Assembly: GCF_011682065.1 (NCBI RefSeq)
Contig: NZ_VUYU01000036.1
Location: 1-64,000, forward strand
Source: Massilia rubra
GTDB lineage: Bacteria; Pseudomonadota; Gammaproteobacteria; Burkholderiales; Burkholderiaceae_D
DNA length: 64,000 nt
Direction of reading: 5' to 3'
The notes under the pieces were generated by a model that saw only the letters and a program-made list of their open reading frames with translations, ran no database searches and was not told where the DNA came from. The translations under genes were made by a program, and so were the position numbers. How positions within the stretch are numbered: the stretch's first letter is position 1; every line of letters starts with the position of its first letter. Shown here in pieces: positions 1 to 64,000 of the stretch.

Positions 1-124
1 CTTTGACAGCCTCGGCATGCCTCGGCTCACGTAACCTCAACTTCTTGAACCGCCCGGTGCGGACCCGCATGCCGGGTGGTGTGGGAGGGGACCGGTCAGG
101 TACACTGGTCGCCCCTATCCCGAT
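1..124 (+). mobile_element. 3' end of a group II intron (domains V and VI), truncated by the window edge
   Basis: Positions 47-80 form a 34-nt hairpin starting GAACCGCCCGG and closing with CCGGGTGGT, the size and shape of group II intron domain V. Its catalytic triad looks like CGC, which is typical of class C introns. Positions 81-124 form a second hairpin and end CCCTATCCCGAT, the usual 3' end of bacterial class C introns, so the 3' splice junction is probably just after 124. The reverse-transcriptase ORF and the rest of the intron would lie upstream, outside the window. The intron lies antisense to, and just beyond the stop codon of, the DUF58 gene. The call rests on recalled consensus, not a covariance search. 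Confidence 0.7.
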
Positions 125-129
125 TGTCT

Positions 130-1449
130 TTACAACTGCCCGCTTTCCTTGATGTCCAGGTAGCGGTTCACCAGCGCGGTGCTGAGCTGGTCGGGGGTGA
201 TGTCGATCAGGCGTTCGGCGCGGATGCCGAGACGGCGGATGGCGTCGCGCCGCTGCTGCAGGTAGTGCACCGTGGCGCTGTAGCGCAGGGCGCTGGCGAA
301 GGTGTCGACCTGTTTCGCGCGGGTGCCGTCCATGACCTTTTCGCGCAGGCTGGCGCAGATCACCAGGTGCTTGCTCGACATCAGCTCGCAGGCCGAGCGC
401 AGCGCCGTGTCGTCTTCGTCGCGCAGGTTGGTGATGATGACGACAAAGGCGCGCTTGCTCAGGCGGTTGAGTAAATTGCTGGCCGCTTGCAGGTAGTCCG
501 GCGCCATTTCGGCCGGCTGCACGTCGTACACCCCGGCCAGCAGGCGATCGAGCCCGTTGCGGCCCTTGCTTGGCGCCAGCCAGCGCGTCTCTTCGCCGCC
601 GAAGGTCATCAGGCCGACCGCGTCGCCCTGTTTCTGGGCCAGGAAGCCGAGCGTGAGCACGGCGTTGAGCGCGTGGTCGAAGTGGGTGGTGACGTCGTCG
701 CGCGCCAGCATGCGGCGCCCGGTGTCGAGCAAGAACACAACTTGCTGGTCGCGCTCTTCCTGGTATTCGCGGGTGATCGGTTTCTGGCGCCGCGCGGTCG
801 CTTTCCAGTCGATCGAGCGCATGCTGTCGCCGTCGCGGTATTCGCGCAGCTGGCGGAAATCCGTGCCTTCGCCGCGCCGGCGCTTGCGGATCGCGCCGGC
901 CGCCGGGGCGCGCCGGTCGGTCGCCGACAGGGTGTGGCCGAGCAGCTTGGAAAAATCCGGGAATACCTTGATGCTGCTCGACTCGCCGAGGCGGTGCATG
1001 CGCTGCCACAGGCGCAGCGGCGAGCGCACGCGCAGGTGGGCCGCCCCGAAACTGGCCGGGCCGCGCTGGTCGGCGCACAAGGTATAGGTGACGGCGGCGT
1101 ATGCGCCGGGCGCGATCGCGCTGGCGTGGGGCAGGCCCTGCATGCCCCAGCTGGTGGGATAGTCGTCGTACAGGTCGAGCGCGAGCGCGCGCCCGCCGTC
1201 GTTATGCAGTTTGAGCGTGACCTTGTTCCAGGTCCCGACCGGCCACACGCCGGCCAGCTCGCGTTCGACCCGCAGCTGCGGCGTGCTGCGCGAGAGCCAG
1301 GCGTCGGCGCAGGCGGCCACCAGCGCGGCCAGCCCGGCGCCTTGCCACAGCGGCAGCAGCGCCGGCACGTGGCTGGCGGCCGCGCCCAGCAGCGCCCAGC
1401 CGCCGGCGACTAGCAGCAGGGTGCGCGACGGCGTCAGTGCGTCAGCCAC
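130..1449 (-). CDS. DUF58 domain-containing protein
   Basis: This 439-residue protein has a hydrophobic N-terminal hairpin (about residues 10-52). A DUF58 core follows, with the family signature around residues 195-220 (GTDFRQLREYRDGD followed by IDWKATAR). A von Willebrand A-like strand with a degenerate metal site (VVFLLDTGRRM) comes next. DUF58 proteins are typically encoded beside MoxR ATPases and are thought to be their membrane-attached partners; the biochemical role is unknown. It starts at a GTG that overlaps the MoxR stop by 8 bases, so the two are translationally coupled. It is the last gene of the six-gene operon running down from 7065. Confidence 0.88.
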   Translation of the reverse strand: MADALTPSRTLLLVAGGWALLGAAASHVPALLPLWQGAGLAALVAACADAWLSRSTPQLRVERELAGVWPVGTWNKVTLKLHNDGGRALALDLYDDYPTSWGMQGLPHASAIAPGAYAAVTYTLCADQRGPASFGAAHLRVRSPLRLWQRMHRLGESSSIKVFPDFSKLLGHTLSATDRRAPAAGAIRKRRRGEGTDFRQLREYRDGDSMRSIDWKATARRQKPITREYQEERDQQVVFLLDTGRRMLARDDVTTHFDHALNAVLTLGFLAQKQGDAVGLMTFGGEETRWLAPSKGRNGLDRLLAGVYDVQPAEMAPDYLQAASNLLNRLSKRAFVVIITNLRDEDDTALRSACELMSSKHLVICASLREKVMDGTRAKQVDTFASALRYSATVHYLQQRRDAIRRLGIRAERLIDITPDQLSTALVNRYLDIKESGQL

Positions 1450-2434
1450 GCGGAGCGGCGATTTCTTCGATCAGGCCAAGCAGCAGGTCGTCGCTGGAGA
1501 GGCCATCGAGTTCGCTTTCCGGGGATACCGCGATGCGGTGGCGCAGCACCGGCAGGGCGGCCGACTTGATGTCGTCCGGGGTGACGTAGTCGCGCCCGGA
1601 GGTCAAGGCCATGGCGCGCGCCATGCGCACCAGCGCGATGCACCCGCGCGGGCCGGCGCCGATGGCGATGCCGGGCCAGTCGCGCGTGGCGCGCACCAGC
1701 CGCACGGCGTAGGCGGAGACGGCGTCGTCGACGCGGATCTTGGCCACCAGTTGCTGCAGCACGACGATGGTTTCGGGCTTGACCAGGGTGGCCACCTGGT
1801 TTACATCGAGGCCGTCGCCGACGCGGTCGCGCGTGACCATGCGCAGCATCTGTTCTTCTTCCTCGACGCTCGGATAGTCGATCCGCACCTTGATCAGAAA
1901 GCGGTCCAGCTGCGCTTCCGGGAGCGGGTAGGTGCCTTCGTTTTCCAAGGGATTTTGCGTCGCCAGCACCATGAACGGCGGCGGCAGCTGGTGCGATTCG
2001 CCTTCGATCGTCACCTGGCGCTCCTGCATCACTTCGAGCAGCGAGGACTGGGTCTTGGCCGGGGCGCGGTTGATTTCATCGGCCAGCAGCAGGTGCGAGA
2101 ACACGGGCCCCTTGCGCACGCTGAAGGACTGGCTCTTCATGTCGTAGACGGCATGGCCCATGACGTCGGCCGGCATCAGGTCGGGCGTGAACTGGATGCG
2201 CGAAAAGTCGCCCGAGAAGGTCTTGGCCAGCGCCTTGACCAGCAAGGTCTTGCCCAAACCCGGCACCCCTTCGATCAGCACGTGGCCGCCGGCCAGGCAG
2301 CAGGCCAGCACCTGGTCGACGACGGCCTGCTGGCCGATCACGGCGCTGCGGATTTCTTCGCGCATGCGCTGGACGATGCCGATCGCCTGGGCGAGGCGGT
2401 CGGCCGGAATGGCGGTGGCGGTGCTATCGTTCAT
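1442..2434 (-). CDS. MoxR family AAA+ ATPase
   Basis: This 330-residue AAA+ ATPase of the MoxR family is presumed to act as a chaperone that matures or inserts envelope proteins with its DUF58/vWA partner. The Walker A motif GVPGLGKT is at residues 56-63. Walker B (LLLADE) is at 115-120 and is followed by INRAPAKTQSSLLEVMQE. The sensor region ATQNP is near residue 148, followed by the EAQLDRF box. Length and motif order match the family. It overlaps the upstream DUF4350 gene by 11 bases and the downstream DUF58 gene by 8, as expected for a tightly coupled operon. Confidence 0.95.
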   Translation of the reverse strand: MNDSTATAIPADRLAQAIGIVQRMREEIRSAVIGQQAVVDQVLACCLAGGHVLIEGVPGLGKTLLVKALAKTFSGDFSRIQFTPDLMPADVMGHAVYDMKSQSFSVRKGPVFSHLLLADEINRAPAKTQSSLLEVMQERQVTIEGESHQLPPPFMVLATQNPLENEGTYPLPEAQLDRFLIKVRIDYPSVEEEEQMLRMVTRDRVGDGLDVNQVATLVKPETIVVLQQLVAKIRVDDAVSAYAVRLVRATRDWPGIAIGAGPRGCIALVRMARAMALTSGRDYVTPDDIKSAALPVLRHRIAVSPESELDGLSSDDLLLGLIEEIAAPRG

Positions 2435-3821
2435 AGTGATTTCTCAGTGTTTGTAGGGTGCGGATCTGGCGTGTGAATCGGGTGACGTGGCTGGCCGCAT
2501 CCTGCTGCAGGGCCTCGCTGACGTCGGCTTCGGGAAGGGCGCAGGTGCGCGCCAGGGTGGCCCACAGTTCGCCCTCGGGCATGCGGAACAGGGCCGGGAC
2601 GCGGCGCCGGATCAGCGCCAGCGTGTCGTCGCGCGCCGCGTCGAGCAGCACCTGGCGCCCGCCGTCGGCTTTCCACAGCCAGGCGCCGGAAGCGTCGATA
2701 TGTTCGAGCAGCGAGCGGCGCTCGGCCTTGGGCGCCGGCAGGAGCGGGCCGAAACGGCGCAGCGCGCTCCACAGCAGCAAGGCCAGGCAGACCGCCAGGC
2801 TGATCAAGACCAGCTTGTAGTGGCGCCACAGCGCCTTGTACCACGGCAGCACGTTGAGGCGCTTGACGATGGTGACGTGCTTGCCCGGCGTGAGTTCGGT
2901 CAGCGCCAGCAGCAGCTGGGCGTGGTCGCGCTGCGGCAGGTTGCGGTTGGTGAAGTAGCCGTCCGCGACCAGTACGATGCGGCCTTTGCCTTCGGCGTAC
3001 ACGCGCACCGCGCCGCCATCGTCGTCGCTCCACAGCGGGGCGACGGCGCCTTGCAGGCTGACCATTTCGGTGGTGCCGGCGTCGAGTTCGAGCGCGTAGC
3101 TCCTGCCGGGCAGGGTCAGGTGGCTCAGCGCCTGTTCGCGCGCCCGCCTGGCGGCGGCGATCGCTTCCGGCTTTTTCTTGTCCTTCTCGTCCGGTTCGGT
3201 GCGGCACTTGCAGGCCAGCGCATCGGGGCGCGCGCGCACCCCGAGGTGGTCGGTGAGCGGGTCCTTCTCGTCGTCGTCCTGGTCGATGGGGCTTTTTTCT
3301 TCGGCGGTGTCGTCCGCCGTCGCCGGCGCTTCGTCGGTGGTGCTGGCGTCTTCGCCGGCGGCCGCTGGCGACGCCTCTTCCTCCGGCGCTTCTTCCGCTT
3401 CTTCTTCCGGCTCTTCTTCCACTTCCTCGTCGTCGCTGGCGCCCGTCTCGACGACCTGCGCTTTTTCGGCGGGCGAGATCCAGCGCGGTTCGGCGATCAG
3501 CGTATTGCCGCGCCTTACCCACTCGAGCAATTCGCGCGCCTGGTCGGGCGTGGCGGTGCCGGAAGCGCCGCTGACGATCATGGTGCCGGCCCCGGTCTGG
3601 GGCACCACCAGTTCGCCCAGCGAGCCGGCGCCATCGACGCTGCGGCCGTTCTGGCGCAACAGGCGGGTGGCGGCCAGCATCGGATCGGCCGAGGCCAGGC
3701 TCGACTCGCGCTGCACCGAGGTCCAGCGCAGTTCCATCTGGTTGTGCCACCACCAATAGCCGAGGGCGCCGAGGATCAGCAGGGCGAACGCGATCAGGAT
3801 ACCTTTTGTGCTGTCGTTCAT
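2424..3821 (-). CDS. DUF4350 domain-containing membrane protein
   Basis: The protein has 465 residues. A transmembrane segment lies at residues 8-24. A DUF4350-type extracytoplasmic domain follows, including a GNTLIAEP strand typical of these GATase-like folds. It is interrupted by a long acidic Glu/Asp/Ala-rich stretch at about 128-195. A second membrane span near residues 335-355 (KLVLISLAVCLALLLW) leads to a cytoplasmic C-terminal region. It lies between MoxR and DUF4129 with overlaps on both sides, the standard place for DUF4350 proteins in MoxR operons. The acidic insert is low-complexity and produces strong shadow ORFs on the opposite strand. Function is unknown beyond the operon association. 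Confidence 0.85.
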   Translation of the reverse strand: MNDSTKGILIAFALLILGALGYWWWHNQMELRWTSVQRESSLASADPMLAATRLLRQNGRSVDGAGSLGELVVPQTGAGTMIVSGASGTATPDQARELLEWVRRGNTLIAEPRWISPAEKAQVVETGASDDEEVEEEPEEEAEEAPEEEASPAAAGEDASTTDEAPATADDTAEEKSPIDQDDDEKDPLTDHLGVRARPDALACKCRTEPDEKDKKKPEAIAAARRAREQALSHLTLPGRSYALELDAGTTEMVSLQGAVAPLWSDDDGGAVRVYAEGKGRIVLVADGYFTNRNLPQRDHAQLLLALTELTPGKHVTIVKRLNVLPWYKALWRHYKLVLISLAVCLALLLWSALRRFGPLLPAPKAERRSLLEHIDASGAWLWKADGGRQVLLDAARDDTLALIRRRVPALFRMPEGELWATLARTCALPEADVSEALQQDAASHVTRFTRQIRTLQTLRNHYER

Positions 3822-5440
3822 GGCGTTACCTCGCGCCTTGCGCCGAATTGGGTGTCCCAGGCGGCGCAGCAGGCCAGCAGGGCGTCGTCGTTCGGCCAGC
3901 GGGCGGCGTAGGCGCCGTTAAGCCAGAGCGTGGTGGCGCTGTCGGCCACGTCGAGCCGGCCGCGCGTCAGTTGACCGCGCTCCCCGGCCTGGCGCGCCAG
4001 GCGCAGGCAGTCGCCTTCGGTATTGCCCTGGCGCAGGGCCAGCGCATCTTCCGTCACCAGGCGCGACAGGGTGGCGCGGTACAGCAAGGCCAGCGCGGCG
4101 CGCTGTTCGCCCCTGGCCCAGAAGGCGCGCACCTCGGTCGTCACGTCCGGCGGCAGCGATTCGGCGCGGATATTCAGGCCGCCGATTTCGGTTGCCACGC
4201 GCACCTTGGCGCCACGCTCGAAGGCGGGCAGGTGGTGACGGTAGCGGTACAGCAGCCAGCCCACCAGGCCGATGGCGAACGCGATGACGAGCACCTTGAA
4301 GATGTCGGCGGCGAAGTTCATATTGGTCGAAGGAAAATCGAAGTCGCGCTCCTTGTCCTTCTTCTTTTCCTCGTCCGGCTTGCTCTTTTCCTTCAGGTGC
4401 CAGGTTTCGATGCAATCATAGCCGCGCAGCTCGTCGGTGCCGTACAACTGGTCGATCTGCTTGCGCACGCCGGCTTGTTCGGGCGCGAGCAGCGGGCCGC
4501 GTTCGGGCTGGCGCGGGCCGTCCTCGGGCGGTTTGCACTTGGCCGGGGCGGCCGGCGCGCTGACAGCGGCCGGGGCGGCGAGGGCCGGCAGCGGCAGGCT
4601 GGCGCCCGACAGCAGCACGCCAGCGCCGGCCAAGGCCAGCAGCGCCGACAGCAGCGGTGCGGCGCGGGTGCGCGCGGCCGGCGGCTTCATCTGGCGCAGC
4701 TTGATTTCGATATCCCACGCTTCCATGCTGGCGCGCCGGTTCAGGTAAAGGGTGAAGCAGCACGCGGTATAGACCGGCGCCATGATGGCGGTGGCCACGC
4801 CGAAGGCGCCCAGGGTCATCAACGCCACCTCCAGGGTTTGCGGGACGGCGCCGCCGGCGTTGACGTACATGACGAAGGGATTGGTGGTTTTGCCGTCGCT
4901 GATAAAAATGCCGATGAAGCCGAGCACGCCGAGTTGCAGCACCACTTCGAGGTGGGAGCAGACGATGCCGAACCAGGCGGCGGCGGAGGCGGTGCCGTTG
5001 TTGCCGAGCGTGCTGCGGCGCAGGTTGGCGACGCGCCCGCGCGCGCCTTCGAGCATCCAGACCGGATGCGACAGGCCGCGCCCGGCGCTGAACGGACGGC
5101 CCCAGGTCAGCAGGCGCAAGGCGCCGCCGCCGATCTGGCGCGGCCAGGCGCGCACCGCTTCCTGCCAGGTGACGGTGGTGCCGAACACCTGGCGCGAGAG
5201 CACGTACAGGGGCGCGCGTTCGAGCAGCGGCTTGAACCACCACGCCAGCAAGACCCAGGCCCAGCCCAGATCGGGCATCCAGACGGTGAGCGCGGCGCAC
5301 AGCGCCAGCAGCGGCAGCCACAGGGCGAGGAAGGCCATGTAGGCGGCGCTGGCGTGCGAATGCAGCAGGGAAAAGCCCAGGTCGAGCGCCTGGGCATTGG
5401 TGCGCGGGCGCAGTTCGATCTGCAGTTTATCGATTTGCAT
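3818..5440 (-). CDS. DUF4129 domain-containing multi-pass membrane protein
   Basis: The protein has 540 residues with several N-terminal membrane spans (for example around 33-62 and near 165-235). A transmembrane helix near 355-375 leads to the C-terminal DUF4129 domain, which ends with the RATLSRLVTEDALALRQG block. DUF4129 proteins are recurrent companions of MoxR/DUF58/DUF4350, and some are fused to transglutaminase-like domains. No transglutaminase triad is visible here. The start overlaps the next gene's boundary by only 4 bases (ATGA), indicating coupling with DUF4350. It is predicted to sit in the inner membrane; the function is not known. Confidence 0.85.
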   Translation of the reverse strand: MQIDKLQIELRPRTNAQALDLGFSLLHSHASAAYMAFLALWLPLLALCAALTVWMPDLGWAWVLLAWWFKPLLERAPLYVLSRQVFGTTVTWQEAVRAWPRQIGGGALRLLTWGRPFSAGRGLSHPVWMLEGARGRVANLRRSTLGNNGTASAAAWFGIVCSHLEVVLQLGVLGFIGIFISDGKTTNPFVMYVNAGGAVPQTLEVALMTLGAFGVATAIMAPVYTACCFTLYLNRRASMEAWDIEIKLRQMKPPAARTRAAPLLSALLALAGAGVLLSGASLPLPALAAPAAVSAPAAPAKCKPPEDGPRQPERGPLLAPEQAGVRKQIDQLYGTDELRGYDCIETWHLKEKSKPDEEKKKDKERDFDFPSTNMNFAADIFKVLVIAFAIGLVGWLLYRYRHHLPAFERGAKVRVATEIGGLNIRAESLPPDVTTEVRAFWARGEQRAALALLYRATLSRLVTEDALALRQGNTEGDCLRLARQAGERGQLTRGRLDVADSATTLWLNGAYAARWPNDDALLACCAAWDTQFGARREVTP

Positions 5441-5449
5441 GGCGGCCTC

Positions 5450-6397
5450 TTATTGCTTGCCGCGGCCGGCGAACAGGAAAAATCCGATCACCAGCACCCA
5501 GCAGGTGCCGCCGACGGCGTATTTGACATTGATCGGTATCACAGCCGAGGCGGACCAGAAGGCTTCGATGAAGGCGGCCAGGAAGGTCATCAGGCTACCG
5601 CCGACGATGACCGGGAACATGTACTGGCTGGTCTCGTGCAGGGCGTGGGCGCGCGTGCGCCGGCCCGGATGGATCAGCGCCAGCCCGAGGCGGATGCCGG
5701 ACATGCCGCACAACAGCAGCCCGGTGACTTCGACACTGGCGTGGGTGATCACGAACGACCAGAACTGGTGCGCGGTGGCCGGGTCGCGGCTCAGCCAGGC
5801 GGCGATCACGCCCAGGTGCATGCCGTTGAAAGCGACGCTGACGAGGGCCGGAATGCCACCGAAGATGCCGCCGGCGAAGGTGCGAAAGCCGATCGAGACG
5901 TTGTTCCAGATGTAGTGGCCGAACATCATCACGTCGCCTTCGCTGCCGCCGCGCCCGACGCTGGCCTTGCCCGGCTGGTACATGTCGCGATATCCGTTGA
6001 GCTCGCTGGCGGAGGCGAAGCTGTAGGCCCACTGCGGCTTGAACCAGATCAGCAGGCCGACCCCGAGCGCGACCCCGAAAAACGCCACGCAGGTCAGCAG
6101 CAGCAAGCGCCATTCGGCGCGCACGCGGCAGGGAAAATCGACCAGCATCCAGCGCACCAGCGTATTCGGGCGCTCGATCGCGGTGCCGTACAGGCGCCGG
6201 TGGCAGGCGCCGACCAGTTTTTGCAGATAATCGGTGAGGGCCGGCGAATAGCCGCGCTGGCTCGACAGCGCCAGGCACTGGCACAGGCGGCGATACAGGG
6301 CCGGCAGGGCGCGCTGGTCGGTGCCGGCGCCCTCGAGCAGGGCGCTGATCTCGGTCCAGAGGGCGGCGTTGTCGGCTTCGAACTGTTGCTGTTTCAT
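5450..6397 (-). CDS. SpoIIM (stage II sporulation protein M) family membrane protein
   Basis: This 315-residue protein has a soluble N-terminal third and then five or so hydrophobic segments. These include the family-typical stretches FGHYIWNNVSIGFRTFAGG and FVITHASVEVTGLLLCG. The SpoIIM superfamily is widespread in non-sporulating bacteria, where it sits in MoxR/DUF58/RDD clusters and is presumed to be an integral membrane scaffold. Sporulation is not implied. It overlaps the RDD gene by 4 bases on its upstream side and is separated from DUF4129 by 9 bases. Confidence 0.88.
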   Translation of the reverse strand: MKQQQFEADNAALWTEISALLEGAGTDQRALPALYRRLCQCLALSSQRGYSPALTDYLQKLVGACHRRLYGTAIERPNTLVRWMLVDFPCRVRAEWRLLLLTCVAFFGVALGVGLLIWFKPQWAYSFASASELNGYRDMYQPGKASVGRGGSEGDVMMFGHYIWNNVSIGFRTFAGGIFGGIPALVSVAFNGMHLGVIAAWLSRDPATAHQFWSFVITHASVEVTGLLLCGMSGIRLGLALIHPGRRTRAHALHETSQYMFPVIVGGSLMTFLAAFIEAFWSASAVIPINVKYAVGGTCWVLVIGFFLFAGRGKQ

Positions 6398-7065
6398 TTG
6401 TTAAAGCCTGCCACGTAGCCGCGCATGCGTTCGACGGAATCGGCGCCCTGGGCGCCGGTCAGCGGTTCGGCGATGGTGCCCAGCTCGGCCATGCGGTCGA
6501 GCGGCAGCCGGTTTTCGCGTTCGAACAGGTCGATCAGGGTGCGCTGCTGGTCCGGGCTGAGCGGGAAAGGCAGCGGCAGCGGGTCGGTCGAGGGCGGGGT
6601 CGGGCGCGGCATGGGTTTTTCGAAATAGATGACCTGGGTGCCGGCCACGATGTCGCCCAGGCGGCGAAAACGCACATCGAACAGCATGCACACCAGGCCG
6701 CTGGCGTACAGGAACGGCAGGAAGTCGGCCACCAGCAGCAGGTTGCGCAGGGTCGATTCGCGCCAGCCGACCGGCAAGCCGTCGCTGCGCACCACTTCCA
6801 GGCCGAGCGCGCGCTTGCCCAGCGTGCGGCCATTGAAATACACTTCGCTGATGATCGGGTAACCCCAGTAGGAAACGAACAGGATGACCAGGAACAGGCC
6901 GCTGCCGAGTTTGCCGCTGGGCATGATCAGCTGGGCCAGTCCGCAGAACAGCAGCCAGACCAGCACATCGATCAGCCAGGCGGCCGAACGCAGGAACGGG
7001 CCGGCGGGCGTCAGTTGCAGGCTCACGCCTTCGGGCGTGGTCAGGGACAGGCGGCCGTCTAGCAA
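6394..7065 (-). CDS. RDD family membrane protein
   Basis: This 223-residue protein is the first gene of the envelope operon. The N-terminal half carries the RDD domain: R-S-A-A-W-L-I-D near residues 26-34 (the Arg-Asp signature), a second helix around 55-75, then the GRTLGKRALGLEVV motif. The C-terminal 60 residues are soluble and proline-rich. The start is a TTG preceded by AAGAGG at suitable spacing; no in-frame ATG lies upstream. RDD proteins are small integral membrane proteins, some implicated in transport. Here the context ties it to the MoxR cluster. Its promoter should lie in 7066-7225. Confidence 0.87.
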   Translation of the reverse strand: MLDGRLSLTTPEGVSLQLTPAGPFLRSAAWLIDVLVWLLFCGLAQLIMPSGKLGSGLFLVILFVSYWGYPIISEVYFNGRTLGKRALGLEVVRSDGLPVGWRESTLRNLLLVADFLPFLYASGLVCMLFDVRFRRLGDIVAGTQVIYFEKPMPRPTPPSTDPLPLPFPLSPDQQRTLIDLFERENRLPLDRMAELGTIAEPLTGAQGADSVERMRGYVAGFNK

Positions 7066-7330
7066 GCGGGTGCCTCTTTGCGCTGCCTGGATGCGACTGG
7101 TGTGATGACCGCCATGCTTATACCGTGTTAAATTTACTGTAGGATGTATTTATTGTAACCAAGAAACGATGTAACGATGGCAAAAATGTGAGAATTACAG
7201 CGCATTTGTTGGGAATGGACCACTTTTGCGGCCATGTTGCCAGCTTGGGTGTTGCATCGATGCAAGGCATGCCGGGTGCGCGACGCTGCGAGTATACTGC
7301 GCCGGCGCGGGTCCCGTCACAGATTACCGG

Positions 7331-8017
7331 GTGGATTTTTTGAACAGAAAATTGATCATTGGCGTGTGCATCGCCGCCGCCGCCGCCTCGGTGGCGCAGG
7401 TGCCGGACAAGCATGCGGCGCCGGCGTCCGGTGCGCCGGCTTTTCCGCGTCACTTGCTGGCCGATGCGGGCAGTTGCCCGCTGCCGGCGTGGCCGCGCGA
7501 AGCGCTGCTGTACGACCTGCAGGGCAGCACCACGGTGTCGTTCGCGATCGGGCCCGACGGCGCGGTGGAGCAGGCGCGCCTGCTGCGCGGCAGCGGCTGG
7601 AGCATGCTCGACGAGGCGGCCCTGCGCGCCATCGCCGCCTGCCGTTTCAAGGCCGGGCTCGATGCGGCAGAGCGCGCCGGGCCGTATCCGATGCAGTTCG
7701 CCTGGAAGCTCGACGGCGAGGCCGGCGTGGCGCCGCTGCTGCGCGCCGGCAGTTGCCGGGAATCGGCGCGGTTTGCGCGCTTTGTCCCAGGGGCGACGGG
7801 GTCCGCTACGGCGCCGGGCGGCGCTGGCGGCGTGCTGGTGCGCTTCATGGTGGGCGAGGGCGGCGTGCCCACGCGCGTAGCCGCCGAAACGAACGGGCAG
7901 GCGCCGGCGCTGGTGGCCGAGGCGCTCGACTTCATCCGCTCATGCCGCTTCGATGACGACGCCGCCAGTCCGGGCGAGCGCAGCGCCAGCCTGAGCGGAC
8001 GCGTGCTGGGGCATTAG
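7331..8017 (+). CDS. Secreted protein with two TonB-C-like domains
   Basis: The reading frame opens with a hydrophobic leader (KLIIGVCIAAAAASVA), so the likely start is the GTG at 7331 or the TTG at 7340; a longer in-frame extension to 7226 lacks signal character. The first module (about residues 45-125) resembles a TonB C-terminal domain, with the pattern GSTTVSFAIGPDG then a CRF motif. A second, weaker copy follows (GGVLVRFMVGEGG then SCRF). There is no proline-rich linker or anchoring helix like that of a true TonB, so energy transduction is doubtful. It is probably a periplasmic protein of unknown role. Its stop codon directly abuts the next gene's TTG start. Confidence 0.7.
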   Translation: MDFLNRKLIIGVCIAAAAASVAQVPDKHAAPASGAPAFPRHLLADAGSCPLPAWPREALLYDLQGSTTVSFAIGPDGAVEQARLLRGSGWSMLDEAALRAIAACRFKAGLDAAERAGPYPMQFAWKLDGEAGVAPLLRAGSCRESARFARFVPGATGSATAPGGAGGVLVRFMVGEGGVPTRVAAETNGQAPALVAEALDFIRSCRFDDDAASPGERSASLSGRVLGH

Positions 8018-8833
8018 TTGGACATCGCGCGCCTTGAAAACAAACTGATTGTCGTCAGCGAGCCGGTCGGCGTGGCCGCCTACGACTTCGACCTTGGCCT
8101 GCATGTCGCCTGCACCCATCCGTACCGGATCGAGGGGGAAGAAACGTGCGTGCTGCGCATTGGCCCGATTGCCGATTACGCCGCCGAGTTCGAGGACAAG
8201 CTGGGCATGGGGCTAAGGCTGGTCAATTCCCCCCAGGAGCATGTGCGCGCGAGCGAGCTGGAAGCGTGGTACCCGCTGCTCGGCGCGCTCACGCCGCGCA
8301 CCGAGGTGTTCGACAGCCTGCCATCGGCCGACACGATCGAGGCCTCGTTCGCGTGGCCGGTGTTCATGAAAGGCTCGCGCCAGACCAGCAAGCATAACCC
8401 CGACCTGTCGGTGATCCGCAGCCGCGCGCATTACGAACTCGCCGCGCAGCTGTACCGGGACGATCCGATCCTGCACTGGCAAAAGCCGGTGATCCGCGAA
8501 TTCGTGGCGCTCGAACCGGTGCGCGGGCAGGTGGCCGGCAAGGTCCAGCCATCGGTCGAATACCGCTCGTTCTGGTGGCACGGGCACTGCGTGGGATGGG
8601 GGCGCTACTGGAACCAGGTGGCGCCGTACGCCTGCGCCGACGAGCATGCCGGACGGGCCCTGGCCGCGCAAGCCGCCGCGCTGATGGCGGTGCCGTTCCT
8701 GGTGGTCGATGTGGCCAAAACGGCCGACGGGCGCTGGATCGTCATCGAATGCAACGACGCCCAGGAGTCCGGCTACGCGGGGATCGCGCCCCAATTGCTG
8801 TGGCGCGAGCTGCTGGCGCGCATCGACGCTTGA
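8018..8833 (+). CDS. ATP-grasp domain-containing protein
   Basis: This 271-residue protein has an ATP-grasp C-terminal half. The pattern WPVFMKGSRQTSKHNPDLSV carries the nucleotide-binding lysine region, PVIREFVAL is the hinge strand, and WIVIECNDAQESGYAGI is the metal-binding Glu/Asn segment. This matches uncharacterised ATP-grasp proteins related to RimK/DUF4343, which ligate a carboxylate to an amine using ATP; the substrate is unknown. Translation appears to begin at a TTG immediately after the TAG of the previous gene, so expression probably depends on translational coupling. Confidence 0.8.
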   Translation: MDIARLENKLIVVSEPVGVAAYDFDLGLHVACTHPYRIEGEETCVLRIGPIADYAAEFEDKLGMGLRLVNSPQEHVRASELEAWYPLLGALTPRTEVFDSLPSADTIEASFAWPVFMKGSRQTSKHNPDLSVIRSRAHYELAAQLYRDDPILHWQKPVIREFVALEPVRGQVAGKVQPSVEYRSFWWHGHCVGWGRYWNQVAPYACADEHAGRALAAQAAALMAVPFLVVDVAKTADGRWIVIECNDAQESGYAGIAPQLLWRELLARIDA

Positions 8834-8854
8834 GCTCGCGCTTACCGCTCTCGC

Positions 8855-9598
8855 TTACTTCTTGCACCAGGCCTTGTAGCGCTGCACAACCGTCGCGGTA
8901 TTGAGCTCGTCGATGACATCGTCGTCGCCATCGCCGTCGGTGACCTGGAACTGCACCATCACCGCGTCGCGTTCGGCGGGGCTGCCGAACAGGCCTTCCT
9001 CGGCCAGCATCCGCAGCGCTTGCGCGCAGGCGCCGAACACCCAGTGGCGCAGCGCGTCGATGTCGACTTCGTTCGGAATATCGCGGTGATACGGCAGGAT
9101 CATGCGGTAGGCCACGTCCAGGTAGGCGCCTTCTTCGAAGAACGACCATTCGCCCGGATTGAAACGGATATAGTCGGCGCCGCCGTCGTCGGCCAGCGCC
9201 TGTTCGCTGTTGGCCATGGGGACGATGGTCATGGCGCTCTCGTCGCTCATCAGGGCGAAGCCGTTCATGGTGTGATCCGGATGGGCCGCGCGCATGGCGT
9301 TGAAGGCGTTGCGCGCGCCGTCGCGGATTTCGGCGGCCAGCAGGGCGGCGTCCAGCCGGTTCAGGTCGATCTCAAGCTGGCGCGTGGGGGTGAATCCGGC
9401 CGCCACGGCCTCGGCGCACAGGGCGTCGTAGCGCTCTTGCGCGGCGGCCGGGCTGGCCAGTTCGTCGAGGGCGTCAGTGCCCCAGGTTTCGGCCATGCCG
9501 GTGGCGTGCCAGACGGCCTTGCCGAGCAGGCGGACTTCGAAGAACTGGCGCGGTTTGGCGCCGATGTGTTTGTGGAAAAGTGACCAGTTTGTCGTCAT
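8855..9598 (-). CDS. DUF4303 domain-containing protein
   Basis: This 247-residue soluble protein opens with a WGR-like segment (FFEVRLLGKAVWHATG). A DUF4303-like domain from about residue 80 follows, with the typical NGFALMSDESAMTIVPMANS strand and an FNPGEWSF box. No signal peptide, membrane span or catalytic motif is evident. DUF4303 proteins are often found near polymorphic toxin or immunity genes, but no toxin is adjacent here. The gene is convergent with the ATP-grasp gene. Function is unknown. Confidence 0.7.
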   Translation of the reverse strand: MTTNWSLFHKHIGAKPRQFFEVRLLGKAVWHATGMAETWGTDALDELASPAAAQERYDALCAEAVAAGFTPTRQLEIDLNRLDAALLAAEIRDGARNAFNAMRAAHPDHTMNGFALMSDESAMTIVPMANSEQALADDGGADYIRFNPGEWSFFEEGAYLDVAYRMILPYHRDIPNEVDIDALRHWVFGACAQALRMLAEEGLFGSPAERDAVMVQFQVTDGDGDDDVIDELNTATVVQRYKAWCKK

Positions 9599-9810
9599 TG
9601 TTGCGTGTGTGCTTTATGGTAGGGAAATGTGGGGCGGCGCGGCCAGTTTCGGAAAGAAGTATGCAGGTCGCGCCGGCTTCTGTCACGCCCAATCTGGGAT
9701 GCCCGCATGCTCACGGGCCATGCCGATGACAGCGCGCCGGCCCGGCTGTTGCATTTATCTTAACGTGGGCTATGATGGCGCTTCTTCATCCAACGAGTGA
9801 AAGCGGCGCC

Positions 9811-10458
9811 ATGTCCATCGCGGTCGACAGCAGGTATTTGCAGGTTTTGTTCGAGGAACATGGGATCGCCAGCGTGGTCGTCAACGGCTGGGTGCTGCCG
9901 GAAGGCCGGCGGCCGGCCATCCGCGCGGACTGGTACCAGAACGGGAACGGGCTGACGGGTGTGTTCAGCGTTCTCATCCTGATGCCCGACGGGCTGAGAA
10001 TCGAGGAGGCTTGCGCCGGCCTGGGCGCTGGCGAGGAGGGCATCAAGGATGGCTTCGCCAAGTTCATGAACAATTCCTTTCACGTCCTGCTGGCCGCGCT
10101 ATGGCAGCGCGATGCCTCCGAACGGGTGGTGACCAAAACCGTGACCACGCGCAGCGGCCGCTACACCGGCTACTTCGGCCCCACCTGCGGCTACGGAACG
10201 CCGCATTTTCCGGCGGACCTGTCGGAGCGGATCGAGCGCTGCCTCGAAGAGGCCAGCCTGACCGACGAGCTGCACTGGATGCGCTTCTTCGTTTCCAACT
10301 ACCAGAAGGCATTCACGTTCGAGGCGCTGAACAACGGCGAGCCCTGGGAGCACGGATTGCGCGCCCTGCAAGCGTGCCCGTGGACGCCGGACGAGCGCTA
10401 TTACGTTGTGCGGGTGTTCCTGATGCTGCGCCGCGCCGACGAACCGGCACTAGCCTAG
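9811..10458 (+). CDS. DUF6348-like family protein
   Basis: This 215-residue soluble protein is read from the ATG at 9811; an alternative ATG at 9772 would add 13 residues. It resembles the DUF6348 family: VLPEGRRPAIRADWYQNGNGLTGVFSV is followed by a conserved GFAKFMNNSFHVLLAAL block. No catalytic residues are recognisable. The family assignment is from memory and is moderate. The stop codon lies in an 11-bp tandem duplication that also supplies the stop of the convergent DUF5071 gene. Confidence 0.6.
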   Translation: MSIAVDSRYLQVLFEEHGIASVVVNGWVLPEGRRPAIRADWYQNGNGLTGVFSVLILMPDGLRIEEACAGLGAGEEGIKDGFAKFMNNSFHVLLAALWQRDASERVVTKTVTTRSGRYTGYFGPTCGYGTPHFPADLSERIERCLEEASLTDELHWMRFFVSNYQKAFTFEALNNGEPWEHGLRALQACPWTPDERYYVVRVFLMLRRADEPALA

Positions 10459-10460
10459 CG

Positions 10461-10901
10461 CTAGCCTAGCGCTTCCAGCGCGGCCTGGTCGACCTCTTCG
10501 GCGCGGTCCGACGCGCTCGGGTGCGCGGCGAGGCGGCGCAGGTTGGCGGCCAGCGCATCGCGCAGGGCCGGCGAGCGCATCACCACTTGCAAGATGACGT
10601 TGGTTTTCCAGATGCCGTCATCGCCATCGAGCACCTGCCTGACGGCGGGCGCGAGCGGCGCACCGATGCTGGCCAGGAACGACGCGAGTGGCGTCGCCAC
10701 CGGCCAGTTCATATCCTGCACCCATTCCAGCAAAGCGGGCAGCAGCGGGAGCACGGCGGGCCACCCGGCTGCGATGGCCGCTTGCACAGCGTCCAGATCG
10801 TGCTTATGTGCGGGAATCAAGGCTACGGGAATCAAGGGCGATGGCGCAGGCATGGGGTTTGGCGTGGACGCCGTTGCCGGCAACAGCGGCAACGGTATCA
10901 C
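10461..10901 (-). CDS. DUF5071 domain-containing protein
   Basis: The protein has up to 146 residues. The conserved core begins at LIPAHKHDLDAV and continues through PALLEWVQDMNWPVATPLA, the signature of DUF5071, a small helical HEAT-like family. The longest frame starts at a GTG (10901). An ATG at 10853 would remove a proline-rich leader that is probably not part of the domain, and neither start has a clear ribosome-binding site. The family is of unknown function and often sits in immunity-like or accessory loci. No partner is evident. Confidence 0.65.
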   Translation of the reverse strand: MIPLPLLPATASTPNPMPAPSPLIPVALIPAHKHDLDAVQAAIAAGWPAVLPLLPALLEWVQDMNWPVATPLASFLASIGAPLAPAVRQVLDGDDGIWKTNVILQVVMRSPALRDALAANLRRLAAHPSASDRAEEVDQAALEALG

Positions 10902-10917
10902 GAGCGCGCGCTGAAGG

Positions 10918-12531
10918 TCAACGCGCGCCGGCGCCGCTGGTGAGGGCGGCCGGCAGGTTGTCCACGTTGTCGAGCTTGTACGGGAACAGGGGGGTGTCGC
11001 CGAATACCTTGGCGCCGGTATCCTTGTCGGGATCGGTTTCCGACTTGCCGGTGTAGCGGTTGGAGGCGATGTTGGCGTCGATGAAGGCGTCGCTATTGTT
11101 CCAGTGCGGCTTGGCGGTGTTGGCGAAGAAATTGCCTTCGACTTTCACCTGGGCTCCGCCGCCGGCGCCGATGGCGAAGTAGGGCACGTCCAGCCAGTAG
11201 TTGTTGAACAGGTGGGTGCGCGAGGCGGCCCCGTCGAGCTTCGGATTGCGGCCCGAGGTCTTGTTCCAGAAGTTGTGGTGCATGCTCACCTGCGAGTTGC
11301 TGAAGGCGTTGGTGTAGTGGTGCTGGTTGCCGCAGACGGCCGGGTTGACGCCGTCGAACCGGTTCCAGCTCAGGGTCACGTTCTTGCTGTCCTGGATGTC
11401 GATGTGGCCGTCGCTGATCAGGTTAAAGCGCACATGGTCGACCCACACGTGGCTCGACTTGCTGATGGTGATGCCGTCGCCCGCTTCGACCAGGCCCGGA
11501 TTGATGTTTTCGATGGCCAGGTTGCGGATGATGACATTCTTCGCGCCGGAAAGGTTGAGCGTGGCGCCGACGATGCGCGCGTCCTTGTTCAGGCCGACCA
11601 GGGTCTTGTTGGAGCCGACCCGGATATTGATTTCATCGCGCGGACGCATGAAGCGCGTTTCGCTGGTCGAGCCGAGTTCCTTGCAGGTCTGCTCGCCGAC
11701 CGGAAGGCGGTAGGTGCTCTTGCCGGGGTCCTGGTAGGTCGGGCAGGCTACCGCGCAGGTGCTTTCGGAACGCACGGCGGTGCGGCAATCGATGGTCGTG
11801 CCGGCGGGAATCTGGATCACGGCGGCGGCGCTCGATTGCAGGGCGCTCTTCAACGCGCTGCAGGAGCTCACGCTGACCGGCGCGGTGTTGCCGCCGCCGG
11901 TGGTGCCGCTCAAGCCGTCAGGGCCGGCCTGGGCCGCGAAGCCGTCGGCCGCCGGGCCGCCGCAGGAACCGTTGGTGGGGTTGAAGTACCAGCGTTGCAG
12001 GCCGCCGCCGGTGTCGCTGGCCTGGTAGGCGCGCGAGCCGCTGTTGTTGTCGGCCACGGTGAGCGACTTGCTGGAGTGGCGGGCGACGACGTTGTAGCCG
12101 CCGCCGGTCGATTTTTTGAGCAGCCATTGCTGGTTCTGGGCGCCGGTGGCGTTCCACTGGATGATTTTCGCGCCGTCGCCGGCCGCCAGGTTCAGCACGT
12201 CGAGCAGCAGGCCGCTGTGCCTGGCCTGCATGGTCCAGTAACCGTTGCCGGCGTCGCGCAGGGTGAACTGCTGGTTGGCGCTGGCGGTGTAGCCCCACTG
12301 CTGGACTTCGGCCGCGCCCTGGGTCGAGCCGGCCACGACGTCGAGCGCTTTGCCGGAGGCGGCGTTGACGATGCTGTACATGCCGCCGTTGACCACGGCG
12401 GCGTTGCAATTGGCGGCGCTGGCCGGGTTGGCCAGCAGGTACAGGGGCATGGCCAGCAAGGCGGCCAAGGTGGTCAGGCGGCGTGCGGGAAGCAGGCGCG
12501 AGGGCGCGTCTGAAACAGGAAAATTGCTCAT
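10918..12531 (-). CDS. Secreted pectate lyase (polysaccharide lyase family 1) with ricin-type lectin domain
   Basis: The 537-residue precursor has a signal peptide (cleavage near NPASA/ANCN, residue about 39). A ricin-type beta-trefoil (CBM13-like) domain follows at about 45-185, with repeated QQW/QRW motifs (NQQWLLKK, LQRWYFNP). A PL1 right-handed beta-helix covers about 215-520. PL1 hallmarks are VWVDHVRF (the calcium/substrate WxDH segment) and SGRNPKLDG, which contains the catalytic arginine. It should cleave de-esterified pectin by beta-elimination outside the cell. RBS-like CGGAG precedes the ATG. This points to plant-polymer utilisation; no pectin transporter is nearby. Confidence 0.9.
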   Translation of the reverse strand: MSNFPVSDAPSRLLPARRLTTLAALLAMPLYLLANPASAANCNAAVVNGGMYSIVNAASGKALDVVAGSTQGAAEVQQWGYTASANQQFTLRDAGNGYWTMQARHSGLLLDVLNLAAGDGAKIIQWNATGAQNQQWLLKKSTGGGYNVVARHSSKSLTVADNNSGSRAYQASDTGGGLQRWYFNPTNGSCGGPAADGFAAQAGPDGLSGTTGGGNTAPVSVSSCSALKSALQSSAAAVIQIPAGTTIDCRTAVRSESTCAVACPTYQDPGKSTYRLPVGEQTCKELGSTSETRFMRPRDEINIRVGSNKTLVGLNKDARIVGATLNLSGAKNVIIRNLAIENINPGLVEAGDGITISKSSHVWVDHVRFNLISDGHIDIQDSKNVTLSWNRFDGVNPAVCGNQHHYTNAFSNSQVSMHHNFWNKTSGRNPKLDGAASRTHLFNNYWLDVPYFAIGAGGGAQVKVEGNFFANTAKPHWNNSDAFIDANIASNRYTGKSETDPDKDTGAKVFGDTPLFPYKLDNVDNLPAALTSGAGAR

Positions 12532-12696
12532 CTGGGTGGAACTCCGGGGAAGATTGTCAATCTGGCTACGTGGTGGACTCGCTTGTGTTGGCGAAATGAA
12601 AAGAAAACGATGCTATCAGCAAAGTTATGCATATAAATATAGGCATTTTCTCGTCATGCATGCCAATTTCGTATGCCTTGTCTTGACTGCGCCACC
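12532..12696. other. Intergenic region upstream of the pectate lyase and downstream of the GGDEF-EAL gene
   Basis: This 165-bp region is relatively AT-rich (for example ATATAAATATAGGC around 12630) and must hold the lyase promoter on the minus strand. No convincing terminator, operator or small ORF was found. Confidence 0.4.
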
Positions 12697-14800
12697 TCAC
12701 GCGCCGCATGGCAGCGCCGCTTCGGCCGCCTCATGCTTGCCGCGCCGGAGCAATTCCCTGATCTGGGCCGCCGCCAGCGGCTTGCCGTAGTAATAGCCCT
12801 GCGCCTTGTCGCAGCCGTTGGCGCGTAAAAACTGCCCTTGCTCCGGCGTTTCGATCCCTTCGGCCACGGTTTCCATCTTCAGGCTCCTGGCGAGGGCGAT
12901 GATGGCGCGGGTGATGGCCGCGTCTTCGGTGCTGTGCGGCAGGTCCTGCACGAAGCTGCGGTCGATCTTCAGGGCGCTGACCGGGAAGGTCTTGAGGTAG
13001 CTCATCGACGAGTAGCCGGTGCCGAAATCGTCGATCGCCAGCGCGATGCCGGCGCGCTTGAGCGTGTGCAGCTTGTCGATCATGCCGGCCGAGGCGTCCA
13101 TCAGCATGCTTTCGGTCAGTTCCAGTTCCAGCCAGCGGGCGTCGATGCCGCTGTCGTCGACGCTGGCCAGCACCGAGGCGACCAGGCCGTCTTCGCTCAA
13201 CTGGCGCCCGGACAGATTGATCGACATGCGGATCGCGTGGCCCTCGTCATGCCAGGCGCGCAGTTCGCGGCAGGCTTCGCGCAGCACCCATTCGCCGATC
13301 GCCACGATCATGCCGGATTCTTCGGCCACGGGAATGAAGTCGGCCGGGCTGATCAGGCCAAGGTCCGGATGAATCCAGCGGATCAGCGCTTCGGCGCCGC
13401 AGATGGCGCCGCTGCGCAGGTCGATCTGCGGCTGGTAGTGCAAGACGAATTCCTTGCGTTCGAGCGCGCGCCGCAGGTTGTTGTCTAGCGTGAAGCGCTT
13501 GCGCGCGTCTTCCTGCATGCTGTGGGTGAATAGCCGGTAGGCGTTCTTGCCGCTGTTTTTGGCGTAGTACATGGCGCTGTCGGCGTATTTGAGCAACTCG
13601 TGCATGCCGGCGGCGTGGTCGGGATAGACGCTGATGCCGATGCTTGGCGCTGATGTGGATTTCGTGGCCCGAGATGGCGATTGGCTGGGCAATCTTGAGC
13701 AGGCATTTTTCGGCCACCACGGCGGCATCGTCGATGTGGTGCACGTTTTCGAGGATGATGGCGAACTCGTCGCCGCCAATGCGGGCGATGGCGTCGCCGG
13801 GGCGCAAGGTGTCGGTGAGGCTGCGCGAGACCAGGCGCAGCAGGTCGTCGCCGATATCGTGCCCGAGCGTGTCGTTGACGGCCTTGAAGTTGTCGAGGTC
13901 GATGAACATCACCACCGCGCGTTCCTGGCGCTGCCCGGCGCGCGCGATGACCTCTTCGAGCCGCTCGTTAAAGAAGTGGCGGTTGTGCAGCTGGGTCACG
14001 TTGTCGAAGTGGGCCAGGCGGTCGAGCTTGACCTCGACCCGCTTGCGCTCGCTGATTTCGGCCTCCAGTTCGCTTTCGCGCTTCTGGATGCGGTCGAGCA
14101 TGGTGTTGAAGGTCGTCGACAGCGTGCCGATATCGGCCAGCGAACTGACTTCGGCGCGGATCGCGTAGTCGCCCAGGCGCGAAATCTGCGCGCTGGTGTC
14201 CGACAGCGCGCGCAGGGGATCGGTAATGAAGCGCTGCAGGCGCGAGAGCACCAGGTGGGCGATGGCGAGCACGGCGAGCATGACCGGAATGGTGAGCGCC
14301 AGGTACAGCCCAAGCTGGTGGTAGACGCTGGCGAGCGAGCTTTGCACGATGAGCGTGCCGACCCGCTGGCGCTTGACGGTCAAGGGCGCGAGCACGGTGA
14401 CGTGGCGGTAGGAGAGCGTGTAGCCGCCAGCGCTCGCTGGCGGCGGCGCGAGCGGCGTTAGCTGTGCCGCGCCGGGGTCGCGCAGGTAGCTGGCGAAGCG
14501 GCTGTTGGTGTTGTCGTACACCACGGCCGACTGCACATCGGACACCACGCGCAGGGCCGCCAGGATTTCCCTGGCGGCGAGGCGGTCGCCGAAGAGCATG
14601 GCGGCCGACATGTTTTCGCTGCCCATGGCCGCTTGCGCCTGGGTCTGGCGCACCAGGGCCGAGGTGAAGAAGTAACTCTGGATTCCGAGCAGGAACAGGG
14701 TCGAGAGCAGGATCACGGTCCCGCTGGTGACCAGGTTGGCCCATTTGAGCTTGGTGCTCAGGGTTTGATTCCTGCGGTTGCGCTGCCATGGGCGTTTCAT
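12697..14800 (-). pseudogene. CHASE8-HAMP-GGDEF-EAL cyclic-di-GMP protein, frameshifted
   Basis: Two overlapping frames encode one protein. The first (14800 to about 13645) has a transmembrane helix near residue 30, a CHASE8-like periplasmic sensor, a second helix near 170, a HAMP segment and a GGDEF domain with an intact IGGDEF site. The second frame (to 12697) continues the GGDEF end (SIGISVYPDHAAG) and an EAL domain with EALIRW and DDFGTGYSS. Reading GCC-AGC instead of GCCAAGC at 13642-13648 restores one frame, so a single A was inserted there, or is a sequencing error. It is the third gene of a receptor/YfiR/GGDEF-EAL operon, 20 bp after yfiR. If real, the break removes the EAL domain. 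Confidence 0.85.
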
Positions 14801-14820
14801 GATGGGTCCGTTTCGTGGGT

Positions 14821-15396
14821 TCAGTGCACCGCGCGCGCGAGGCGCATCACTTTGGAGCTGAGCGTGATCTTGGCGGCGCGCGCCGCCTCGGCGTTAAATT
14901 CGAAGGCGATGCGCTTGTCCTCGACGTTCAGTTCGACCATGATCCCCTGGCGCGCCGCGCCCTTCGCATCGGACACGGTCAGCACGCCTTCCTGGGGCGC
15001 CGCCTGCGCCAGCTGGGCCACGCTGTCGCTCTCGGACGCGCTGACGAAGACGATCTGGCACTGCCTGAGCGCGTCGCCGCCCGAACGGGGATAGGCGATC
15101 GTCATTTTCGCTTCGCTCAGGGCTTTGCCCTCCAGGCTGGCGAGCAGCTTGCCGAAGGGGTCGCGCCCGAGCACGCACAGCCTGACCAGGGGCGCGTCCG
15201 GATTCGGAAACGTGCTGAACAGGGCGATGTTGTAGATGAACGCCGCTTTCGCCGCGAATTCGGCGGCGGCCTGGGCTTGCGCCTGGGCGGGGGCGGGCAG
15301 CAGCAGGGCCAGCGCGAGGGCCCAGAAGCGCCGCCGGCGCGTGGCGCCGGCGCGCAAGGCGGCAGGGAAGGAAGCGGAGCGAAGGTGCATCATCAT
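14821..15396 (-). CDS. YfiR family periplasmic protein
   Basis: This 191-residue protein has a long Ala/Leu signal segment (residues about 20-40, cleaved near AQAQA). A YfiR core follows: AAFIYNIALFSTFPN, then VRLCVLGRDPFG, CQIVFVSASES and a C-terminal IAFEFN. In Pseudomonas, YfiR is the periplasmic repressor of the CHASE8-HAMP-GGDEF diguanylate cyclase YfiN. Here it is followed by just such a cyclase, so it probably senses envelope signals and gates c-di-GMP turnover. The ATG at 15396 overlaps the receptor's stop by 4 bases (ATGA). A longer upstream extension in this frame lies inside the receptor gene and was rejected. Confidence 0.88.
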   Translation of the reverse strand: MMMHLRSASFPAALRAGATRRRRFWALALALLLPAPAQAQAQAAAEFAAKAAFIYNIALFSTFPNPDAPLVRLCVLGRDPFGKLLASLEGKALSEAKMTIAYPRSGGDALRQCQIVFVSASESDSVAQLAQAAPQEGVLTVSDAKGAARQGIMVELNVEDKRIAFEFNAEAARAAKITLSSKVMRLARAVH

Positions 15397-17420
15397 CGGA
15401 AGGTGTAGCTCGCCTGGATGCGCCAGTTGCGCCCATCCTGGCCGATGGCGTTCAGGTAGCGGGCCGGCGTGCCGCTGTCGTAATGCTCTTCGCTGGCGGA
15501 ATCGGCGTAGTGCTTGCCGAGCAGGTTGTAGACGCTGGCGGACAGTTCGACGTGTTTTCCCATTGCGTAGCTGAGCACGGTCAGGTTGAGCAGGCCGAAG
15601 CCGCCCACCTGGCCGCCGGACGTGGTGCGGCGGCGGCTGGTGAACTGGCATTCGAGCGCGGCGCGCAGGGTATCGCGCCAGAACGGTTTGGCGTAGTTCA
15701 GCTTGAACAACTGGCGCGGCGAGTTGCTCAGCCATTCGCCGCTCACGCCGTTCCGCGCGTATTGCAGGCTGACGCTGGTCTTGAGCGCACTGCCGTCATC
15801 GCGCAGCCATTCGGCTTCGAACTCGGCGCCTTTGGAGCGCGCCGAATCGATGTTCGAATGCACCAGCCGGCTGTCGAGCGGGTCGGTGGTGAGGGCGATC
15901 AGGTCGATGAAGCGGTACTGGAACAGCGAGGCGCTGGCCCTGAAGTTTTCGGACGGAAAATACTCGCCGATCAGTTCGTAGGTCCGGATGCGCTCGGGCT
16001 TGAGTTGCGGATTGAGTTTGTAGCCCGTGCTGGTCGCGTAGTAGCGCTCGTAGGCGTTGGGCGAGCGGTAGGCGGTGCCGTACAGGGCCTTGAGGGTGCT
16101 GTGCGCGGCCGCTTTATAGATCAGCGCCACGCGCGGGTTGCTGGCATCGCCGCCTTCGTCGTCGCGGTCGTGGCGCAGGCCGGCGTTGAGGATGATGCGC
16201 TCGCCCAGGCGGAACTCGTCCTGCAGGTAGACGGCGGCGCGTCGCTTGGGGTGGTCGCTGGCCAGGCAGGAGGCGTACGGGGCCAGGTCGTCATTGCGCA
16301 TCATGCGCGTGGCGTCGCTTGCATATTCGGCCCCGGCAATGATCTTGTGATCGCGAAACGCCGTGCTCAGCAGGCGCAATTCGGTGGACATGGTGCGGCT
16401 TTCGGCGGCGTCGATATTCACCGTTGCGCTGTCGGGCACGTAGATGTAGGTACCCTGGTAGCGGTAGCTGCGCAGGCTGAGGCCGGCGTGCAGTTCCAGG
16501 GTCGGGCCGAGGGGCGCCTGGTAGGCGGCGCTGGCGGACGCGTAGGCGTCGCTGGTCTGGCTGCGCGGATCGTTGAACTGTTGGCCGTAGGATGCGGTCG
16601 GGATGCCCTTGGTGCGCCGTCCGGCATAAGCGCTGGCCGAGAAGCCGCCCCAGCTCAGCTTGGTAAAGACGCGCTGGTAGCGGTCGTGGTCGAGATGGCG
16701 CGCCACGCCGAAGTTATGAAAGGCATCGTCGTATTCGGGGAAATACTGGTCGCCGCCCTTGCGCTCGAGCCAGGCTGCGCCCAGCAGCAGGTCGAGCCCG
16801 TTGGCGTAGCCGAAGCCGGTGGCGATGCGCGCCTTGCGCGTGCCGACGCTGGCGGCGCCGGCGGCCAGGGTGGTGCCCTGGTGCGCCGCACCGGTCTTGG
16901 TGATCACGTTGACGACGCCGAAAAAGGCGCTGCTGCCGTACATGGCCGAACCCGGTCCGGGGACGAATTCGACCCGTTCGACCAGGCTGACATCGATCGG
17001 GAATTCGGTGCCGAGCGCGCCCTGGTCGTACACCATGTCGTTGAGGCGGCGGCCGTCGACCAGGATCAGCAGGCGGGTGTTGAAGTCGCCCGGGCGCCCG
17101 GAGCCGCGCGTGCCGACGTAGCTGTAGTTGCGGTCGTCCGTCACGTAGACCCCGCGCACGCTGCGCAGGATGTCGGCCAGGGTGCGGTAGCCGAAGCGGC
17201 GGATGTCGTCGGCGGTGATCACCGACACCGAGGAGGGCGCTTCGCTGATCTTCTGGGCGAACTTGGAGGCGGTGATGATTTCCAGATTGAGCAATTGTTC
17301 GAGGGGCAGGGCGTTCAGGTCTTGCTGGTGGTCGGGGCCGGCCACGACGGGCTGGGCCATGCTGGCCAGCGCGGCGGCGAGCGCGACGGCGCGCAGCGGA
17401 TGGTTCGGTGTCGGAGTCAT
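15393..17420 (-). CDS. TonB-dependent receptor
   Basis: This outer-membrane receptor has about 675 residues. After the signal peptide (AVALAAALASMAQPVVAG), a plug domain spans about residues 45-165, with SVSVITADDIRRFGYRTLADIL and LLILVDGRRLNDM. It includes SAMYGSSAFFGVVNVITK. The C-terminal beta-barrel ends in a terminal aromatic/basic strand (QASYTFR). The ATG at 17420 is preferred over 17447 because it directly precedes the signal peptide. TonB receptors co-encoded with YfiR and a GGDEF-EAL protein are common in betaproteobacteria and probably transduce a ligand signal rather than importing iron. The substrate is unknown. Confidence 0.9.
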   Translation of the reverse strand: MTPTPNHPLRAVALAAALASMAQPVVAGPDHQQDLNALPLEQLLNLEIITASKFAQKISEAPSSVSVITADDIRRFGYRTLADILRSVRGVYVTDDRNYSYVGTRGSGRPGDFNTRLLILVDGRRLNDMVYDQGALGTEFPIDVSLVERVEFVPGPGSAMYGSSAFFGVVNVITKTGAAHQGTTLAAGAASVGTRKARIATGFGYANGLDLLLGAAWLERKGGDQYFPEYDDAFHNFGVARHLDHDRYQRVFTKLSWGGFSASAYAGRRTKGIPTASYGQQFNDPRSQTSDAYASASAAYQAPLGPTLELHAGLSLRSYRYQGTYIYVPDSATVNIDAAESRTMSTELRLLSTAFRDHKIIAGAEYASDATRMMRNDDLAPYASCLASDHPKRRAAVYLQDEFRLGERIILNAGLRHDRDDEGGDASNPRVALIYKAAAHSTLKALYGTAYRSPNAYERYYATSTGYKLNPQLKPERIRTYELIGEYFPSENFRASASLFQYRFIDLIALTTDPLDSRLVHSNIDSARSKGAEFEAEWLRDDGSALKTSVSLQYARNGVSGEWLSNSPRQLFKLNYAKPFWRDTLRAALECQFTSRRRTTSGGQVGGFGLLNLTVLSYAMGKHVELSASVYNLLGKHYADSASEEHYDSGTPARYLNAIGQDGRNWRIQASYTFR

Positions 17421-17856
17421 GTCCAGGTCCTGCGCGGTGGCCGCCAAGCGATGCCGGGGCGGAAGGCCCGCGGGTTAGGCGGGAATGTTTCCAGTGGTTA
17501 ACTTAGTGGCCCAGTGTAAGATTGTCCGACACGCGGCTTGTTGATTCAGGTTAAGCAAGGACGAGCGGGGTGGGATTGCTGCAACAGGGCTGGCGGGCTG
17601 GCAAATTGTCGGTTTGGTATCGTTATCGGGTACGCGCCGTCGTGCCGGAAGCGTCTTTGCGGTCGATGGGCTCCCGGGACGTTAAGGGGAGGCTATTTGC
17701 TTGATAATCAACAATGAGGTCATCGCTGTTCCAGCCTGTCGCGCGTGTCGTGAGCGCCGGAAATCGATGACATATAGAAGCAGCGAATTGGCTGGCACTT
17801 TATCTCCCTGCGCCGCAGTGCGTGCCGCGTCGGGAGAAGACAACTTGGGGAATGTA
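17421..17856. other. Divergent intergenic region between the receptor operon and the small membrane protein
   Basis: This 436-bp region should contain the receptor promoter on the minus strand and a promoter for the small membrane protein on the plus strand. An open frame runs through 17701-17856 ahead of the chosen ATG at 17857 but lacks protein character. No riboswitch or terminator was recognised. Confidence 0.35.
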
Positions 17857-18141
17857 ATGAACGGCTTAATCTACGGTGCATGCCTGCTGATATTGATGTG
17901 TTTCGGCATGCTGTATGCCCTTTTCAAGGGCCGCAAGAGCTGGTGGAGCAGGATAAAGTCGGTCGGGGTCGTGGTGCTGATCAATTTCGCGGTCATCGGG
18001 GTCGTCATCCTGTTGGATGAGTTCATGCCCGAGTCGATCAAGGACCTCCTGAACACACCGATTCCCTGGTTGATGGGGGCGATTCCGGGTTGGTATTACG
18101 CGTATCAGGTGGGCCGGAGCGAGGTCGCCGCGCCAAGGTGA
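17857..18141 (+). CDS. Small two-span membrane protein of unknown function
   Basis: The 94-residue product starts at an ATG with GGGGAA at good spacing. It has two hydrophobic helices (GLIYGACLLILMCFGMLYAL and VVVLINFAVIGVVIL) separated by a basic loop, and then a short amphipathic region ending in GWYYAYQVGRS. The family is not recognised. It marks the left edge of the composition change leading into the RT island, although its own base composition is only slightly lower than that of the core genes. Confidence 0.55.
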   Translation: MNGLIYGACLLILMCFGMLYALFKGRKSWWSRIKSVGVVVLINFAVIGVVILLDEFMPESIKDLLNTPIPWLMGAIPGWYYAYQVGRSEVAAPR

Positions 18142-18728
18142 GTGGGACTACATCGAGTGTCTTGGAAGTGAGCAAGCACATGCGCGGGATGTATTCCGAA
18201 TAGGACTGCGGGAGAATACTGAAGATGCCATGGAGCAAGGCGGAGAGCTCCCTTGGCCCAAGCTGAAAAACAAGCACATTGCTTAGACATGGTCGAGATC
18301 ATAGGGCCTCAGGTTGCTTGTGCGGAAGAAACTGTCTCCGACATGGTCTTCCTTCATAGCTCTTTGTCCGAGTTAAGTGACCCTTTGATTGGTCAGCGAA
18401 GCATGCTTACGAAGCGTGACTGGTTGCCGCTTCGTGGCGACAATTTCATACGAAGGCTACTTTTTGAACGCTTTGAAGCAATAGCAATAGTCCTGCACGC
18501 AATGGCTCTGCAGCGGTGTGGCGGGTGGACAACGTCCAGATGGTATTTATTTACACTAGTTTTATCATTGCGAGCAAAGTGAGGTTGCTTTAGAGCTCGA
18601 TTTTGAATTTCGGCATTTGCTCCATACAGGCGCTTTAGAATGGCCGTACTAGCCTGTACGGAGCACATGCAACATTTACACGACACGGTAGCGAATTCAC
18701 CAAAAATAGGAAACCCCATTGCACATTT
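18142..18728 (+). other. Island edge: gene debris and a direct-repeat copy
   Basis: This 587-bp stretch lacks a convincing intact gene. A start-less open frame at about 18145-18285 translates as ...EWDYIECLGSEQAHARDV... and ends at TAG, suggesting the tail of a decayed gene. A 109-residue ORF (18253-18582) has no recognisable domain. It contains LLFERFEA, which parallels LLFERREA in the debris at 23449-23547. The underlying DNA (18456-18471) is identical over 16 bases to 23451-23466. Confidence 0.4.
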
Positions 18729-21700
18729 TCATCTTGCCGGCAATTTCCTGCGCAAATATGACAGCCTGAATCCCTCTGGAACAGGCTTAAATTTGTCACC
18801 TTCTAGCGGCCATCGCTTCGCGCGGCTCTGAAATGCGCGCAGCGAATCAATATCTAATGTGGCAGCTATTACAAAATCGTTGTCTCCACCGCGGACGCGC
18901 GCCAGCTCCCGGAGAAATGATTGTTTGGCAGGCGAACGAACTCGACTATCTCCATATTTTCTATTATTAACCAATATGGTGTAAGCATGTACGTCAAGCG
19001 CAGTAGACTCGATAAGTGATGAAAACGTGTCTATATCTTGGTTCCAACTTAGCACCATCAAAGCATCAACATCGCCTTGCAGTCTCACTCTAGCTTTGCT
19101 ATTCTGGAGTTCGGAGCATACCATTATTCCAAAATGGGTTCCATTATGAATGTAAATTGGTTTGGTTGGCTTTTTTCGTCCTCCACGATTACCTGAATAT
19201 CGCCAAACCTTACCGTGAATTTTCAATAAATTTTCATCTTCGGCTACTGCAGGTTCAAGCTTTGGTTGCCAAATTTTGACTGTCGCTGGGAAGCCTAATC
19301 GGTTATCTGTAAGCGTAAGGCATGCCTCGCTCAAAACTTCTCTCGTACCATTGAAGTGTCGATATTCTGTGCCGGCGATCATGCTGATCCCGACAGCACT
19401 CAATCGTGATGCTATACTATTTACCCAACGAATCGGAATTGATAATTCAGGAAATAGAACGTAATCTGGCCTTGGGCGTAGCCTGATCGTTTGATTAACT
19501 AAATCCGAAATGCGTCGATATCTATCGAGCGACAAATTCGGCTTTCCACTGGCCATTGCTGCCCAGTCACTGTCATCGGTTTTAATATTTGTCAATGCAA
19601 CTATAATCTTGGTTTTGTTTTTCGTGCCAATGCGTAAAAATTTTGGCAAATGCTTTCCCTTTTCAGGAGATCGAATCGGTTCCGCCTGCTCCAGTGCCAA
19701 TAATGTCGGTTTCACCCAGATGCCTCGCATCGCCTGCGAATACTTGGCCCAAATAACGGCAGGTCGCTCTTCGGTTGTTTTTCCACGATGGTTCGGTAAA
19801 CCCACACATTCCGGCGCCAGTTCCGCTATCTCATCAGGGGAGTACGGTCGAGTCGGGAAAATATAAGGGAGATAACTCTCTCCCCGTTGTTCTTTCTTTT
19901 TCTCTACCCCAAATCTGGATTTTTCTGTAGAGGATAAAAATTCTTTAAGTGAATCAACATCGATTAAGCCAGCGGAGTCAAAATGTTCTAATATGGATTG
20001 CTCTCTTAATTTTTTTCTTTTATCTAATAATGCTGATGCTACCAATCGATTGATAACGTGTTTGTATGGGGTTTTCCCTAAATCTGCCATCGATATTAAC
20101 GGGGCTTTGGCATAAAAATCGTTAAAACTGAATTTGAAATTAAGTATGTCTGCGGTGTTTGTAAATTGTTCAATTATTCCATCCATAAAAATCTTAGCCA
20201 CCCGCGACTCTCGCTTTGTTCGTCGATTGCTAAGTAGACGATTAGGGTCATAGTAGCGCGCTGCAGAATCGATGAAAATCCAATTAAGCGTCCCCTTTAA
20301 GTATCGCCATAGTTGCGCTCCAGATCTTGCTTCTTTACCATTAAGCGATATTTCACCACCCTGAGTTACCGTCTCAGACAGATGATCAATGGATGCGTAT
20401 GCATGCACGACTATTCTTTCAGCTTCTGCCCATTCATTCAGGCTAATCGCGAAACCCAATAGTCGAGGAAGATAGTTAAAGTGTTCGAAAATATTATCTG
20501 GGCGTAAAATGTGATTGTGAGCAAATTCGTAGAATTCCATCCGCTGTTTGACCCATTCTGATGGGGGTAAATCTCTAGCAAGAGTCTCAACGTGGCGGAG
20601 TTGAAGCGCCCAGCTTAGCCGCCGGATGGTTAAACCATCAGCGCGACGTAAAGTGTCCGCTCGCTCACTCATACTACTCGAAGCGGAAAGGACCCGAGCT
20701 GCAGTCGAATCTTCAAGTTGATCAGGCGACGGCATAAGGCGATGTTCACTTGATAGTTCGTATATTTCTTTTTCGATACTATCGAGAAGATCAAGTCCAG
20801 CTTGACCGTTGAGGATAAATAGCTTCTGTTTTTCGGATTGAAGTCTGATTTTTGAGTTTGCTTGAAGACTTTTTCCAAGCTGTATTTCCCAGATGCCTTT
20901 ATCGGCAGATTTACCCTTTTTAAATATTTTCCCGCCAATGCGTTCCCTTAGGAATTCCATGAAGGCCGCAGTGTTATTTATTTTTCCGGTGTCATGAAAA
21001 ACCAGAAACATATCATCCACATATCTACCGTAATGAATAGGAGATAACTTTTCTTTTATTAAGGCATCCCATCGGTATAGCAGCGAATTTGAGATAATTC
21101 TGGTAGCGGTCAGGCCAATAGCGAGCCCTCCACTAATGCGAAAATTTCCGCTTGTAAGTTTCTTAGAAAATTTCTCGGCTCCTCGTGCCCAATTAGCTAA
21201 GAATTCAGCTAACTGTTCAGTAAATTGGCACTCAGATTTTGAAAGGGTCAAATTAAGCGTATTTTGAAGGTCAATTGATGAAATTACTTTTGGATCGATA
21301 TAGTGATAGTAACTTTTTAAGTCTAAAGAGACAGCTACAATTTCGCGATCTTTTTCTAGTTCCCCTCGGATTGCTTTAAGCCCGTCATTTCTCCAATTTT
21401 GATATGGTTGAAAATAGGGCGGGAATGATCCAATTGCGCTAATATGAAATGGTTGAAATGCACTCTTGTCAAGGTTCTCGTCATTGCTTATGCGTCTCAA
21501 ACGCGCTCCGTAGCAGCATGCTTCTAACGCCGCATCAAATTTATGCCCGATCATATTAATCCATAATGCCGAAATAATATGAGCATTAACAGGAAAGTCA
21601 CCGATTATGCGAAATTCCGGGATAATATCTTTTGTTTTATGCAAGCTTTCAAAGGCTCGCTCAGGTGATGAGAAATGAATGTGCCCACTGTTTTTAGAAT

Positions 21701-21962
21701 CTTTTGCACGAGTTGATAATTTTTTCGGTACTACTCGAAATTCGCCTATTAGTTTTTCAGTTTTGGCGAATCCATCATTGTTACGCAATGATTCTAACAA
21801 AGCGCGCAAATTTTTGAGCAAATCCTGTTCATAATCGGCAAATTTTATCGCACTGGGAAACGTGTTCTCGAAAAAACAGTCGGCTTTCGCTTTGCGGTAA
21901 GCTACAAGCATGTCTGCTAAAGTAATCTCTTCCCATCCGTCAAATTTTGGCTGGTATTTCAT
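18729..21962 (-). CDS. Reverse transcriptase-nitrilase fusion (DRT type 1 / UG1-like anti-phage protein)
   Basis: The protein has 1077 residues. The reverse-transcriptase domain spans about 100-390, with palm motif A (VSLDLKSYYHYID, Asp214), motif B (SGGLAIGLTATRIISN, 277-292) and motif C (YVDD, 314-317). A mostly helical middle region covers about 400-780. A C-terminal carbon-nitrogen hydrolase (nitrilase) domain covers about 785-1050, with a complete Glu-Lys-Cys triad: Glu839 (LFPELS), Lys901 (WQPKLEP) and Cys949 (MVCSEL). This domain order defines type 1 defence-associated reverse transcriptases; other nitrilase-bearing UG groups are possible. The gene is far more AT-rich than its neighbours and sits alone between IS debris, which indicates horizontal transfer. 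No retron msr/msd or partner gene is evident. Confidence 0.9.
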   Translation of the reverse strand: MKYQPKFDGWEEITLADMLVAYRKAKADCFFENTFPSAIKFADYEQDLLKNLRALLESLRNNDGFAKTEKLIGEFRVVPKKLSTRAKDSKNSGHIHFSSPERAFESLHKTKDIIPEFRIIGDFPVNAHIISALWINMIGHKFDAALEACCYGARLRRISNDENLDKSAFQPFHISAIGSFPPYFQPYQNWRNDGLKAIRGELEKDREIVAVSLDLKSYYHYIDPKVISSIDLQNTLNLTLSKSECQFTEQLAEFLANWARGAEKFSKKLTSGNFRISGGLAIGLTATRIISNSLLYRWDALIKEKLSPIHYGRYVDDMFLVFHDTGKINNTAAFMEFLRERIGGKIFKKGKSADKGIWEIQLGKSLQANSKIRLQSEKQKLFILNGQAGLDLLDSIEKEIYELSSEHRLMPSPDQLEDSTAARVLSASSSMSERADTLRRADGLTIRRLSWALQLRHVETLARDLPPSEWVKQRMEFYEFAHNHILRPDNIFEHFNYLPRLLGFAISLNEWAEAERIVVHAYASIDHLSETVTQGGEISLNGKEARSGAQLWRYLKGTLNWIFIDSAARYYDPNRLLSNRRTKRESRVAKIFMDGIIEQFTNTADILNFKFSFNDFYAKAPLISMADLGKTPYKHVINRLVASALLDKRKKLREQSILEHFDSAGLIDVDSLKEFLSSTEKSRFGVEKKKEQRGESYLPYIFPTRPYSPDEIAELAPECVGLPNHRGKTTEERPAVIWAKYSQAMRGIWVKPTLLALEQAEPIRSPEKGKHLPKFLRIGTKNKTKIIVALTNIKTDDSDWAAMASGKPNLSLDRYRRISDLVNQTIRLRPRPDYVLFPELSIPIRWVNSIASRLSAVGISMIAGTEYRHFNGTREVLSEACLTLTDNRLGFPATVKIWQPKLEPAVAEDENLLKIHGKVWRYSGNRGGRKKPTKPIYIHNGTHFGIMVCSELQNSKARVRLQGDVDALMVLSWNQDIDTFSSLIESTALDVHAYTILVNNRKYGDSRVRSPAKQSFLRELARVRGGDNDFVIAATLDIDSLRAFQSRAKRWPLEGDKFKPVPEGFRLSYLRRKLPAR

Positions 21963-22044
21963 AGCTCACCCTCTAATATATATTTTTGCGTATGCCGAGA
22001 GGCACAATTATTATAAATCTAATTTTGATTTAGATTCCAAAAAA

Positions 22045-22770
22045 ATCTGGATCTTGGCTGTGACCACGTCGAGCTTCTGGCTGCTCTGCGCCAAGCTCCT
22101 GACCTGCGGCACGTAGAACGAGCGCCGCAGGTAGCTGTAGAAGCGTTCGACCTTGCCCTTGGTCTTGGCCCGGTACGGCTGGCACCGCTTGATGACGAAG
22201 CCGCTATGTCTGGCGTAGTTCAGGAGGCCGGTATGGAAACGGTGTTCCCCATAGGCATCGCGCTCAAGCACGACCGTCTTCATGTTGTCGTACAGGACCC
22301 GATGGGTCACGTCCCCGAACGCGGCAGGGTTTCCACCTTCATGCTGCTGAGCTGGCCCGGCTGAAGTCCAAGGTGGCGCAGAAGGCGTGCAGCGGCGTGC
22401 TGCCCTTACGGAACTCGACCCAGTCGACTTGCATCTGCTCGCCCATCGCCGTCTCGAAACGCGTCACCGGATCCGCAGGCGGCGCTGGCCGCAATGTCCT
22501 CAGGGGCGCGCGCAGCTGGCTCATCCAGCCCTGGTAGCCACGTGCCGCGATCTCGCGGTACAACACGGTCCTCGGAATCGTATACGGTGTTAGCCGTCTT
22601 GCGCTCCCTCAGATACTGCTCGAACTGCTCCAGCTTCCTCTGGCGTTTCACATTGCGCTCGTATTTGGGCACGGCATTGAGCGCCAAGGCCGCCGCACCG
22701 TGTTCACTGCGCAGCCAACCTGGGCGGCGATCTGCCGCAGGCTTTACCCATGCGTCCTCAGTAGGTGAAC
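22045..22770 (-). pseudogene. IS21-family transposase istA remnant
   Basis: Broken frames on the minus strand read in IstA order. First comes a helix-turn-helix (SLRQIAAQVG, around 22730-22760). KYERNVKRQRKLEQFEQYLRER follows, split to obey the length limit as KYERNVKRQRKLEQ and FEQYLRER. Next is the DDE-region segment GEQMQVDWVEFRKG, then DNMKTVVLERDAYG and YRAKTKGKVERFYSYLRR. At least two frameshifts and a stop in the HTH separate these. Homology stops near 22045, abutting the upstream region of the RT gene, and no istB is present. The element is dead and 3'-truncated. Confidence 0.8.
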
Positions 22771-23000
22771 TTACACGTACACTTCTTTGGGTTTCAAGGC
22801 CGCTCCGCAAAGCGGCCATCTTCTCAAATCGGTGTATCAGTTTTCAATCGCCGCGTGTATCAGTTTACAACCGCTGCTGACAACTTTGCCCGCGTTCTCG
22901 GGACGCTCACCCACGCCTTGATAGCCGGCGTCGCCCTATAGTGGATCCACGATTGGAGACAGCAGTTTAAGCTATGGTTCTCAACGGAGGATCGCAGGGA

Positions 23001-23115
23001 ATGACGGAAGCAAAGAAGCGGAAAGTGCATAGTGAGGATTTCAAGGCGAAGGTCGGTCTGGAGGCCGTACGCGATGTCAAGACGGTTAACGAGATCGCCC
23101 AGCTGCACGGCGTAG
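23001..23115 (+). pseudogene. IS3-family transposase OrfA N-terminal fragment
   Basis: Starting at the ATG at 23001 the frame reads TEAKKRKVHSEDFKAKVGLE and then VRDVKTVNEIAQLHGV, the helix-turn-helix start of IS3/IS911-type OrfA proteins. Homology ends near 23115, where the sequence jumps into unrelated coding debris. No OrfB follows, so this is a truncated remnant. Confidence 0.7.
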
Positions 23116-23127
23116 CCGGATCGATAC

Positions 23128-23547
23128 TTTTACGAGGCGTGGGAAGTAACGGCGGTGCCGGACAGCCTAGAGTCTACGTTGCTATCCGATGAAGAGGCGA
23201 GCAAGCTCGTGAGCACACGGCTGGTGATCGAGCCGAACTAGGCCCGCTTCGGGACGGCCGATTGCCTGGATCCGTCGTTTAAGGTAGCGCAGCGTCGGCT
23301 CTATTCATATTTTGTGAAGCAATACAACCTCGAACCGAAGAGGCTGCCGTTGCCGGACAGGGTCCGCGAGATCACGGTCAAGTTCCGGGATTAGGTGGGC
23401 ATTAATTTTTTATGTGCGGGACAGGGAGCAGCTGGTCCTGCATTGGGGAAGCTACTTTTTGAACGCCGTGAAGCAAAAGCGCTGATGCGAGCGGAATTGA
23501 AACGCCGTGGCGCGCTAATGGGGCATCATGGGATACCGCCCAAGTAG
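23128..23547 (+). pseudogene. Decayed ORF of unknown family with two in-frame TAG stops
   Basis: A single reading frame gives protein-like sequence in three blocks. The first ends ...STRLVIEPN before TAG at 23239. The second (ARFGTADCLDPSFKVAQRR to ITVKFRD) ends at TAG at 23392. The third (KLLFERREAKALMRAELKRR to GHHGIPPK) ends at TAG at 23545. The composition is not random and both internal stops are TAG, so this looks like one roughly 140-residue gene tail broken by two point mutations. The family is not recognised. Confidence 0.4.
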
Positions 23548-23628
23548 CCGCGATACTATAGGCGTACTAAAGGTTAGGCGAAATCCTTTTTGATTGCGAA
23601 GAAACCAGCTGAGACCGGATCAGTTCTA

Positions 23629-23664
23629 AAACAAAAAAGCAGTTACGATCGCTCGTAACTGCTT
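23629..23664 (-). terminator. Rho-independent terminator of the tRNA-Lys transcript
   Basis: On the minus strand a perfect 12-bp stem (AAGCAGTTACGA / TCGTAACTGCTT) with a 4-base loop is followed by a run of T (TTTTTTGTTTT). It lies about 23 bases past the CCA end of tRNA-Lys and isolates the island from the tol-pal/tRNA transcript. Confidence 0.85.
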
Positions 23665-23686
23665 CATTTGCTTACTGCTCTATTCG

Positions 23687-23762
23687 TGGTAGGCCGTGCG
23701 GGATTCGAACCTGCGACCAACGGATTAAAAGTCCGCTGCTCTACCAGCTGAGCTAACGACCC
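23687..23762 (-). tRNA. tRNA-Lys (anticodon TTT)
   Basis: The 76-nt minus-strand sequence begins GGGTCGTTAGCTCAG and contains the anticodon loop CTTTTAA. It has a standard T arm (GGTTCGAATCC) and encodes its own CCA. It follows cpoB at the end of the tol-pal cluster. Its 3' side faces the AT-rich RT/IS island, consistent with a tRNA integration hotspot, although no integrase survives in the window. Confidence 0.97.
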
Positions 23763-23843
23763 GAAGAAGCAAGATTATAGGGGGCATCCACGTTTCTGTC
23801 AAATGCCCCAGCACACATTTTTTACCGGGGTGTGACGATCACC

Positions 23844-24605
23844 CTACTTCAGCACCGCCAGCCGGTCCTTGGCCGCTTGCGCCGCGCTCGAGTCCGGATA
23901 TTTGGCGACCAGGTCCTTGAGCGCCTTCTTGGCGTTCTTGGTGTCCTTCAGTTCGGTATAGCTGCTGGCGATGTTGAGCATCGCGTCCGGCGCCTTGGCG
24001 CTGTCGCGGTACTGGCTCACCACCGTTTCCTGCGCCGAGATGGCGTTCTTGTAGTCGCGCAGCGCGTAGTAGGCGTTGCCCAGCCAGTACTGCGCGTTGG
24101 CGGCATAGCCCGAGGCCGGAAAGCGGCGCACGAAGTCGCCCAGCGCCGACGCCGCGCTCTTGTAGTCGCCGCCCTTGAACATGGCCATGGCCGCGTCGTA
24201 GGTGCGCTGCTCGTTCGGGTCGACCGCCGCTTCGCGTCCGTCGATGGTCACCTGGCGCGGTTCGAGCTTGCGCAGGCGCTCGTCGAGGTCGGTGTAGAAA
24301 TCTTTCTGGCGCTTCTGGGCATTGGCCACTTCGTTGGTCAGCACTTCCAGCTGGCCGCGCAATTTGGCGATCTCGGACAGGGTCTGTTCCTGCTGGTTCA
24401 CCATGTCGAGCGCGCTGCTGCGGTCGGACTTGGTGTCGATGCGGGCGTTGAGCTCGCGCGCGATGGTGTCGACCTTGGCGCGCAGTTCGAGGATGGCCTT
24501 GCGCGCCTCGTCATCGTCGAGCAGGCCGGCGTGGCTCTGCAGCGGCACCCAGGCGGCCAGCGCCAGGCAGGCGGCGGCAATGCGGGACTTGGACAGTGTG
24601 ATCAT
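23844..24605 (-). CDS. cpoB: Cell division coordinator CpoB (YbgF), TPR protein
   Basis: This 253-residue periplasmic protein has a signal peptide (AAACLALAAWVPLQSHA) and an N-terminal coiled coil for trimerisation (about 30-100). A C-terminal TPR region of three repeats follows, with AQYWLGNAYYALRDYKNAI as the clearest. CpoB coordinates peptidoglycan synthesis with Tol-Pal driven outer-membrane constriction and binds TolA. The ATG at 24605 is chosen because it directly precedes the signal peptide; an upstream ATG at 24650 would disrupt it. It is the last protein gene of the tol-pal cluster, followed by tRNA-Lys. Confidence 0.93.
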   Translation of the reverse strand: MITLSKSRIAAACLALAAWVPLQSHAGLLDDDEARKAILELRAKVDTIARELNARIDTKSDRSSALDMVNQQEQTLSEIAKLRGQLEVLTNEVANAQKRQKDFYTDLDERLRKLEPRQVTIDGREAAVDPNEQRTYDAAMAMFKGGDYKSAASALGDFVRRFPASGYAANAQYWLGNAYYALRDYKNAISAQETVVSQYRDSAKAPDAMLNIASSYTELKDTKNAKKALKDLVAKYPDSSAAQAAKDRLAVLK

Positions 24606-24722
24606 GATCGTGACTCTTTCAAAACCGTTGAAACTAAAACACCGTGGCACAAGGTCAGCGGGGCGGGCACAGTTCGCACTGCGCGCCGCCCCGATGGTCC
24701 GGATGCCGGTTACGGCAAGCGA

Positions 24723-25250
24723 TTAATAGACGATGTCGGCACGACGGTTTTCCGCCCATGCCGCTTCGCCGCCACCGGTCGCTTTTGGCTTTTCTTCGCC
24801 CAGCGAGACCGCTTCCATCTGCGACTCGGCCACGCCCAGCGAGGCCATCGACTTGCGCACGGCTTCGGCACGTTTCTGGCCCAGGGCCAGGTTGTACTCG
24901 GTGCCGCCGCGTTCATCGGTATTGCCCTGGATGATGATCTTGCGGGTCTTGTTCTTGGTCAGGTAGCCGGCGTGGTTCTCGACGATTGGCTTGCCATCTT
25001 CACGCACGACGTAGCTGTCGAGGTCGAAGTAGACGCTGCGTTTTGCCAGCGCGCCGGTTGGATCGTTGACAGGATCGACCACCGATTCGGTGGTTTGGGT
25101 CTTGACTTCGCGCGTATCGTCGGTCACGACGGTCTTGCCGGCAACCGGCTTTTCGGTCACTGGTGCGGGGGTGTCTTTGACCGGGGTGCTGCAAGCTGTG
25201 AGCAGGGCGGCGCTCGAGACGATGAATGCGAGGGTTTTAAAATTGCGCAT
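24723..25250 (-). CDS. pal: Peptidoglycan-associated lipoprotein Pal
   Basis: This 175-residue lipoprotein has a lipobox, LLTAC, at residues 16-20 (Cys20 lipidated). A linker rich in Thr/Val follows, then an OmpA-like peptidoglycan-binding domain at about 70-175. That domain has the signature GNTDERGGTEYNLALGQKRA. Pal anchors the outer membrane to peptidoglycan and interacts with TolB and TolA. GGAGAAAA precedes the ATG at good spacing. It lies between tolB and cpoB, the conserved order. Confidence 0.97.
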   Translation of the reverse strand: MRNFKTLAFIVSSAALLTACSTPVKDTPAPVTEKPVAGKTVVTDDTREVKTQTTESVVDPVNDPTGALAKRSVYFDLDSYVVREDGKPIVENHAGYLTKNKTRKIIIQGNTDERGGTEYNLALGQKRAEAVRKSMASLGVAESQMEAVSLGEEKPKATGGGEAAWAENRRADIVY

Positions 25251-25305
25251 GGGTGTTTTCTCCTGGACGGTGTTAAAAATAGCGTGAACGACGTTGATAC
25301 TGCGA

Positions 25306-26571
25306 TTACTTCATGAAGGGACCCCAGTTGGGCTCCCTGATGTTTCCTGCCTGGGTTGTTAAGCGCTGCTTGACCCTTCCATCGACCGACACCACAGCCA
25401 GCGAAGTACGGCCGCCGCCTTTGGTTGCGTACATGATGTATTTGCCGTTGGGCGAAAAACTCGGTTCGGTGGCCGCATCGGCCAGGCGCAGTTCCTGGCC
25501 GCTGGCCAGGTCCATCGCATAGAGGGAATAGCCACCGTCACGCTGGGAGACCCAGGCCAGGGTTTTGCCGTCCGAGGAGACGCGCGGGCTGATATTGTAA
25601 CTGCCATTGAAGGTCACGCGCTGCGCGTTGCCGCCAGCCGTTGGCATTTTGTAGATTTGCGGGCCGCCGCTGCGGTCGCTGGTGAAATAGATGGTCTGGC
25701 CGTCGGCCGAAAATTGCGGCTCGGTGTCGATGCCGTTACTGTTCGAGACGCGGCGCAGGCCGCTGCCGTCGATGCCCACCACATACACCTGGGTGTGGCC
25801 GTCTTTCGACAAGGCCATCGTCAGGCGCGTGCCGTCGGGCGACCAGGACGGAGCCGAGTTGCTGCCTTTTTCATTGACCACGATCTTGCGCGCGCCGGTC
25901 ACCAGGTCCTGCACGTAGATGATCGGTTTACGCTTTTCGAACGAGACGTAGGCGACCTTGCTGCCGTCCGGCGACCAGGCCGGCGAGATGATCGGTTCGT
26001 TCGAGCGCACCGCCACCTGCACCGCTTCGCCATCGGCATCGGCGATTTCGAGGCGGTAGTCGCGCGCACCGCGGTTTTCGTTGACGTAGGCGACGCGGGT
26101 GGCGAAGGCGCCGCGGCTGCCGGTCAGTTTTTCGTAGATATCGTCGGCGATCTTGTGGGCCGACAGGCGCGTGTATTTCGCTTGCGCGGACTGGGTCATG
26201 CTCGAGAGCTGATTGGTCTTGATGGTGTCATGCAGCTTGTAGCGCACTTCGAAACGCCCGTCGGCCAGCTTTTGCACGCTGCCGACCACCAGCGCATCGG
26301 CGCCGCGCGACTTCCACTGGCCGTAGTCGACCGGGGACGATTCGGACAGGGTGCTGCCAGCGTCGATGATCTTGAACATGCCGCTGCGTTCGAGGTCGGC
26401 GCGGATGATGGCCGAGACCTGCGCGGGCGCCACGCCTTCTTCGGCAAAGGCGGCAATCGCGATGGGAATCTGGTTGCTGCCGACGCCGACCACTTCCACG
26501 CGCATTTGCGCGTAGGCCGAGGAACCGGTGATGAGGGCGCCGGTCAATATCAATGTGCTGAGTTTAGTCAT
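25306..26571 (-). CDS. tolB: Tol-Pal system periplasmic beta-propeller protein TolB
   Basis: This 421-residue protein has a signal peptide ending AYA. An N-terminal alpha/beta domain runs to about residue 160. A six-bladed beta-propeller follows, built from repeats such as SPAWSPDGSKVAYVSFE and APSWSPDGTRLTMALSKDG. TolB docks Pal and TolA during outer-membrane constriction. Its ATG overlaps the tolA stop by 8 bases. Length is normal for the family. Confidence 0.98.
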   Translation of the reverse strand: MTKLSTLILTGALITGSSAYAQMRVEVVGVGSNQIPIAIAAFAEEGVAPAQVSAIIRADLERSGMFKIIDAGSTLSESSPVDYGQWKSRGADALVVGSVQKLADGRFEVRYKLHDTIKTNQLSSMTQSAQAKYTRLSAHKIADDIYEKLTGSRGAFATRVAYVNENRGARDYRLEIADADGEAVQVAVRSNEPIISPAWSPDGSKVAYVSFEKRKPIIYVQDLVTGARKIVVNEKGSNSAPSWSPDGTRLTMALSKDGHTQVYVVGIDGSGLRRVSNSNGIDTEPQFSADGQTIYFTSDRSGGPQIYKMPTAGGNAQRVTFNGSYNISPRVSSDGKTLAWVSQRDGGYSLYAMDLASGQELRLADAATEPSFSPNGKYIMYATKGGGRTSLAVVSVDGRVKQRLTTQAGNIREPNWGPFMK

Positions 26572-27634
26572 GGCTTTTTTGGGTTTCCTTCAATTTGAAT
26601 GCGGCGGGAACTGACGGGTCTACCGTACCATCTTTTTTCTTTGGTAGCGGTGACGATTTGGCAATCGCGTTCTCGACCGCCTGGTCGTACGCCGGTACGC
26701 CACTGCTCTTGATCTTCTTGACCGACTTGATCTCACCGGTCGGCCATTGTTCGATCTGGTACACCGCTTGCGGATCGCCCGGCATGCTGGTGCTGCCCGT
26801 GTAATTCAGGTTGCTCTTGATCTTGGCGCCGATCGCGCCGAAATAACTCGGGTCGCCTTTCGGTGCGCTGCGCTTGTCGGCATCGCCATTGCCGCCGGTG
26901 TCGCCGGTGATGCGGCGCATTTCGGCGTCGCGCAGCTTGTCGAGTTTTTTCTGCTCCTCGGCCAGTTTCTTGTCCTTGGCGGCTTTGTCGGCCTTGGCCG
27001 CCTTGTCCTGGGCCTGCTTGTCCGCGAGCTTGTCCTGTTCCTGCTTTTGCTGCTCGAGTTTTTGCTGCTCGAGCTTTTGCTGTTCGAGTTTTTTCTGGTC
27101 GAGCTTCTTCTGATCGGCCAGTTTCTTCTGGTCGTCGAGTCTTTTCTCTTCGCGTTTCTTTTGCTCGGCCAATTCCTTGCGGGCCAGTTCCAGCTCGCGC
27201 TTTTCCTCGGCCAGGCGCTGCTCCTGCTGGAGCTTCTGTTGCTTGAGTTTCTTCTCGCGTTCGAGCGCAATATCGGGCGGCTTGACGGCGGGCGGCTTCT
27301 CCACCGGCTTCTCAGGCGGCTTTTCGGCCGCTTTCTCGACCGGCTTTTCTACCGGTTTTTCGACCGGCTTGGGCGGCGTCACCGCTTTCACCACGCGCGG
27401 CGGCGGTTCCGCCGGCGCCAGGGGCGCGGCGTCTTGCACTTGCGGGTCCCACAGTTCCGCCTCGGTTGTGGTCGGCGCCACGTTCTGCCAGTTGATGCCG
27501 GCCCACAGGAACAACAACAGACCGGCGTGCACGGCCAGCGCCAGCACGACCGAGGGGACGCGGCTCGGCTCGGGCGGCACGGTGTAGGGGCCGCCCGGAT
27601 TAGCGGCGGGAGTGAGGGGCGCCATCGTCTTCAC
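26564..27634 (-). CDS. tolA: Cell envelope integrity protein TolA
   Basis: The 356-residue protein has an N-terminal transmembrane helix (VPSVVLALAVHAGLLLFLWAG, about 28-48) and a Pro-rich segment with Val-Glu-Lys-Pro repeats. A long Lys/Gln/Glu-rich helical domain follows (about 125-245, many KLEQQ-type heptads). The C-terminal TonB-like domain runs from about 260 (DPSYFGAIGAKIKSNLNYTG onwards). TolA spans the periplasm and couples TolQ-TolR proton flow to TolB-Pal. It overlaps tolR by 4 bases. Confidence 0.97.
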   Translation of the reverse strand: MKTMAPLTPAANPGGPYTVPPEPSRVPSVVLALAVHAGLLLFLWAGINWQNVAPTTTEAELWDPQVQDAAPLAPAEPPPRVVKAVTPPKPVEKPVEKPVEKAAEKPPEKPVEKPPAVKPPDIALEREKKLKQQKLQQEQRLAEEKRELELARKELAEQKKREEKRLDDQKKLADQKKLDQKKLEQQKLEQQKLEQQKQEQDKLADKQAQDKAAKADKAAKDKKLAEEQKKLDKLRDAEMRRITGDTGGNGDADKRSAPKGDPSYFGAIGAKIKSNLNYTGSTSMPGDPQAVYQIEQWPTGEIKSVKKIKSSGVPAYDQAVENAIAKSSPLPKKKDGTVDPSVPAAFKLKETQKSHD

Positions 27635-28065
27635 TTGGTGGCAAGGCCGACCCGGTTGATGCCCATTTTTTTCGCTTCGGAAACGAGCTGGATCACGTCG
27701 TCGTACTTGCTGTCGCGGTCGCCGGCAATCATCACCGGGTATTCCGGATGCTCGGCGTGCAAGGTGCGCAGGCGGCGCATCACGGCGTTACGGTTCGGCA
27801 ATTCCTCGGCCGCGGCGCTGTTCTTGCCGTTGATGCCGATGCTCAGGCTGGCGTTCGGTTTCAACACGATCTGGATGTAGTCGTCCGGCGGCAGGGCGGA
27901 TTTCTCCGCGCTCGGCAGGTTGATCACGCTCGGGCTGTTGGCCGGTGGCACGACCATGAAAATGATCAGCAACACCAGCATCACGTCGATGTAGGGGACG
28001 ACGTTGATCTCGGACTTGAACTTGCGTTTGCGTCCGCCGCGCAGGCTGCTGGAAAACGATGCCAT
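27631..28065 (-). CDS. tolR: Biopolymer transporter TolR (ExbD family)
   Basis: This 144-residue protein has a short basic N-terminus and a single transmembrane helix. The helix carries the key aspartate (NVVPYIDVMLVLLIIFMVV) thought to respond to proton flow through TolQ-TolR. A periplasmic ExbD/TolR domain ends in SEAKKMGINRVGLATK. It is the stator partner of TolQ. It lies 12 bases after tolQ and overlaps tolA by 4. Confidence 0.97.
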   Translation of the reverse strand: MASFSSSLRGGRKRKFKSEINVVPYIDVMLVLLIIFMVVPPANSPSVINLPSAEKSALPPDDYIQIVLKPNASLSIGINGKNSAAAEELPNRNAVMRRLRTLHAEHPEYPVMIAGDRDSKYDDVIQLVSEAKKMGINRVGLATK

Positions 28066-28077
28066 GAGTGCCTCCGA

Positions 28078-28767
28078 TCAGCGCGACTGGCGCTGCAAGA
28101 TGTTCGAGAATTCTTCGACGAAGCTCTCGAAGCGGATGGCCAGGCGGTCGATATCGTGCGTGAAGCGGTTGTAGGCGACCACGGCCGGAATGGCCGCGAA
28201 CAGGCCGATGGCGGTCGCGATCAGCGCTTCGGCAATGCCGGGCGCCACGGCGGCCAGGGTCGCCTGCTGCACGTTGGCCAGGCCGCGGAAGGCGTTCATG
28301 ATGCCCCACACGGTGCCCAACAGGCCAATGTACGGCGAGACCGAACCGACCGATGCCAAAAAGTTCAGGTGCGAATCGAGGGCGTCGAGTTCGCGCTGGA
28401 AGGCGGCGCGCATGGCGCGGCGGGCGCCGTCGAGCACGGCACCGGTGTCGAGCGGATCGCGCTGCGGGGACGCTTGCTTGCCCTTGATGAATTCGCCCAT
28501 GCCGGCTTCGAAGATGCGCGCCAGCGCGCCGCTCTGTTCGCGCGTGGTGCTGGCGTTCTGGTGCAGGGTATGCAGGTTGCCGCCGGCCCAGAAGCTGCGT
28601 TCGAACTGTTCGGTCTGCTGGCGGGCGGCGCGCACGGCGAAGGCCTTGCGGAAGATATAGGTCCAGCTCATGATGGACAGGCCCAGCAAGAGTGCCATGA
28701 TCAATTGCACGATCAGGTGCGCGTTACCGATCAGGGCGATAAAGGAAAGGTCTTGGGCTGCATTCAT
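28078..28767 (-). CDS. tolQ: Proton channel protein TolQ (ExbB/MotA family)
   Basis: This 229-residue inner-membrane protein has three transmembrane helices: LIVQLIMALLLGLSIMSWTY near the N-terminus, SPYIGLLGTVWGIMNAF, and a third around VAPGIAEALIATAIGLFAAI. It has a large cytoplasmic loop and the ExbB/TolQ/MotA channel signature. With TolR it forms the proton-driven motor for TolA. It follows ybgC by 29 bases. Confidence 0.97.
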   Translation of the reverse strand: MNAAQDLSFIALIGNAHLIVQLIMALLLGLSIMSWTYIFRKAFAVRAARQQTEQFERSFWAGGNLHTLHQNASTTREQSGALARIFEAGMGEFIKGKQASPQRDPLDTGAVLDGARRAMRAAFQRELDALDSHLNFLASVGSVSPYIGLLGTVWGIMNAFRGLANVQQATLAAVAPGIAEALIATAIGLFAAIPAVVAYNRFTHDIDRLAIRFESFVEEFSNILQRQSR

Positions 28768-28796
28768 TGGCGTTGGATTTTTCTAGGTGTGAAGTG

Positions 28797-29213
28797 TCAG
28801 GCGGCACGCATTTTAGCAGCGGTAGCGTCGGGCAGGGCGCGGGGACGCAGGGTGACCGCGTCGACGCAGCCCACTTTGACCGTCGCGCTGGCCAGCAATA
28901 CGTCGCCGTGCCAGGCTTGCTGGAGGAACTGGACCGATGCGCGCCCCAGTTTTTCTATACTCAATGTCAAGTTTAATGCATCATCAAGCCGGGCTGGCGC
29001 GTGATAGTCGATGCTGGCGTTCTTGACGACGAAAATCGCGCCGTGTTCGTCGCGCAGCGCCTGTTGGCCGACGTTGGCCGCACGCAGCCATTCGGTGCGC
29101 GCGCGTTCGAAGAATTTGAGGTAGTTCGCGTAAAAGACGATGCCGCCGGCGTCGGTGTCTTCGTAATAGACCCGTACCGGCCAACTGAATACTGAGGGCA
29201 TTTCATTTGCCAT
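28797..29213 (-). CDS. ybgC: Tol-Pal associated acyl-CoA thioesterase YbgC
   Basis: This 138-residue hot-dog fold thioesterase contains the family signature VYYEDTDAGGIVFYANYLKF, with the catalytic Asp in YEDTDAGG. YbgC proteins hydrolyse acyl-CoA or acyl-ACP and are the first gene of many tol-pal clusters. The start at 29213 (MANEMPS) gives the normal family length. The frame stays open upstream to 29468 but that portion enters repeat DNA and was rejected. Confidence 0.93.
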   Translation of the reverse strand: MANEMPSVFSWPVRVYYEDTDAGGIVFYANYLKFFERARTEWLRAANVGQQALRDEHGAIFVVKNASIDYHAPARLDDALNLTLSIEKLGRASVQFLQQAWHGDVLLASATVKVGCVDAVTLRPRALPDATAAKMRAA

Positions 29214-29255
29214 AAGTGAATATCGGAAACATTTTACGCGGTTTTTTGCTGTAAA

Positions 29256-29271
29256 TGTACGCAAGCGTACA
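29256..29271. promoter_or_regulatory. 16-bp perfect palindrome upstream of the tol-pal operon
   Basis: TGTACGCAAGCGTACA is a perfect dyad 43 bases upstream of the ybgC start. Its position suits an operator for a dimeric regulator, but the regulator is unknown and the call is inference from symmetry alone. Confidence 0.35.
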
Positions 29272-29403
29272 TAAAGATGGCGCCCAGCGGGCCGGATGGC
29301 GCACAAGTAGACGTGAGCCATGGCGAAGTGCCAAGTTCTGTAACAATCGCTTACATGGGCGAGTAGTCGTGTTACGCGGCCGCAGTTCCCGCCCATACCC
29401 TCG

Positions 29404-29707
29404 TCGTTCCCGGCACTGCCGGAACCGACTTCCCGCGCAGGAGGCTGTCTCAAAAGGGACGCGTTCAACGACTACCACCTCCAGCACCGTCATTCCCGCG
29501 CAGGCGGGAATCCCATTCCGTGGCATAGCAGCGAACTTGGATTCCCGCCTGCGCGGGAATGACGGATAAGAGTCTACCGCCTAGCGGTGAGTTTAGCGTT
29601 TTGAGACAGCCTCGCAGGCGGGAATCCAAGTTAGTGGTTTAGCAACTGCAGCATGAGCTTGGGTTCCCGCCTGCGCGGGAAGTCGGTTCCGGCAGTGCCG
29701 GGAACGA
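29404..29707. repeat. Nested REP-like palindromes bounded by a 37-bp perfect inverted repeat
   Basis: The arms 29404-29440 and 29671-29707 are exact reverse complements (37 bp). Inside, the core palindrome TTCCCGCGCAGGCGGGAA, in either orientation, recurs at 29492-29511, 29541-29560 and 29663-29682. A further copy is split by the MITE-like insertion. The cores resemble the short palindromic repeats scattered through many betaproteobacterial genomes. There is no coding content. Confidence 0.8.
29441..29613. mobile_element. 173-bp MITE-like element with 15-bp terminal inverted repeats
   Basis: The ends are GAGGCTGTCTCAAAA (29441-29455) and its exact complement (29599-29613). The element is flanked by a 4-bp duplication, GCAG (29437-29440 and 29614-29617). 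Removing the element plus one GCAG restores an intact palindromic repeat, which is direct evidence of insertion. It encodes nothing and would need a transposase in trans. The parent IS family is not identified. Confidence 0.75.
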
Positions 29708-29713
29708 CGAAAG

Positions 29714-30460
29714 TTACGTCCGCTTGATCGCAAACGGGCCGAACCCCTGGCAGGTCGGCATCATCTCGATCGTATTGATATTGATATGCGGCGGCAGCGT
29801 GGCGATCCAGAACGCGGTGGCGGCGATATCCTTGGCCGTCAGCGGCTGCGTGCCTTCGTATACCTTGGCCGCTTTCTCATCGTCGCCCTTGAAGCGCACG
29901 TTCGAAAACTCGGTTCCGCCGCACAAGCCCGGCGCCAGGTTGGTCGCGCGCACGCCCGTGCCGGCCAGGTCGGCGCGCAGGTTCAGGGTGAACTGGTCAA
30001 CAAAGGCCTTGGTCGCACCGTACACATTGCCGCCCGGGTAAGGGTAGTTGCCGGCCACCGATCCCAGATTAATGATCAGCCCGCTTCCGCGCTCGACCAT
30101 GGCCGGCAGCAGCGCGCGCGTCATCGTCACCAGGCCGGTGCAGTTGGTGGCGATCATGGTTTCCCAATCGGCCAGCGGAGCTTCGTGGGCCGGCTCGGTA
30201 CCCAGCGCCAGGCCGGCATTGTTGATCAGCACATCGACCTGGCGCCACGATTGCGGCAGCATCGACAAGGCTTCGTTGATCGACTCCTTGCAGGTGACAT
30301 CCATGACGATCGGCAAAGCCAGGTCGCCCAGCTCGGCCGCGAGGGCGTCCAGGCGGTCCTTGCGGCGCCCGCTGATGACGACCTGATGGCCGTTGTTGAC
30401 GAAGGTACGCGCCATTTCGGCGCCGAAGCCGGCCGAGGCGCCGGTGATGAAAACGATCAT
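29714..30460 (-). CDS. ydfG: NADP-dependent 3-hydroxy acid dehydrogenase YdfG (SDR family)
   Basis: This 248-residue short-chain dehydrogenase is read from the ATG at 30460 (MIVFITGASAGFG). The cofactor glycine motif TGASAGFG is at 6-13, NNAG follows in the middle, and the catalytic YxxxK is in GGNVYGATK. The stretch GGTEFSNVRFKGDD and the C-terminal HININTIEMMP match E. coli YdfG closely. That enzyme oxidises L-allo-threonine and 3-hydroxy acids and reduces malonic semialdehyde. An in-frame extension to 30547 lacks homology. Confidence 0.92.
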   Translation of the reverse strand: MIVFITGASAGFGAEMARTFVNNGHQVVISGRRKDRLDALAAELGDLALPIVMDVTCKESINEALSMLPQSWRQVDVLINNAGLALGTEPAHEAPLADWETMIATNCTGLVTMTRALLPAMVERGSGLIINLGSVAGNYPYPGGNVYGATKAFVDQFTLNLRADLAGTGVRATNLAPGLCGGTEFSNVRFKGDDEKAAKVYEGTQPLTAKDIAATAFWIATLPPHININTIEMMPTCQGFGPFAIKRT

Positions 30461-30589
30461 AGTGGTGTCCTGGAGAAGTGCAATGCTGTGCCGGATTGTA
30501 GCCCAAGTGACCCGATTGGCCGCTACCTGCCATTTAGGCAATCCCATTCCTTGCCCTATTCAAGGACTTAACTTACAATTTGGGCTCCA

Positions 30590-30700
30590 TTACGTCTCAC
30601 GTAACTGGCGAAAAGTCGCGGCGCATTGCTGCCTGGCGGCGAAAGGTGGGCATCCACCGGGGAACGTGAGATTTCATCAGCCGTTCGCCTGGGCAGCCAC
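30590..30700 (+). promoter_or_regulatory. ZTP (pfl) riboswitch upstream of glyA
   Basis: The leader contains the conserved parts of the ZTP riboswitch in order. TCACGTAACTGGCG (30597-30610) pairs with CGTGAG (30665-30670). CCACCGGGGAACGTGAG (30654-30670) follows, and then the 3' block CCGTTCGCCTGGGCAG (30681-30696). ZTP riboswitches sense the folate-stress alarmone ZTP/ZMP and activate purine and one-carbon genes, glyA among them. The start codon follows about 100 nt later; no clear terminator stem is visible, so control may act on translation. Confidence 0.85.
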
Positions 30701-30803
30701 CGATGGAAGCGCACGATGAGGCTGCCTGTTCCATTTCCGACGGCTCCCCTCATTCGACCCTTGCAATCAGGTGCCTCGCACTCTTATCGATTGGAGTTTT
30801 TTC

Positions 30804-32051
30804 ATGTTTTCAAAAGAACACACGCTCGCCCATGTTGACCCGGAATTGTGGGGCGCGATCCAGAAGGAAAACGCACGCCAGCAAGATCACATCGAACTGA
30901 TCGCGTCCGAGAACTACACCTCGCCGGCCGTCATGCAAGCCCAGGGCTCGCAGCTGACCAATAAATACGCCGAAGGCTATCCAGGCAAGCGCTACTACGG
31001 CGGCTGCGAATTCGTCGACATCGCGGAACAATTGGCGATCGACCGTGTCAAACAATTGTTCGGCGCCGAAGCGGCCAACGTGCAGCCGAACTCCGGCTCC
31101 CAGGCCAACCAGGGCGTGTTCTTCGCCATGCTCAAGCCGGGCGACACCATCATGGGCATGTCGCTGGCCGAAGGCGGCCACCTGACCCACGGCATGGCGC
31201 TGAACATGTCGGGCAAGTGGTTCAATGTGGTGTCGTACGGCTTGACCGAGCAGGAAGACATCGACTACGACGCCATGGAGCGCCTGGCGCATGAGCACAA
31301 GCCAAAAATGATCATCGCCGGCGCATCGGCGTTTTCGCTGAAAATCGACTTCGAGCGTTTCGCCAGGGTCGCCAAGGCGGTGGGTGCTTACTTCATGGTC
31401 GACATGGCGCACTACGCCGGCCTGATCGCCGCCGGGGTCTACCCGAACCCGGTGCCGCACGCCGACTTCGTCACCTCGACCACGCACAAGTCGCTGCGCG
31501 GCCCGCGCGGCGGCATCATCCTGATGAAGGCCGAGCACGAAAAAGCCATCAATTCGGCCATCTTCCCCGGCATCCAGGGCGGCCCGCTGATGCACGTGAT
31601 CGCCGGCAAGGCCGTTGCCTTCAAGGAAGCGCTGGAGCCATCGTTCACCGAGTACCAGAAACAGGTCGTGAAAAACGCCGACGCGCTGGCCAAGGCGTTG
31701 ATCGCGCGCGGCCTGCGCATCGTGTCCGGTCGCACCGAGTCGCACGTCATGCTGGTCGACCTGCGCGCCAAGAACCTGACCGGCAAGGAAGCCGAAGCCT
31801 TGCTGGGCGCCGCCCACATGACCTGCAACAAGAACGGCATCCCGAACGATCCGCAAAAACCGTTCGTGACCTCCGGCATCCGCCTCGGCAGCCCGGCCTT
31901 CACCACGCGCGGCTTCAAGGAAGAAGACGCCACCACGGTCGGCAACCTGATCGCGGACATCCTCGACAATCCGAACGACGCCGCGGTCGTGGAGCGCGTC
32001 AAGCTTGAGGTCAAGAAGCTGACCGACAAGTATCCGGTCTACGCGGCTTGA
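30804..32051 (+). CDS. glyA: Serine hydroxymethyltransferase
   Basis: This 415-residue PLP enzyme interconverts serine and glycine with tetrahydrofolate and supplies one-carbon units. Family features are [10 protein letters not shown] near the N-terminus, [11 protein letters not shown], and the PLP lysine motif [15 protein letters not shown]. The start at 30804 (MFSKEH) is preceded by GGAG. The ATG-like 30771 start would add 11 unsupported residues. It is preceded by a ZTP riboswitch and followed by nrdR, a conserved betaproteobacterial order. Confidence 0.98.
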
Positions 32052-32085
32052 TCTAAGCGACACTCACAGCAGCAGCCCCGGCCCC

Positions 32086-32553
32086 ATGAAATGTCCCTTC
32101 TGCCAGCATGAAGATACGCAGGTCCTCGATACGCGCGTATCCGAGGAGGGCGATTCGATCCGGCGCCGGCGCCGCTGCGTCAAGTGCGACAAGCGCTTTA
32201 CCACCTATGAGCGGATCGAATTGTCGATGCCGATCATTGTCAAGAAAAACGGCAGCCGCACCGAGTACGCCAGCATCAAGCTGCGCGGCAGCCTGATGCT
32301 GGCGCTGCGCAAGCGGCCCGTGTCGGCCGAGGCCATCGACCAGGCCGTCGCGTCGATCGAGGAAAAACTGCTCACCAGCGGACAGCGCGAGGTCGATACC
32401 GGCCACGTGGGCGAGCTGGTCATGCAGGAACTGAAACGCCTCGACAAGATTGCCTACATCCGTTTCGCGTCCGTGTATAAAAACTTCGAAGACCTGGCCG
32501 AGTTCCAGGAAGCTATTGCCGAAGTAGGTCACGAACGCAAACCGCGTAAATAG
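32086..32553 (+). CDS. nrdR: Transcriptional repressor NrdR
   Basis: The 155-residue regulator has a zinc ribbon ([15 protein letters not shown] followed by CVKCDKRF, four cysteines). An ATP-cone domain follows from about residue 50 ([13 protein letters not shown] onwards). NrdR senses ATP/dATP and represses ribonucleotide reductase genes through NrdR boxes. It lies 34 bases after glyA and is probably co-transcribed with it. Confidence 0.98.
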
Positions 32554-32711
32554 TTCAGCTCACACTCTTGAGGCAGGCCATGCGCGCCTGCCCTCAGCGC
32601 TGTTAACGTAGCTCCCAAGCGATCCAGTTCTCACCATCACCGACCTTGCAGCCCTGGCTGACAGGCTGCGGCGGCATGACCGGGCGCGTCGTTCAACGTT
32701 GCGGGGGAGTC

Positions 32712-33290
32712 ATGCGCGCATTGCGAAATCATGTCGCCGGCGGATTCACGCTCATCGAAGTGCTGGTGGCGCTGGTGCTGCTGGCCGTCGGCATTCTCGG
32801 CGCCCTCGGCACCCAGGTTGCGGCGCTGCGCACCCGCCAGGAATCGAGCCTGATGTCGCGCGGGGTACACCTGGCCAGCGGCCTGGCCGAACGCATGCGC
32901 GCCAATGGCGCACAAATGCGCCTGGGCGACGCCATCAATCCCTATTTGCAACTACGCTACGAGGCGGGCGAGGGCGCGCCGCCGCCCGCGCCTTCCCAAT
33001 GCTACGGCGCGGGCCGTTGCGACAGTGCGCAACTGGCGCGCTTCGACATCGCCGATACGGTGGCCGCGCTGCACGCCGGCTTTCCGGGCGGGCGCATCGC
33101 GGTGTGCCGTGACGCCGTCGTGTGGGACGATGCGGGCCAGGCGCTGGCGTGGGAGTGCGCCGGCGCGGCCGGGGCGCCGGTGGTCATCAAGCTCGGCTGG
33201 CATGTCCGCTCCGCGCAGCGCGCCGGGCCGGGCGCCGCCGCGTCCCCAGCTCCGGCGCTGGCGGTGATGCTCGCGACGGGGGCGCCATGA
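32712..33290 (+). CDS. pilV: Type IV pilus minor pilin PilV
   Basis: This 192-residue minor pilin has a class III leader cleaved before Phe (AGG/FTLIEVLVALVLLAVG, with Glu at +5). A short C-terminal pseudopilin domain follows, with several cysteines. GGGGGAG precedes the ATG at 32712. PilV, PilW, PilX and PilY1 together prime pilus assembly and are exposed at the tip. It is the first gene of the minor pilin operon; the upstream frame to 32646 has no leader-like sequence. Confidence 0.9.
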   Translation: MRALRNHVAGGFTLIEVLVALVLLAVGILGALGTQVAALRTRQESSLMSRGVHLASGLAERMRANGAQMRLGDAINPYLQLRYEAGEGAPPPAPSQCYGAGRCDSAQLARFDIADTVAALHAGFPGGRIAVCRDAVVWDDAGQALAWECAGAAGAPVVIKLGWHVRSAQRAGPGAAASPAPALAVMLATGAP

Positions 33291-34231
33291 GGGCGCGCCT
33301 CGGCTCGCGATGGCTGCGCCAGGCCGGCCTGGGCCTGGTCGAACTGATGGTCGCGCTGGTGCTCGGCCTGCTTGTGACCCTGGCGGCTGCGGCGCTGCTG
33401 GTGTCCGCCCAGTCCGGCTACGCCGCACAGAACGCACTGGCGCAGACCGACGACGCCGGCCGCTTCGCGCTCGAGGCCATCGAACGGGCGGCGCGCCAGA
33501 GTGCCTGGGTCGATCTCGAGCGCGAAGACGCGCCGCCATCGTCCGCCGCGACGGCCGCCCGCATCGGCGGGCTGGACAACCATGTGCTGGCGGGCGGCGG
33601 GCCGGATATCGCCAACGCGCGACCGGGCGGCGTCAACGGCAGCGACGTGCTGGCGCTGCGCTTCGACGGCGCGGGAGCCGGACCCGATGGCGATGGCAGC
33701 GTGCTCAGCTGCGCCGGCTTCGCGGTCGGCGCCGCTCACGAGGGCTGGAGCATTTTCTATGTCGCTCCGGATGCCGCCGGCGACGCCGAACTGCGCTGCA
33801 AATACCGTGGCCAGAAGAACTGGCGCAGCGAGGCGCTGGTGGGCGGAGTCGATACCTTCCAGGTCTTGTACGGGCTCGACACCGACGAGCCCGGGGACGG
33901 CTTGCCCGACCGCTACCTGGCCGCCGCGGCCGTCAACGCGCTGGACGCCTCCCTGATACTCGACGGCGCCACCCCGGCAGAGCGCGAGCGCGACCTGCGC
34001 CGCAAGACCCACTGGAAGCGCGTGGCCAGCGTCAGGGTGGCGCTGTTGCTGCATGGCGCGCCCGGCGGCGGCGGGCGCGAACCGCTTGCCTACGACCTGT
34101 TCGGCCCCGGCTACAGCGGCGCCGACGACCCAGGCACGCGCATCGACGAAGCACGCCTGCCGCCGGCGCAGCGCTGGCGCGAGCGGCGCACCTTCGCCAC
34201 CACCATCGTGATGCGCAACGCGGCCCTGTGA
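33287..34231 (+). CDS. pilW: Type IV pilus assembly protein PilW
   Basis: The 314-residue protein has a class III leader (RQAG/LGLVELMVALVLGLLV) and a large C-terminal PilW domain. The ATG at 33287 overlaps the pilV stop by 4 bases, whereas an upstream frame start at 33122 lies inside pilV. PilW is a core minor pilin initiating pilus polymerisation with PilV, PilX and FimU/FimT. The sequence ends ...ATTIVMRNAAL, typical of the family's terminal strand. Confidence 0.9.
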   Translation: MRARLGSRWLRQAGLGLVELMVALVLGLLVTLAAAALLVSAQSGYAAQNALAQTDDAGRFALEAIERAARQSAWVDLEREDAPPSSAATAARIGGLDNHVLAGGGPDIANARPGGVNGSDVLALRFDGAGAGPDGDGSVLSCAGFAVGAAHEGWSIFYVAPDAAGDAELRCKYRGQKNWRSEALVGGVDTFQVLYGLDTDEPGDGLPDRYLAAAAVNALDASLILDGATPAERERDLRRKTHWKRVASVRVALLLHGAPGGGGREPLAYDLFGPGYSGADDPGTRIDEARLPPAQRWRERRTFATTIVMRNAAL

Positions 34232-34237
34232 AACGCC

Positions 34238-34858
34238 ATGCCAAGCCTTCCTTGCCGAAGTGACCGCCAACATGGCGCCGTGCTGCTGACAGCGCTGTTC
34301 GTGCTGCTGGCGCTGATGATCCTCGGCGTGTCCGCCGCCCGTAGCGCGCTGAGCAGCGAAAAATCGGCGCGCCACGAGCGCGACCGCCAGATCGCATTCG
34401 GTGCGGCCGAGGCCGCGCTGGCCGACGCCGAACACGATATCGAGGGCGGCAGCGATCCCTCATCCCAGCGCGCGGCACTGTTTTCGCGTGGCAATGCGCT
34501 CGGCTTCGTCGACGGCTGCGGGGCCGAGCGCGAGCTCAATGCCGGCCTGTGCCTGCACGTGCCGGGGCAGGCGGCGTGGCAGCATGCCGATCTGTCGGGC
34601 AATGACGCAAGGCCGGCGGCTGGTGTGGCGTACGGCCGCTTCACCGGTGCGCAGCTGCCGTCGGGCAAGGGCACGCTGCCGCTGCGAGCGCCGCGTTACC
34701 TCATCGAACTGTTGCCGCACACCCAGGCAGGGGCCGATGCCGCCCGTCCGCCAAGCAACTTTTATCGCATCACGGCGATCGGCTTCGGCGCGCTCGATGC
34801 GACCCGGGTGGTGCTGCAAACCTTCTACCTCAAGGCGGCGCCGGAGGAGGGGGCATGA
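34238..34858 (+). CDS. pilX: Type IV pilus assembly protein PilX
   Basis: The 206-residue protein has a prepilin-like leader (RQHG/AVLLTALFVLLALMILG). It lacks Glu at +5, as is usual for PilX/GspK tip pilins. This is followed by SAARSALSSEKSARHERDRQ, a conserved PilX helix, and a C-terminal domain. It begins 6 bases after pilW and overlaps pilY1 by 4 bases. It is predicted to cap the minor pilin complex with PilY1. Confidence 0.88.
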   Translation: MPSLPCRSDRQHGAVLLTALFVLLALMILGVSAARSALSSEKSARHERDRQIAFGAAEAALADAEHDIEGGSDPSSQRAALFSRGNALGFVDGCGAERELNAGLCLHVPGQAAWQHADLSGNDARPAAGVAYGRFTGAQLPSGKGTLPLRAPRYLIELLPHTQAGADAARPPSNFYRITAIGFGALDATRVVLQTFYLKAAPEEGA

Positions 34859-37800
34859 ACGCCATCCTCCGACGCCTGTGGGCGGGTCTGCTCACGTCGT
34901 CGCTGACCTTGTTGCTCGCCTGCTGGGCTTGCACGGCCGGCGCCGCGCCGCCGCTGTTGCAGGTGCCCGACGGCGTGCTCGGCGCACCGGGCCAGATGCC
35001 GCCCAACCTGCTGATCAATCTGTCGCTCACCTTCGACGACGCCGGCGCGGCCTATCGGAGCGAGTATGCGAACGCGACCGATTATCCCGGCTACTTCAAT
35101 CCGCGCCTGTGCTACCAGTATCCGATGAAGGCGCATTCGCGCTCCATACGCGAGCCCGACCTGGATGAGCGCCTCGGGCATTTCGCGCCGCTCGGGCCGG
35201 CGCGGGCGGACCATGCCTGCGGCGGCGATGCTTTCAGCGGCAACGTATTGAACTGGGCCACGGCCTCGACCCTTGACCTGGTGCGCCTGGGCCTGACCGG
35301 CGGCGACCGCGTGATCGACGACGCCGGCATCACCGTGCTGCAACGCGCCTGGCTGCCCGATGGCGCGGCACATGTCGATTTTTACGCGAACGCCCTGCAT
35401 TTCCCGCGCAAGATGCTGCCCGCCGCCGACAGCGCGGCGCTGACCCCGTTCGGTAAAATCGACCTGTATATCGTGTCGTGCCGCAATCGGGTGCTGTTCA
35501 GCGACACCAACAAAGGCAAAAGCTGCGACGCACCCCGTTATGGCGCGGACGGCAAGCGGCTGGTGTCCGATAAATTCCATGGCGAATTTCTCGCGCGGGT
35601 GCGCGTCTGCACGCCTGAGGACAGCGCCAGCCGGCCGGCCTTGTGCCGACCGTACGGCGGGGCCTTCAAACCGGAAGGCGCGCTGCAAGGGCACGCCGGG
35701 AGCGCGCGCATCGGCGTGATGGCCTACGCGGCAGGCGAGCGTGACAACGGCGGCGCGCCCGATGGCGGCGTCCTGCGCGCACCGCTCAAGTTCATCGGCG
35801 CCCAGGCCATCGACGCCCCGCGCTACGAAGCGCAGCCCAACCCGCGCGCCGAATGGAGCGACCAGACCGGCGTGTTCGTCCCCAATCCCGATCGCGCCAG
35901 CGGCGCGGCCAGCGGCAGCATTGCCGCCATCAACCTGGCGGGCAGGAGCAAGCCGGCCAGCGCCGGCAGCTATGCCGTTAGCGACCCCGGCGCGGAACTG
36001 TATTACGAAGCGCTGCGCTATTTGCAGGGCCGCGAACCGGGCGCGGCAACTGGTGGCGTCGCGCCGGATGGCTTGCCGGTGTGGGCTAGCCGCACCGACC
36101 CGGTAAGCGCCGCCTGCCAGCGCAACGTGATCGCCACCATCGGCCACCCGGCCTTTATCGACGACCGCCACGTGCCGGGCAACACCCGGACCGGGCGCAA
36201 CGACGCCGCGCGCGCCGCCGACGCCTTCGCCCCGGTCCGTTTCGACGTCATGCAGGCAACGCGCCGCGTCGGCGACATGGAAACCGACCGTGGCGGCGCC
36301 TACGGCAACAGCGCGCCCCGGTCCGATCTGGGCGAGCTCGACCTGCGTAGCGACGGGCCGAACAAGGCCGGCAGCCTGTACCTGGCCGGCGCGGCCTGGT
36401 GGGCGCACACCAACCCAATCCGGCGCGACAAGCCGGTCATCGTCACCAGCATGGCGCTCGAGCTCGGCACAGCGGCGGACAAGGGCGCCAGCGCGCTGTA
36501 CCTGGCCGCCAAATACGGCGCCTTCGACGACCGCAATGGCGACGCCAATCCCTTCATCACCAGTGGCGACCGGCGCGACGATACGGAGTGGCGCGCCGGG
36601 GGCGGCAGTCCGGCTGGCTTCTTTGCCGCCGGGGACGCGTTTGCGATCGGGCCGGCCATCGAGGCCCTGTTCGCCGCTGCGGCTAACAGCGGCGGCGACA
36701 CGCCCGGTGCGCTGGTGGCCAGCCCCGTCGGCAAGGGGCGCGGCTTCGTGCTCCAGGCCAGCGGCGACCTGTCCAGGGCTAGCGGCAGCCTGCGGCGGCG
36801 CGCGCTTACCGTGGGCAAGGACGGCGCACCGTCGATCTCGGACAAGGTGGACTGGGACGCCGCCGAACTGTTGACCGGCAACGATGGTGTGCGCCCAGCG
36901 CTGCCGCCCCGTACGGCGCCGGCGGCGCGCAAGATCTACACCTTGGCCTACCGGCCCGACAAAACGGTGACGATCCCGTTCGACTGGGCCAGCCTGCCGC
37001 CAGAAATGCGCGCCCTGCTTGACGTTGCCCTTGCCGGCGGCGCGCCGGACGGACTGGGCGAAGCGCGCACGGCCTTCCTGCGTGGCGAGCGCGGCAGGGA
37101 ATCCGGCCAGCCGGGCGGCGTCCTGCGGCGCCGCGCCAGCGTGCTCGGTGATGTGGTTCACAGCGTGCCCCTGCTGGTCGGGCCGCCGCCGCCGTCGCGC
37201 GGCGAGCCGGCCTATCTCGACTTCTACAAGCGCCAGCGCGCGCGGCCCGGCGTGGCCTATGTCGGCGCCAACGACGGCATGCTGCACGCTTTCGACGCCG
37301 CCACCGGTGTCGAACTGTTTGCCTACGTGCCGCACGCCTTGACGCCGGCGCTGGCGCGGCTGGCCGACCCCGGCTACCGTCACCGGCCCTATGTCGACGC
37401 CAGCGCCGGCAGCGGCGAAGCGCTGCTCGACGGGCGCTGGCGCACCATTCTCGCTTCGGGCATGGGCATGGGTGCGCGCGGCGTCTTCGCGCTCGACATC
37501 TCCGACCCGGCCGCCTTCGACACCGGCCTTGGCGCGCTGTGGGAATTCACCGGGCGCGACGACCCGGCCATGGGCCATGTCGCCACGCCGCCCCAGGTCG
37601 CCAGGTTCCGGACCGCCGTCAAGGATGGCGTGCCGCAGTACCGCGATTTTGTCGTCGTCGCCAGCGGCATCAACAATGGCCTCGCGGATGGCGGCGGCGC
37701 GCTGTTCCTGCTCGCGCTCGACAAGCCGGCCTCCGCGCGCTGGCAGCGCGGCGTCAATTACTACCGCTTCATCACGCCGGCGTCCGATCCGGCGCAGCCC

Positions 37801-38679
37801 AATGCGCTCTCGCCCCCGGCGCTGGCGCTGGCCGGCGACGCCAGCGTGCGCCATGCCTACGCGGGCGACTTGCAGGGCCGGTTGTGGCGTGTCGATTTCA
37901 GCGGGGCGGCGCCATGGAACTCGGCGCTGTCGCCGCTGTTCGACGCCCGCGACGCCGGCGGCAGGCCCCAGCCCATCGCGCACGCGCCCCGCATCGTGTT
38001 CGCCCCCGGTGGCGGCTACCTCGTGCTGTTTGGCACCGGCAAGTTCATCGAAGCGGCCGACACCCAGCGCAGCAGTTTCCTTCCGCAATCGTTTTACGCC
38101 GTCCACGATGCCCTGGGCAAGCAGCCGCCGCTGTCGCGCGCGCGGCTGGCGCCACGCACCCTCAGCGGCACGGCGCGCTATGCGGTGGCGGGCGAGCCCG
38201 CCGAACTGGACGGGACAGACGCGCCAAAAGGCTGGTTCTTCGATTTCCCGCAAACCGCCCTCGACGGCGAGCGTGCCGCCGCCAGCCCGGTAACGCGCGG
38301 CGGCGCCCTGATCGTCGACACCTTGCTGCCTGGCGCCGACCCGTGCAGTGCGCCAGCGTCGCGCAGCTATGTGCTCGACGCGCTGAGCGGCCTGGCCATC
38401 GGCGCCGACGGCCGGGCGCGTTCCGGCGAAAGCACGGGCGAGCGCTACCCCACCTTGGCCGGCGTGCCGCCGCTACTGATCGAGACCAGCACCAGCACCG
38501 GCGCGCGCGGCGCCAGCGGCCGCGCCGAGGCGGCGCACACCTACGCCATCGTACGCCCGCAGGACGGCGGCAAGGCTGTACCGGCGCAGCAGGTCGGCAT
38601 CCGCACCCCGTCGCGCCGCCTCGGCTGGCGCGAGGTGCACAACTGGCAAGACCTGCACGATGCGGCAAAGAAAAAGTAA
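34855..38679 (+). CDS. pilY1: Type IV pilus tip adhesin/assembly factor PilY1
   Basis: This 1274-residue secreted protein has a signal sequence (SLTLLLACWACTAGA). A long variable N-terminal half is followed by the conserved PilY1 beta-propeller from about residue 755. That domain has RRASVLGDVVHSVPLLVGPP, YVGANDGMLHAFDAATGVEL and GRLWRVDFSG. PilY1 binds calcium and acts with minor pilins in pilus extension, adhesion and mechanosensing. No clear von Willebrand A domain is visible in the N-terminal half, as in many betaproteobacterial PilY1 proteins. A 1142-residue opposite-strand ORF is a GC shadow. Confidence 0.93.
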   Translation: MNAILRRLWAGLLTSSLTLLLACWACTAGAAPPLLQVPDGVLGAPGQMPPNLLINLSLTFDDAGAAYRSEYANATDYPGYFNPRLCYQYPMKAHSRSIREPDLDERLGHFAPLGPARADHACGGDAFSGNVLNWATASTLDLVRLGLTGGDRVIDDAGITVLQRAWLPDGAAHVDFYANALHFPRKMLPAADSAALTPFGKIDLYIVSCRNRVLFSDTNKGKSCDAPRYGADGKRLVSDKFHGEFLARVRVCTPEDSASRPALCRPYGGAFKPEGALQGHAGSARIGVMAYAAGERDNGGAPDGGVLRAPLKFIGAQAIDAPRYEAQPNPRAEWSDQTGVFVPNPDRASGAASGSIAAINLAGRSKPASAGSYAVSDPGAELYYEALRYLQGREPGAATGGVAPDGLPVWASRTDPVSAACQRNVIATIGHPAFIDDRHVPGNTRTGRNDAARAADAFAPVRFDVMQATRRVGDMETDRGGAYGNSAPRSDLGELDLRSDGPNKAGSLYLAGAAWWAHTNPIRRDKPVIVTSMALELGTAADKGASALYLAAKYGAFDDRNGDANPFITSGDRRDDTEWRAGGGSPAGFFAAGDAFAIGPAIEALFAAAANSGGDTPGALVASPVGKGRGFVLQASGDLSRASGSLRRRALTVGKDGAPSISDKVDWDAAELLTGNDGVRPALPPRTAPAARKIYTLAYRPDKTVTIPFDWASLPPEMRALLDVALAGGAPDGLGEARTAFLRGERGRESGQPGGVLRRRASVLGDVVHSVPLLVGPPPPSRGEPAYLDFYKRQRARPGVAYVGANDGMLHAFDAATGVELFAYVPHALTPALARLADPGYRHRPYVDASAGSGEALLDGRWRTILASGMGMGARGVFALDISDPAAFDTGLGALWEFTGRDDPAMGHVATPPQVARFRTAVKDGVPQYRDFVVVASGINNGLADGGGALFLLALDKPASARWQRGVNYYRFITPASDPAQPNALSPPALALAGDASVRHAYAGDLQGRLWRVDFSGAAPWNSALSPLFDARDAGGRPQPIAHAPRIVFAPGGGYLVLFGTGKFIEAADTQRSSFLPQSFYAVHDALGKQPPLSRARLAPRTLSGTARYAVAGEPAELDGTDAPKGWFFDFPQTALDGERAAASPVTRGGALIVDTLLPGADPCSAPASRSYVLDALSGLAIGADGRARSGESTGERYPTLAGVPPLLIETSTSTGARGASGRAEAAHTYAIVRPQDGGKAVPAQQVGIRTPSRRLGWREVHNWQDLHDAAKKK

Positions 38680-38702
38680 TCACCCAAGCAAAGGAGCCGG
38701 CA

Positions 38703-39152
38703 ATGAAACGCAGTCGAGGCTTTACCCTGATCGAAACCATGATCGCGATGACCATCATCGCCCTGCTGGCCGCGCTGGCCTATCCCGGTTACCAGGGCTT
38801 CGTGGTCAAGGCGCGCCGAACCGAAGCCCAGGCGGTCCTGCTCGATCTGATGCAAAAGCAGGAGCGCTATTACACGCAGCACAACCGCTACCTTGCGTTT
38901 TCGGCCGACCAGGGCGGGCCGGAACAAGAGCGCTTCAAATGGTGGTCCGGCGGCAGCGCGAAGTCGAGCGCCTACGAACTGCGCGGCAAGCCGTGCGCCG
39001 GCCAGGCGATCGCGCGCTGCATCGTCATCGAAGCCATACCCGGCACCGACAGGGTCGACGCCACGTTCCGCGATGGCGAATGCCAGACCCTGACGCTCGA
39101 CAGCGCCGGCGAACACACGGCCAGCGGCAGCGCCACCGGTTGCTGGCCATGA
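38703..39152 (+). CDS. pilE: Type IV pilin (PilE family)
   Basis: The 149-residue prepilin has a short basic leader cleaved after Gly7 (KRSRG/FTLIETMIAMTIIALLA) and Glu at +5. The rest is a compact pilin head with the YPGYQGFVVKARRTEAQ helix and a C-terminal cysteine pair (GECQTL ... GCWP). It starts 23 bases after pilY1 with AAAGGAG upstream. In this position it is usually a minor pilin of the PilE type. It is read in another frame from the long shadow ORF that also covers it. Confidence 0.92.
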   Translation: MKRSRGFTLIETMIAMTIIALLAALAYPGYQGFVVKARRTEAQAVLLDLMQKQERYYTQHNRYLAFSADQGGPEQERFKWWSGGSAKSSAYELRGKPCAGQAIARCIVIEAIPGTDRVDATFRDGECQTLTLDSAGEHTASGSATGCWP

Positions 39153-39718
39153 GGCACGCAAGCGCGCTGCGGGCGAGCGCGTTTTCGCTGGTCGAGCTGA
39201 TGGTGGTGTTGCTTGTCGCCGCCATCGGGCTCACCGTTGCCGTGCCGGACATGCGCGCCATGATCCGCCTGTACCAGCTCAACGCCGCCGTGAACGACTT
39301 GTCCGGCGCCATCGGCACGACGCGTGCGCAAGCGATGGCGCGTGGCCAGCGCGTCGTTCTCGCACCGCTTGAGCCCGCCGGCGCCGACTGGAGCCTGGGC
39401 TGGGTGGCGTTTGTCGACCACGACGGCGACCGCCGCCCGGGCGCCTCCGACGAGCTGATCGTCACGCACGGCCCGGTGGGGAAGGGCATTGTGGTCAGCG
39501 CCGTGTTTTCCAGCCAGAAGCTGCCGGATTACCTGGCTTACAACAGTGCCGGGCGCAGCTGCACGGCGACCAGCAGCGCGGCGGCGCGCTGGGGCACCTT
39601 GTCGCTGTTCCAGGGCGAGCAGACGCGGCGCATCAAGATCAACATGCTCGGCCGCGCCCGCGTGTGCGATCCGGCCCGGGACGGCGCGAATTGTGAAGGG
39701 GAAGAGGAGGAGTCTTAG
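39149..39718 (+). CDS. fimT: Minor pseudopilin FimT/GspH family
   Basis: The 189-residue protein has a leader ASA/FSLVELMVVLLVAAIGLTVA: an N-terminal methylation-type motif with Ala instead of Gly at -1 and Glu at +5. A GspH/FimT domain follows (TRAQAMARGQRVVLAP, then DGDRRPGASDELI). A Cys pair in the last third suggests a disulfide. The ATG overlaps the pilE stop by 4 bases. FimT-type pilins help DNA uptake or pilus priming. The C-terminus is unusually acidic (EGEEEES). Confidence 0.87.
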   Translation: MRHASALRASAFSLVELMVVLLVAAIGLTVAVPDMRAMIRLYQLNAAVNDLSGAIGTTRAQAMARGQRVVLAPLEPAGADWSLGWVAFVDHDGDRRPGASDELIVTHGPVGKGIVVSAVFSSQKLPDYLAYNSAGRSCTATSSAAARWGTLSLFQGEQTRRIKINMLGRARVCDPARDGANCEGEEEES

Positions 39719-39999
39719 CGGTGACCTTGGCAGCCGGCGGCGCGATTGCCTTGTCGCCGGCGACGCTTGCATCGGCACTTGCGCGCCGCTTGCATTGGCG
39801 CCAGCGCGGCGCTTGAATTGGCCGCTTGCTTTGCGCCGCTGTCGCGCTGCCGTCGTCGACGGCGGAGCGTTTGCCTCGTCACGGACGCGGGTAAAGCAGG
39901 GCCAGATCCAGGCTGCGAAAAAGCAGGCATCGCAGCCTCCCCGACGGGAACGGCTGTCTTGGCGTAAAATCTCGGTCAGCCATTTACGCTGGGACACTT

Positions 40000-41103
40000 G
40001 TGCAATTACTTACTGATTCAGCAGCCATGACCCTGGCCCTCGACTGGGCCGCCAAAGGGCTGTACACCACCTCGCCGAACCCGCGTGTCGGCTGCGTCAT
40101 CGTGCGCGACGGTGTGGTCATCGGCGCCGGTCACACGCAACCGGCCGGCCAGGCGCACGCCGAAATCGACGCCCTGCGCGACGCCGAGGCCCGCGGTAAC
40201 GACGTGCGCGGCGCCACCGCTTACGTCACCCTGGAGCCGTGCAACCATTTCGGCCGCACGCCGCCGTGTTCGGACGCCCTCGTGCGTGCCGGCCTGGGCC
40301 GCGTCGTCGCCGCCATGGTCGACCCCAATCCGCTGGTCGCCGGGCAAGGGCTGGCCAAGCTGGCGGCGGCGGGCATCGCCGTCAGTTCCGGGCTGCACGA
40401 AGCCGAAGCGCGCGAACTGAATATCGGTTTCCTGTCGCGCATGCAGCGCGGCTTGCCGTGGGTCCGCCTCAAGACCGCCGCCAGCCTCGACGGCATGACG
40501 GCCCTGCACAATGGCGCCAGCCAGTGGATCACGGGCCAGCAAGCACGGGCCGACGGCCATGCATGGCGCGCGCGCGCCTGCGCCATTCTCACCGGCATCG
40601 GCACCGTCAAGGCCGACGACCCGCAACTGAACGTGCGCGCCGTCGAAACCACGCGCCAGCCGCGCCGCGTCATCGTCGACAGCAAGCTCGAGATCGACCC
40701 CGCGGCGCGCGTGCTGGCCGGCGCGCCGAGCTGGATCGTGGCCGCCGTGCCCGATCCCGGCAAGGAAGCCGTGCTGCGCGCCGCCGGCCACGACGTCATC
40801 CTGCTGCCCAACGAGAGCGGCAAGGTCGACCTGCCCGCCCTGATGCGCGAGCTGGGCCGGCGCGACATCAACGAATTGCACGTCGAAGCCGGCGCCAGGC
40901 TGAACGGATCGCTGATCCGCGAGGGTTGCGTCGACGAACTGCTGGTCTACCTCGCGCCGAGCCTGCTGGGCGAAGCCCAGGGCATGTTCTCGCTGCCCGC
41001 CTTGACCAGCCTCGACCAGCAAAAGCGCCTGCGCTTTCACGATATTGCCCCGCTGGGCGAGGATCTGCGCATCCTCGCCCGCTTTACCCATACCAAGGAA
41101 TAG
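40000..41103 (+). CDS. ribD: Bifunctional pyrimidine deaminase/reductase RibD
   Basis: This 367-residue enzyme catalyses the second and third steps of riboflavin synthesis. The N-terminal cytidine-deaminase-like domain has zinc ligands HAE (in GQAHAEIDAL) and PC...C (LEPCNHFGRTPPC). The C-terminal reductase domain begins near residue 150 (PWVRLKTAASLDG) and includes ELHVEAGARLNGSL. Translation may start at the GTG at 40000 or the ATG at 40027; the first gives normal family length. ribE follows 6 bases later. Confidence 0.96.
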   Translation: MQLLTDSAAMTLALDWAAKGLYTTSPNPRVGCVIVRDGVVIGAGHTQPAGQAHAEIDALRDAEARGNDVRGATAYVTLEPCNHFGRTPPCSDALVRAGLGRVVAAMVDPNPLVAGQGLAKLAAAGIAVSSGLHEAEARELNIGFLSRMQRGLPWVRLKTAASLDGMTALHNGASQWITGQQARADGHAWRARACAILTGIGTVKADDPQLNVRAVETTRQPRRVIVDSKLEIDPAARVLAGAPSWIVAAVPDPGKEAVLRAAGHDVILLPNESGKVDLPALMRELGRRDINELHVEAGARLNGSLIREGCVDELLVYLAPSLLGEAQGMFSLPALTSLDQQKRLRFHDIAPLGEDLRILARFTHTKE

Positions 41104-41109
41104 ACCAGC

Positions 41110-41739
41110 ATGTTTACAGGAATCGTCGCCGCCGTCGGCAAGATCAGCTCCGTCCAACCACTCGAAGGCGGCCTCGACGCAGGCGTGCGCCTCGACATCG
41201 ACGCCGGCGGCCTGCCGCTGGCCGACGTCGCCCTGGGCGACTCCATCGCCATCAACGGCGCCTGCATGACCGTGGTCGCCAAGACCGATGCCGCCTTCAG
41301 CGTCGACGTCTCGCGCGAAAGCCTCAACTGCACGGTCGGCCTCGACGCCCCGGGCGAAGTCAACCTCGAAAAGGCGCTGACCCTGGCCGAACGCCTGGGC
41401 GGCCACCTGGTGTCCGGCCACGTCGACGGGCTGGGGCTGGTGCACCGCTTTGAAGCCGTGGGCGAATCGTGGGAACTGGTCATCGACGCCCCGCACGACC
41501 TGGCCAAGTTCCTCGCCTTCAAGGGCTCGGTGGTCATCAACGGCGTCTCGCTGACGGTGAACCGGGTGGAAGACCTGGACGCCGCCTCGGGCAAGCTGTG
41601 CCGCTTCTCGATCAACCTGATTCCGCACACCATCTCGGTTACCACGCTCAAGCACTTGCGCGCCGGCAGCAAGGTCAACCTGGAAATCGACCTGATCGCC
41701 CGCTACGTCGAGCGCATGCTCTCGGTCGGCAAATCCTGA
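41110..41739 (+). CDS. ribE: Riboflavin synthase, alpha subunit
   Basis: This 209-residue enzyme is made of two lumazine-binding beta-barrel repeats. It starts with the invariant MFTGIV, contains GDSIAINGACMTV in the first repeat and SVVINGVSLTVNRVED in the second, and has the GHVDG loop. It dismutates 6,7-dimethyl-8-ribityllumazine to riboflavin. It follows ribD closely. In many relatives ribB/ribH/nusB continue directly, but here about 16 kb of other genes intervene. Confidence 0.97.
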   Translation: MFTGIVAAVGKISSVQPLEGGLDAGVRLDIDAGGLPLADVALGDSIAINGACMTVVAKTDAAFSVDVSRESLNCTVGLDAPGEVNLEKALTLAERLGGHLVSGHVDGLGLVHRFEAVGESWELVIDAPHDLAKFLAFKGSVVINGVSLTVNRVEDLDAASGKLCRFSINLIPHTISVTTLKHLRAGSKVNLEIDLIARYVERMLSVGKS

Positions 41740-41812
41740 CCGCAATCAAGGAATCCATCCGGCGGCGCACCCGCGTCGCGTCGCCATCCCCAGCGCCACC
41801 GAAAGCCGTCGC

Positions 41813-42271
41813 ATGACGATCACCTTGCAAGCTGTTACCGAAGACAATTTCGACACCATCGTCGAGCTGCCCCTGCTGCCGGAGCAGCAGGACTACCTCG
41901 CCAGCAATGCCTACTCCATCGCCCAGGCAAGTTTCTATCCTGACAGTTTCTTTACGCGCGCCATCTGCCTCGACGACAAACCGATCGGGTTCCTGATGTA
42001 TGTGTCGCTGGCCGATGAAGGCCAGCCGGGCGAGTACGCGATCTACCGGTTCATGATCGACAGCGGCGAGCAGGGCAAAGGCTACGGCCGGCGCGCGATC
42101 GGCCTGGCGCTCGACGAGATCCGCAGCCGTCCCGATGCGGAGGTGATCCAGATCTGCTACTGGCCGAGCAACCCGGTGGCAAAAGACTTTTACGCCAGCC
42201 TGGGCTTCGTCGAAACCGGGCTGGACGAAGAGGGTGAGATGTACGCGGAAATCCGCCTGGGCGGCGCTTAG
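41813..42271 (+). CDS. GNAT family N-acetyltransferase
   Basis: This 152-residue acetyltransferase carries the acetyl-CoA binding motif A in YRFMIDSGEQGKGYGRRAI (Q-x-x-G-x-G). The C-terminal motif NPVAKDFYASLGFVETG follows. Overall it resembles small spermidine/polyamine acetyltransferases of the PaiA/BltD type, but the substrate cannot be deduced. It lies 73 bases after ribE in the same direction and may be in the same transcript. The stop meets the convergent regulator within a few bases. Confidence 0.88.
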   Translation: MTITLQAVTEDNFDTIVELPLLPEQQDYLASNAYSIAQASFYPDSFFTRAICLDDKPIGFLMYVSLADEGQPGEYAIYRFMIDSGEQGKGYGRRAIGLALDEIRSRPDAEVIQICYWPSNPVAKDFYASLGFVETGLDEEGEMYAEIRLGGA

Positions 42272-42272
42272 T

Positions 42273-43211
42273 TCAACTCGACCGGAAATTTTGCCGGTAA
42301 TGTTGGGGACTGGTGCCGACCTGTTTGCTGAAACATGCCCGCATGGCCGCGCTGGTGCCGAATCCGGTGGCGTTGGCAACTTGCTCGACTGACAGCGCGC
42401 TCGTTTCCAGCAGATACTGGGCTCGCCGCACGCGCGTGCCCAGCAGCCATTGCAGGGGCGAGGTGCCGGTTTGTTCCAGAAAGCGCCGGCTGAGCGTACG
42501 CTTGCTCAGCGCGGCATGCGCGGCGATGGCTTCCAGCGTCAACGCGCGATGCAATTGCGACTCCATCCATTTCAGAACCGGCTGCAGCGCCAGCGACGAT
42601 GACGGTTCCGGATGCACGATGAACTGGGCCTGGCCGCCGCCACGTTCGGGCGGCATCACGGCCGCGCGCGCGGCATCGGCGGCGACGGCGGCGCCATAGT
42701 CGCGCCGCACCAGGTGCAGACACAGGTCGAGCCCGGCTGCGGCGCCCGCCGAGGTCAGCACCTTGCCGTTATCGACGAACAGCACGTTCGGGTCCACGGT
42801 CACGGTGGGAAAACGGCGCGCCAGTGCGCTTGCCGCCATCCAGTGCGTGGTGGCGCGCTGGCCATCGAGCACACCGCTCGCCGCCAGCAAAAAAGCGCCA
42901 CTGCAAATCGAAGCGATCCGCGTCCCGCTGGCGGCAGCGGCCCTGATCGTGGCCAGCACCGCTTGCGACACCGGCGCGTCGATGTCGTCGATGCCCGGAA
43001 TGATCAAGGTGTGCGCGCCGCCCGCGTGGCTCAGGTTGAATCGTGTGTGCAAGTCGAACAGCCTGGCCGCGACCGAGGGCGCTTCGCCGCAAACGATCAC
43101 CTCGTAAGCCGCAGGCAAGCCCGGCACGCGAACGCGGCTGAATACTTCACAGGCCGTGGCCAGATCAAAAGGGATGACGCCGTGCGGCGCCAGGATGACG
43201 ATTTTATGCAT
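42273..43211 (-). CDS. GlxA family AraC-type transcriptional regulator
   Basis: This 312-residue protein has an N-terminal DJ-1/PfpI-like domain with nucleophile-elbow Cys103 (SICSGAFLLAASG). A C-terminal AraC helix-turn-helix pair covers about 215-305 (SKRTLSRRFLEQTGTSPLQW and then ATGFGTSAAMRACFSKQVG). GlxA-type regulators act on catabolic or detoxification genes; the target is unknown. It is transcribed towards the GNAT gene and divergently from the S9 peptidase, whose promoter shares the 43212-43505 interval. Confidence 0.93.
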   Translation of the reverse strand: MHKIVILAPHGVIPFDLATACEVFSRVRVPGLPAAYEVIVCGEAPSVAARLFDLHTRFNLSHAGGAHTLIIPGIDDIDAPVSQAVLATIRAAAASGTRIASICSGAFLLAASGVLDGQRATTHWMAASALARRFPTVTVDPNVLFVDNGKVLTSAGAAAGLDLCLHLVRRDYGAAVAADAARAAVMPPERGGGQAQFIVHPEPSSSLALQPVLKWMESQLHRALTLEAIAAHAALSKRTLSRRFLEQTGTSPLQWLLGTRVRRAQYLLETSALSVEQVANATGFGTSAAMRACFSKQVGTSPQHYRQNFRSS

Positions 43212-43505
43212 GGCGCAATTCTAGCGGCCCTATGCTGTCGTGTCAGTGCCAGGAGAAGGTTTGGCGCGATCCTTGCGCAATATGGCAATCGAGCCAATGT
43301 ACCGACGCGGCGCTGGGGATTGACCGGTGATGGACGACGCCGACGCTTTCCACTGGCCGATACAAAGCAAGGCGCAGTACGCCTTGGTAGCGCACGGCGC
43401 AATCGTATATATTGAAGCCGCTGAAAGCGTCGTCCCGGATTTCCTGGGTCGATCATTGTCCGCCTCTTACAAGAGCGGGCAGAATCCCACATACATAAAC
43501 TCACT
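43212..43505. other. Divergent intergenic region between glxA-type regulator and S9 peptidase
   Basis: This 294-bp region should hold two divergent promoters. No palindrome or terminator stands out. Small ORFs here lack protein character. Confidence 0.35.
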
Positions 43506-45452
43506 ATGTCACAACTCCACACAGTCCTGTTCTCGGCCATGCTGGCCGGCGCCATCGCGCCCGCATGGGCGGCCGAGCCGGCGGCCCTGCGCGACTACCG
43601 CGCCCTGGCGATCAGCCCCGACGGCAAACGCATCGCCGCCCTCGAATCGCTCGACCCGGGCGGCTTGCCGCTGCGCCCGCACGCGGTCGTGGTCGTGCGC
43701 GACGCCGCCAGCGGCGCCATCATCGCCCAGTACGACCCGTGCGCCAGCTGCATCTACGACCATCCCGCCTGGTCGCCCGACCAGCAAGCGCTGGCCTTCA
43801 TCAGCGCCGACGCCAGGGCCGGCACCGCCACCCTGTACATCGCCGGCGCTGCGGGCGCCGCGCCGGTCGCCGTCATCAAGGGCGTGGCCAGCACCGCGCG
43901 CTGGTCGCCGGAAGGCAAACGGATTTCGCTGCTGGCCACGGTGGGCGCTAAAAAGCTCGCCGGCGCAGTCGAAGCCGGGGCGCGCCAGGTCGGCGAAATC
44001 GGCGTGCAGGAAGACGCCCAGCGCCTCGCGGTAGTGCCCGCGAACGGCGGCGAACTGACCATGGTGTCGCCGCCCGACAGCTATATTTACGAGTACGACT
44101 GGACCCCGGACGGCAAAGGCTTCGCCGTCACCAGCGCCAGGGGCAATGGCGACAACAACTGGTGGGTCGCCACGCTCGGCCATGTCGACATCGCCAGCGG
44201 CGCGCTGCGCGTGCTGGCCGCCCCAAAGATGCAGATGAATATCCCGCGCGTCTCGCCCGACGGGCGCAGCGTCGCCTTCATCGCGGGCCTGATGAGCGAC
44301 TTCGGCTCGGTCGGCGGCGACGTCTTTACCGTGCCGCTGTCCGGTGGCGAACCGCACAACGTCACCCCGCGCTTCGCCGGCTCCTTTAACGGGCTGGCGT
44401 GGCAGGGCAAGCAGTTGATCGCCTCGGCGCTGGTCGGCAGCGAGCATGCGGTGCTCGCCATCGACCCGGTCAAGCGCGGCACGCGCACGCTCTGGTCGGG
44501 CGCGGTCAGCGCGAGCGGCTCGCGCCAGGGACGTTTTGTGTTCAGCGCCGACGGCGCCATCGCCGCCTCCGTGCACGAAGACTTCGCGCGTGCGCCGCAC
44601 ATCGTCGCCGGACGGCTGCCGCACCTGGCCGCCATCACGCGCGACAACGACGGCTTTGCGCCGCAGGTGCGCGCCACCAGCGTCGAATGGAGCAACGACG
44701 GCTTCAGGATGCAGGGCTGGCTGGTCGCGCCGCTGGCGACCGAGCCTGGCAAAAAACATCCGATGGTGGTGCAGGTGCATGGCGGGCCGGCGTCGGCCGC
44801 CTCGCCGCGCTTCGTCTCCGATGGTGAGCAGGCCAACCCGCTGCTGCGCGACCTCACGCGCAAGGGATACTACGTGTTCCTGCCCAACCCGCGCGGCAGC
44901 TTCGGCCAGGGCGTCGCCTTCGGCAGTGCCAACAAGCGCGATTTTGGGGGCGGCGACTGGCGCGACATCCTGGCCGGCATCGACGCCGCCGCCAAAAGCG
45001 CGCCGGTGGACGCGGGCCGGCTTGGCCTGATGGGACACTCCTACGGCGGCTTTATGACCATGTGGGGCGTGACCCACAGCCAGCGCTTCAAGGCCGCGGT
45101 GGCCGGCGCCGGCGTCGCCAACTGGATCAGCTACTACGGCCAGAACGGCATCGACCAGTGGATGATTCCCTTCTTCGGCGCCTCGGCCTACGACGACCCG
45201 GCGGTGTACCGGGCGGCCTCGCCGATCGAATCGATCAAGGCCGCGAAGACGCCGACCTTGCTGTACGTGGGCGAGCGCGATGTGGAAACGCCGGCGGTGC
45301 AATCGATGGAATTCTGGCACGGCCTGCGCGCCATGGGCACGCCGACCGCGCTGGTGATTTATGACGGCGAAGGCCACGCGATCCGCAAGCCCGAGCACCA
45401 GCGCGACCAGCGTGCGCGCACGGTGGGGTGGTTCGAGCGCTATCTCAAGTAG
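43506..45452 (+). CDS. S9 family prolyl oligopeptidase-type serine peptidase
   Basis: This 648-residue exported peptidase has a signal peptide (MLAGAIAPAWA/AEP). A beta-propeller domain covers about 30-370, with repeats such as YDWTPDGKGFAVTS. A C-terminal alpha/beta-hydrolase domain holds the catalytic Ser512 in GHSYGGF, the Asp in GERDVETP and the His in GEGHAIR. It resembles acylaminoacyl-peptidase/DPP-like enzymes and should degrade oligopeptides in the periplasm. It is a single gene with its own promoter upstream. Confidence 0.93.
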   Translation: MSQLHTVLFSAMLAGAIAPAWAAEPAALRDYRALAISPDGKRIAALESLDPGGLPLRPHAVVVVRDAASGAIIAQYDPCASCIYDHPAWSPDQQALAFISADARAGTATLYIAGAAGAAPVAVIKGVASTARWSPEGKRISLLATVGAKKLAGAVEAGARQVGEIGVQEDAQRLAVVPANGGELTMVSPPDSYIYEYDWTPDGKGFAVTSARGNGDNNWWVATLGHVDIASGALRVLAAPKMQMNIPRVSPDGRSVAFIAGLMSDFGSVGGDVFTVPLSGGEPHNVTPRFAGSFNGLAWQGKQLIASALVGSEHAVLAIDPVKRGTRTLWSGAVSASGSRQGRFVFSADGAIAASVHEDFARAPHIVAGRLPHLAAITRDNDGFAPQVRATSVEWSNDGFRMQGWLVAPLATEPGKKHPMVVQVHGGPASAASPRFVSDGEQANPLLRDLTRKGYYVFLPNPRGSFGQGVAFGSANKRDFGGGDWRDILAGIDAAAKSAPVDAGRLGLMGHSYGGFMTMWGVTHSQRFKAAVAGAGVANWISYYGQNGIDQWMIPFFGASAYDDPAVYRAASPIESIKAAKTPTLLYVGERDVETPAVQSMEFWHGLRAMGTPTALVIYDGEGHAIRKPEHQRDQRARTVGWFERYLK

Positions 45453-45557
45453 GGGGAAGGGGGCCGTGCACCTGCGCGGCCCCAAGGCCCGCCTTTGACA
45501 CTGGAATGACCAAGCCGGCATTGCACGTCAGCGTTGGAATCCATTGGTCTTGCGCTC

Positions 45558-46535
45558 TCAGATATTGTCCGGGTCGTCAATTCGCTGCCAACGCTTGCCG
45601 TCAAATACGGCGAGCCAGCGCTTGGCCACCACTAACATTTGTCCATGCCCGGAATCCAACGCCCTGCATTTGAACGTTCCCTGACCGGTGTCCACATAAC
45701 GCAATTTGCCGCTTTCGAGGCGGTAAAGGCCTTTCAGACCGCCTACGTAAAGATGTCCATTAAACCACGTCATCGCGTAAAAATCGTCATGCGCGCTAGC
45801 ATCCAAAGGGTGGAAGTTGCTGCCTTTTCCTTGTACTAACACCCCGTTGTTGCCGGCAGCATAAACCCATCCATCATCCGCGCAATGCACGCAATTTAAA
45901 TCTACATTCGTTGCCTGTGCGACCTGAAGCCATGTATTGCCGTTGAAGAAAAAAATAAGCCCCTCTCTGCCAACGCAAAAAATGGCATCTTCCGAAAACC
46001 CATCGATCGCGCACATGTCGCGTTGGGTTGGTCGCGCGGCCTTGAGTGCTTCACTTACGCTCATGCCTTGTTCTAAATAGTCACCCAGGCCTGGCGCCTT
46101 TAAACCCGTGTCAAAGGCTTTCCACGTTCCGTCCGCGCGCCGCATGACTTTGCCGCCATATCCGCACAGGTACAGGTTACTGCCGATCTGATTGATGTCC
46201 GTTAATGAAGGTATCCCATGCCCATCTTCACCCCCCGGAAGAATCTCATCGACTACATGCTCGCTTCCTGGTATATAAAAACCGACGACGCCAGATCCTT
46301 CTTCCAATGCCACGTAGGCACGAGTTCCCTGTGAGGTAAATCCGGATAGTGTGCAAACTGAGCTTACTTGCCAATTTCTGTCTTGATAAAACCAGTTGCC
46401 GCTATCAAACCACTTGAGGCGGCCATGATCGTATTCATTCATGGGTTGGGCGTCCATCCGGGTAGAAATGAAGTAATAGTCATTTTCAATAATACAACCA
46501 TCCAGGAATTCTACCGAAGCCTTATTGTTAGCCAT
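45558..46535 (-). CDS. Probable immunity protein, beta-propeller-like, paired with the upstream Tox-SHH toxin
   Basis: This 325-residue soluble protein has no signal peptide. It contains repeated short beta-blade motifs (GKVMRRADGTWKAFD, GLIFFFNGNTWLQV, GVLVQGKGSNFHPL, GLYRLESGKLRYVD), consistent with a propeller. It starts 9 bases after the toxin gene and shares its low GC content, while the rest of the operon is GC-rich. Immunity genes directly follow their toxins in such cassettes, so protection against the nuclease is inferred from position, not homology. Confidence 0.6.
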   Translation of the reverse strand: MANNKASVEFLDGCIIENDYYFISTRMDAQPMNEYDHGRLKWFDSGNWFYQDRNWQVSSVCTLSGFTSQGTRAYVALEEGSGVVGFYIPGSEHVVDEILPGGEDGHGIPSLTDINQIGSNLYLCGYGGKVMRRADGTWKAFDTGLKAPGLGDYLEQGMSVSEALKAARPTQRDMCAIDGFSEDAIFCVGREGLIFFFNGNTWLQVAQATNVDLNCVHCADDGWVYAAGNNGVLVQGKGSNFHPLDASAHDDFYAMTWFNGHLYVGGLKGLYRLESGKLRYVDTGQGTFKCRALDSGHGQMLVVAKRWLAVFDGKRWQRIDDPDNI

Positions 46536-46544
46536 GCATTGCTC

Positions 46545-47336
46545 CTATCGAAAAGGTTTTTGATGAGAATTTGTGGAAAGTATTTCGACAAATTTTTGCA
46601 TTGTTAATCCGCTTTGACCATGCGGATCAGCTCTAAGCAATGTGTCTTTACTTAATCCTAGATTTTCATGGCGAGATCGCAACGTATTTTTAATTTTGTT
46701 CTCATCGCAACCGGTTACTGCTGATACCGATTCGGCACCGACCGCTTCCAGCTCGTCGAGAGTAGCGGTCCATTTTGGTATGGCTTTTTCGCCGACAATC
46801 TTTTCGCTTTGGTCGTACATCTTGTGAATGGCAAGATGTTTTTCTTCCGATACGCAAATGCATTGCCCCTTGCCCTCATCCATCTTGTCCGCGTAATAAT
46901 AACCTCCACCTCGCCCGGGCAAGTATTCATCCAAAATCGAATCGAGCATCGGACCCAATGATACTTTCCCGGTTTTGGGACCGCGCGTGCCAGGAGAGCG
47001 CCAGCACCGATCGGGAACAATATGATGGGAGCGACCGTCTGGACACTCTTTTTGGGCATCTTTGTACGAATAGATCTTGCATTTGTCCTTCTCCTCGTCA
47101 TTTTGATTATCCCTGTGGCGATTCGTTGCCACGTTCATCAAGCTCAGCAACGCCAAGTAATAGTCCAGGGGCCCGAGCAGTACCGGCCCCTTCGGCGGCG
47201 CTCCGGGGCTGGCAGGCAACTCGTCCACCGGAAAACCGCCCGCTGGCCGTGGCGCCGGCAATCTCGGCGGCCCTTTTCTCACCAGCACGCCAGCCCCCGC
47301 CTGCTGCCCCACAGCCCCTTGAGCCAGGATAGACAT
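46545..47336 (-). CDS. T6SS-associated toxin with Tox-SHH (HNH/EndoVII) nuclease domain
   Basis: The 263-residue protein has a GC-rich Pro/Gly N-terminal segment (about 1-70) and a low-GC C-terminal toxin tip. The tip carries the nuclease signature GRSHHIVPDRCW at residues 101-112 (Ser-His-His), the mark of the Tox-SHH family of HNH/endonuclease VII toxins. The end contains LSKDTLLRADPHGQSGLTMQ. DNA of target cells is the expected substrate. It follows the PAAR-like gene and precedes the probable immunity gene. It is not fused to a PAAR domain, so it presumably loads through the DUF4150 protein. Confidence 0.8.
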   Translation of the reverse strand: MSILAQGAVGQQAGAGVLVRKGPPRLPAPRPAGGFPVDELPASPGAPPKGPVLLGPLDYYLALLSLMNVATNRHRDNQNDEEKDKCKIYSYKDAQKECPDGRSHHIVPDRCWRSPGTRGPKTGKVSLGPMLDSILDEYLPGRGGGYYYADKMDEGKGQCICVSEEKHLAIHKMYDQSEKIVGEKAIPKWTATLDELEAVGAESVSAVTGCDENKIKNTLRSRHENLGLSKDTLLRADPHGQSGLTMQKFVEILSTNSHQKPFR

Positions 47337-47347
47337 CGTCGTCGCCC

Positions 47348-47746
47348 TTAAGTTTTATGATTGTGGCTCATGAGGTCAAGATGTCGCGGCACGTTATATC
47401 CCTCGACGAAGACGTTCGGCGACCACGACAAAAAATACGCTTTTCCCTTGATGACGCCGCTCTTGACTCCCTTCCTGAATGCCTCGGTAGCCGGCTCGTT
47501 GCCGGTACTGGTCGCAATCCGGCTCTTGTCGCGCAGCGCCACCGGTTCGCCGTACATGAAGACACTGGTCGAACCGTTTTCGAGGTCGCTGATCCTGGCG
47601 GTATTGGGGTAGGGGACCGGTACCCCGATCCTGGCCGGTCCGGGCGGGCTGCCGCAGACGTCGGGAAAGGCCGCCGCGCTCATGCCGGCCTTCGATGCCT
47701 TGCCGGCAATCGACATGCTGTTGGCGTAAATTCTGAACATGGCCAT
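47348..47746 (-). CDS. PAAR-like protein, DUF4150 family
   Basis: This 132-residue protein is read from the ATG at 47746, preceded by GGAAAGGA. The DUF4150 pattern is visible as AAFPDVCGSPPGPARIGVPV and VPYPNTARISD, then VFMYGEPVALRDKS. DUF4150 proteins form PAAR-like spikes on type VI VgrG trimers and link them to toxins. The frame remains open to 48268 but that region lies inside the ketosynthase-like gene. It is followed 11 bases later by the toxin gene. Confidence 0.88.
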   Translation of the reverse strand: MAMFRIYANSMSIAGKASKAGMSAAAFPDVCGSPPGPARIGVPVPYPNTARISDLENGSTSVFMYGEPVALRDKSRIATSTGNEPATEAFRKGVKSGVIKGKAYFLSWSPNVFVEGYNVPRHLDLMSHNHKT

Positions 47747-47766
47747 GGACGATCCTTTCCCTATGA

Positions 47767-48846
47767 TCAGGCTGAAAACTCTCCAAAACTGAGCAGGGCG
47801 GCGCTGCGTTCGCCTTCGTCGTTCGCCATCAGGCACAGCATGTTGTACGACGGCGCATAGCCCTTGTGGGCGGACGCATAAGCCCACGCCAGCGCCAGCA
47901 AGCCCGCCGCCGCGCCGGTCTCGCCAAGACTGTCGGCCAGCATCCACAAGGGCGTGGTGGAGACATTCGTGCGCGCTGCCGCCAGCGCGAATTCTTTCGC
48001 ATAAAAGTCTTCGCTGGACTGGCCGCTGATGCGCAAGCCCACGCCGCCCGAATCGGCCGGCAATCCACCCAGCGCCGTGTTGATGGCTGCGCTCAAGGCA
48101 ATCGCCCTGTTCGGCGCTGCGCCTCCGATAACGGCCAATTCCCGCGCGATTCCCAGACCGGTGCAGAACAAGGTGGCCGCTGGCGCGGCGGGAGCTGTCG
48201 ACGGCCTGTTGCTGAAACGTGGCGCGACCTGCGTTATCTGGTCCGGGCGCGCCACCAGCAGCGCGCATGCTGCCTCGCCTGGAATGAATCCGTGCGTATT
48301 GACGGACGAGAGCACCCGCCCGGCCCTGTGCATGGCCAACAAGGTATCCGCACTGGCATACGAGTCGACGGCGGCAATCAACACGAAGGGATGCGACCTG
48401 GCCAGGTCAAAAGCCTCGTTGAGGGCCATCGCGGCGCCGGCCTGGCCGTACGCATACACCCGCGACTGTGCCGCAAAGCGTCGGCCGAGCGCCTCCTCGA
48501 CGCCCGCACGCAAGACCGAATCGAGCGCCGCGATGCGTCCCGGCCGGGTCACTTCGGCCACGCACAGGAGCAGCGGGATGCCCTGCGTGTCCAGGTGCGG
48601 CAAACCGTCGAGGCATTCGCCGATCGCGCGCGCCAGCATCGCGCCATGCTTGTCGATGGCCGGCGCGCGGTCGGCTTCCCGTCCCAGCCTGACCAGTGCC
48701 GCCGTTATCGGCTCGCCACGGGGATCGATGAAGGGCAGGTCGTTAAAGTCGTTGAGCCTCGTGCGCAACGCGGCAAAGGTGGACGGCGCGTTCAGCCCTG
48801 CGGAGGTGACCGCGCCGGTGCGTAACAGGGCGAGCGGTTCGGTCAT
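47767..48846 (-). CDS. Beta-ketoacyl-synthase-like (thiolase-fold) protein of the T6SS cargo operon, active-site Cys absent
   Basis: The protein has 359 residues. The thiolase-like fold is suggested by SRVYAYGQAGAAMALNEAF followed by FVLIAAVDSYAS and GFIPGEAACALLVA, which align with the ketoacyl synthase segments around SACATSAH, VFAGGGEE and DGFVIAGGGGMVVVE. The nucleophilic Cys of ketosynthases is replaced by Tyr in this alignment. Such proteins recur in T6SS effector operons next to DUF2169 and DUF4150, where they may act as chaperones or adaptors. It overlaps DUF2169 by 4 bases. Confidence 0.72.
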   Translation of the reverse strand: MTEPLALLRTGAVTSAGLNAPSTFAALRTRLNDFNDLPFIDPRGEPITAALVRLGREADRAPAIDKHGAMLARAIGECLDGLPHLDTQGIPLLLCVAEVTRPGRIAALDSVLRAGVEEALGRRFAAQSRVYAYGQAGAAMALNEAFDLARSHPFVLIAAVDSYASADTLLAMHRAGRVLSSVNTHGFIPGEAACALLVARPDQITQVAPRFSNRPSTAPAAPAATLFCTGLGIARELAVIGGAAPNRAIALSAAINTALGGLPADSGGVGLRISGQSSEDFYAKEFALAAARTNVSTTPLWMLADSLGETGAAAGLLALAWAYASAHKGYAPSYNMLCLMANDEGERSAALLSFGEFSA

Positions 48847-49958
48847 GGCGCGTCCGCGTCAATGCCGCGTCGCCGGGATGGCAATTCATCGACCAACACA
48901 TCCAGCGCAATGTGAATGACGTGCCCCTTCGGACGTTCGCCAATCTCGATTGCGATAAATCGCAAGATATCGTTGTCCAGATTTCTGACCACTCGCCACA
49001 CGACCGTAAAGCGCTGCTTGTCCGGTTCGAAAACCAGGGTGTCGGCGCGGGCGGCCACGCGTTCGGCACCGCCCTGGCGTGGAGTAAGCGTGACGTGCAT
49101 GGCCAGATCGGGGAGATTGAATTCGAGCCGGCCCGATGGCGTCAATGCCGGGTGCGTGAGGTTCACCAGCATCACGGCTTCTCCACCGCCAAGCTGCGCC
49201 ACCTGCTGGTCTTCCGGCGCGCTCTGAAAATAGCGGGCGTCGAAATCAGGCGGCAGGAAAGGAAAAACCTGCTCCATCCATTGCGCGTCGTACGTGCCTG
49301 CATATCTGATGCGCGGCTCCCAATTACGCCCCACCGGCCCGAAACTCAGTGGCGCGTATTTGCCGCTTGGGCTGGTGACCGGGTCGATCGGCGATTCTGT
49401 CTGCGCCACCGGCGATCCATCCGCAAATTTGCCGTGCGGGCGATAGCCGCAGCCGACCGGGTTGCGAGCATACGCCAATCGATCCGCTTCCTTTTCCGGA
49501 CCGTTTTCCGTGCCGCCGTACGCAATGTCGTAGCTGATGGTTTGCCTGGTAAACGGTTCTGGCTTGCCGGCGCCCACAAACGCCCCGAGCAAATGGGTGC
49601 GCCACGGGCGCTTGCCGAGCACATTGAAAGCCTTGGCCATGGTCCCCACCCGCAGTCCTACCGGGACCACGCTGGTCGCGATAGCCCGTGGAGCGTAGGC
49701 GCTGCCCAGCAAAAGCACATCGACCTTCGGCTTGTCCAGGCAATAATCGCACTCGTACTCCGGGGCGCTCAAGCCAGGTTCGCCGGTCGCGGTATCGGCC
49801 AGGGTGATCGGAACCTGTTCTTCCATCGGCTCGGGCGACTCGCCAGCGCAGGGCAAGCGAAACGTCGCCTTGATCACCACCACCAGGCACTCGCTTCCCG
49901 CCTGGTTGTGCATCGTTGTGTAGCCTGCGGCGAAACGGGTGTGATTGGTGAGATTCAT
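48843..49958 (-). CDS. DUF2169 domain-containing T6SS accessory protein
   Basis: The protein has 371 residues and is read from ATG at 49958. It begins NHTRFAAGYTTMHNQAG and includes CDYCLDKPKVDVLLLGSAYAP, typical of DUF2169. DUF2169 proteins are encoded in type VI cargo operons between VgrG/DUF6484 and PAAR genes and are thought to help load effectors on the spike. A frame extension to 50090 belongs to the DUF6484 gene. No enzymatic motif is seen. Confidence 0.85.
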   Translation of the reverse strand: MNLTNHTRFAAGYTTMHNQAGSECLVVVIKATFRLPCAGESPEPMEEQVPITLADTATGEPGLSAPEYECDYCLDKPKVDVLLLGSAYAPRAIATSVVPVGLRVGTMAKAFNVLGKRPWRTHLLGAFVGAGKPEPFTRQTISYDIAYGGTENGPEKEADRLAYARNPVGCGYRPHGKFADGSPVAQTESPIDPVTSPSGKYAPLSFGPVGRNWEPRIRYAGTYDAQWMEQVFPFLPPDFDARYFQSAPEDQQVAQLGGGEAVMLVNLTHPALTPSGRLEFNLPDLAMHVTLTPRQGGAERVAARADTLVFEPDKQRFTVVWRVVRNLDNDILRFIAIEIGERPKGHVIHIALDVLVDELPSRRRGIDADAP

Positions 49959-49969
49959 GCCCGCGCCGT

Positions 49970-50464
49970 TCAGTTGAGAGAAACAGAACCGCCCTTGATC
50001 CTGTTCTGGCCCGCTGCACGGGAGAGAATATGCTTGCCCCTGATTTCGATATTGCCCTGGGCATCGAGCGTGATGGAGGCGGCGCCGCACATCAACGTGA
50101 TGCGCCGATGGGCGACCAGCACGAGTTCCTCCCCGTCGGCCACTGCCTGTAACGGCAACGGCGCCACGCCGCCGTTCCGGCCTCCATCCGCACGGGGCGC
50201 GCGGACGATGCCCATGATGACAGGGGCTGCAGGGTCGCCGCCATCGAACTGCAGGGCGACTCGTGCGCCGATATGTTCGTGCCCCAGGTCGACCACGGTG
50301 AGGGCGGTCTGGGCGTCCCTGGTGCCGGCTTGGACCAGCGGGGCGCCATCGGCGTCGAATCCCGCCAGCACGCCCAGGACCATGCCGGACGCTTTGATGT
50401 CGTCCGGGCGTCTGGTGGTCGCGGCAGCGATTGTTCTCGGTGGATTAGCTACGGTCATGGTCAT
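49970..50464 (-). CDS. DUF6484 domain-containing T6SS accessory protein
   Basis: This 164-residue protein contains a beta-rich gp5/VgrG-like OB segment (GARVALQFDGGDPAAPVIMG). A needle-like tail follows (ITLMCGAASITLDAQGNIEIRG), reminiscent of the VgrG C-terminal gp5 repeats. It probably binds or extends a VgrG spike. It overlaps the TIGR02270 gene by 20 bases and precedes DUF2169 by 11 bases. The family name is recalled with moderate certainty. Confidence 0.75.
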   Translation of the reverse strand: MTMTVANPPRTIAAATTRRPDDIKASGMVLGVLAGFDADGAPLVQAGTRDAQTALTVVDLGHEHIGARVALQFDGGDPAAPVIMGIVRAPRADGGRNGGVAPLPLQAVADGEELVLVAHRRITLMCGAASITLDAQGNIEIRGKHILSRAAGQNRIKGGSVSLN

Positions 50465-51698
50465 CTCCTCGAAGTCGTTCCAGGCGCTGGCGTTGAATCC
50501 GCGCGGCGGCGTGCACGGGAAAGGTCGGCTCGCCCGGGTGCATCAGCGCCCGGTGAAGCGCAGCCAGTTCACGATGCGCTTGTTCGCCGGCAGACAAAAC
50601 ATGCAGAAGCCAGGGATCGGATACCGGCCTGCCCAACAGATAGCGCATATCGCCCGGATAACACTGTGCGTTAGCGTCCCACCATGTTTGCAGGCGGGCG
50701 CGATCCGGTAGCGGATACGCGGGCGCGTCCTTTGTCCGCGAGCGCGGTTCCCCGCGCACCATCCGGTTCGCATCCAGATCGAGGCCGGTGATCAGGCGCA
50801 CCGATTCGCCGGCCAGTCGGGCTGTGTTGCCGTCGTCGATTTGGGCAAGCAGCCAGGGAACATGCTGCCGGTCGCCGCTCCATCCGGCCGCCTGGATCGC
50901 CAGCGCGCGCTGTTGCGCGCACTGCATCAATGTCGCGATGTAGTTGTGTAGTTCGCTGCCCGACAGTGCCACGCAAAGCAGCTTCGCAACCTCAGGAGTC
51001 GGCCTGGTTTGCGCGGCCGCATACGCATGCAGGGCGGGAATGGCCGCGTCGCGCCCGCCGAGAAGCAGCGCGCAGCGAGCAGCATTGAAAAGCGCCGGAT
51101 GCCCGGGCGTGGCCTGGTCGAGAAAACCCGCTACACGTGGCAGGAGGGCGACTCTCCCACACTGTGCAATCGCATCGAATTCGGACGCATCCGCTGAAGT
51201 GGCATGGGCCAGCAGGGCATCGTCGAGCCGACCGTCCGCAAGTGCGGGGTGAAGGTGGCAGTGGGCGAGGGCGGCAAGTCGGCAGGCGCCATCGCAGGAC
51301 CTGATTTGTGCGTCAACCAGGCCGCTGACGGCGTGCGAATCGAACCATGCCAGCACGCCGTGCAGGGCATCGGAAAATCCGGGCTGGCCGGACAGGCGGG
51401 CAAGGGCATCATCCATCGCCTCGCGCGCCTCGCCCAGGAACGCGAGCGCCAACACGACAAACGCATCGGCCCCGACGTCATGACAGCGGCGGCCGGCGGC
51501 CTTGTCATACGCCGCCTCGGCCAGTTCCGTGGCGATCTTGCCGGCTTCATGCAGGCCGTCGAGATGCGCATCGATCGCGCCATCGATGTCGGCCAGCCGA
51601 TCGAAGCGCAGGCGGACGTCGACGATCTCGCGGCGTCGGCGCCACCACGTGGTCGCCACATCGGTTACATGCTGCGCTACGATCGTTGGATTGGTCAC
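50445..51698 (-). CDS. TIGR02270 family HEAT-like protein, first gene of the T6SS cargo operon
   Basis: This 417-residue soluble helical protein opens MTNPTIVAQHVTDVATTWWRRR, the start typical of TIGR02270. A chain of HEAT-like helical repeats follows (for example ALFNAARCALLLGGRDAAIPAL). TIGR02270 proteins are restricted to T6SS-type loci and their role is unknown. It is the first gene of the cassette; no vgrG or tss gene lies in the window, so the secretion apparatus must be encoded elsewhere. Its promoter should lie in 51699-51770. Confidence 0.85.
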   Translation of the reverse strand: MTNPTIVAQHVTDVATTWWRRRREIVDVRLRFDRLADIDGAIDAHLDGLHEAGKIATELAEAAYDKAAGRRCHDVGADAFVVLALAFLGEAREAMDDALARLSGQPGFSDALHGVLAWFDSHAVSGLVDAQIRSCDGACRLAALAHCHLHPALADGRLDDALLAHATSADASEFDAIAQCGRVALLPRVAGFLDQATPGHPALFNAARCALLLGGRDAAIPALHAYAAAQTRPTPEVAKLLCVALSGSELHNYIATLMQCAQQRALAIQAAGWSGDRQHVPWLLAQIDDGNTARLAGESVRLITGLDLDANRMVRGEPRSRTKDAPAYPLPDRARLQTWWDANAQCYPGDMRYLLGRPVSDPWLLHVLSAGEQAHRELAALHRALMHPGEPTFPVHAAARIQRQRLERLRGDDHDRS

Positions 51699-51772
51699 TT
51701 GGGCACCGTGAAAGCATATCCTAAGATAGGCTTTTCACAGTGTGGCGTAACTAACAGGAATACGAGTAAAGG

Positions 51773-51900
51773 CCGGTGTCAGGTCTGACATTCGGACACG
51801 TCCTCGTCTGTAATTCCGCCTGCCGCGCGCCTAAGGATGAGCTCGTGTCCGAATGTCAGACCTGACACCGGGTGCGAATGTCAGACCTGACACCGGGTGC
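51773..51900. repeat. Inverted and tandem short repeats with a GTCAGACCTGAC core
   Basis: Arms at 51773-51800 and 51844-51871 are exact 28-bp inverted repeats around a 43-bp spacer. The right arm continues into a 25-bp tandem duplication (51851-51875 and 51876-51900). The core GTCAGACCTGAC is palindromic. The array lies between the divergently spaced T6SS operon start and the 3' end of the M16 gene and may act as a terminator or be a mobile repeat. Confidence 0.7.
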
Positions 51901-51927
51901 GGGTGGTGGTCGACACCGGGTGGTGGC

Positions 51928-54753
51928 CTATTTGTTTTCCGGGTACAGCACCACCTGCACGTAATTGTTCATGTCGAAGTAGCGCTGGGCGGCCTGTTTC
52001 AGTTGCTCCGGCGTGATGGCATTGACCTTTTGCGGATACGCCAGGATCTCGGCCGGATCGCTCCCCTGAAGGTGCGCCGTCTGCAGGCGGTTAAGCCAGT
52101 AGCCGTTCTCGCGCAGCGCCTTCTGGTGGTTCTGCAGCCAGTTTTGCTTGACCTTGTTCAGGTCAGCCAGGTCCGGTCCTTGCTCCTTCATGCGCGCCAT
52201 CTCGGCCATTGCGGCGGCGATGACCTTGTCCACATTTTCCGGCCCGGTCGGCAGCGATGCCGTCACGGTGTAGTTCTCGTACGGGTATTTGCTCAAGCCG
52301 CCGCTCATGCCGCCGCCGTATATGAGCGCCAGCTTCTCGCGCAGGATGTCGGTGATGCGGATGTTGATCACTTCCAGCATCGCCTGCAAGCGCATCGCCT
52401 CGTCGTCCGAATACGGCGCTTCGCCGCTGAAATTGATCGACACGTTGCTTTTCGCTTCGGTCCCGCTGCGCACTTCCTTCTTCACCACGCCGCGCACCGG
52501 GCGCACGCCCACATCCTTGTAGCCCACCTCGATCTCGCCCACCGGCAGCGCGCCGAGGTAGGTCGCCAGCAGCGGCTTGACCTTGGCCAGGTCAAAACTG
52601 CCGACCAGGATGAATGTCATGTCCCTGGCGCTGAAAAAGCGCGCGCGGTACACCGCCAGCGCGCGCTCCAGATCGAGCTTGTCGAAGTCGGCGGGGCGCG
52701 CGGTGCGTGCCACGCGCGGATTGTCCCGGTACATGGTGCTGATCAGCGTATCGCGAAACACCGATTCCGGCTGCGCCATCGCGTTGCGCGCCGCTTCGAC
52801 CTGCTTGCCCACGAAGGACTTGTACAGGTCCGCGTCGCGCCGCACGCCGGTCATGCGCAGGTACACCAGTTGCAGCATGGTCTCGATGTCGTCGTTGGCG
52901 GCGCTGCCGCTGATGCCGTCCACGTGGTTCCCCAGCGTCAGGCTGACCGTGGCCGCTTTCCCCGCCAGGATTTTTTGCAGGTCGAGCGGCGAGTAGTCTT
53001 TCAGCCCCATCGTGCCCACCACCGCATTCGCATAGCGCGCGTTGACGATGTCGGCGTCGCTGAACAGGCTCTGGCCGCCGAAGCGCACGGCGCTCATCAT
53101 CACCTGGTCGTTGCGGAAGTCGGTCGGCTTGAGGATCACTTTCACGCCGTTCGACAAGGTCAAGCGGGTCAGCCCGAGTGCCTTGTCTTCGCTCTGCGCG
53201 ACGATGCCCCCGCCCGCCGGCGGCTTGTCCATCAGCTCTGTGGCCAGCGTCTTTTGCTCCTGCGCGCGCACCGTCACTTTTTCGGCCTGCGCCACCGCCG
53301 CCAGCAACTGGGCGCTGGTTGGCGCCGGGTTGTCTTCCCTGGCGCTGCCCATGTACACGACCAGCTTGGCCGATGCCGACGCCGCGGGAATGGTGGCGCG
53401 CGCGTAGCGGTTCATGTCGTCGAGCGTGATCGCCGGCAGCAGCTCGCGCACGTAAGCGAATTCGTTGGCGATGCCGGGAATGCTTTCCTGCTCGAGGAAG
53501 TTGCGCACGTATTCGCCGACATAGCTGCCCGAGTCGGTCTTGTCACGTTCGTTGTAGGCCAGTTCGTACTGGCGCATCATGTTCTTGCGCGCCCGTTCGA
53601 ATTCCTGGGCGCTGAAGCCGAACTGGCGGGTGCGCGCATTTTCCTGCACCAGCGCGTCGATGGCCGGCGTGGCGCCGCCTTTGCCCAGCGCCGCCGAGGC
53701 GTTGAACGAGGTGTAGCGTGGCGTCAGTTTGCCGACCGAGCTGGCGCCGGCCATGAACGGCGGATTGGCCTGCTGCGCCAGTTCCTGCATGCGCTGGCCC
53801 AGCATGCCGGTAAACAGCGACTCGACCAGTTTTTCGCGGTAGGCGCCGAAGGTGCCCTTGTCGATCGATTCCTTCACCGGGTAGCGGATCAGCAGTGCGT
53901 TGGACGACGCTTCCTTGTCGGTCACCACCAGCGCCTCCGTGTGGGCGCGCGTGGGAATGGCGGCGTAGGTGCGCGCGCGTGGCTTGGCCGGGTTTTTCAA
54001 CTGCCCGAAGTGCTGCTTGATGAGGCGCTCGGCGTCGACCGGGTCGATGTCGCCCACCGCCACCACCGCCATCAGGTCGGGCCGGTACCAGTCCTGGTAG
54101 AAGCGCCGGATCGCTTCGTGCTTGAAACCCTTGATGATGTGTTCCTGCCCGATCGGCATGCGCTGCGCGTAGCGCGAACCGTTGTACAGCTTGGGCATGA
54201 TCACCTTGTTCATGCGGTCGGCCGCGCCTTTGCCAAGCCGCAGTTCTTCCAGGATGATGCCGCGTTCCTTGTCGATGTCGGCCGCGTTCATGGTCAGCCC
54301 GCCCGCCCAGTCTTCCAGCACCAGGAAGCCCTTGTCGATGTTGTCGCGGTTATCGGTGGGGATCGGCAGGATGTACACCGTTTCGTCGAAGCTGGTGTAG
54401 GCATTCAGGTCGGCCCCGAACTTCACGCCGATCGACTGCAGGTACGACACCAGTTCGTGCTTCTTGAAGTTGGTCGAGCCGTTGAAGGCCATGTGTTCGG
54501 TGAAGTGGGCCAGGCCCTGCTGGTCATCGTCTTCCAGGATCGAGCCGGCCTTGACGACCAGGCGCAGTTCGAGCTTTTTCTCGGGCTTGCCGTTTTTCTG
54601 GATGTAGTAAGTCAGTCCGTTGGCCAGCTTGCCCACCTTGACCTGCGGTCCTGCCGGTATCGCGTCGTCCAGCTTGATGGCGGCCTGGGCGCTCAGTACG
54701 AACGCCATCAGGAGGGTGGCCGCACAAGCGGATCGAACGGAATACTTGGTCAT
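51928..54753 (-). CDS. M16 family zinc metallopeptidase (two-domain)
   Basis: This 941-residue exported protease has a signal peptide (LLMAFVLSAQA). The inverted zinc motif HFTEH at residues 83-87 (His83, Glu86, His87) is in the first M16 domain. A second M16-like half begins near residue 480 and lacks the motif, as expected for the clamshell of pitrilysin-type enzymes. It should degrade peptides in the periplasm. It is a single gene, and its upstream side abuts the 3' end of the REC-GAF-PAS gene. Confidence 0.94.
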   Translation of the reverse strand: MTKYSVRSACAATLLMAFVLSAQAAIKLDDAIPAGPQVKVGKLANGLTYYIQKNGKPEKKLELRLVVKAGSILEDDDQQGLAHFTEHMAFNGSTNFKKHELVSYLQSIGVKFGADLNAYTSFDETVYILPIPTDNRDNIDKGFLVLEDWAGGLTMNAADIDKERGIILEELRLGKGAADRMNKVIMPKLYNGSRYAQRMPIGQEHIIKGFKHEAIRRFYQDWYRPDLMAVVAVGDIDPVDAERLIKQHFGQLKNPAKPRARTYAAIPTRAHTEALVVTDKEASSNALLIRYPVKESIDKGTFGAYREKLVESLFTGMLGQRMQELAQQANPPFMAGASSVGKLTPRYTSFNASAALGKGGATPAIDALVQENARTRQFGFSAQEFERARKNMMRQYELAYNERDKTDSGSYVGEYVRNFLEQESIPGIANEFAYVRELLPAITLDDMNRYARATIPAASASAKLVVYMGSAREDNPAPTSAQLLAAVAQAEKVTVRAQEQKTLATELMDKPPAGGGIVAQSEDKALGLTRLTLSNGVKVILKPTDFRNDQVMMSAVRFGGQSLFSDADIVNARYANAVVGTMGLKDYSPLDLQKILAGKAATVSLTLGNHVDGISGSAANDDIETMLQLVYLRMTGVRRDADLYKSFVGKQVEAARNAMAQPESVFRDTLISTMYRDNPRVARTARPADFDKLDLERALAVYRARFFSARDMTFILVGSFDLAKVKPLLATYLGALPVGEIEVGYKDVGVRPVRGVVKKEVRSGTEAKSNVSINFSGEAPYSDDEAMRLQAMLEVINIRITDILREKLALIYGGGMSGGLSKYPYENYTVTASLPTGPENVDKVIAAAMAEMARMKEQGPDLADLNKVKQNWLQNHQKALRENGYWLNRLQTAHLQGSDPAEILAYPQKVNAITPEQLKQAAQRYFDMNNYVQVVLYPENK

Positions 54754-54790
54754 TAGCGTCTCTGCAATGTTTTCTGGTAGAGCGCGGATT

Positions 54791-57652
54791 CTACTCCTTC
54801 GCCCGGTCTCCTACCGGAAGGGGCTGTGGCACCGGCAGCGCCAGGCGCGCGTCCGAGGCGATCAGCGCCGCCATCGCGTCGGCCGCCAGCGGGCGGCTGA
54901 ACAGGTAGCCCTGCACTTCGTCGCAGCCGATGCGCTGCAAGAAGGCCAGCTGCTCCTGCGTCTCCACGCCCTCGGCCACCACCGACAGCGACAGCCCGTG
55001 CGCCAGCGCGATGGTGGCCTGGGCGATGGCGGCGCTGCGCGGGTCGGTGATGATATTGCGTACAAAACTCTGGTCGATCTTGAGCTTGTCGAGCATGAAG
55101 CGCGACAGGTAGCCAAGCGACGAATAGCCGGTGCCGAAGTCGTCGAGCGAGATCGATACGCCCATGCCGGTCAGTTCGGCCAGCTGCACTTCGGCCGCTT
55201 CGCTGTCGCGCATCATGACGCTTTCGGTCAGTTCGATCTCCAGGTACTGCGGCGCCAGGCCGGATTCGCGCAGCGCCTCGCGCACCACGGCCGGCACGGT
55301 GCCGGCGGTGAACTGGTGCGCCGAGACATTCACCGCCACCCGCAGCGGCGCCAGGCCCGCGTCCTGCCAGGCCTTGTTCTGCATGCAGGCCTGGCGGATC
55401 ACCCAGTTCCCGATCGGCAGGATCAGGCCCGTATCCTCGGCCAGCGCGATGAAGTCGCCCGGGCCGACCTGGCCCAGTTCCGGACTTCTCCAGCGCAGCA
55501 GCGCTTCCATGCTGCAGATGCGGCCGTCCGCCAGCGACACCTGCGGCTGGTAGTGCAGCGACAGTTCGTTGCGTTCGATGGCGCGGCGCAGGTGCGTTTC
55601 GAGCGCCATCCAGCGCAGCGCATGCGCGTTCATCTCGCCCTTGAAGAAGCGAAAACCATTGCGCCCCGCATCCTTCATGTGCGACAGCGCCACGTCGGCC
55701 GCTTTCAGCAATTCGCTCGGATTGGCGCCGTCGCGCGGGTAGATGCTGATGCCCACGCTGGTGGTGACGATCAGTTCATGGCCGCCGGCGTGGAACGGTT
55801 GCGCGATTTCGTCGATCAGGCGGCGCACCGCCACGATGATGGCGTCCGAGTCCAGGCATTCGGTCAGCAGCAGCACGAATTCGTCGCTGCCCAGGTGCGC
55901 CAGCGAGTCGGCCGGACCGGCCAGCAGGCCCGCGCGGCGCGCCACTTCCTGCAGCAGGGCGTCGCCGGCTTCATGTCCCAGGCTGTCGTTGATGCGTTGC
56001 AGGCGGTCGATGTTAAACAGCAGCAGGGCGATCTGGCGGTCGCCGTGGCGCGCCGAGGCGATCGCCTGCTGCATCCGTTCGGTCAGCACCGAGCGGTTCG
56101 GCAGCAGGGTCAATGGATCGTGGTTGCTCAGGAAGTCGACCTGATGGTGCGCCGCCTTGAGCGCGCTGATGTCGCTCGACACCGACACGTAGGCGTCGAT
56201 CTCGCCGCCGGCGCCGCGCACCGCGTTGATGCTGATCCGCTCCGGGTACACCTGGCCGTTCTTGCGGCGGTTGCAGATCTCGCCGCGCCATTGGCCGGTG
56301 CTGGTCAGGCTGGCCCAGATCGCGCGGTAGAAGGCCGTGTCGTGCCGCCCCGAGCGCAGCAGGCGCGGATTGCGGCCCAGGACGTCCGCTTCGCTGTAGC
56401 CGCTAATGTGTTCGAAGGCCGGATTGACGGCGATGATGTCGGCATGCGCGTCCGTCATCATGATGCTCTCTTGCGTGCTCTCGAGGATGCGGGCCGACAG
56501 GCGCAGCCGCTGTTCGCTCTCGCGCAGGGCGCGGTCAGCCTGCTGGCGCGCGGCCGCCTCCAGCTGCAATTGGGCGGCGTGGCGCTGCACCACTTCGTAC
56601 AGGCACAGGTTTTCGTAGGCCACCGCCAGCTGCGCGCCGAGCGTGACGCCGATGCGTTCATCTTCGTGGCTGAACGGTTGCGCACCGGCCGCGCGCGTGC
56701 AGTACATCCAGCCATACAGCTGGTTGCGGTCGCGGATCGCCAGTCCCAAAAAGCCGTCCGCCGCCGGATGGCCGGCGGGCAGGGCGGCCTGGCCCTGCAC
56801 GCGCAGCGCCAGCGGTTGTTCGAGCAGGGCGCCGGGCAGGCGCTGCGGGTCGAGCGCGGCGGCCATCAAGAGCTCGCGCCCGACGCCGAGGGCGCCCAGG
56901 TGGCGCACGCGCTGTTCGCCGCTGTCGAGCAGGCACACGGCCACGCAGTCGGCGTCCAGGATCGCGCTGGCCGCTTGCAAAAACACGCCGAGCATGGCGT
57001 CGGCATTGCGTTCGCCGGTCAGGCGCAGGCTCATTTCTTCCAGCGCGGCCAGGCGCGCGGCCACGCTGCGCAAGCCGCTCATGCGCTCGCCGAGCAGGCT
57101 GGCCAGCTCGGACCCGAGTGCGGGATTGGCGACCGCGTGGCGATCGAGCAGGGCGCCGAGCGCATGGCGCGCCGACACCAGGGCGTCGTCGATGCTGCTG
57201 CCCAGGTCCGTGCCCACGGCCGCTGCCGCTGCCGCCGTCGTCGCAGCGGCGCCGATGGTGCCGGCGCGCTCGCCCGCCTGGTGCGCCAGTCCCAGTTCGC
57301 CATGCACGGCGGCCAGGATGTCTTCCGGGTCGGCCGGCTTGGCCAGCACCCGCGAGACGCCGCAGCTGCGCGCCAGCGCCATCGTTTCGCTGACCGCGTA
57401 GATGGCCGAGTAAAAAATCACGCGGGTGGCGGCCAGTTCCGGGTCGGCGCGCAGCTGCTGCACGAATTCGTAGCCGTCCATGGCCGGCATCAGGATGTCG
57501 GTGATGATCAGGTCCGGCCGCTCGGCGCGTACCTGGGCCAGCGCGTGCGCGCCATCGTAGGCTTCGAGCAGGCGGTGGCCGGTGTGGCCGAGCAGGGCGC
57601 TCAGGTAGCGCCGGTTCGACGGCCGGTCGTCGACGATCAGGATCGTGGACAT
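54791..57652 (-). CDS. REC-GAF-PAS-GGDEF-EAL cyclic-di-GMP signalling protein
   Basis: This 953-residue cytoplasmic protein is read from MSTILIVDD at 57652. It has a receiver domain at 1-120 (phosphoacceptor Asp52 in IITDILMPAMDG), a GAF domain at about 205-340 and a PAS domain at about 380-490. A GGDEF domain follows at about 505-665, with its site altered to GSDEF. The EAL domain at about 685-930 is intact (MEALLRW and DDFGTGYSS). The EAL suggests c-di-GMP hydrolysis and the altered GGDEF may be a GTP-binding regulator. No cognate histidine kinase is adjacent. Confidence 0.92.
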   Translation of the reverse strand: MSTILIVDDRPSNRRYLSALLGHTGHRLLEAYDGAHALAQVRAERPDLIITDILMPAMDGYEFVQQLRADPELAATRVIFYSAIYAVSETMALARSCGVSRVLAKPADPEDILAAVHGELGLAHQAGERAGTIGAAATTAAAAAAVGTDLGSSIDDALVSARHALGALLDRHAVANPALGSELASLLGERMSGLRSVAARLAALEEMSLRLTGERNADAMLGVFLQAASAILDADCVAVCLLDSGEQRVRHLGALGVGRELLMAAALDPQRLPGALLEQPLALRVQGQAALPAGHPAADGFLGLAIRDRNQLYGWMYCTRAAGAQPFSHEDERIGVTLGAQLAVAYENLCLYEVVQRHAAQLQLEAAARQQADRALRESEQRLRLSARILESTQESIMMTDAHADIIAVNPAFEHISGYSEADVLGRNPRLLRSGRHDTAFYRAIWASLTSTGQWRGEICNRRKNGQVYPERISINAVRGAGGEIDAYVSVSSDISALKAAHHQVDFLSNHDPLTLLPNRSVLTERMQQAIASARHGDRQIALLLFNIDRLQRINDSLGHEAGDALLQEVARRAGLLAGPADSLAHLGSDEFVLLLTECLDSDAIIVAVRRLIDEIAQPFHAGGHELIVTTSVGISIYPRDGANPSELLKAADVALSHMKDAGRNGFRFFKGEMNAHALRWMALETHLRRAIERNELSLHYQPQVSLADGRICSMEALLRWRSPELGQVGPGDFIALAEDTGLILPIGNWVIRQACMQNKAWQDAGLAPLRVAVNVSAHQFTAGTVPAVVREALRESGLAPQYLEIELTESVMMRDSEAAEVQLAELTGMGVSISLDDFGTGYSSLGYLSRFMLDKLKIDQSFVRNIITDPRSAAIAQATIALAHGLSLSVVAEGVETQEQLAFLQRIGCDEVQGYLFSRPLAADAMAALIASDARLALPVPQPLPVGDRAKE

Positions 57653-58002
57653 AGGCCATGCTCCGGTTGCCAGGATCGTGCGCGGGGGTGGTCGTGAAAG
57701 CGTGCTGGCATAGTGGCTCCGGGCCACGCTCCGGCAGGCGAAAGACGGAAGGCGAGGCCTGCAGTGATAATAATGCAGGCCGGCGCGCGCTCCGGAAATT
57801 TGTTTCGGATCGTTTTAAAAAGAGTAACATTCCCTTATCATTTCAAGCATATTGTTGTCCCAGTGCAACGAATTGACAGGCCGACAAGTGCCGGCAGTGT
57901 GGGGCGCGAATATCTTCCCGAGCTTAGGTCAGTTGAAGTCGGGTAAATCCTTTAAAATAGCGGATTACGCTCCAGCAGCTTTCCGTCTCCGAGGAACATG
58001 TC
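57653..58002. other. Divergent intergenic region upstream of ribB(X)
   Basis: This 350-bp region carries the ribB(X) promoter on the plus strand and the REC-GAF-PAS promoter on the minus strand. No FMN riboswitch consensus (such as AGGGGCGGGGTG) was found, so feedback by FMN through RNA is not supported here. Confidence 0.45.
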
Positions 58003-59172
58003 ATGTCAATCTCCAGTACCCCCGAAATCGTCGAAGAATTGCGCGCAGGGCGCATGGTCATCCTGGTCGATGAAGAAGACCGCGAAAATGAGGGGGACCT
58101 GGTGCTGGCGGCCGATTTCGTGACGCCTGAAGCCATCAATTTCATGGTCAAGCACGCGCGCGGGCTGGTTTGCCTGACCCTGACCGAAGAACGCTGCAAG
58201 CAGCTGAATCTGTCGATGATGACGTCGAGCAACGGTACCTTTTACGGCACCAACTTCACGGTCTCGATCGAAGCGGCCGAAGGCGTCACCACCGGCATCT
58301 CGGCGGCCGACCGCGCCAAGACCATCCAGGTGGCGGTGGCCAAGAACGCCAGCCCGGCCGATATCGTCCAGCCGGGCCACATTTTCCCGCTCAAGGCCCA
58401 GCGCGGCGGCGTGCTGATGCGCGCCGGCCACACCGAAGCCGGCTGCGACCTGACCGAGATGGCCGGCCTGACCCCGGCCTCGGTCATCTGCGAAATCCTC
58501 AAGGATGACGGCACCATGGCGCGCTTGCCGGACTTGCTGGAATTTGCCAAAGAACACAATCTGAAAATCGGCACCATCGCCGACCTGATCCACTATCGCG
58601 GGCAGAACGAGTGCCTGGTCGAGCGCATCGCCGAGCGCACCATGCAGACCGCCTACGGTCAGTTCCGCCTGATCGCCTTCCGCGACAAGCCGAGCGGCTC
58701 GGCCCACCTGGCCATGGTGCATGGCGACCTGGCGCCGAACCTCGATGCGCTGGTGCGCGTGCATCAGCCGGTCTCGATCCTCGACCTGCTCGACAGCGAA
58801 GCGACCACCCATTCCTGGACCATGGCGTCGTCGATGCAGGCGATCAAGCAAGCCGACCGTGGGGTGATGGTGCTGCTCAACTGCGGCGAGACGGCCGAGC
58901 AACTGTTTGCCCAGTTCGCCGCCCTCGACGCCAACAGCAAGCCGACCGGACGCGCCGCCAGCATGGACTTGCGCACTTATGGTATCGGCGCCCAGATCCT
59001 CAAGGACCTGGGTGTGGGCAAGATGGAATTGCTGGCCAGCCCGCGCAAAATGCCTTCCATGACCGGTTTCGACCTGGAAGTGACCGGCTATCGCGCCCGG
59101 CCCGATGGCGCGTCGCATAGCGCGTCGCCTGGCGCGTCGCATGGCGAGCCGTCCGCCAAGGCAGCCGCCTGA
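58003..59172 (+). CDS. ribB: 3,4-dihydroxy-2-butanone 4-phosphate synthase with degenerate GTP cyclohydrolase II domain (RibBX type)
   Basis: The protein has 389 residues. The N-terminal DHBP synthase domain (1-205) has the acidic active-site loop [10 protein letters not shown] at 23-32 and [10 protein letters not shown]. The C-terminal domain (about 206-375) is related to GTP cyclohydrolase II but reads [13 protein letters not shown] at 251-263, where active enzymes have zinc-binding cysteines, so the zinc site is missing. Proteins of this kind (RibBX) supply only DHBP synthase activity. The GTP cyclohydrolase must be encoded elsewhere. ribH follows 53 bases later. Confidence 0.93.
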
Positions 59173-59225
59173 AGCGGTACACTCCATATTCAATCACACA
59201 CACATATATATAGAAGGGGTCTGCC

Positions 59226-59705
59226 ATGACCGTAGGAACTTATGAAAGCAATCTGACCGGTGCAGGCCTGCGCGTTGGGATCGTCCAGGCGCGTTTTAAC
59301 GCCGATGTGGGCCACGGCCTGCTGTCGGCCTGCCTGGCCGAACTCAAGCACCTGGGCGTGACCGACGAAGACGTGCTGCACGTCACCGTGCCGGGCGCGC
59401 TCGAAATCCCGCTGGCGCTGCAAAAAATGGCCGAAACCCAGCAGTTCGACGCGCTGGTCGCGCTCGGCGCGGTCATTCGCGGCGAAACTTATCACTTCGA
59501 GCTGGTGTCGAACGAATCGGGCGCCGGTATCACCCGCATCGGCCTCGACTATGGCATCGCCATCGCGAATGCCGTGCTCACCACCGAAAACGACGAGCAG
59601 GCTGAAGTGCGCATGGCGGAAAAAGGCGCGGAAGCGGCGCGTTGCGCCGTCGAAATGGCCAACCTGCTGATCGCGCTCGAAGAACTGCAAGCTGACGAAG
59701 ACTGA
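59226..59705 (+). CDS. ribH: 6,7-dimethyl-8-ribityllumazine synthase
   Basis: This 159-residue enzyme joins the ribB product with the ribD product to make lumazine. Conserved features are [11 protein letters not shown] near the N-terminus, [11 protein letters not shown] and [12 protein letters not shown], the last containing the catalytic His region. It forms icosahedral or decameric shells in other bacteria. It lies between ribB and nusB as in most betaproteobacteria. Confidence 0.97.
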
Positions 59706-59779
59706 TTCCGGGCTGTCAGCAACACATCGTCCAGAACACGTAGTTAAGAACAAACGGTAATAAAGAAGGTAAGAAGACC

Positions 59780-60250
59780 ATGACAGAGAAAACCTTGCAC
59801 GCCAATCCCAGCAAGAACCGCACGCCGCGCCACCGGGCGCGCGAGTTCGCCTTGCAGGGCTTGTATCAATGGCTGCTGAACAATGAAGACGCCACCACGG
59901 TCGTGAACAACATCCGCGCGGCGCACGGCTTCGAAAAAGCCGACGCCGACCACTTTGCGGTGCTGTTGTATGGCGCGATCAAGGATTCGGTGGCCTTGCG
60001 CGAGGCGTTCGCGCCGCTGATCGACCGCGGCGTGGCCGAGTTGTCCCCGATCGAGCACGCGGTGCTGCTGATCGGCGCGTTCGAGCTGAAAAACAACCTG
60101 GATATTCCTTACCGCGTTGTCATCAACGAAGCGGTCGAGCTGACCAAGTCGTTCGGCGGTATCGACGGCCACAAGTACGTCAACGGCGTGCTCGACAAAC
60201 TGGCGCCGAAGCTGCGCGCCGACGAAGTCGCGGGCGACACCCGCCGCTAA
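59780..60250 (+). CDS. nusB: Transcription antitermination factor NusB
   Basis: The 156-residue all-helical protein begins with a basic stretch ([20 protein letters not shown]). The conserved C-terminal [21 protein letters not shown] and [13 protein letters not shown] follow. NusB binds boxA RNA with NusE to antiterminate rRNA transcription. It is the last gene of the rib operon, terminated by a strong hairpin at 60406-60437 after a repeat array. Confidence 0.97.
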
Positions 60251-60368
60251 GGGGTCAGACCCCGGTTTTTCAGTTAGGGGTCTGACCCCGGTGTGAGCCC
60301 AGGGGTCAGACCCCGGTTTTTCAGTTGGGGGGTCTGACCCCGGTTTTTCAGTTGGGGGGTCTGACCCC
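60251..60368. repeat. Five-copy GGGGTC(A/T)GACCCC repeat array
   Basis: Thirteen-base cores GGGGTCAGACCCC or GGGGTCTGACCCC occur at 60251, 60277, 60302, 60329 and 60356, separated by variable GGTTTTTCAGTT-type spacers. Cores are palindromic except the centre base. There is no CRISPR-like regular spacing and no cas genes. Similar dispersed repeats occur in Oxalobacteraceae. Confidence 0.75.
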
Positions 60369-60405
60369 GGTGTAAGCTCCGCCGCAGGACCCCGGTGCCC
60401 GCCCA

Positions 60406-60437
60406 CAAAAAAGCCCGATGCAAGCATCGGGCTTTTT
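60406..60437. terminator. Bidirectional rho-independent terminator between nusB and the lytic transglycosylase
   Basis: A 9-10 bp GC-rich stem (AAGCCCGATG / CATCGGGCTT) with a 4-base loop is flanked by A-runs upstream and T-runs downstream. It can therefore terminate both the plus-strand rib/nusB transcript and the minus-strand lytic transglycosylase transcript. Confidence 0.9.
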
Positions 60438-60467
60438 CACATCCCACACTATATATAGTGCAGCGAA

Positions 60468-61352
60468 TCACAAACCGGCGATCTGCTCCTGCGATGCTTT
60501 CTCCGCCATCACCGGTTTCGGTGCGGCCGGGGCGGTAAACGTCGGCACTTTCTTGCCGCTCGCCACCAGCTTGAGCTTCTGATACTCGTTCATCACGCGC
60601 GAGCCGTAGCCCTGGTCGGTTTCGAACGCCGCGGCGCCCACGTACGTCTTCAGGCCGGCTTCCACCGAACCGCCGCGTTTCACGTATTCCTTCAGGATCA
60701 GCGAGCCGACGCGGATATTGGCCACGGGATTGAGCGCAGCCCGGGTCCCACCCATGTCCTGGAACTTTTCGTGGTGAATCTTCGACATCACCTGCATCAG
60801 CCCCTGCGCGCCCACCGGGCTCTCGGCAAAGGGATTCAAGCCCGATTCGATCGCCATGACCGCCAGGATCAGCAGCGGATCGAGCTTGATTTCGCGCGCC
60901 GTCGAATAGGCGGTCGAGACCAGCATGTCGGCGGCGTCGCCGGCGACGCGGTAGCGCTTGGACAGCCAGGTTGTCACAAACTCCTGCTGCTTGCGGTTGG
61001 CCTTGATGGCCTTGTCGTCGAGCGCCAGGATAGCCGGCTGGTTGGCAATGAGCACCGCCGGAGCGGGTGCGGTCATCAAGGCTGACAGGCCGGGCGCCTG
61101 CACGGGCGCGCGCGCGACGACGGGCGCCGGCTTGACCGGCTGCGCCAGCATCTGCGAGGCTTCATGCGCCAGTTCGGGACGCAGGTACAGCAAAGCCATC
61201 ATGGCCAGTGCGGAAACACCAAAGAACGTCAGTGTGTGTTGCATCGTGGTCAGGAGACCACGCGCCGTTTTGCTCACGGAAGACCACGTGAATGGCTGGC
61301 ATGCCATTGTTTGGGCGAGCTTTGCTGTCGCCCCGTTGAAACGATGTATCAT
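60468..61352 (-). CDS. Lytic transglycosylase, SLT family
   Basis: The 294-residue protein is read from ATG at 61352 (preceded by AAGGGGAA). It has a hydrophobic membrane anchor near residues 40-57 and a low-complexity Pro/Ala linker. The SLT (goose-lysozyme-like) domain has catalytic Glu169 in AVMAIESGLNPFAESPVGA and the downstream GLMQVM, NPVANIRVGS and AYVG-like segment (LKTYVGAA). It should cleave peptidoglycan glycosidic bonds to form anhydromuropeptides. An open frame to 61460 adds nothing recognisable. Confidence 0.88.
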   Translation of the reverse strand: MIHRFNGATAKLAQTMACQPFTWSSVSKTARGLLTTMQHTLTFFGVSALAMMALLYLRPELAHEASQMLAQPVKPAPVVARAPVQAPGLSALMTAPAPAVLIANQPAILALDDKAIKANRKQQEFVTTWLSKRYRVAGDAADMLVSTAYSTAREIKLDPLLILAVMAIESGLNPFAESPVGAQGLMQVMSKIHHEKFQDMGGTRAALNPVANIRVGSLILKEYVKRGGSVEAGLKTYVGAAAFETDQGYGSRVMNEYQKLKLVASGKKVPTFTAPAAPKPVMAEKASQEQIAGL

Positions 61353-61822
61353 CGAATTCCCCTTTGTCGCGGAAAAAGCCGTCCCTACACCGCGCGTTGG
61401 CGCAGCGGGCTGACAAATGCCGTGCATCAGAAATATCGTCCATCGCCGCCGCTCGGGCACGCGATTAACGCCGTCATTGCTCGCTTCAGCTGGTCGTTCC
61501 CAGTGGTATTGGACCAGTAGCTAAACAACTTTTTCGGGGGAGAAGGCAGACGCCTATTGAAAACACTCCTTAAAATGTCATTGGGGCCCCGACCCCGTGA
61601 AGTTATGAGACAGGCTAGAATCGTGTCCGTGGACAGTGCCTGCTCATCAAGTAGGGCGAATTGTAGAAGCGGGTATATACTAAGTCAATACTAACACAAA
61701 CATTCTATATTACTTTTAGATCTAGCTTTTTCTGTTGCATTGCACCAAAGCCCTATGAAATCAATAACTTGGCATGGCTAATTGAACAACCATGCTTACA
61801 TGAAAAAAAGAATTAAAAACCG
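61353..61822. other. Divergent intergenic region upstream of ubiD
   Basis: This 470-bp region is GC-rich near the transglycosylase and distinctly AT-rich from about 61600 to 61820, where the ubiD promoter should lie. The ubiD ATG at 61823 has only a weak ribosome-binding site (AAAAAAAGAATT). No ncRNA or repeat was recognised. Confidence 0.4.
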
Positions 61823-63307
61823 ATGAATTATGTAGACTTGCGCGATTTCATGTCGAAAATGCAAGAAATGGGCGAATTGAAGCGCATTTCCTTGCCTGTT
61901 TCGCCCTATTTGGAGATGACGGAGGTGTGCGACCGCGCTTTGCGGGCCGCCGGACCGGCCATTTTGTTCGAAAAACCGACCGGTCATACGATTCCGGTGC
62001 TCGGCAATCTGTTCGGCACGCCGCGCCGGGTCGCGCTGGGCATGGGCGCCGACGACGTGAGCGAGCTGCGCAAGATTGGCCATGTCCTGGCGCGCCTCAA
62101 AGAGCCGGAACCGCCCAAAGGCTTCAAGGACCTGATGGGCTTGGGGTCCCTGGTCAAGGCCGTGTGGGACATGTCGCCCAAGGAAGTGCGCGGCGCCGCC
62201 TGCCACGATATCGTCTGGGAAGGGGCCGACGTCGACCTGGCGCGCCTGCCGATCCAGCATTGCTGGCCGGGCGACATCGCCCCGCTGATTACCTGGGGCC
62301 TGGTCATTACCAAGGGCCCTAACAAGAAGCGCCAGAACCTGGGCATCTACCGCCAGCAGGTCATCGGCCCGAACAAGGTCATCATGCGCTGGCTGGCGCA
62401 CCGTGGCGGTGCGCTCGACTTCCGCGAGCATGGCATTGCCACCAAGGGACAGCCGTATCCGGTGGCCGTCGCCCTCGGCGCCGATCCGGCCACCATTCTC
62501 GGGGCGGTCACGCCGGTGCCGGACAGCTTGTCCGAATACCAGTTCGCCGGCTTGCTGCGCGGCAGCCGCACAGTGTTGACCAAGGCCATCGGCAGCGACC
62601 TGCGCGTGCCGGCCTCGGCCGAGATTGTGCTCGAAGGCCATATTTACGCCGATCCGAGCCATCCGACCGGCTACGAACATGCGCTCGAAGGGCCGTTCGG
62701 CGACCATACTGGTTACTATAATGAGCAGGACAGTTTTCCGGTGTTTACCATCGACCGCATCACCATGCGGCGCGACCCGGTTTATCACTCTACGTATACA
62801 GGCAAGCCGCCCGACGAGCCGGCCGTGCTCGGCGTGGCGCTGAATGAAGTGTTCATTCCGCTGCTGCAAAAGCAGTTCAGCGAAATCACCGACTTCTACC
62901 TGCCGCCCGAAGGCTGCAGCTACCGCATGGCGGTGGTGCAGATGAAAAAGCAGTACGCCGGCCACGCCAAGCGCGTCATGTTCGGCGTGTGGAGCTTCCT
63001 GCGCCAGTTCATGTATACCAAGTTCATCGTGGTGGTCGACGAGGACGTCAATATCCGCGACTGGAAAGAGGTCATCTGGGCCATCACCACGCGGGTCGAT
63101 CCGATGCGCGACACCTTGATGGTCGACAGCACGCCGATCGACTACCTCGACTTTGCCTCGCCGGTCAGTGGGCTGGGCAGCAAGATGGGCATCGACGCCA
63201 CCAACAAGTGGCCGGGCGAGACCAACCGCGAGTGGGGCACCACGATCAGCATGACGCCCGAAGTGAAGGCGAAGATCGATTCTATCTGGCAGGAACTCGG
63301 TATTTAA
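61823..63307 (+). CDS. ubiD: 4-hydroxy-3-polyprenylbenzoate decarboxylase UbiD
   Basis: This 494-residue prenylated-FMN-dependent decarboxylase acts in ubiquinone synthesis. UbiD features are [16 protein letters not shown], a [17 protein letters not shown] segment, [15 protein letters not shown] and the metal/prFMN region [15 protein letters not shown]. The length is normal. UbiD works with the flavin prenyltransferase UbiX, which is not in the window. The start ATG directly precedes the conserved MNYVDLRDF. Confidence 0.96.
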
Positions 63308-63317
63308 GGAGCGCCGC

Positions 63318-63835
63318 ATGCAGGAGTTGGACGTGGTGGTCGACTTTGGCGGCATGGTCCTGTTCGACTGTGCCGGGCTGGCGGCGTTTTACGGCGGCGT
63401 CAAGGAAGGCGCGAACCTGTATGCGCGCTTGACCGGCAGCGACGAGGTGAGCGGGTGGTGGAGCAGGGCATCGCGCTGCCCATCGTCGGCATTAACGACA
63501 GCAGCTACCGCGTGATCGTGCGCCTGGCCGGGGAAGCGTCCGCCATTCCTGATCAGCTGATCGTTGTAAGAAACGCGTCGTTCCCGCTGCGCGTGACGGG
63601 CCGGCTCATCATTGCAGACCTGGCCGTGTTCCTGGAGTGGTATCCCGAGCAAGGGTGGCAGCGGGTCGATGTTGCGCCGGGATGCTACGCGGTGGCCGTC
63701 AACGGCTTTCGCAAGGTGGACAATAAGGTGGTGGTCGACTTCGGCTTTGAAATCGTCCTCACCCCCGCCGCCACGCTCCCTGCCATGAGCGCTTCGTTGC
63801 AGCAAGACATGCAGGTGCTCGAGCTGCCAGCGTAG
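63318..63835 (+). pseudogene. Small hypothetical gene, frameshifted
   Basis: Two partial frames (63318-about 63448 and about 63449-63835) join into one plausible protein of about 172 residues (MQELDVVVDFGGMVLFDCAG then VVEQGIALPIVGINDSSY). The break is near 63447-63449, where one base appears to be missing after GACGAGGT. It lies 10 bases after ubiD and ends before ffs. No domain was recognised. It may be a real frameshift, a sequencing error, or two overlapping genes. Confidence 0.5.
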
Positions 63836-63850
63836 GGGCGTGCAAGCTGT

Positions 63851-63880
63851 TTCCCACAAATCGTTCCGGTCGGTTATAAT
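63851..63880 (+). promoter_or_regulatory. Promoter of the 4.5S RNA gene
   Basis: A consensus TATAAT at 63875-63880 lies 8 bases upstream of the 4.5S RNA start at 63888. A weak -35-like TTCCCA is at 63851-63856 with an 18-bp spacer. The position is consistent with a strong sigma-70 promoter for ffs. Confidence 0.6.
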
Positions 63881-63887
63881 TGTCGCT

Positions 63888-63983
63888 GGCGGGCCCCTGC
63901 GCATTGTGGCATGGCTAACCTGGTCAGGTCGGGAACGAAGCAGCCACGGCCGTTAACCATAAGTGCCGCAGATCAGGCTCGCC
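63888..63983 (+). ncRNA. ffs: Signal recognition particle 4.5S RNA
   Basis: The 96-nt RNA has the conserved SRP apical motif CAGGTCGGGAACGAAGCAGCC (given here as CAGGTCGGGAACG and AAGCAGCCACGGCC), which forms the Ffh-binding loops. The ends GGCGGGCC and GGCTCGCC pair to close the hairpin. It binds Ffh and targets membrane proteins. It is a single-hairpin bacterial form without an Alu domain, typical of betaproteobacteria. Confidence 0.95.
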
Positions 63984-64000
63984 TCTTTCGATCTTCCAGA

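Follow-up and report, generated by a model that had tools for sequence, protein, structure and literature searches.

A UG5 reverse transcriptase (RT)-nitrilase of a P4-like satellite, encoded with a membrane protein (1TM), protects E. coli (PMC9122126). In DRT type 1 (DRT1, of the UG1 class) and in DRT5S/L, DNA synthesis is primed by the protein itself and needs no template; DRT5S/L make DNA without an added template and in the presence of RNase A (PMC13275509). For DRT1, the same study showed a filament and a lid, found that K1219A and A1223F reduce defence, and identified Ser402 as the priming residue, in a loop unresolved in the map. Its authors report no conservation of Ser402 outside DRT1 or in other class 3 RTs. 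From the names alone, DRT5L would correspond to UG5-nitrilase and DRT5S to UG5-small; the term “UG5” is absent from the text of that paper. According to the same source the nitrilase substrate is still unknown, as the original prediction for our locus had said.

Here we describe a gene in a window of 64,000 nucleotides from Massilia rubra (contig NZ_VUYU01000036.1), which is a further UG5-nitrilase and belongs to a kind of phage defence already known. It is a single uninterrupted ORF with an ATG start, in which, as originally predicted, an RT is joined to a C-terminal nitrilase in one protein of 1,077 residues. The features of the locus are as follows.

18729..21962, minus strand: UG5-nitrilase gene (ORF listing, PADLOC profile, RT tree)
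20808..21605, minus strand: RT part, about residues 120-385 (motif positions and model; bounds approximate)
21321..21323, minus strand: RT motif A, Asp214 (78/78 aligned UG5-nitrilases)
21012..21023, minus strand: RT motif C, YVDD, residues 314-317 (Y314, D316 and D317 each 78/78)
20748..20750, minus strand: Ser405, predicted DNA-priming residue (80/80 UG5 proteins)
19653..20807, minus strand: middle part, largely helical, approximately residues 386-770 (AlphaFold2 model)
18825..19616, minus strand: nitrilase domain, about residues 783-1046 (PADLOC profile, AlphaFold2 model, Foldseek)
19446..19448, minus strand: nitrilase Glu839 (78/78)
19260..19262, minus strand: nitrilase Lys901 (78/78)
19239..19241, minus strand: nitrilase Glu908 (78/78)
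19116..19118, minus strand: nitrilase Cys949 (78/78)
18768..18791, minus strand: C-terminal lid-like motif, residues 1058-1065 (K..P.[GAND][FY])
22011..22310, minus strand: partial IS21 transposase (NF033546 positions 178-262 of 294; 82 bits, under the curated cut-off)
18148..23672, no strand: segment lacking in G002, the nearest relative, except for a 79-bp scrap at 23394-23470 (genome comparison)

The original prediction regarded the protein as kin of the nitrilase-bearing UG defence RTs and labelled it DRT type 1 or UG1-like; the kinship stands, and the label has to be replaced. Among the PADLOC profiles (query of 1,076 residues, start Met omitted), the best match was RT_UG5-nitrilase (PDLC03780; E=0, 1,023.6 bits), which spans residues 2-1075 of the protein and positions 11-901 of 907 in the profile, whereas Drt1a gave a partial match of 82.3 bits; against the DRT1 of L203, Drt1a gives 1,380 bits. 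The RT tree comprised 32 rows (15 of 80 UG5 proteins, four DRT1 loci, seven retrons, five group II introns, and L018) and drew a long-branch warning from the tree tool. The 15 UG5 rows all come together in a single clade (95/88), in which the window protein stands beside L051 and L040 (99/95); all four DRT1 rows form a separate clade (99/97), sister to UG5 (98/96). The two profile scores and this sister position rule out a DRT type 1 identity. Retrons and group II introns share the RT fold with the window protein and differ in clade: all seven retron rows (the eight retron-profile loci fetched, less L250) and all five group II rows (the eight loci fetched, less L240, L242, and L243; clade weakly supported at 88/55) fall apart from UG5. 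L014, L015, L021, and L033 were scored and omitted from the tree. The grouping with retrons or group II introns that would have spoken against the original prediction did not occur. A retron identity is also ruled out by the best retron model, at 28.5 bits, and a group II intron identity by the Pfam search, in which no family matched at E up to 1, so that the protein has no maturase domain.

The AlphaFold2 model of the protein has a mean pLDDT of 87.0 and a pTM of 0.89. In Foldseek, amidases and nitrilases take the top ranks, followed within the first 50 by the RTs of DGR, DRT9, G2L4, AbiA, and group II introns. The closest solved chain is DRT1 (PDB 9YFD). DRT1 shares with the window protein the RT-helical middle-nitrilase layout, the lid-like motif, and one conserved serine in the linker past motif D, but differs in clade, profile, linker sequence, and length (1,229-1,296 residues).

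At least 401 relatives were confirmed, of which the best 80 were kept; the nearest show about 63% identity among the matches listed. From the 82 loci L043-L124, 73 proteins of at least 980 residues were retained and nine shorter or broken ones dropped (L056, L064, L068, L073, L075, L098, L109, L112, and L113). Together with the window protein, L011, L012, L040, and L042 these make the 78-row set, to which L125 and L126 were added for the 80-row set; L013 stands outside both counts. The active-site residues of both domains are kept, as the original prediction had read them in motifs A and C and in the triad Glu839-Lys901-Cys949. We also observed that Glu908, equally conserved, is missing from that triad; we take it, from knowledge of the nitrilase fold, to be the fourth residue of a Glu839-Lys901-Glu908-Cys949 tetrad.

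The P4-satellite system has its 1TM partner, whereas no TM partner was found for the window gene. Otherwise the UG5-nitrilase defence RTs resemble it in the full-length family profile, both active sites, Ser405, and the C-terminal motif. L125, which matches the second UG5-nitrilase model of PADLOC end to end (2,254 bits) and sits in a different UG5 branch of the tree, is presumably of the P4 type. UG5-small (L126) has the RT part and Ser405 in common with the window protein, and lacks the nitrilase and the lid motif. A close phage-borne copy can be ruled out: the phage collection and a first scan of viral contigs gave no match to the window protein, and in an alignment-based scan of viral contigs (best 80 of 116) matches over nearly the full query length are limited to L123 and L124, at about 31%, those of L125 and L126 being weaker. 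The E. coli genomes contain no near DNA match to the gene.

Our preferred reading, to which we assign a probability of roughly two in three, is that the window gene is a single-gene UG5-nitrilase anti-phage system of the class 3 UG/Abi RTs with a DRT1-like mechanism. The RT would add, without an RNA template, a short and near-random DNA strand to its own serine, predicted to be Ser405, and the DNA-bearing subunits would form an oligomer or filament held together by their nitrilase domains. The C-terminal K-x-x-P-x-G-F strand would lie as a lid over the nitrilase pocket of a neighbouring subunit, keeping the enzyme assembled and dormant. Phage activity (in the case of DRT1 and T4, an ssDNA helicase) would release the nitrilase, whose Glu-Lys-Glu-Cys site would attack an essential metabolite, so that the infected cell halts before the phage matures. 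We infer the activity of the protein, Ser405 as primer, the trigger, and the substrate by analogy.

We predict from sequence that Ser405 is the counterpart of DRT1 Ser402, which contradicts the alignment of the DRT1 authors, in which the remaining class 3 RTs do not conserve Ser402. The serine is invariant in all 80 UG5 proteins, including L125 and the nitrilase-less L126; many of these rows are close kin, so the count does not stand for 80 independent events. It lies 27 residues past the invariant Lys378, just as Ser426 lies 27 residues past Lys399 in the DRT1 of L206; in 9YFD, Ser402 lies 29 residues past Lys373 (alignment-derived numbering). HHalign pairs Ser405 with Ser426 of L206 at a posterior near zero. 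In the whole-protein HHalign comparison of UG5 with DRT1 this stretch was misaligned, and HMMER aligns Ser402 of 9YFD with residue 429 of L206, missing the conserved Ser426 by three positions. Such uncertainty in the linker, together with the DRT1 authors' report, lends some weight to an unlikely alternative, namely that the family and its nitrilase effector are as we describe, but that the DNA is primed elsewhere, on one or several residues, with Ser405-Pro411 capping the thumb helix and the adducts still controlling the nitrilase. Pro411 is as strongly conserved as Ser405 (at least 79/80), and Tyr314 is also invariant, though part of YVDD. On the other hand, within UG5 residues 100-559 Tyr314 and Ser405 are the only Ser, Thr, or Tyr conserved in 80/80; conserved residues outside this range were listed for the 78-row set only. 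Residues 421-440 of the model are of low confidence.

For the lid of our preferred reading, the motif K..P.[GAND][FY] occurs in all 79 nitrilase-bearing UG5 proteins and is absent from the single nitrilase-less one, L126 (79/80 overall); it is present in four of four DRT1 proteins and occurs twice in the other 77,628 residues. Aligned to 9YFD, it corresponds to K1219, P1222, A1223, and F1225, and Lys1059 and Pro1062 of the window protein are predicted to be lid residues. At the position of A1223, the window protein has Glu.

The gene is AT-rich, as originally noted: three 1-kb blocks at 19001-22000 have 39-44% GC and 18001-19000 has 50%, against 60-74% in most other blocks. The comparison of close genomes foreseen in the original prediction revealed the absence from G002 listed above and a sporadic presence, at a strain-variable spot adjoining the tRNA-Lys at 23690; the gene is probably foreign and acquired. 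The claim that dead insertion sequences frame it is supported upstream, where the IS21 debris begins about 50 bp from the gene and a sub-threshold transposase helix-turn-helix lies at 22974-23192, and not downstream, where no insertion sequence was identified (ORF listing; 17701-18141 scanned). The survey of neighbours took in 32 of the 34 rows of clade A (all but L011 and L012) and 44 rows of clade B. With one-TM proteins called on a crude hydropathy rule, such neighbours occur at 1/32 clade A and 3/43 clade B loci and not beside the window gene, and shared flanking DNA is limited to a few close pairs of relatives; the gene is solitary, as had been claimed.

A degraded or silent gene, that is, an acquired defence gene that has lost its partner and promoter and is heading for loss, seems improbable to us. 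The IS21 debris and the finding of no sigma-70-type promoter in 21900-22400 (0.4 expected by chance) do call for caution about expression; no TM partner is seen, and matches in the relatives G017 and G028 contain stop codons. The frame, however, is open through 1,077 codons with all tested catalytic residues kept, and the TM neighbour is missing in most relatives too. An RT that copies a template, in the manner of retrons or of the ncRNA-guided class 2 DRTs, and controls the nitrilase through its cDNA is very improbable: retrons and DRT2/DRT9 are reported to use ncRNA, but the RT tree puts the window protein with DRT1, DRT5S/L are template-free as cited above, the published DRT1 mechanism (PMC13275509) leads us to expect no ncRNA template, and an ncRNA partner is ruled out by the Rfam scan (no match in the gene or flanks; nearest, the tRNA-Lys) and by the lack of a flank common to the window and any of the 32 other clade A loci.

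In the second UG5 clade, clade B, 11 of 44 loci have the BREX gene pglX split in two, with the RT-nitrilase gene lying between the halves (35 of the 44 rows have at least 2 kb on each side; L042, also long-flanked, is not in that count). As a control, which proved not entirely clean, BREX-1 pglX was sought in 274 genomes: of five genes above the cut-off, four are uninterrupted, whereas the one in G203 is fragmented close to where the split pglX is divided, its downstream piece starting like the split halves. No description of this nesting was found in the literature searched, which included a BREX survey in part and not the main UG/Abi classification paper.

More tentatively, and at somewhat less than even odds, the nitrilase RTs of UG1 and UG5 may be one self-contained toxin-antitoxin machine, in which a linker serine carries the antitoxin DNA and a K-x-x-P-x-G-F lid gates the nitrilase (UG5-small keeping the serine and losing the lid), and one UG5 branch may be an internal back-up of BREX, with the methyltransferase part, RT-nitrilase, and target-recognition part made from one operon. 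The nesting inside split pglX would link RT-nitrilases to BREX. For a loosely described family, the comparison yields predictions at the level of residues, Ser405 as primer and Lys1059/Pro1062 as lid, and the solitary window gene offers a partner-free form in which to seek the substrate of the nitrilase.

The reverse transcriptase (RT)-nitrilase of the original prediction is confirmed as a single open frame:

18729-21962, minus strand: RT-nitrilase gene, ATG start, 1,077 residues

The protein holds the RT residues Asp214 and YVDD (314-317), together with the nitrilase triad Glu839-Lys901-Cys949 that had been claimed and with Glu908, which completes the nitrilase tetrad. Asp214, Asp316, Asp317, Glu839, Lys901, Glu908 and Cys949 are each present in 78 of 78 aligned UG5-nitrilases, the window protein included. 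The gene is also, as described, poor in GC within GC-rich surroundings, with 39-44% in the three 1-kb blocks of 19001-22000 against 60-74% in most other blocks. A further low-GC dip (48%) lies at 46001-47000, and Rfam places a ZMP/ZTP riboswitch at 30591-30701 (62.1 bits).

What did not survive is the family name, DRT type 1 / UG1-like. Queried without its start Met (1,076 residues), the protein gave RT_UG5-nitrilase as the top PADLOC model (E=0, 1,023.6 bits, spanning 2-1075); other scores were 178.8 bits for a second UG5-nitrilase model, 118.8 for UG5-small, 82.3 for Drt1a and 28.5 for the best retron model. The Drt1a model gave 1,380 bits with a true DRT1 of another genome (L203), and a Pfam search of the window protein returned no family at E up to 1. 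In an RT tree of 32 rows, all 15 UG5 rows formed one clade (support 95/88) and all four DRT1 rows their own (99/97), the two being sisters (98/96), with the seven retron and five group II rows elsewhere (94/88); the tool flagged long branches meeting, DRT1 against the group II/retron side. The phylogeny that might have joined the window RT to group II introns or retrons thus puts it in the UG5 clade. Because of the PADLOC scores and this placement, the window protein is, by sequence, a UG5-nitrilase and not UG1, an identity ruled out by the Drt1a score against that of UG5-nitrilase and by the separate clades.

The comparison of close relatives that had been proposed reveals a sporadic gene. 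It occurs once in its 7.57-Mb genome (contig C48), in which a retron RT model also has one match on each of C64, C107 and C41 (E below 1e-40). At E<=0.001, the protein is matched in none of the 16 same-genus genomes and, in all, in 4 of 147 related genomes besides its own: in pieces with a stop inside (G017, same family), in two pieces with stops within one (G028), in the nitrilase part only (G134) and weakly in the RT part (G141). The G134 match is either a truncated copy or a stand-alone nitrilase relative:

L004, G134:C35:72526-73287: nitrilase-only frame, 332 codons, 40% identity

In a class-wide sample of 369 genomes, its own included, 59 match, mostly via the RT part, and besides its own only three do so near full length (G347, G395 and, in two pieces, G362). 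Similarity to the nearest relative, G002, runs to 18147 of the window and resumes at 23673; between these points G002 has about 1.1 kb against 5.5 kb in the window, with only a 79-bp scrap in common. The spot is flanked by tRNA-Lys and by what is presumably a TonB-type receptor gene, and about 50 bp separate the start codon from the end of a partial IS21 transposase. The gene is bracketed by a 30-nt direct repeat, 90% identical (18456-18485 and 23451-23480, 4,995 bp apart), whose right copy overlaps the scrap; the repeat is possibly a trace of insertion.

Among relatives, the neighbours differ by clade. In clade A, to which the window gene belongs, type I restriction-like genes lie upstream in the same direction in 8 of 32 loci (L047, L048, L049, L050, L052, L058, L063 and L066), and in L046 one lies on the opposite strand; those tested match below the curated cut-offs of type I models. 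A KwaA-like gene (weak; in L050, 26 bits against a cut-off of 100) and another gene stand between the type I-like genes and the RT-nitrilase in L049, L050 and L064. In clade B, the RT-nitrilase lies between two parts of pglX in 11 of 44 loci from several genera:

L083, 6049-12760: split pglX with the UG5 RT-nitrilase between
L081, L092, L093, L096, L101, L102, L103, L105, L116, L118: the same arrangement (L081 and L118 close kin; L102 a short contig; L118 with its downstream half itself broken)

L083 is a complete chromosome, and there both flanking proteins score over cut-off: of the 1,210 positions of BREX-1 PglX, 1-634 are matched upstream and 647-1210 downstream. One 'jaw' of E. coli BrxX comprises residues 1-660 and the other 661-1205 (PMC11842806, in the part available), and the split point is near the boundary between them. 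Only the RT-nitrilase separates the halves in L083, L093 and L102 (frames of at least 70 codons), and the gap holds further genes in the others. In L099 only the downstream part is seen; the RT-nitrilase gene adjoins an intact pglX in L122 and a pglZ-like gene in L106 and L108; PglZ, BrxC and BrxL are each over cut-off in one locus. Among 274 control genomes, five BREX-1 pglX genes are over cut-off, four uninterrupted and one (G203; L264 557-4375, G203:C1) in pieces. The latter breaks near the same point, the beginning of its downstream piece resembles that of the split halves, and it has no RT gene; therefore a split pglX is possible without the RT, the control sample being small. In the genome that carries the window, PglX gave nothing at E<=1e-30.

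PMC4244168 names UG5, and PMC8934634 mentions classes 1 and 5 as having nitrilase fusions. Protection of E. coli is reported for a P4-like satellite system in which an RT of unknown group 5, ending in a nitrilase domain, is paired with a transmembrane protein; the authors already liken this RT to DRT type I while placing it in another clade (PMC9122126). According to the accessible text of PMC13275509, DRT1 synthesizes DNA template-free, protein-primed on Ser402; defence requires both active sites and acts by abortive infection, filaments are DNA-dependent, and T4 helicase is needed for activity. Purified DRT5S and DRT5L carried covalently bound DNA made without added template. We infer that these are UG5-small and UG5-large, only an inference because 'UG5' is absent from that text. 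The mechanism of the window protein would most likely be that of DRT1.

Its nearest solved chain by sequence is DRT1 9YFD, matched at E=3.8e-6 by the protein alone and at 1.1e-19 when a six-row profile is used. An AlphaFold2 model (52 sequences; mean pLDDT 87.0, pTM 0.89) has a helix at 386-408, then low confidence at 421-440. Foldseek with this model gave 599 matches at E up to 10, of which 88 reached 0.001 or better; amidases and nitrilases were at the top, and the RTs in the first 50 were DGR, DRT9, G2L4, AbiA and group II.

The candidate DNA-priming residue is Ser405, to which we give roughly even odds. It is present in 80 of 80 UG5 proteins, many of them close kin; within residues 100-559, the only other Ser/Thr/Tyr so conserved is Tyr314 of YVDD. 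It is retained in a UG5-small (949.6 bits) that lacks the nitrilase, and therefore points to the RT reaction. This protein groups with a nitrilase-bearing UG5 (100/97 in the RT tree):

L126, 7995-9935, viral contig: UG5-small
L125, 1349-4225, viral contig: nitrilase-bearing UG5

The grouping is consistent with loss of the nitrilase and lid with the serine retained. Ser405 sits 27 residues past the invariant Lys378; in DRT1, the corresponding distance is 27 in L206 (from Lys399 to Ser426, the latter being the linker's only invariant Ser in four DRT1 proteins) and 29 in 9YFD (from Lys373 to Ser402, numbered via alignment). When HHalign is limited to this region, which scores 98.4% as a whole, Ser405 aligns with Ser426. 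Against this reading, the posterior in that stretch is near zero, whole-protein HHalign of UG5 with DRT1 does not properly align the linker, HMMER sets Ser402 of 9YFD opposite residue 429 of L206, three off Ser426, and, according to the authors of the DRT1 study, other class 3 RTs do not conserve Ser402 (PMC13275509, text as available).

No RNA partner emerged from the comparison of 400-bp flanks at 33 clade A loci, where those of the window matched no other locus and matches were confined to few pairs (L040/L041, either of these with L046, L060/L062, L049/L050 and, over 53 bp, L047/L074). Rfam gave no match in the window gene or its flanks, the nearest being tRNA-Lys. These absences would fit template-free synthesis and are no proof of it.

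The second prediction concerns the C-terminus. Window residues 1058-1065 (F-K-P-V-P-E-G-F) fit K..P.[GAND][FY]. All of the 80 UG5 proteins but one, the nitrilase-less L126, carry this motif within their final 60 residues, while the remaining 77,628 residues of the set contain it only twice; it is also present in four of four DRT1 proteins. By alignment, the counterpart of the motif in 9YFD is K1219, P1222, A1223, G1224 and F1225, where the available text of PMC13275509 places a domain-swapped lid in which K1219A and A1223F lower defence to the level of C-terminal deletion. The motif is predicted to be a lid common to UG5-nitrilases and DRT1, with Glu in the window protein at the position of A1223.

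RT-nitrilase defence of the UG5 type is already known, and the window gene adds one member; Ser405 and the C-terminal lid are testable predictions on its protein.
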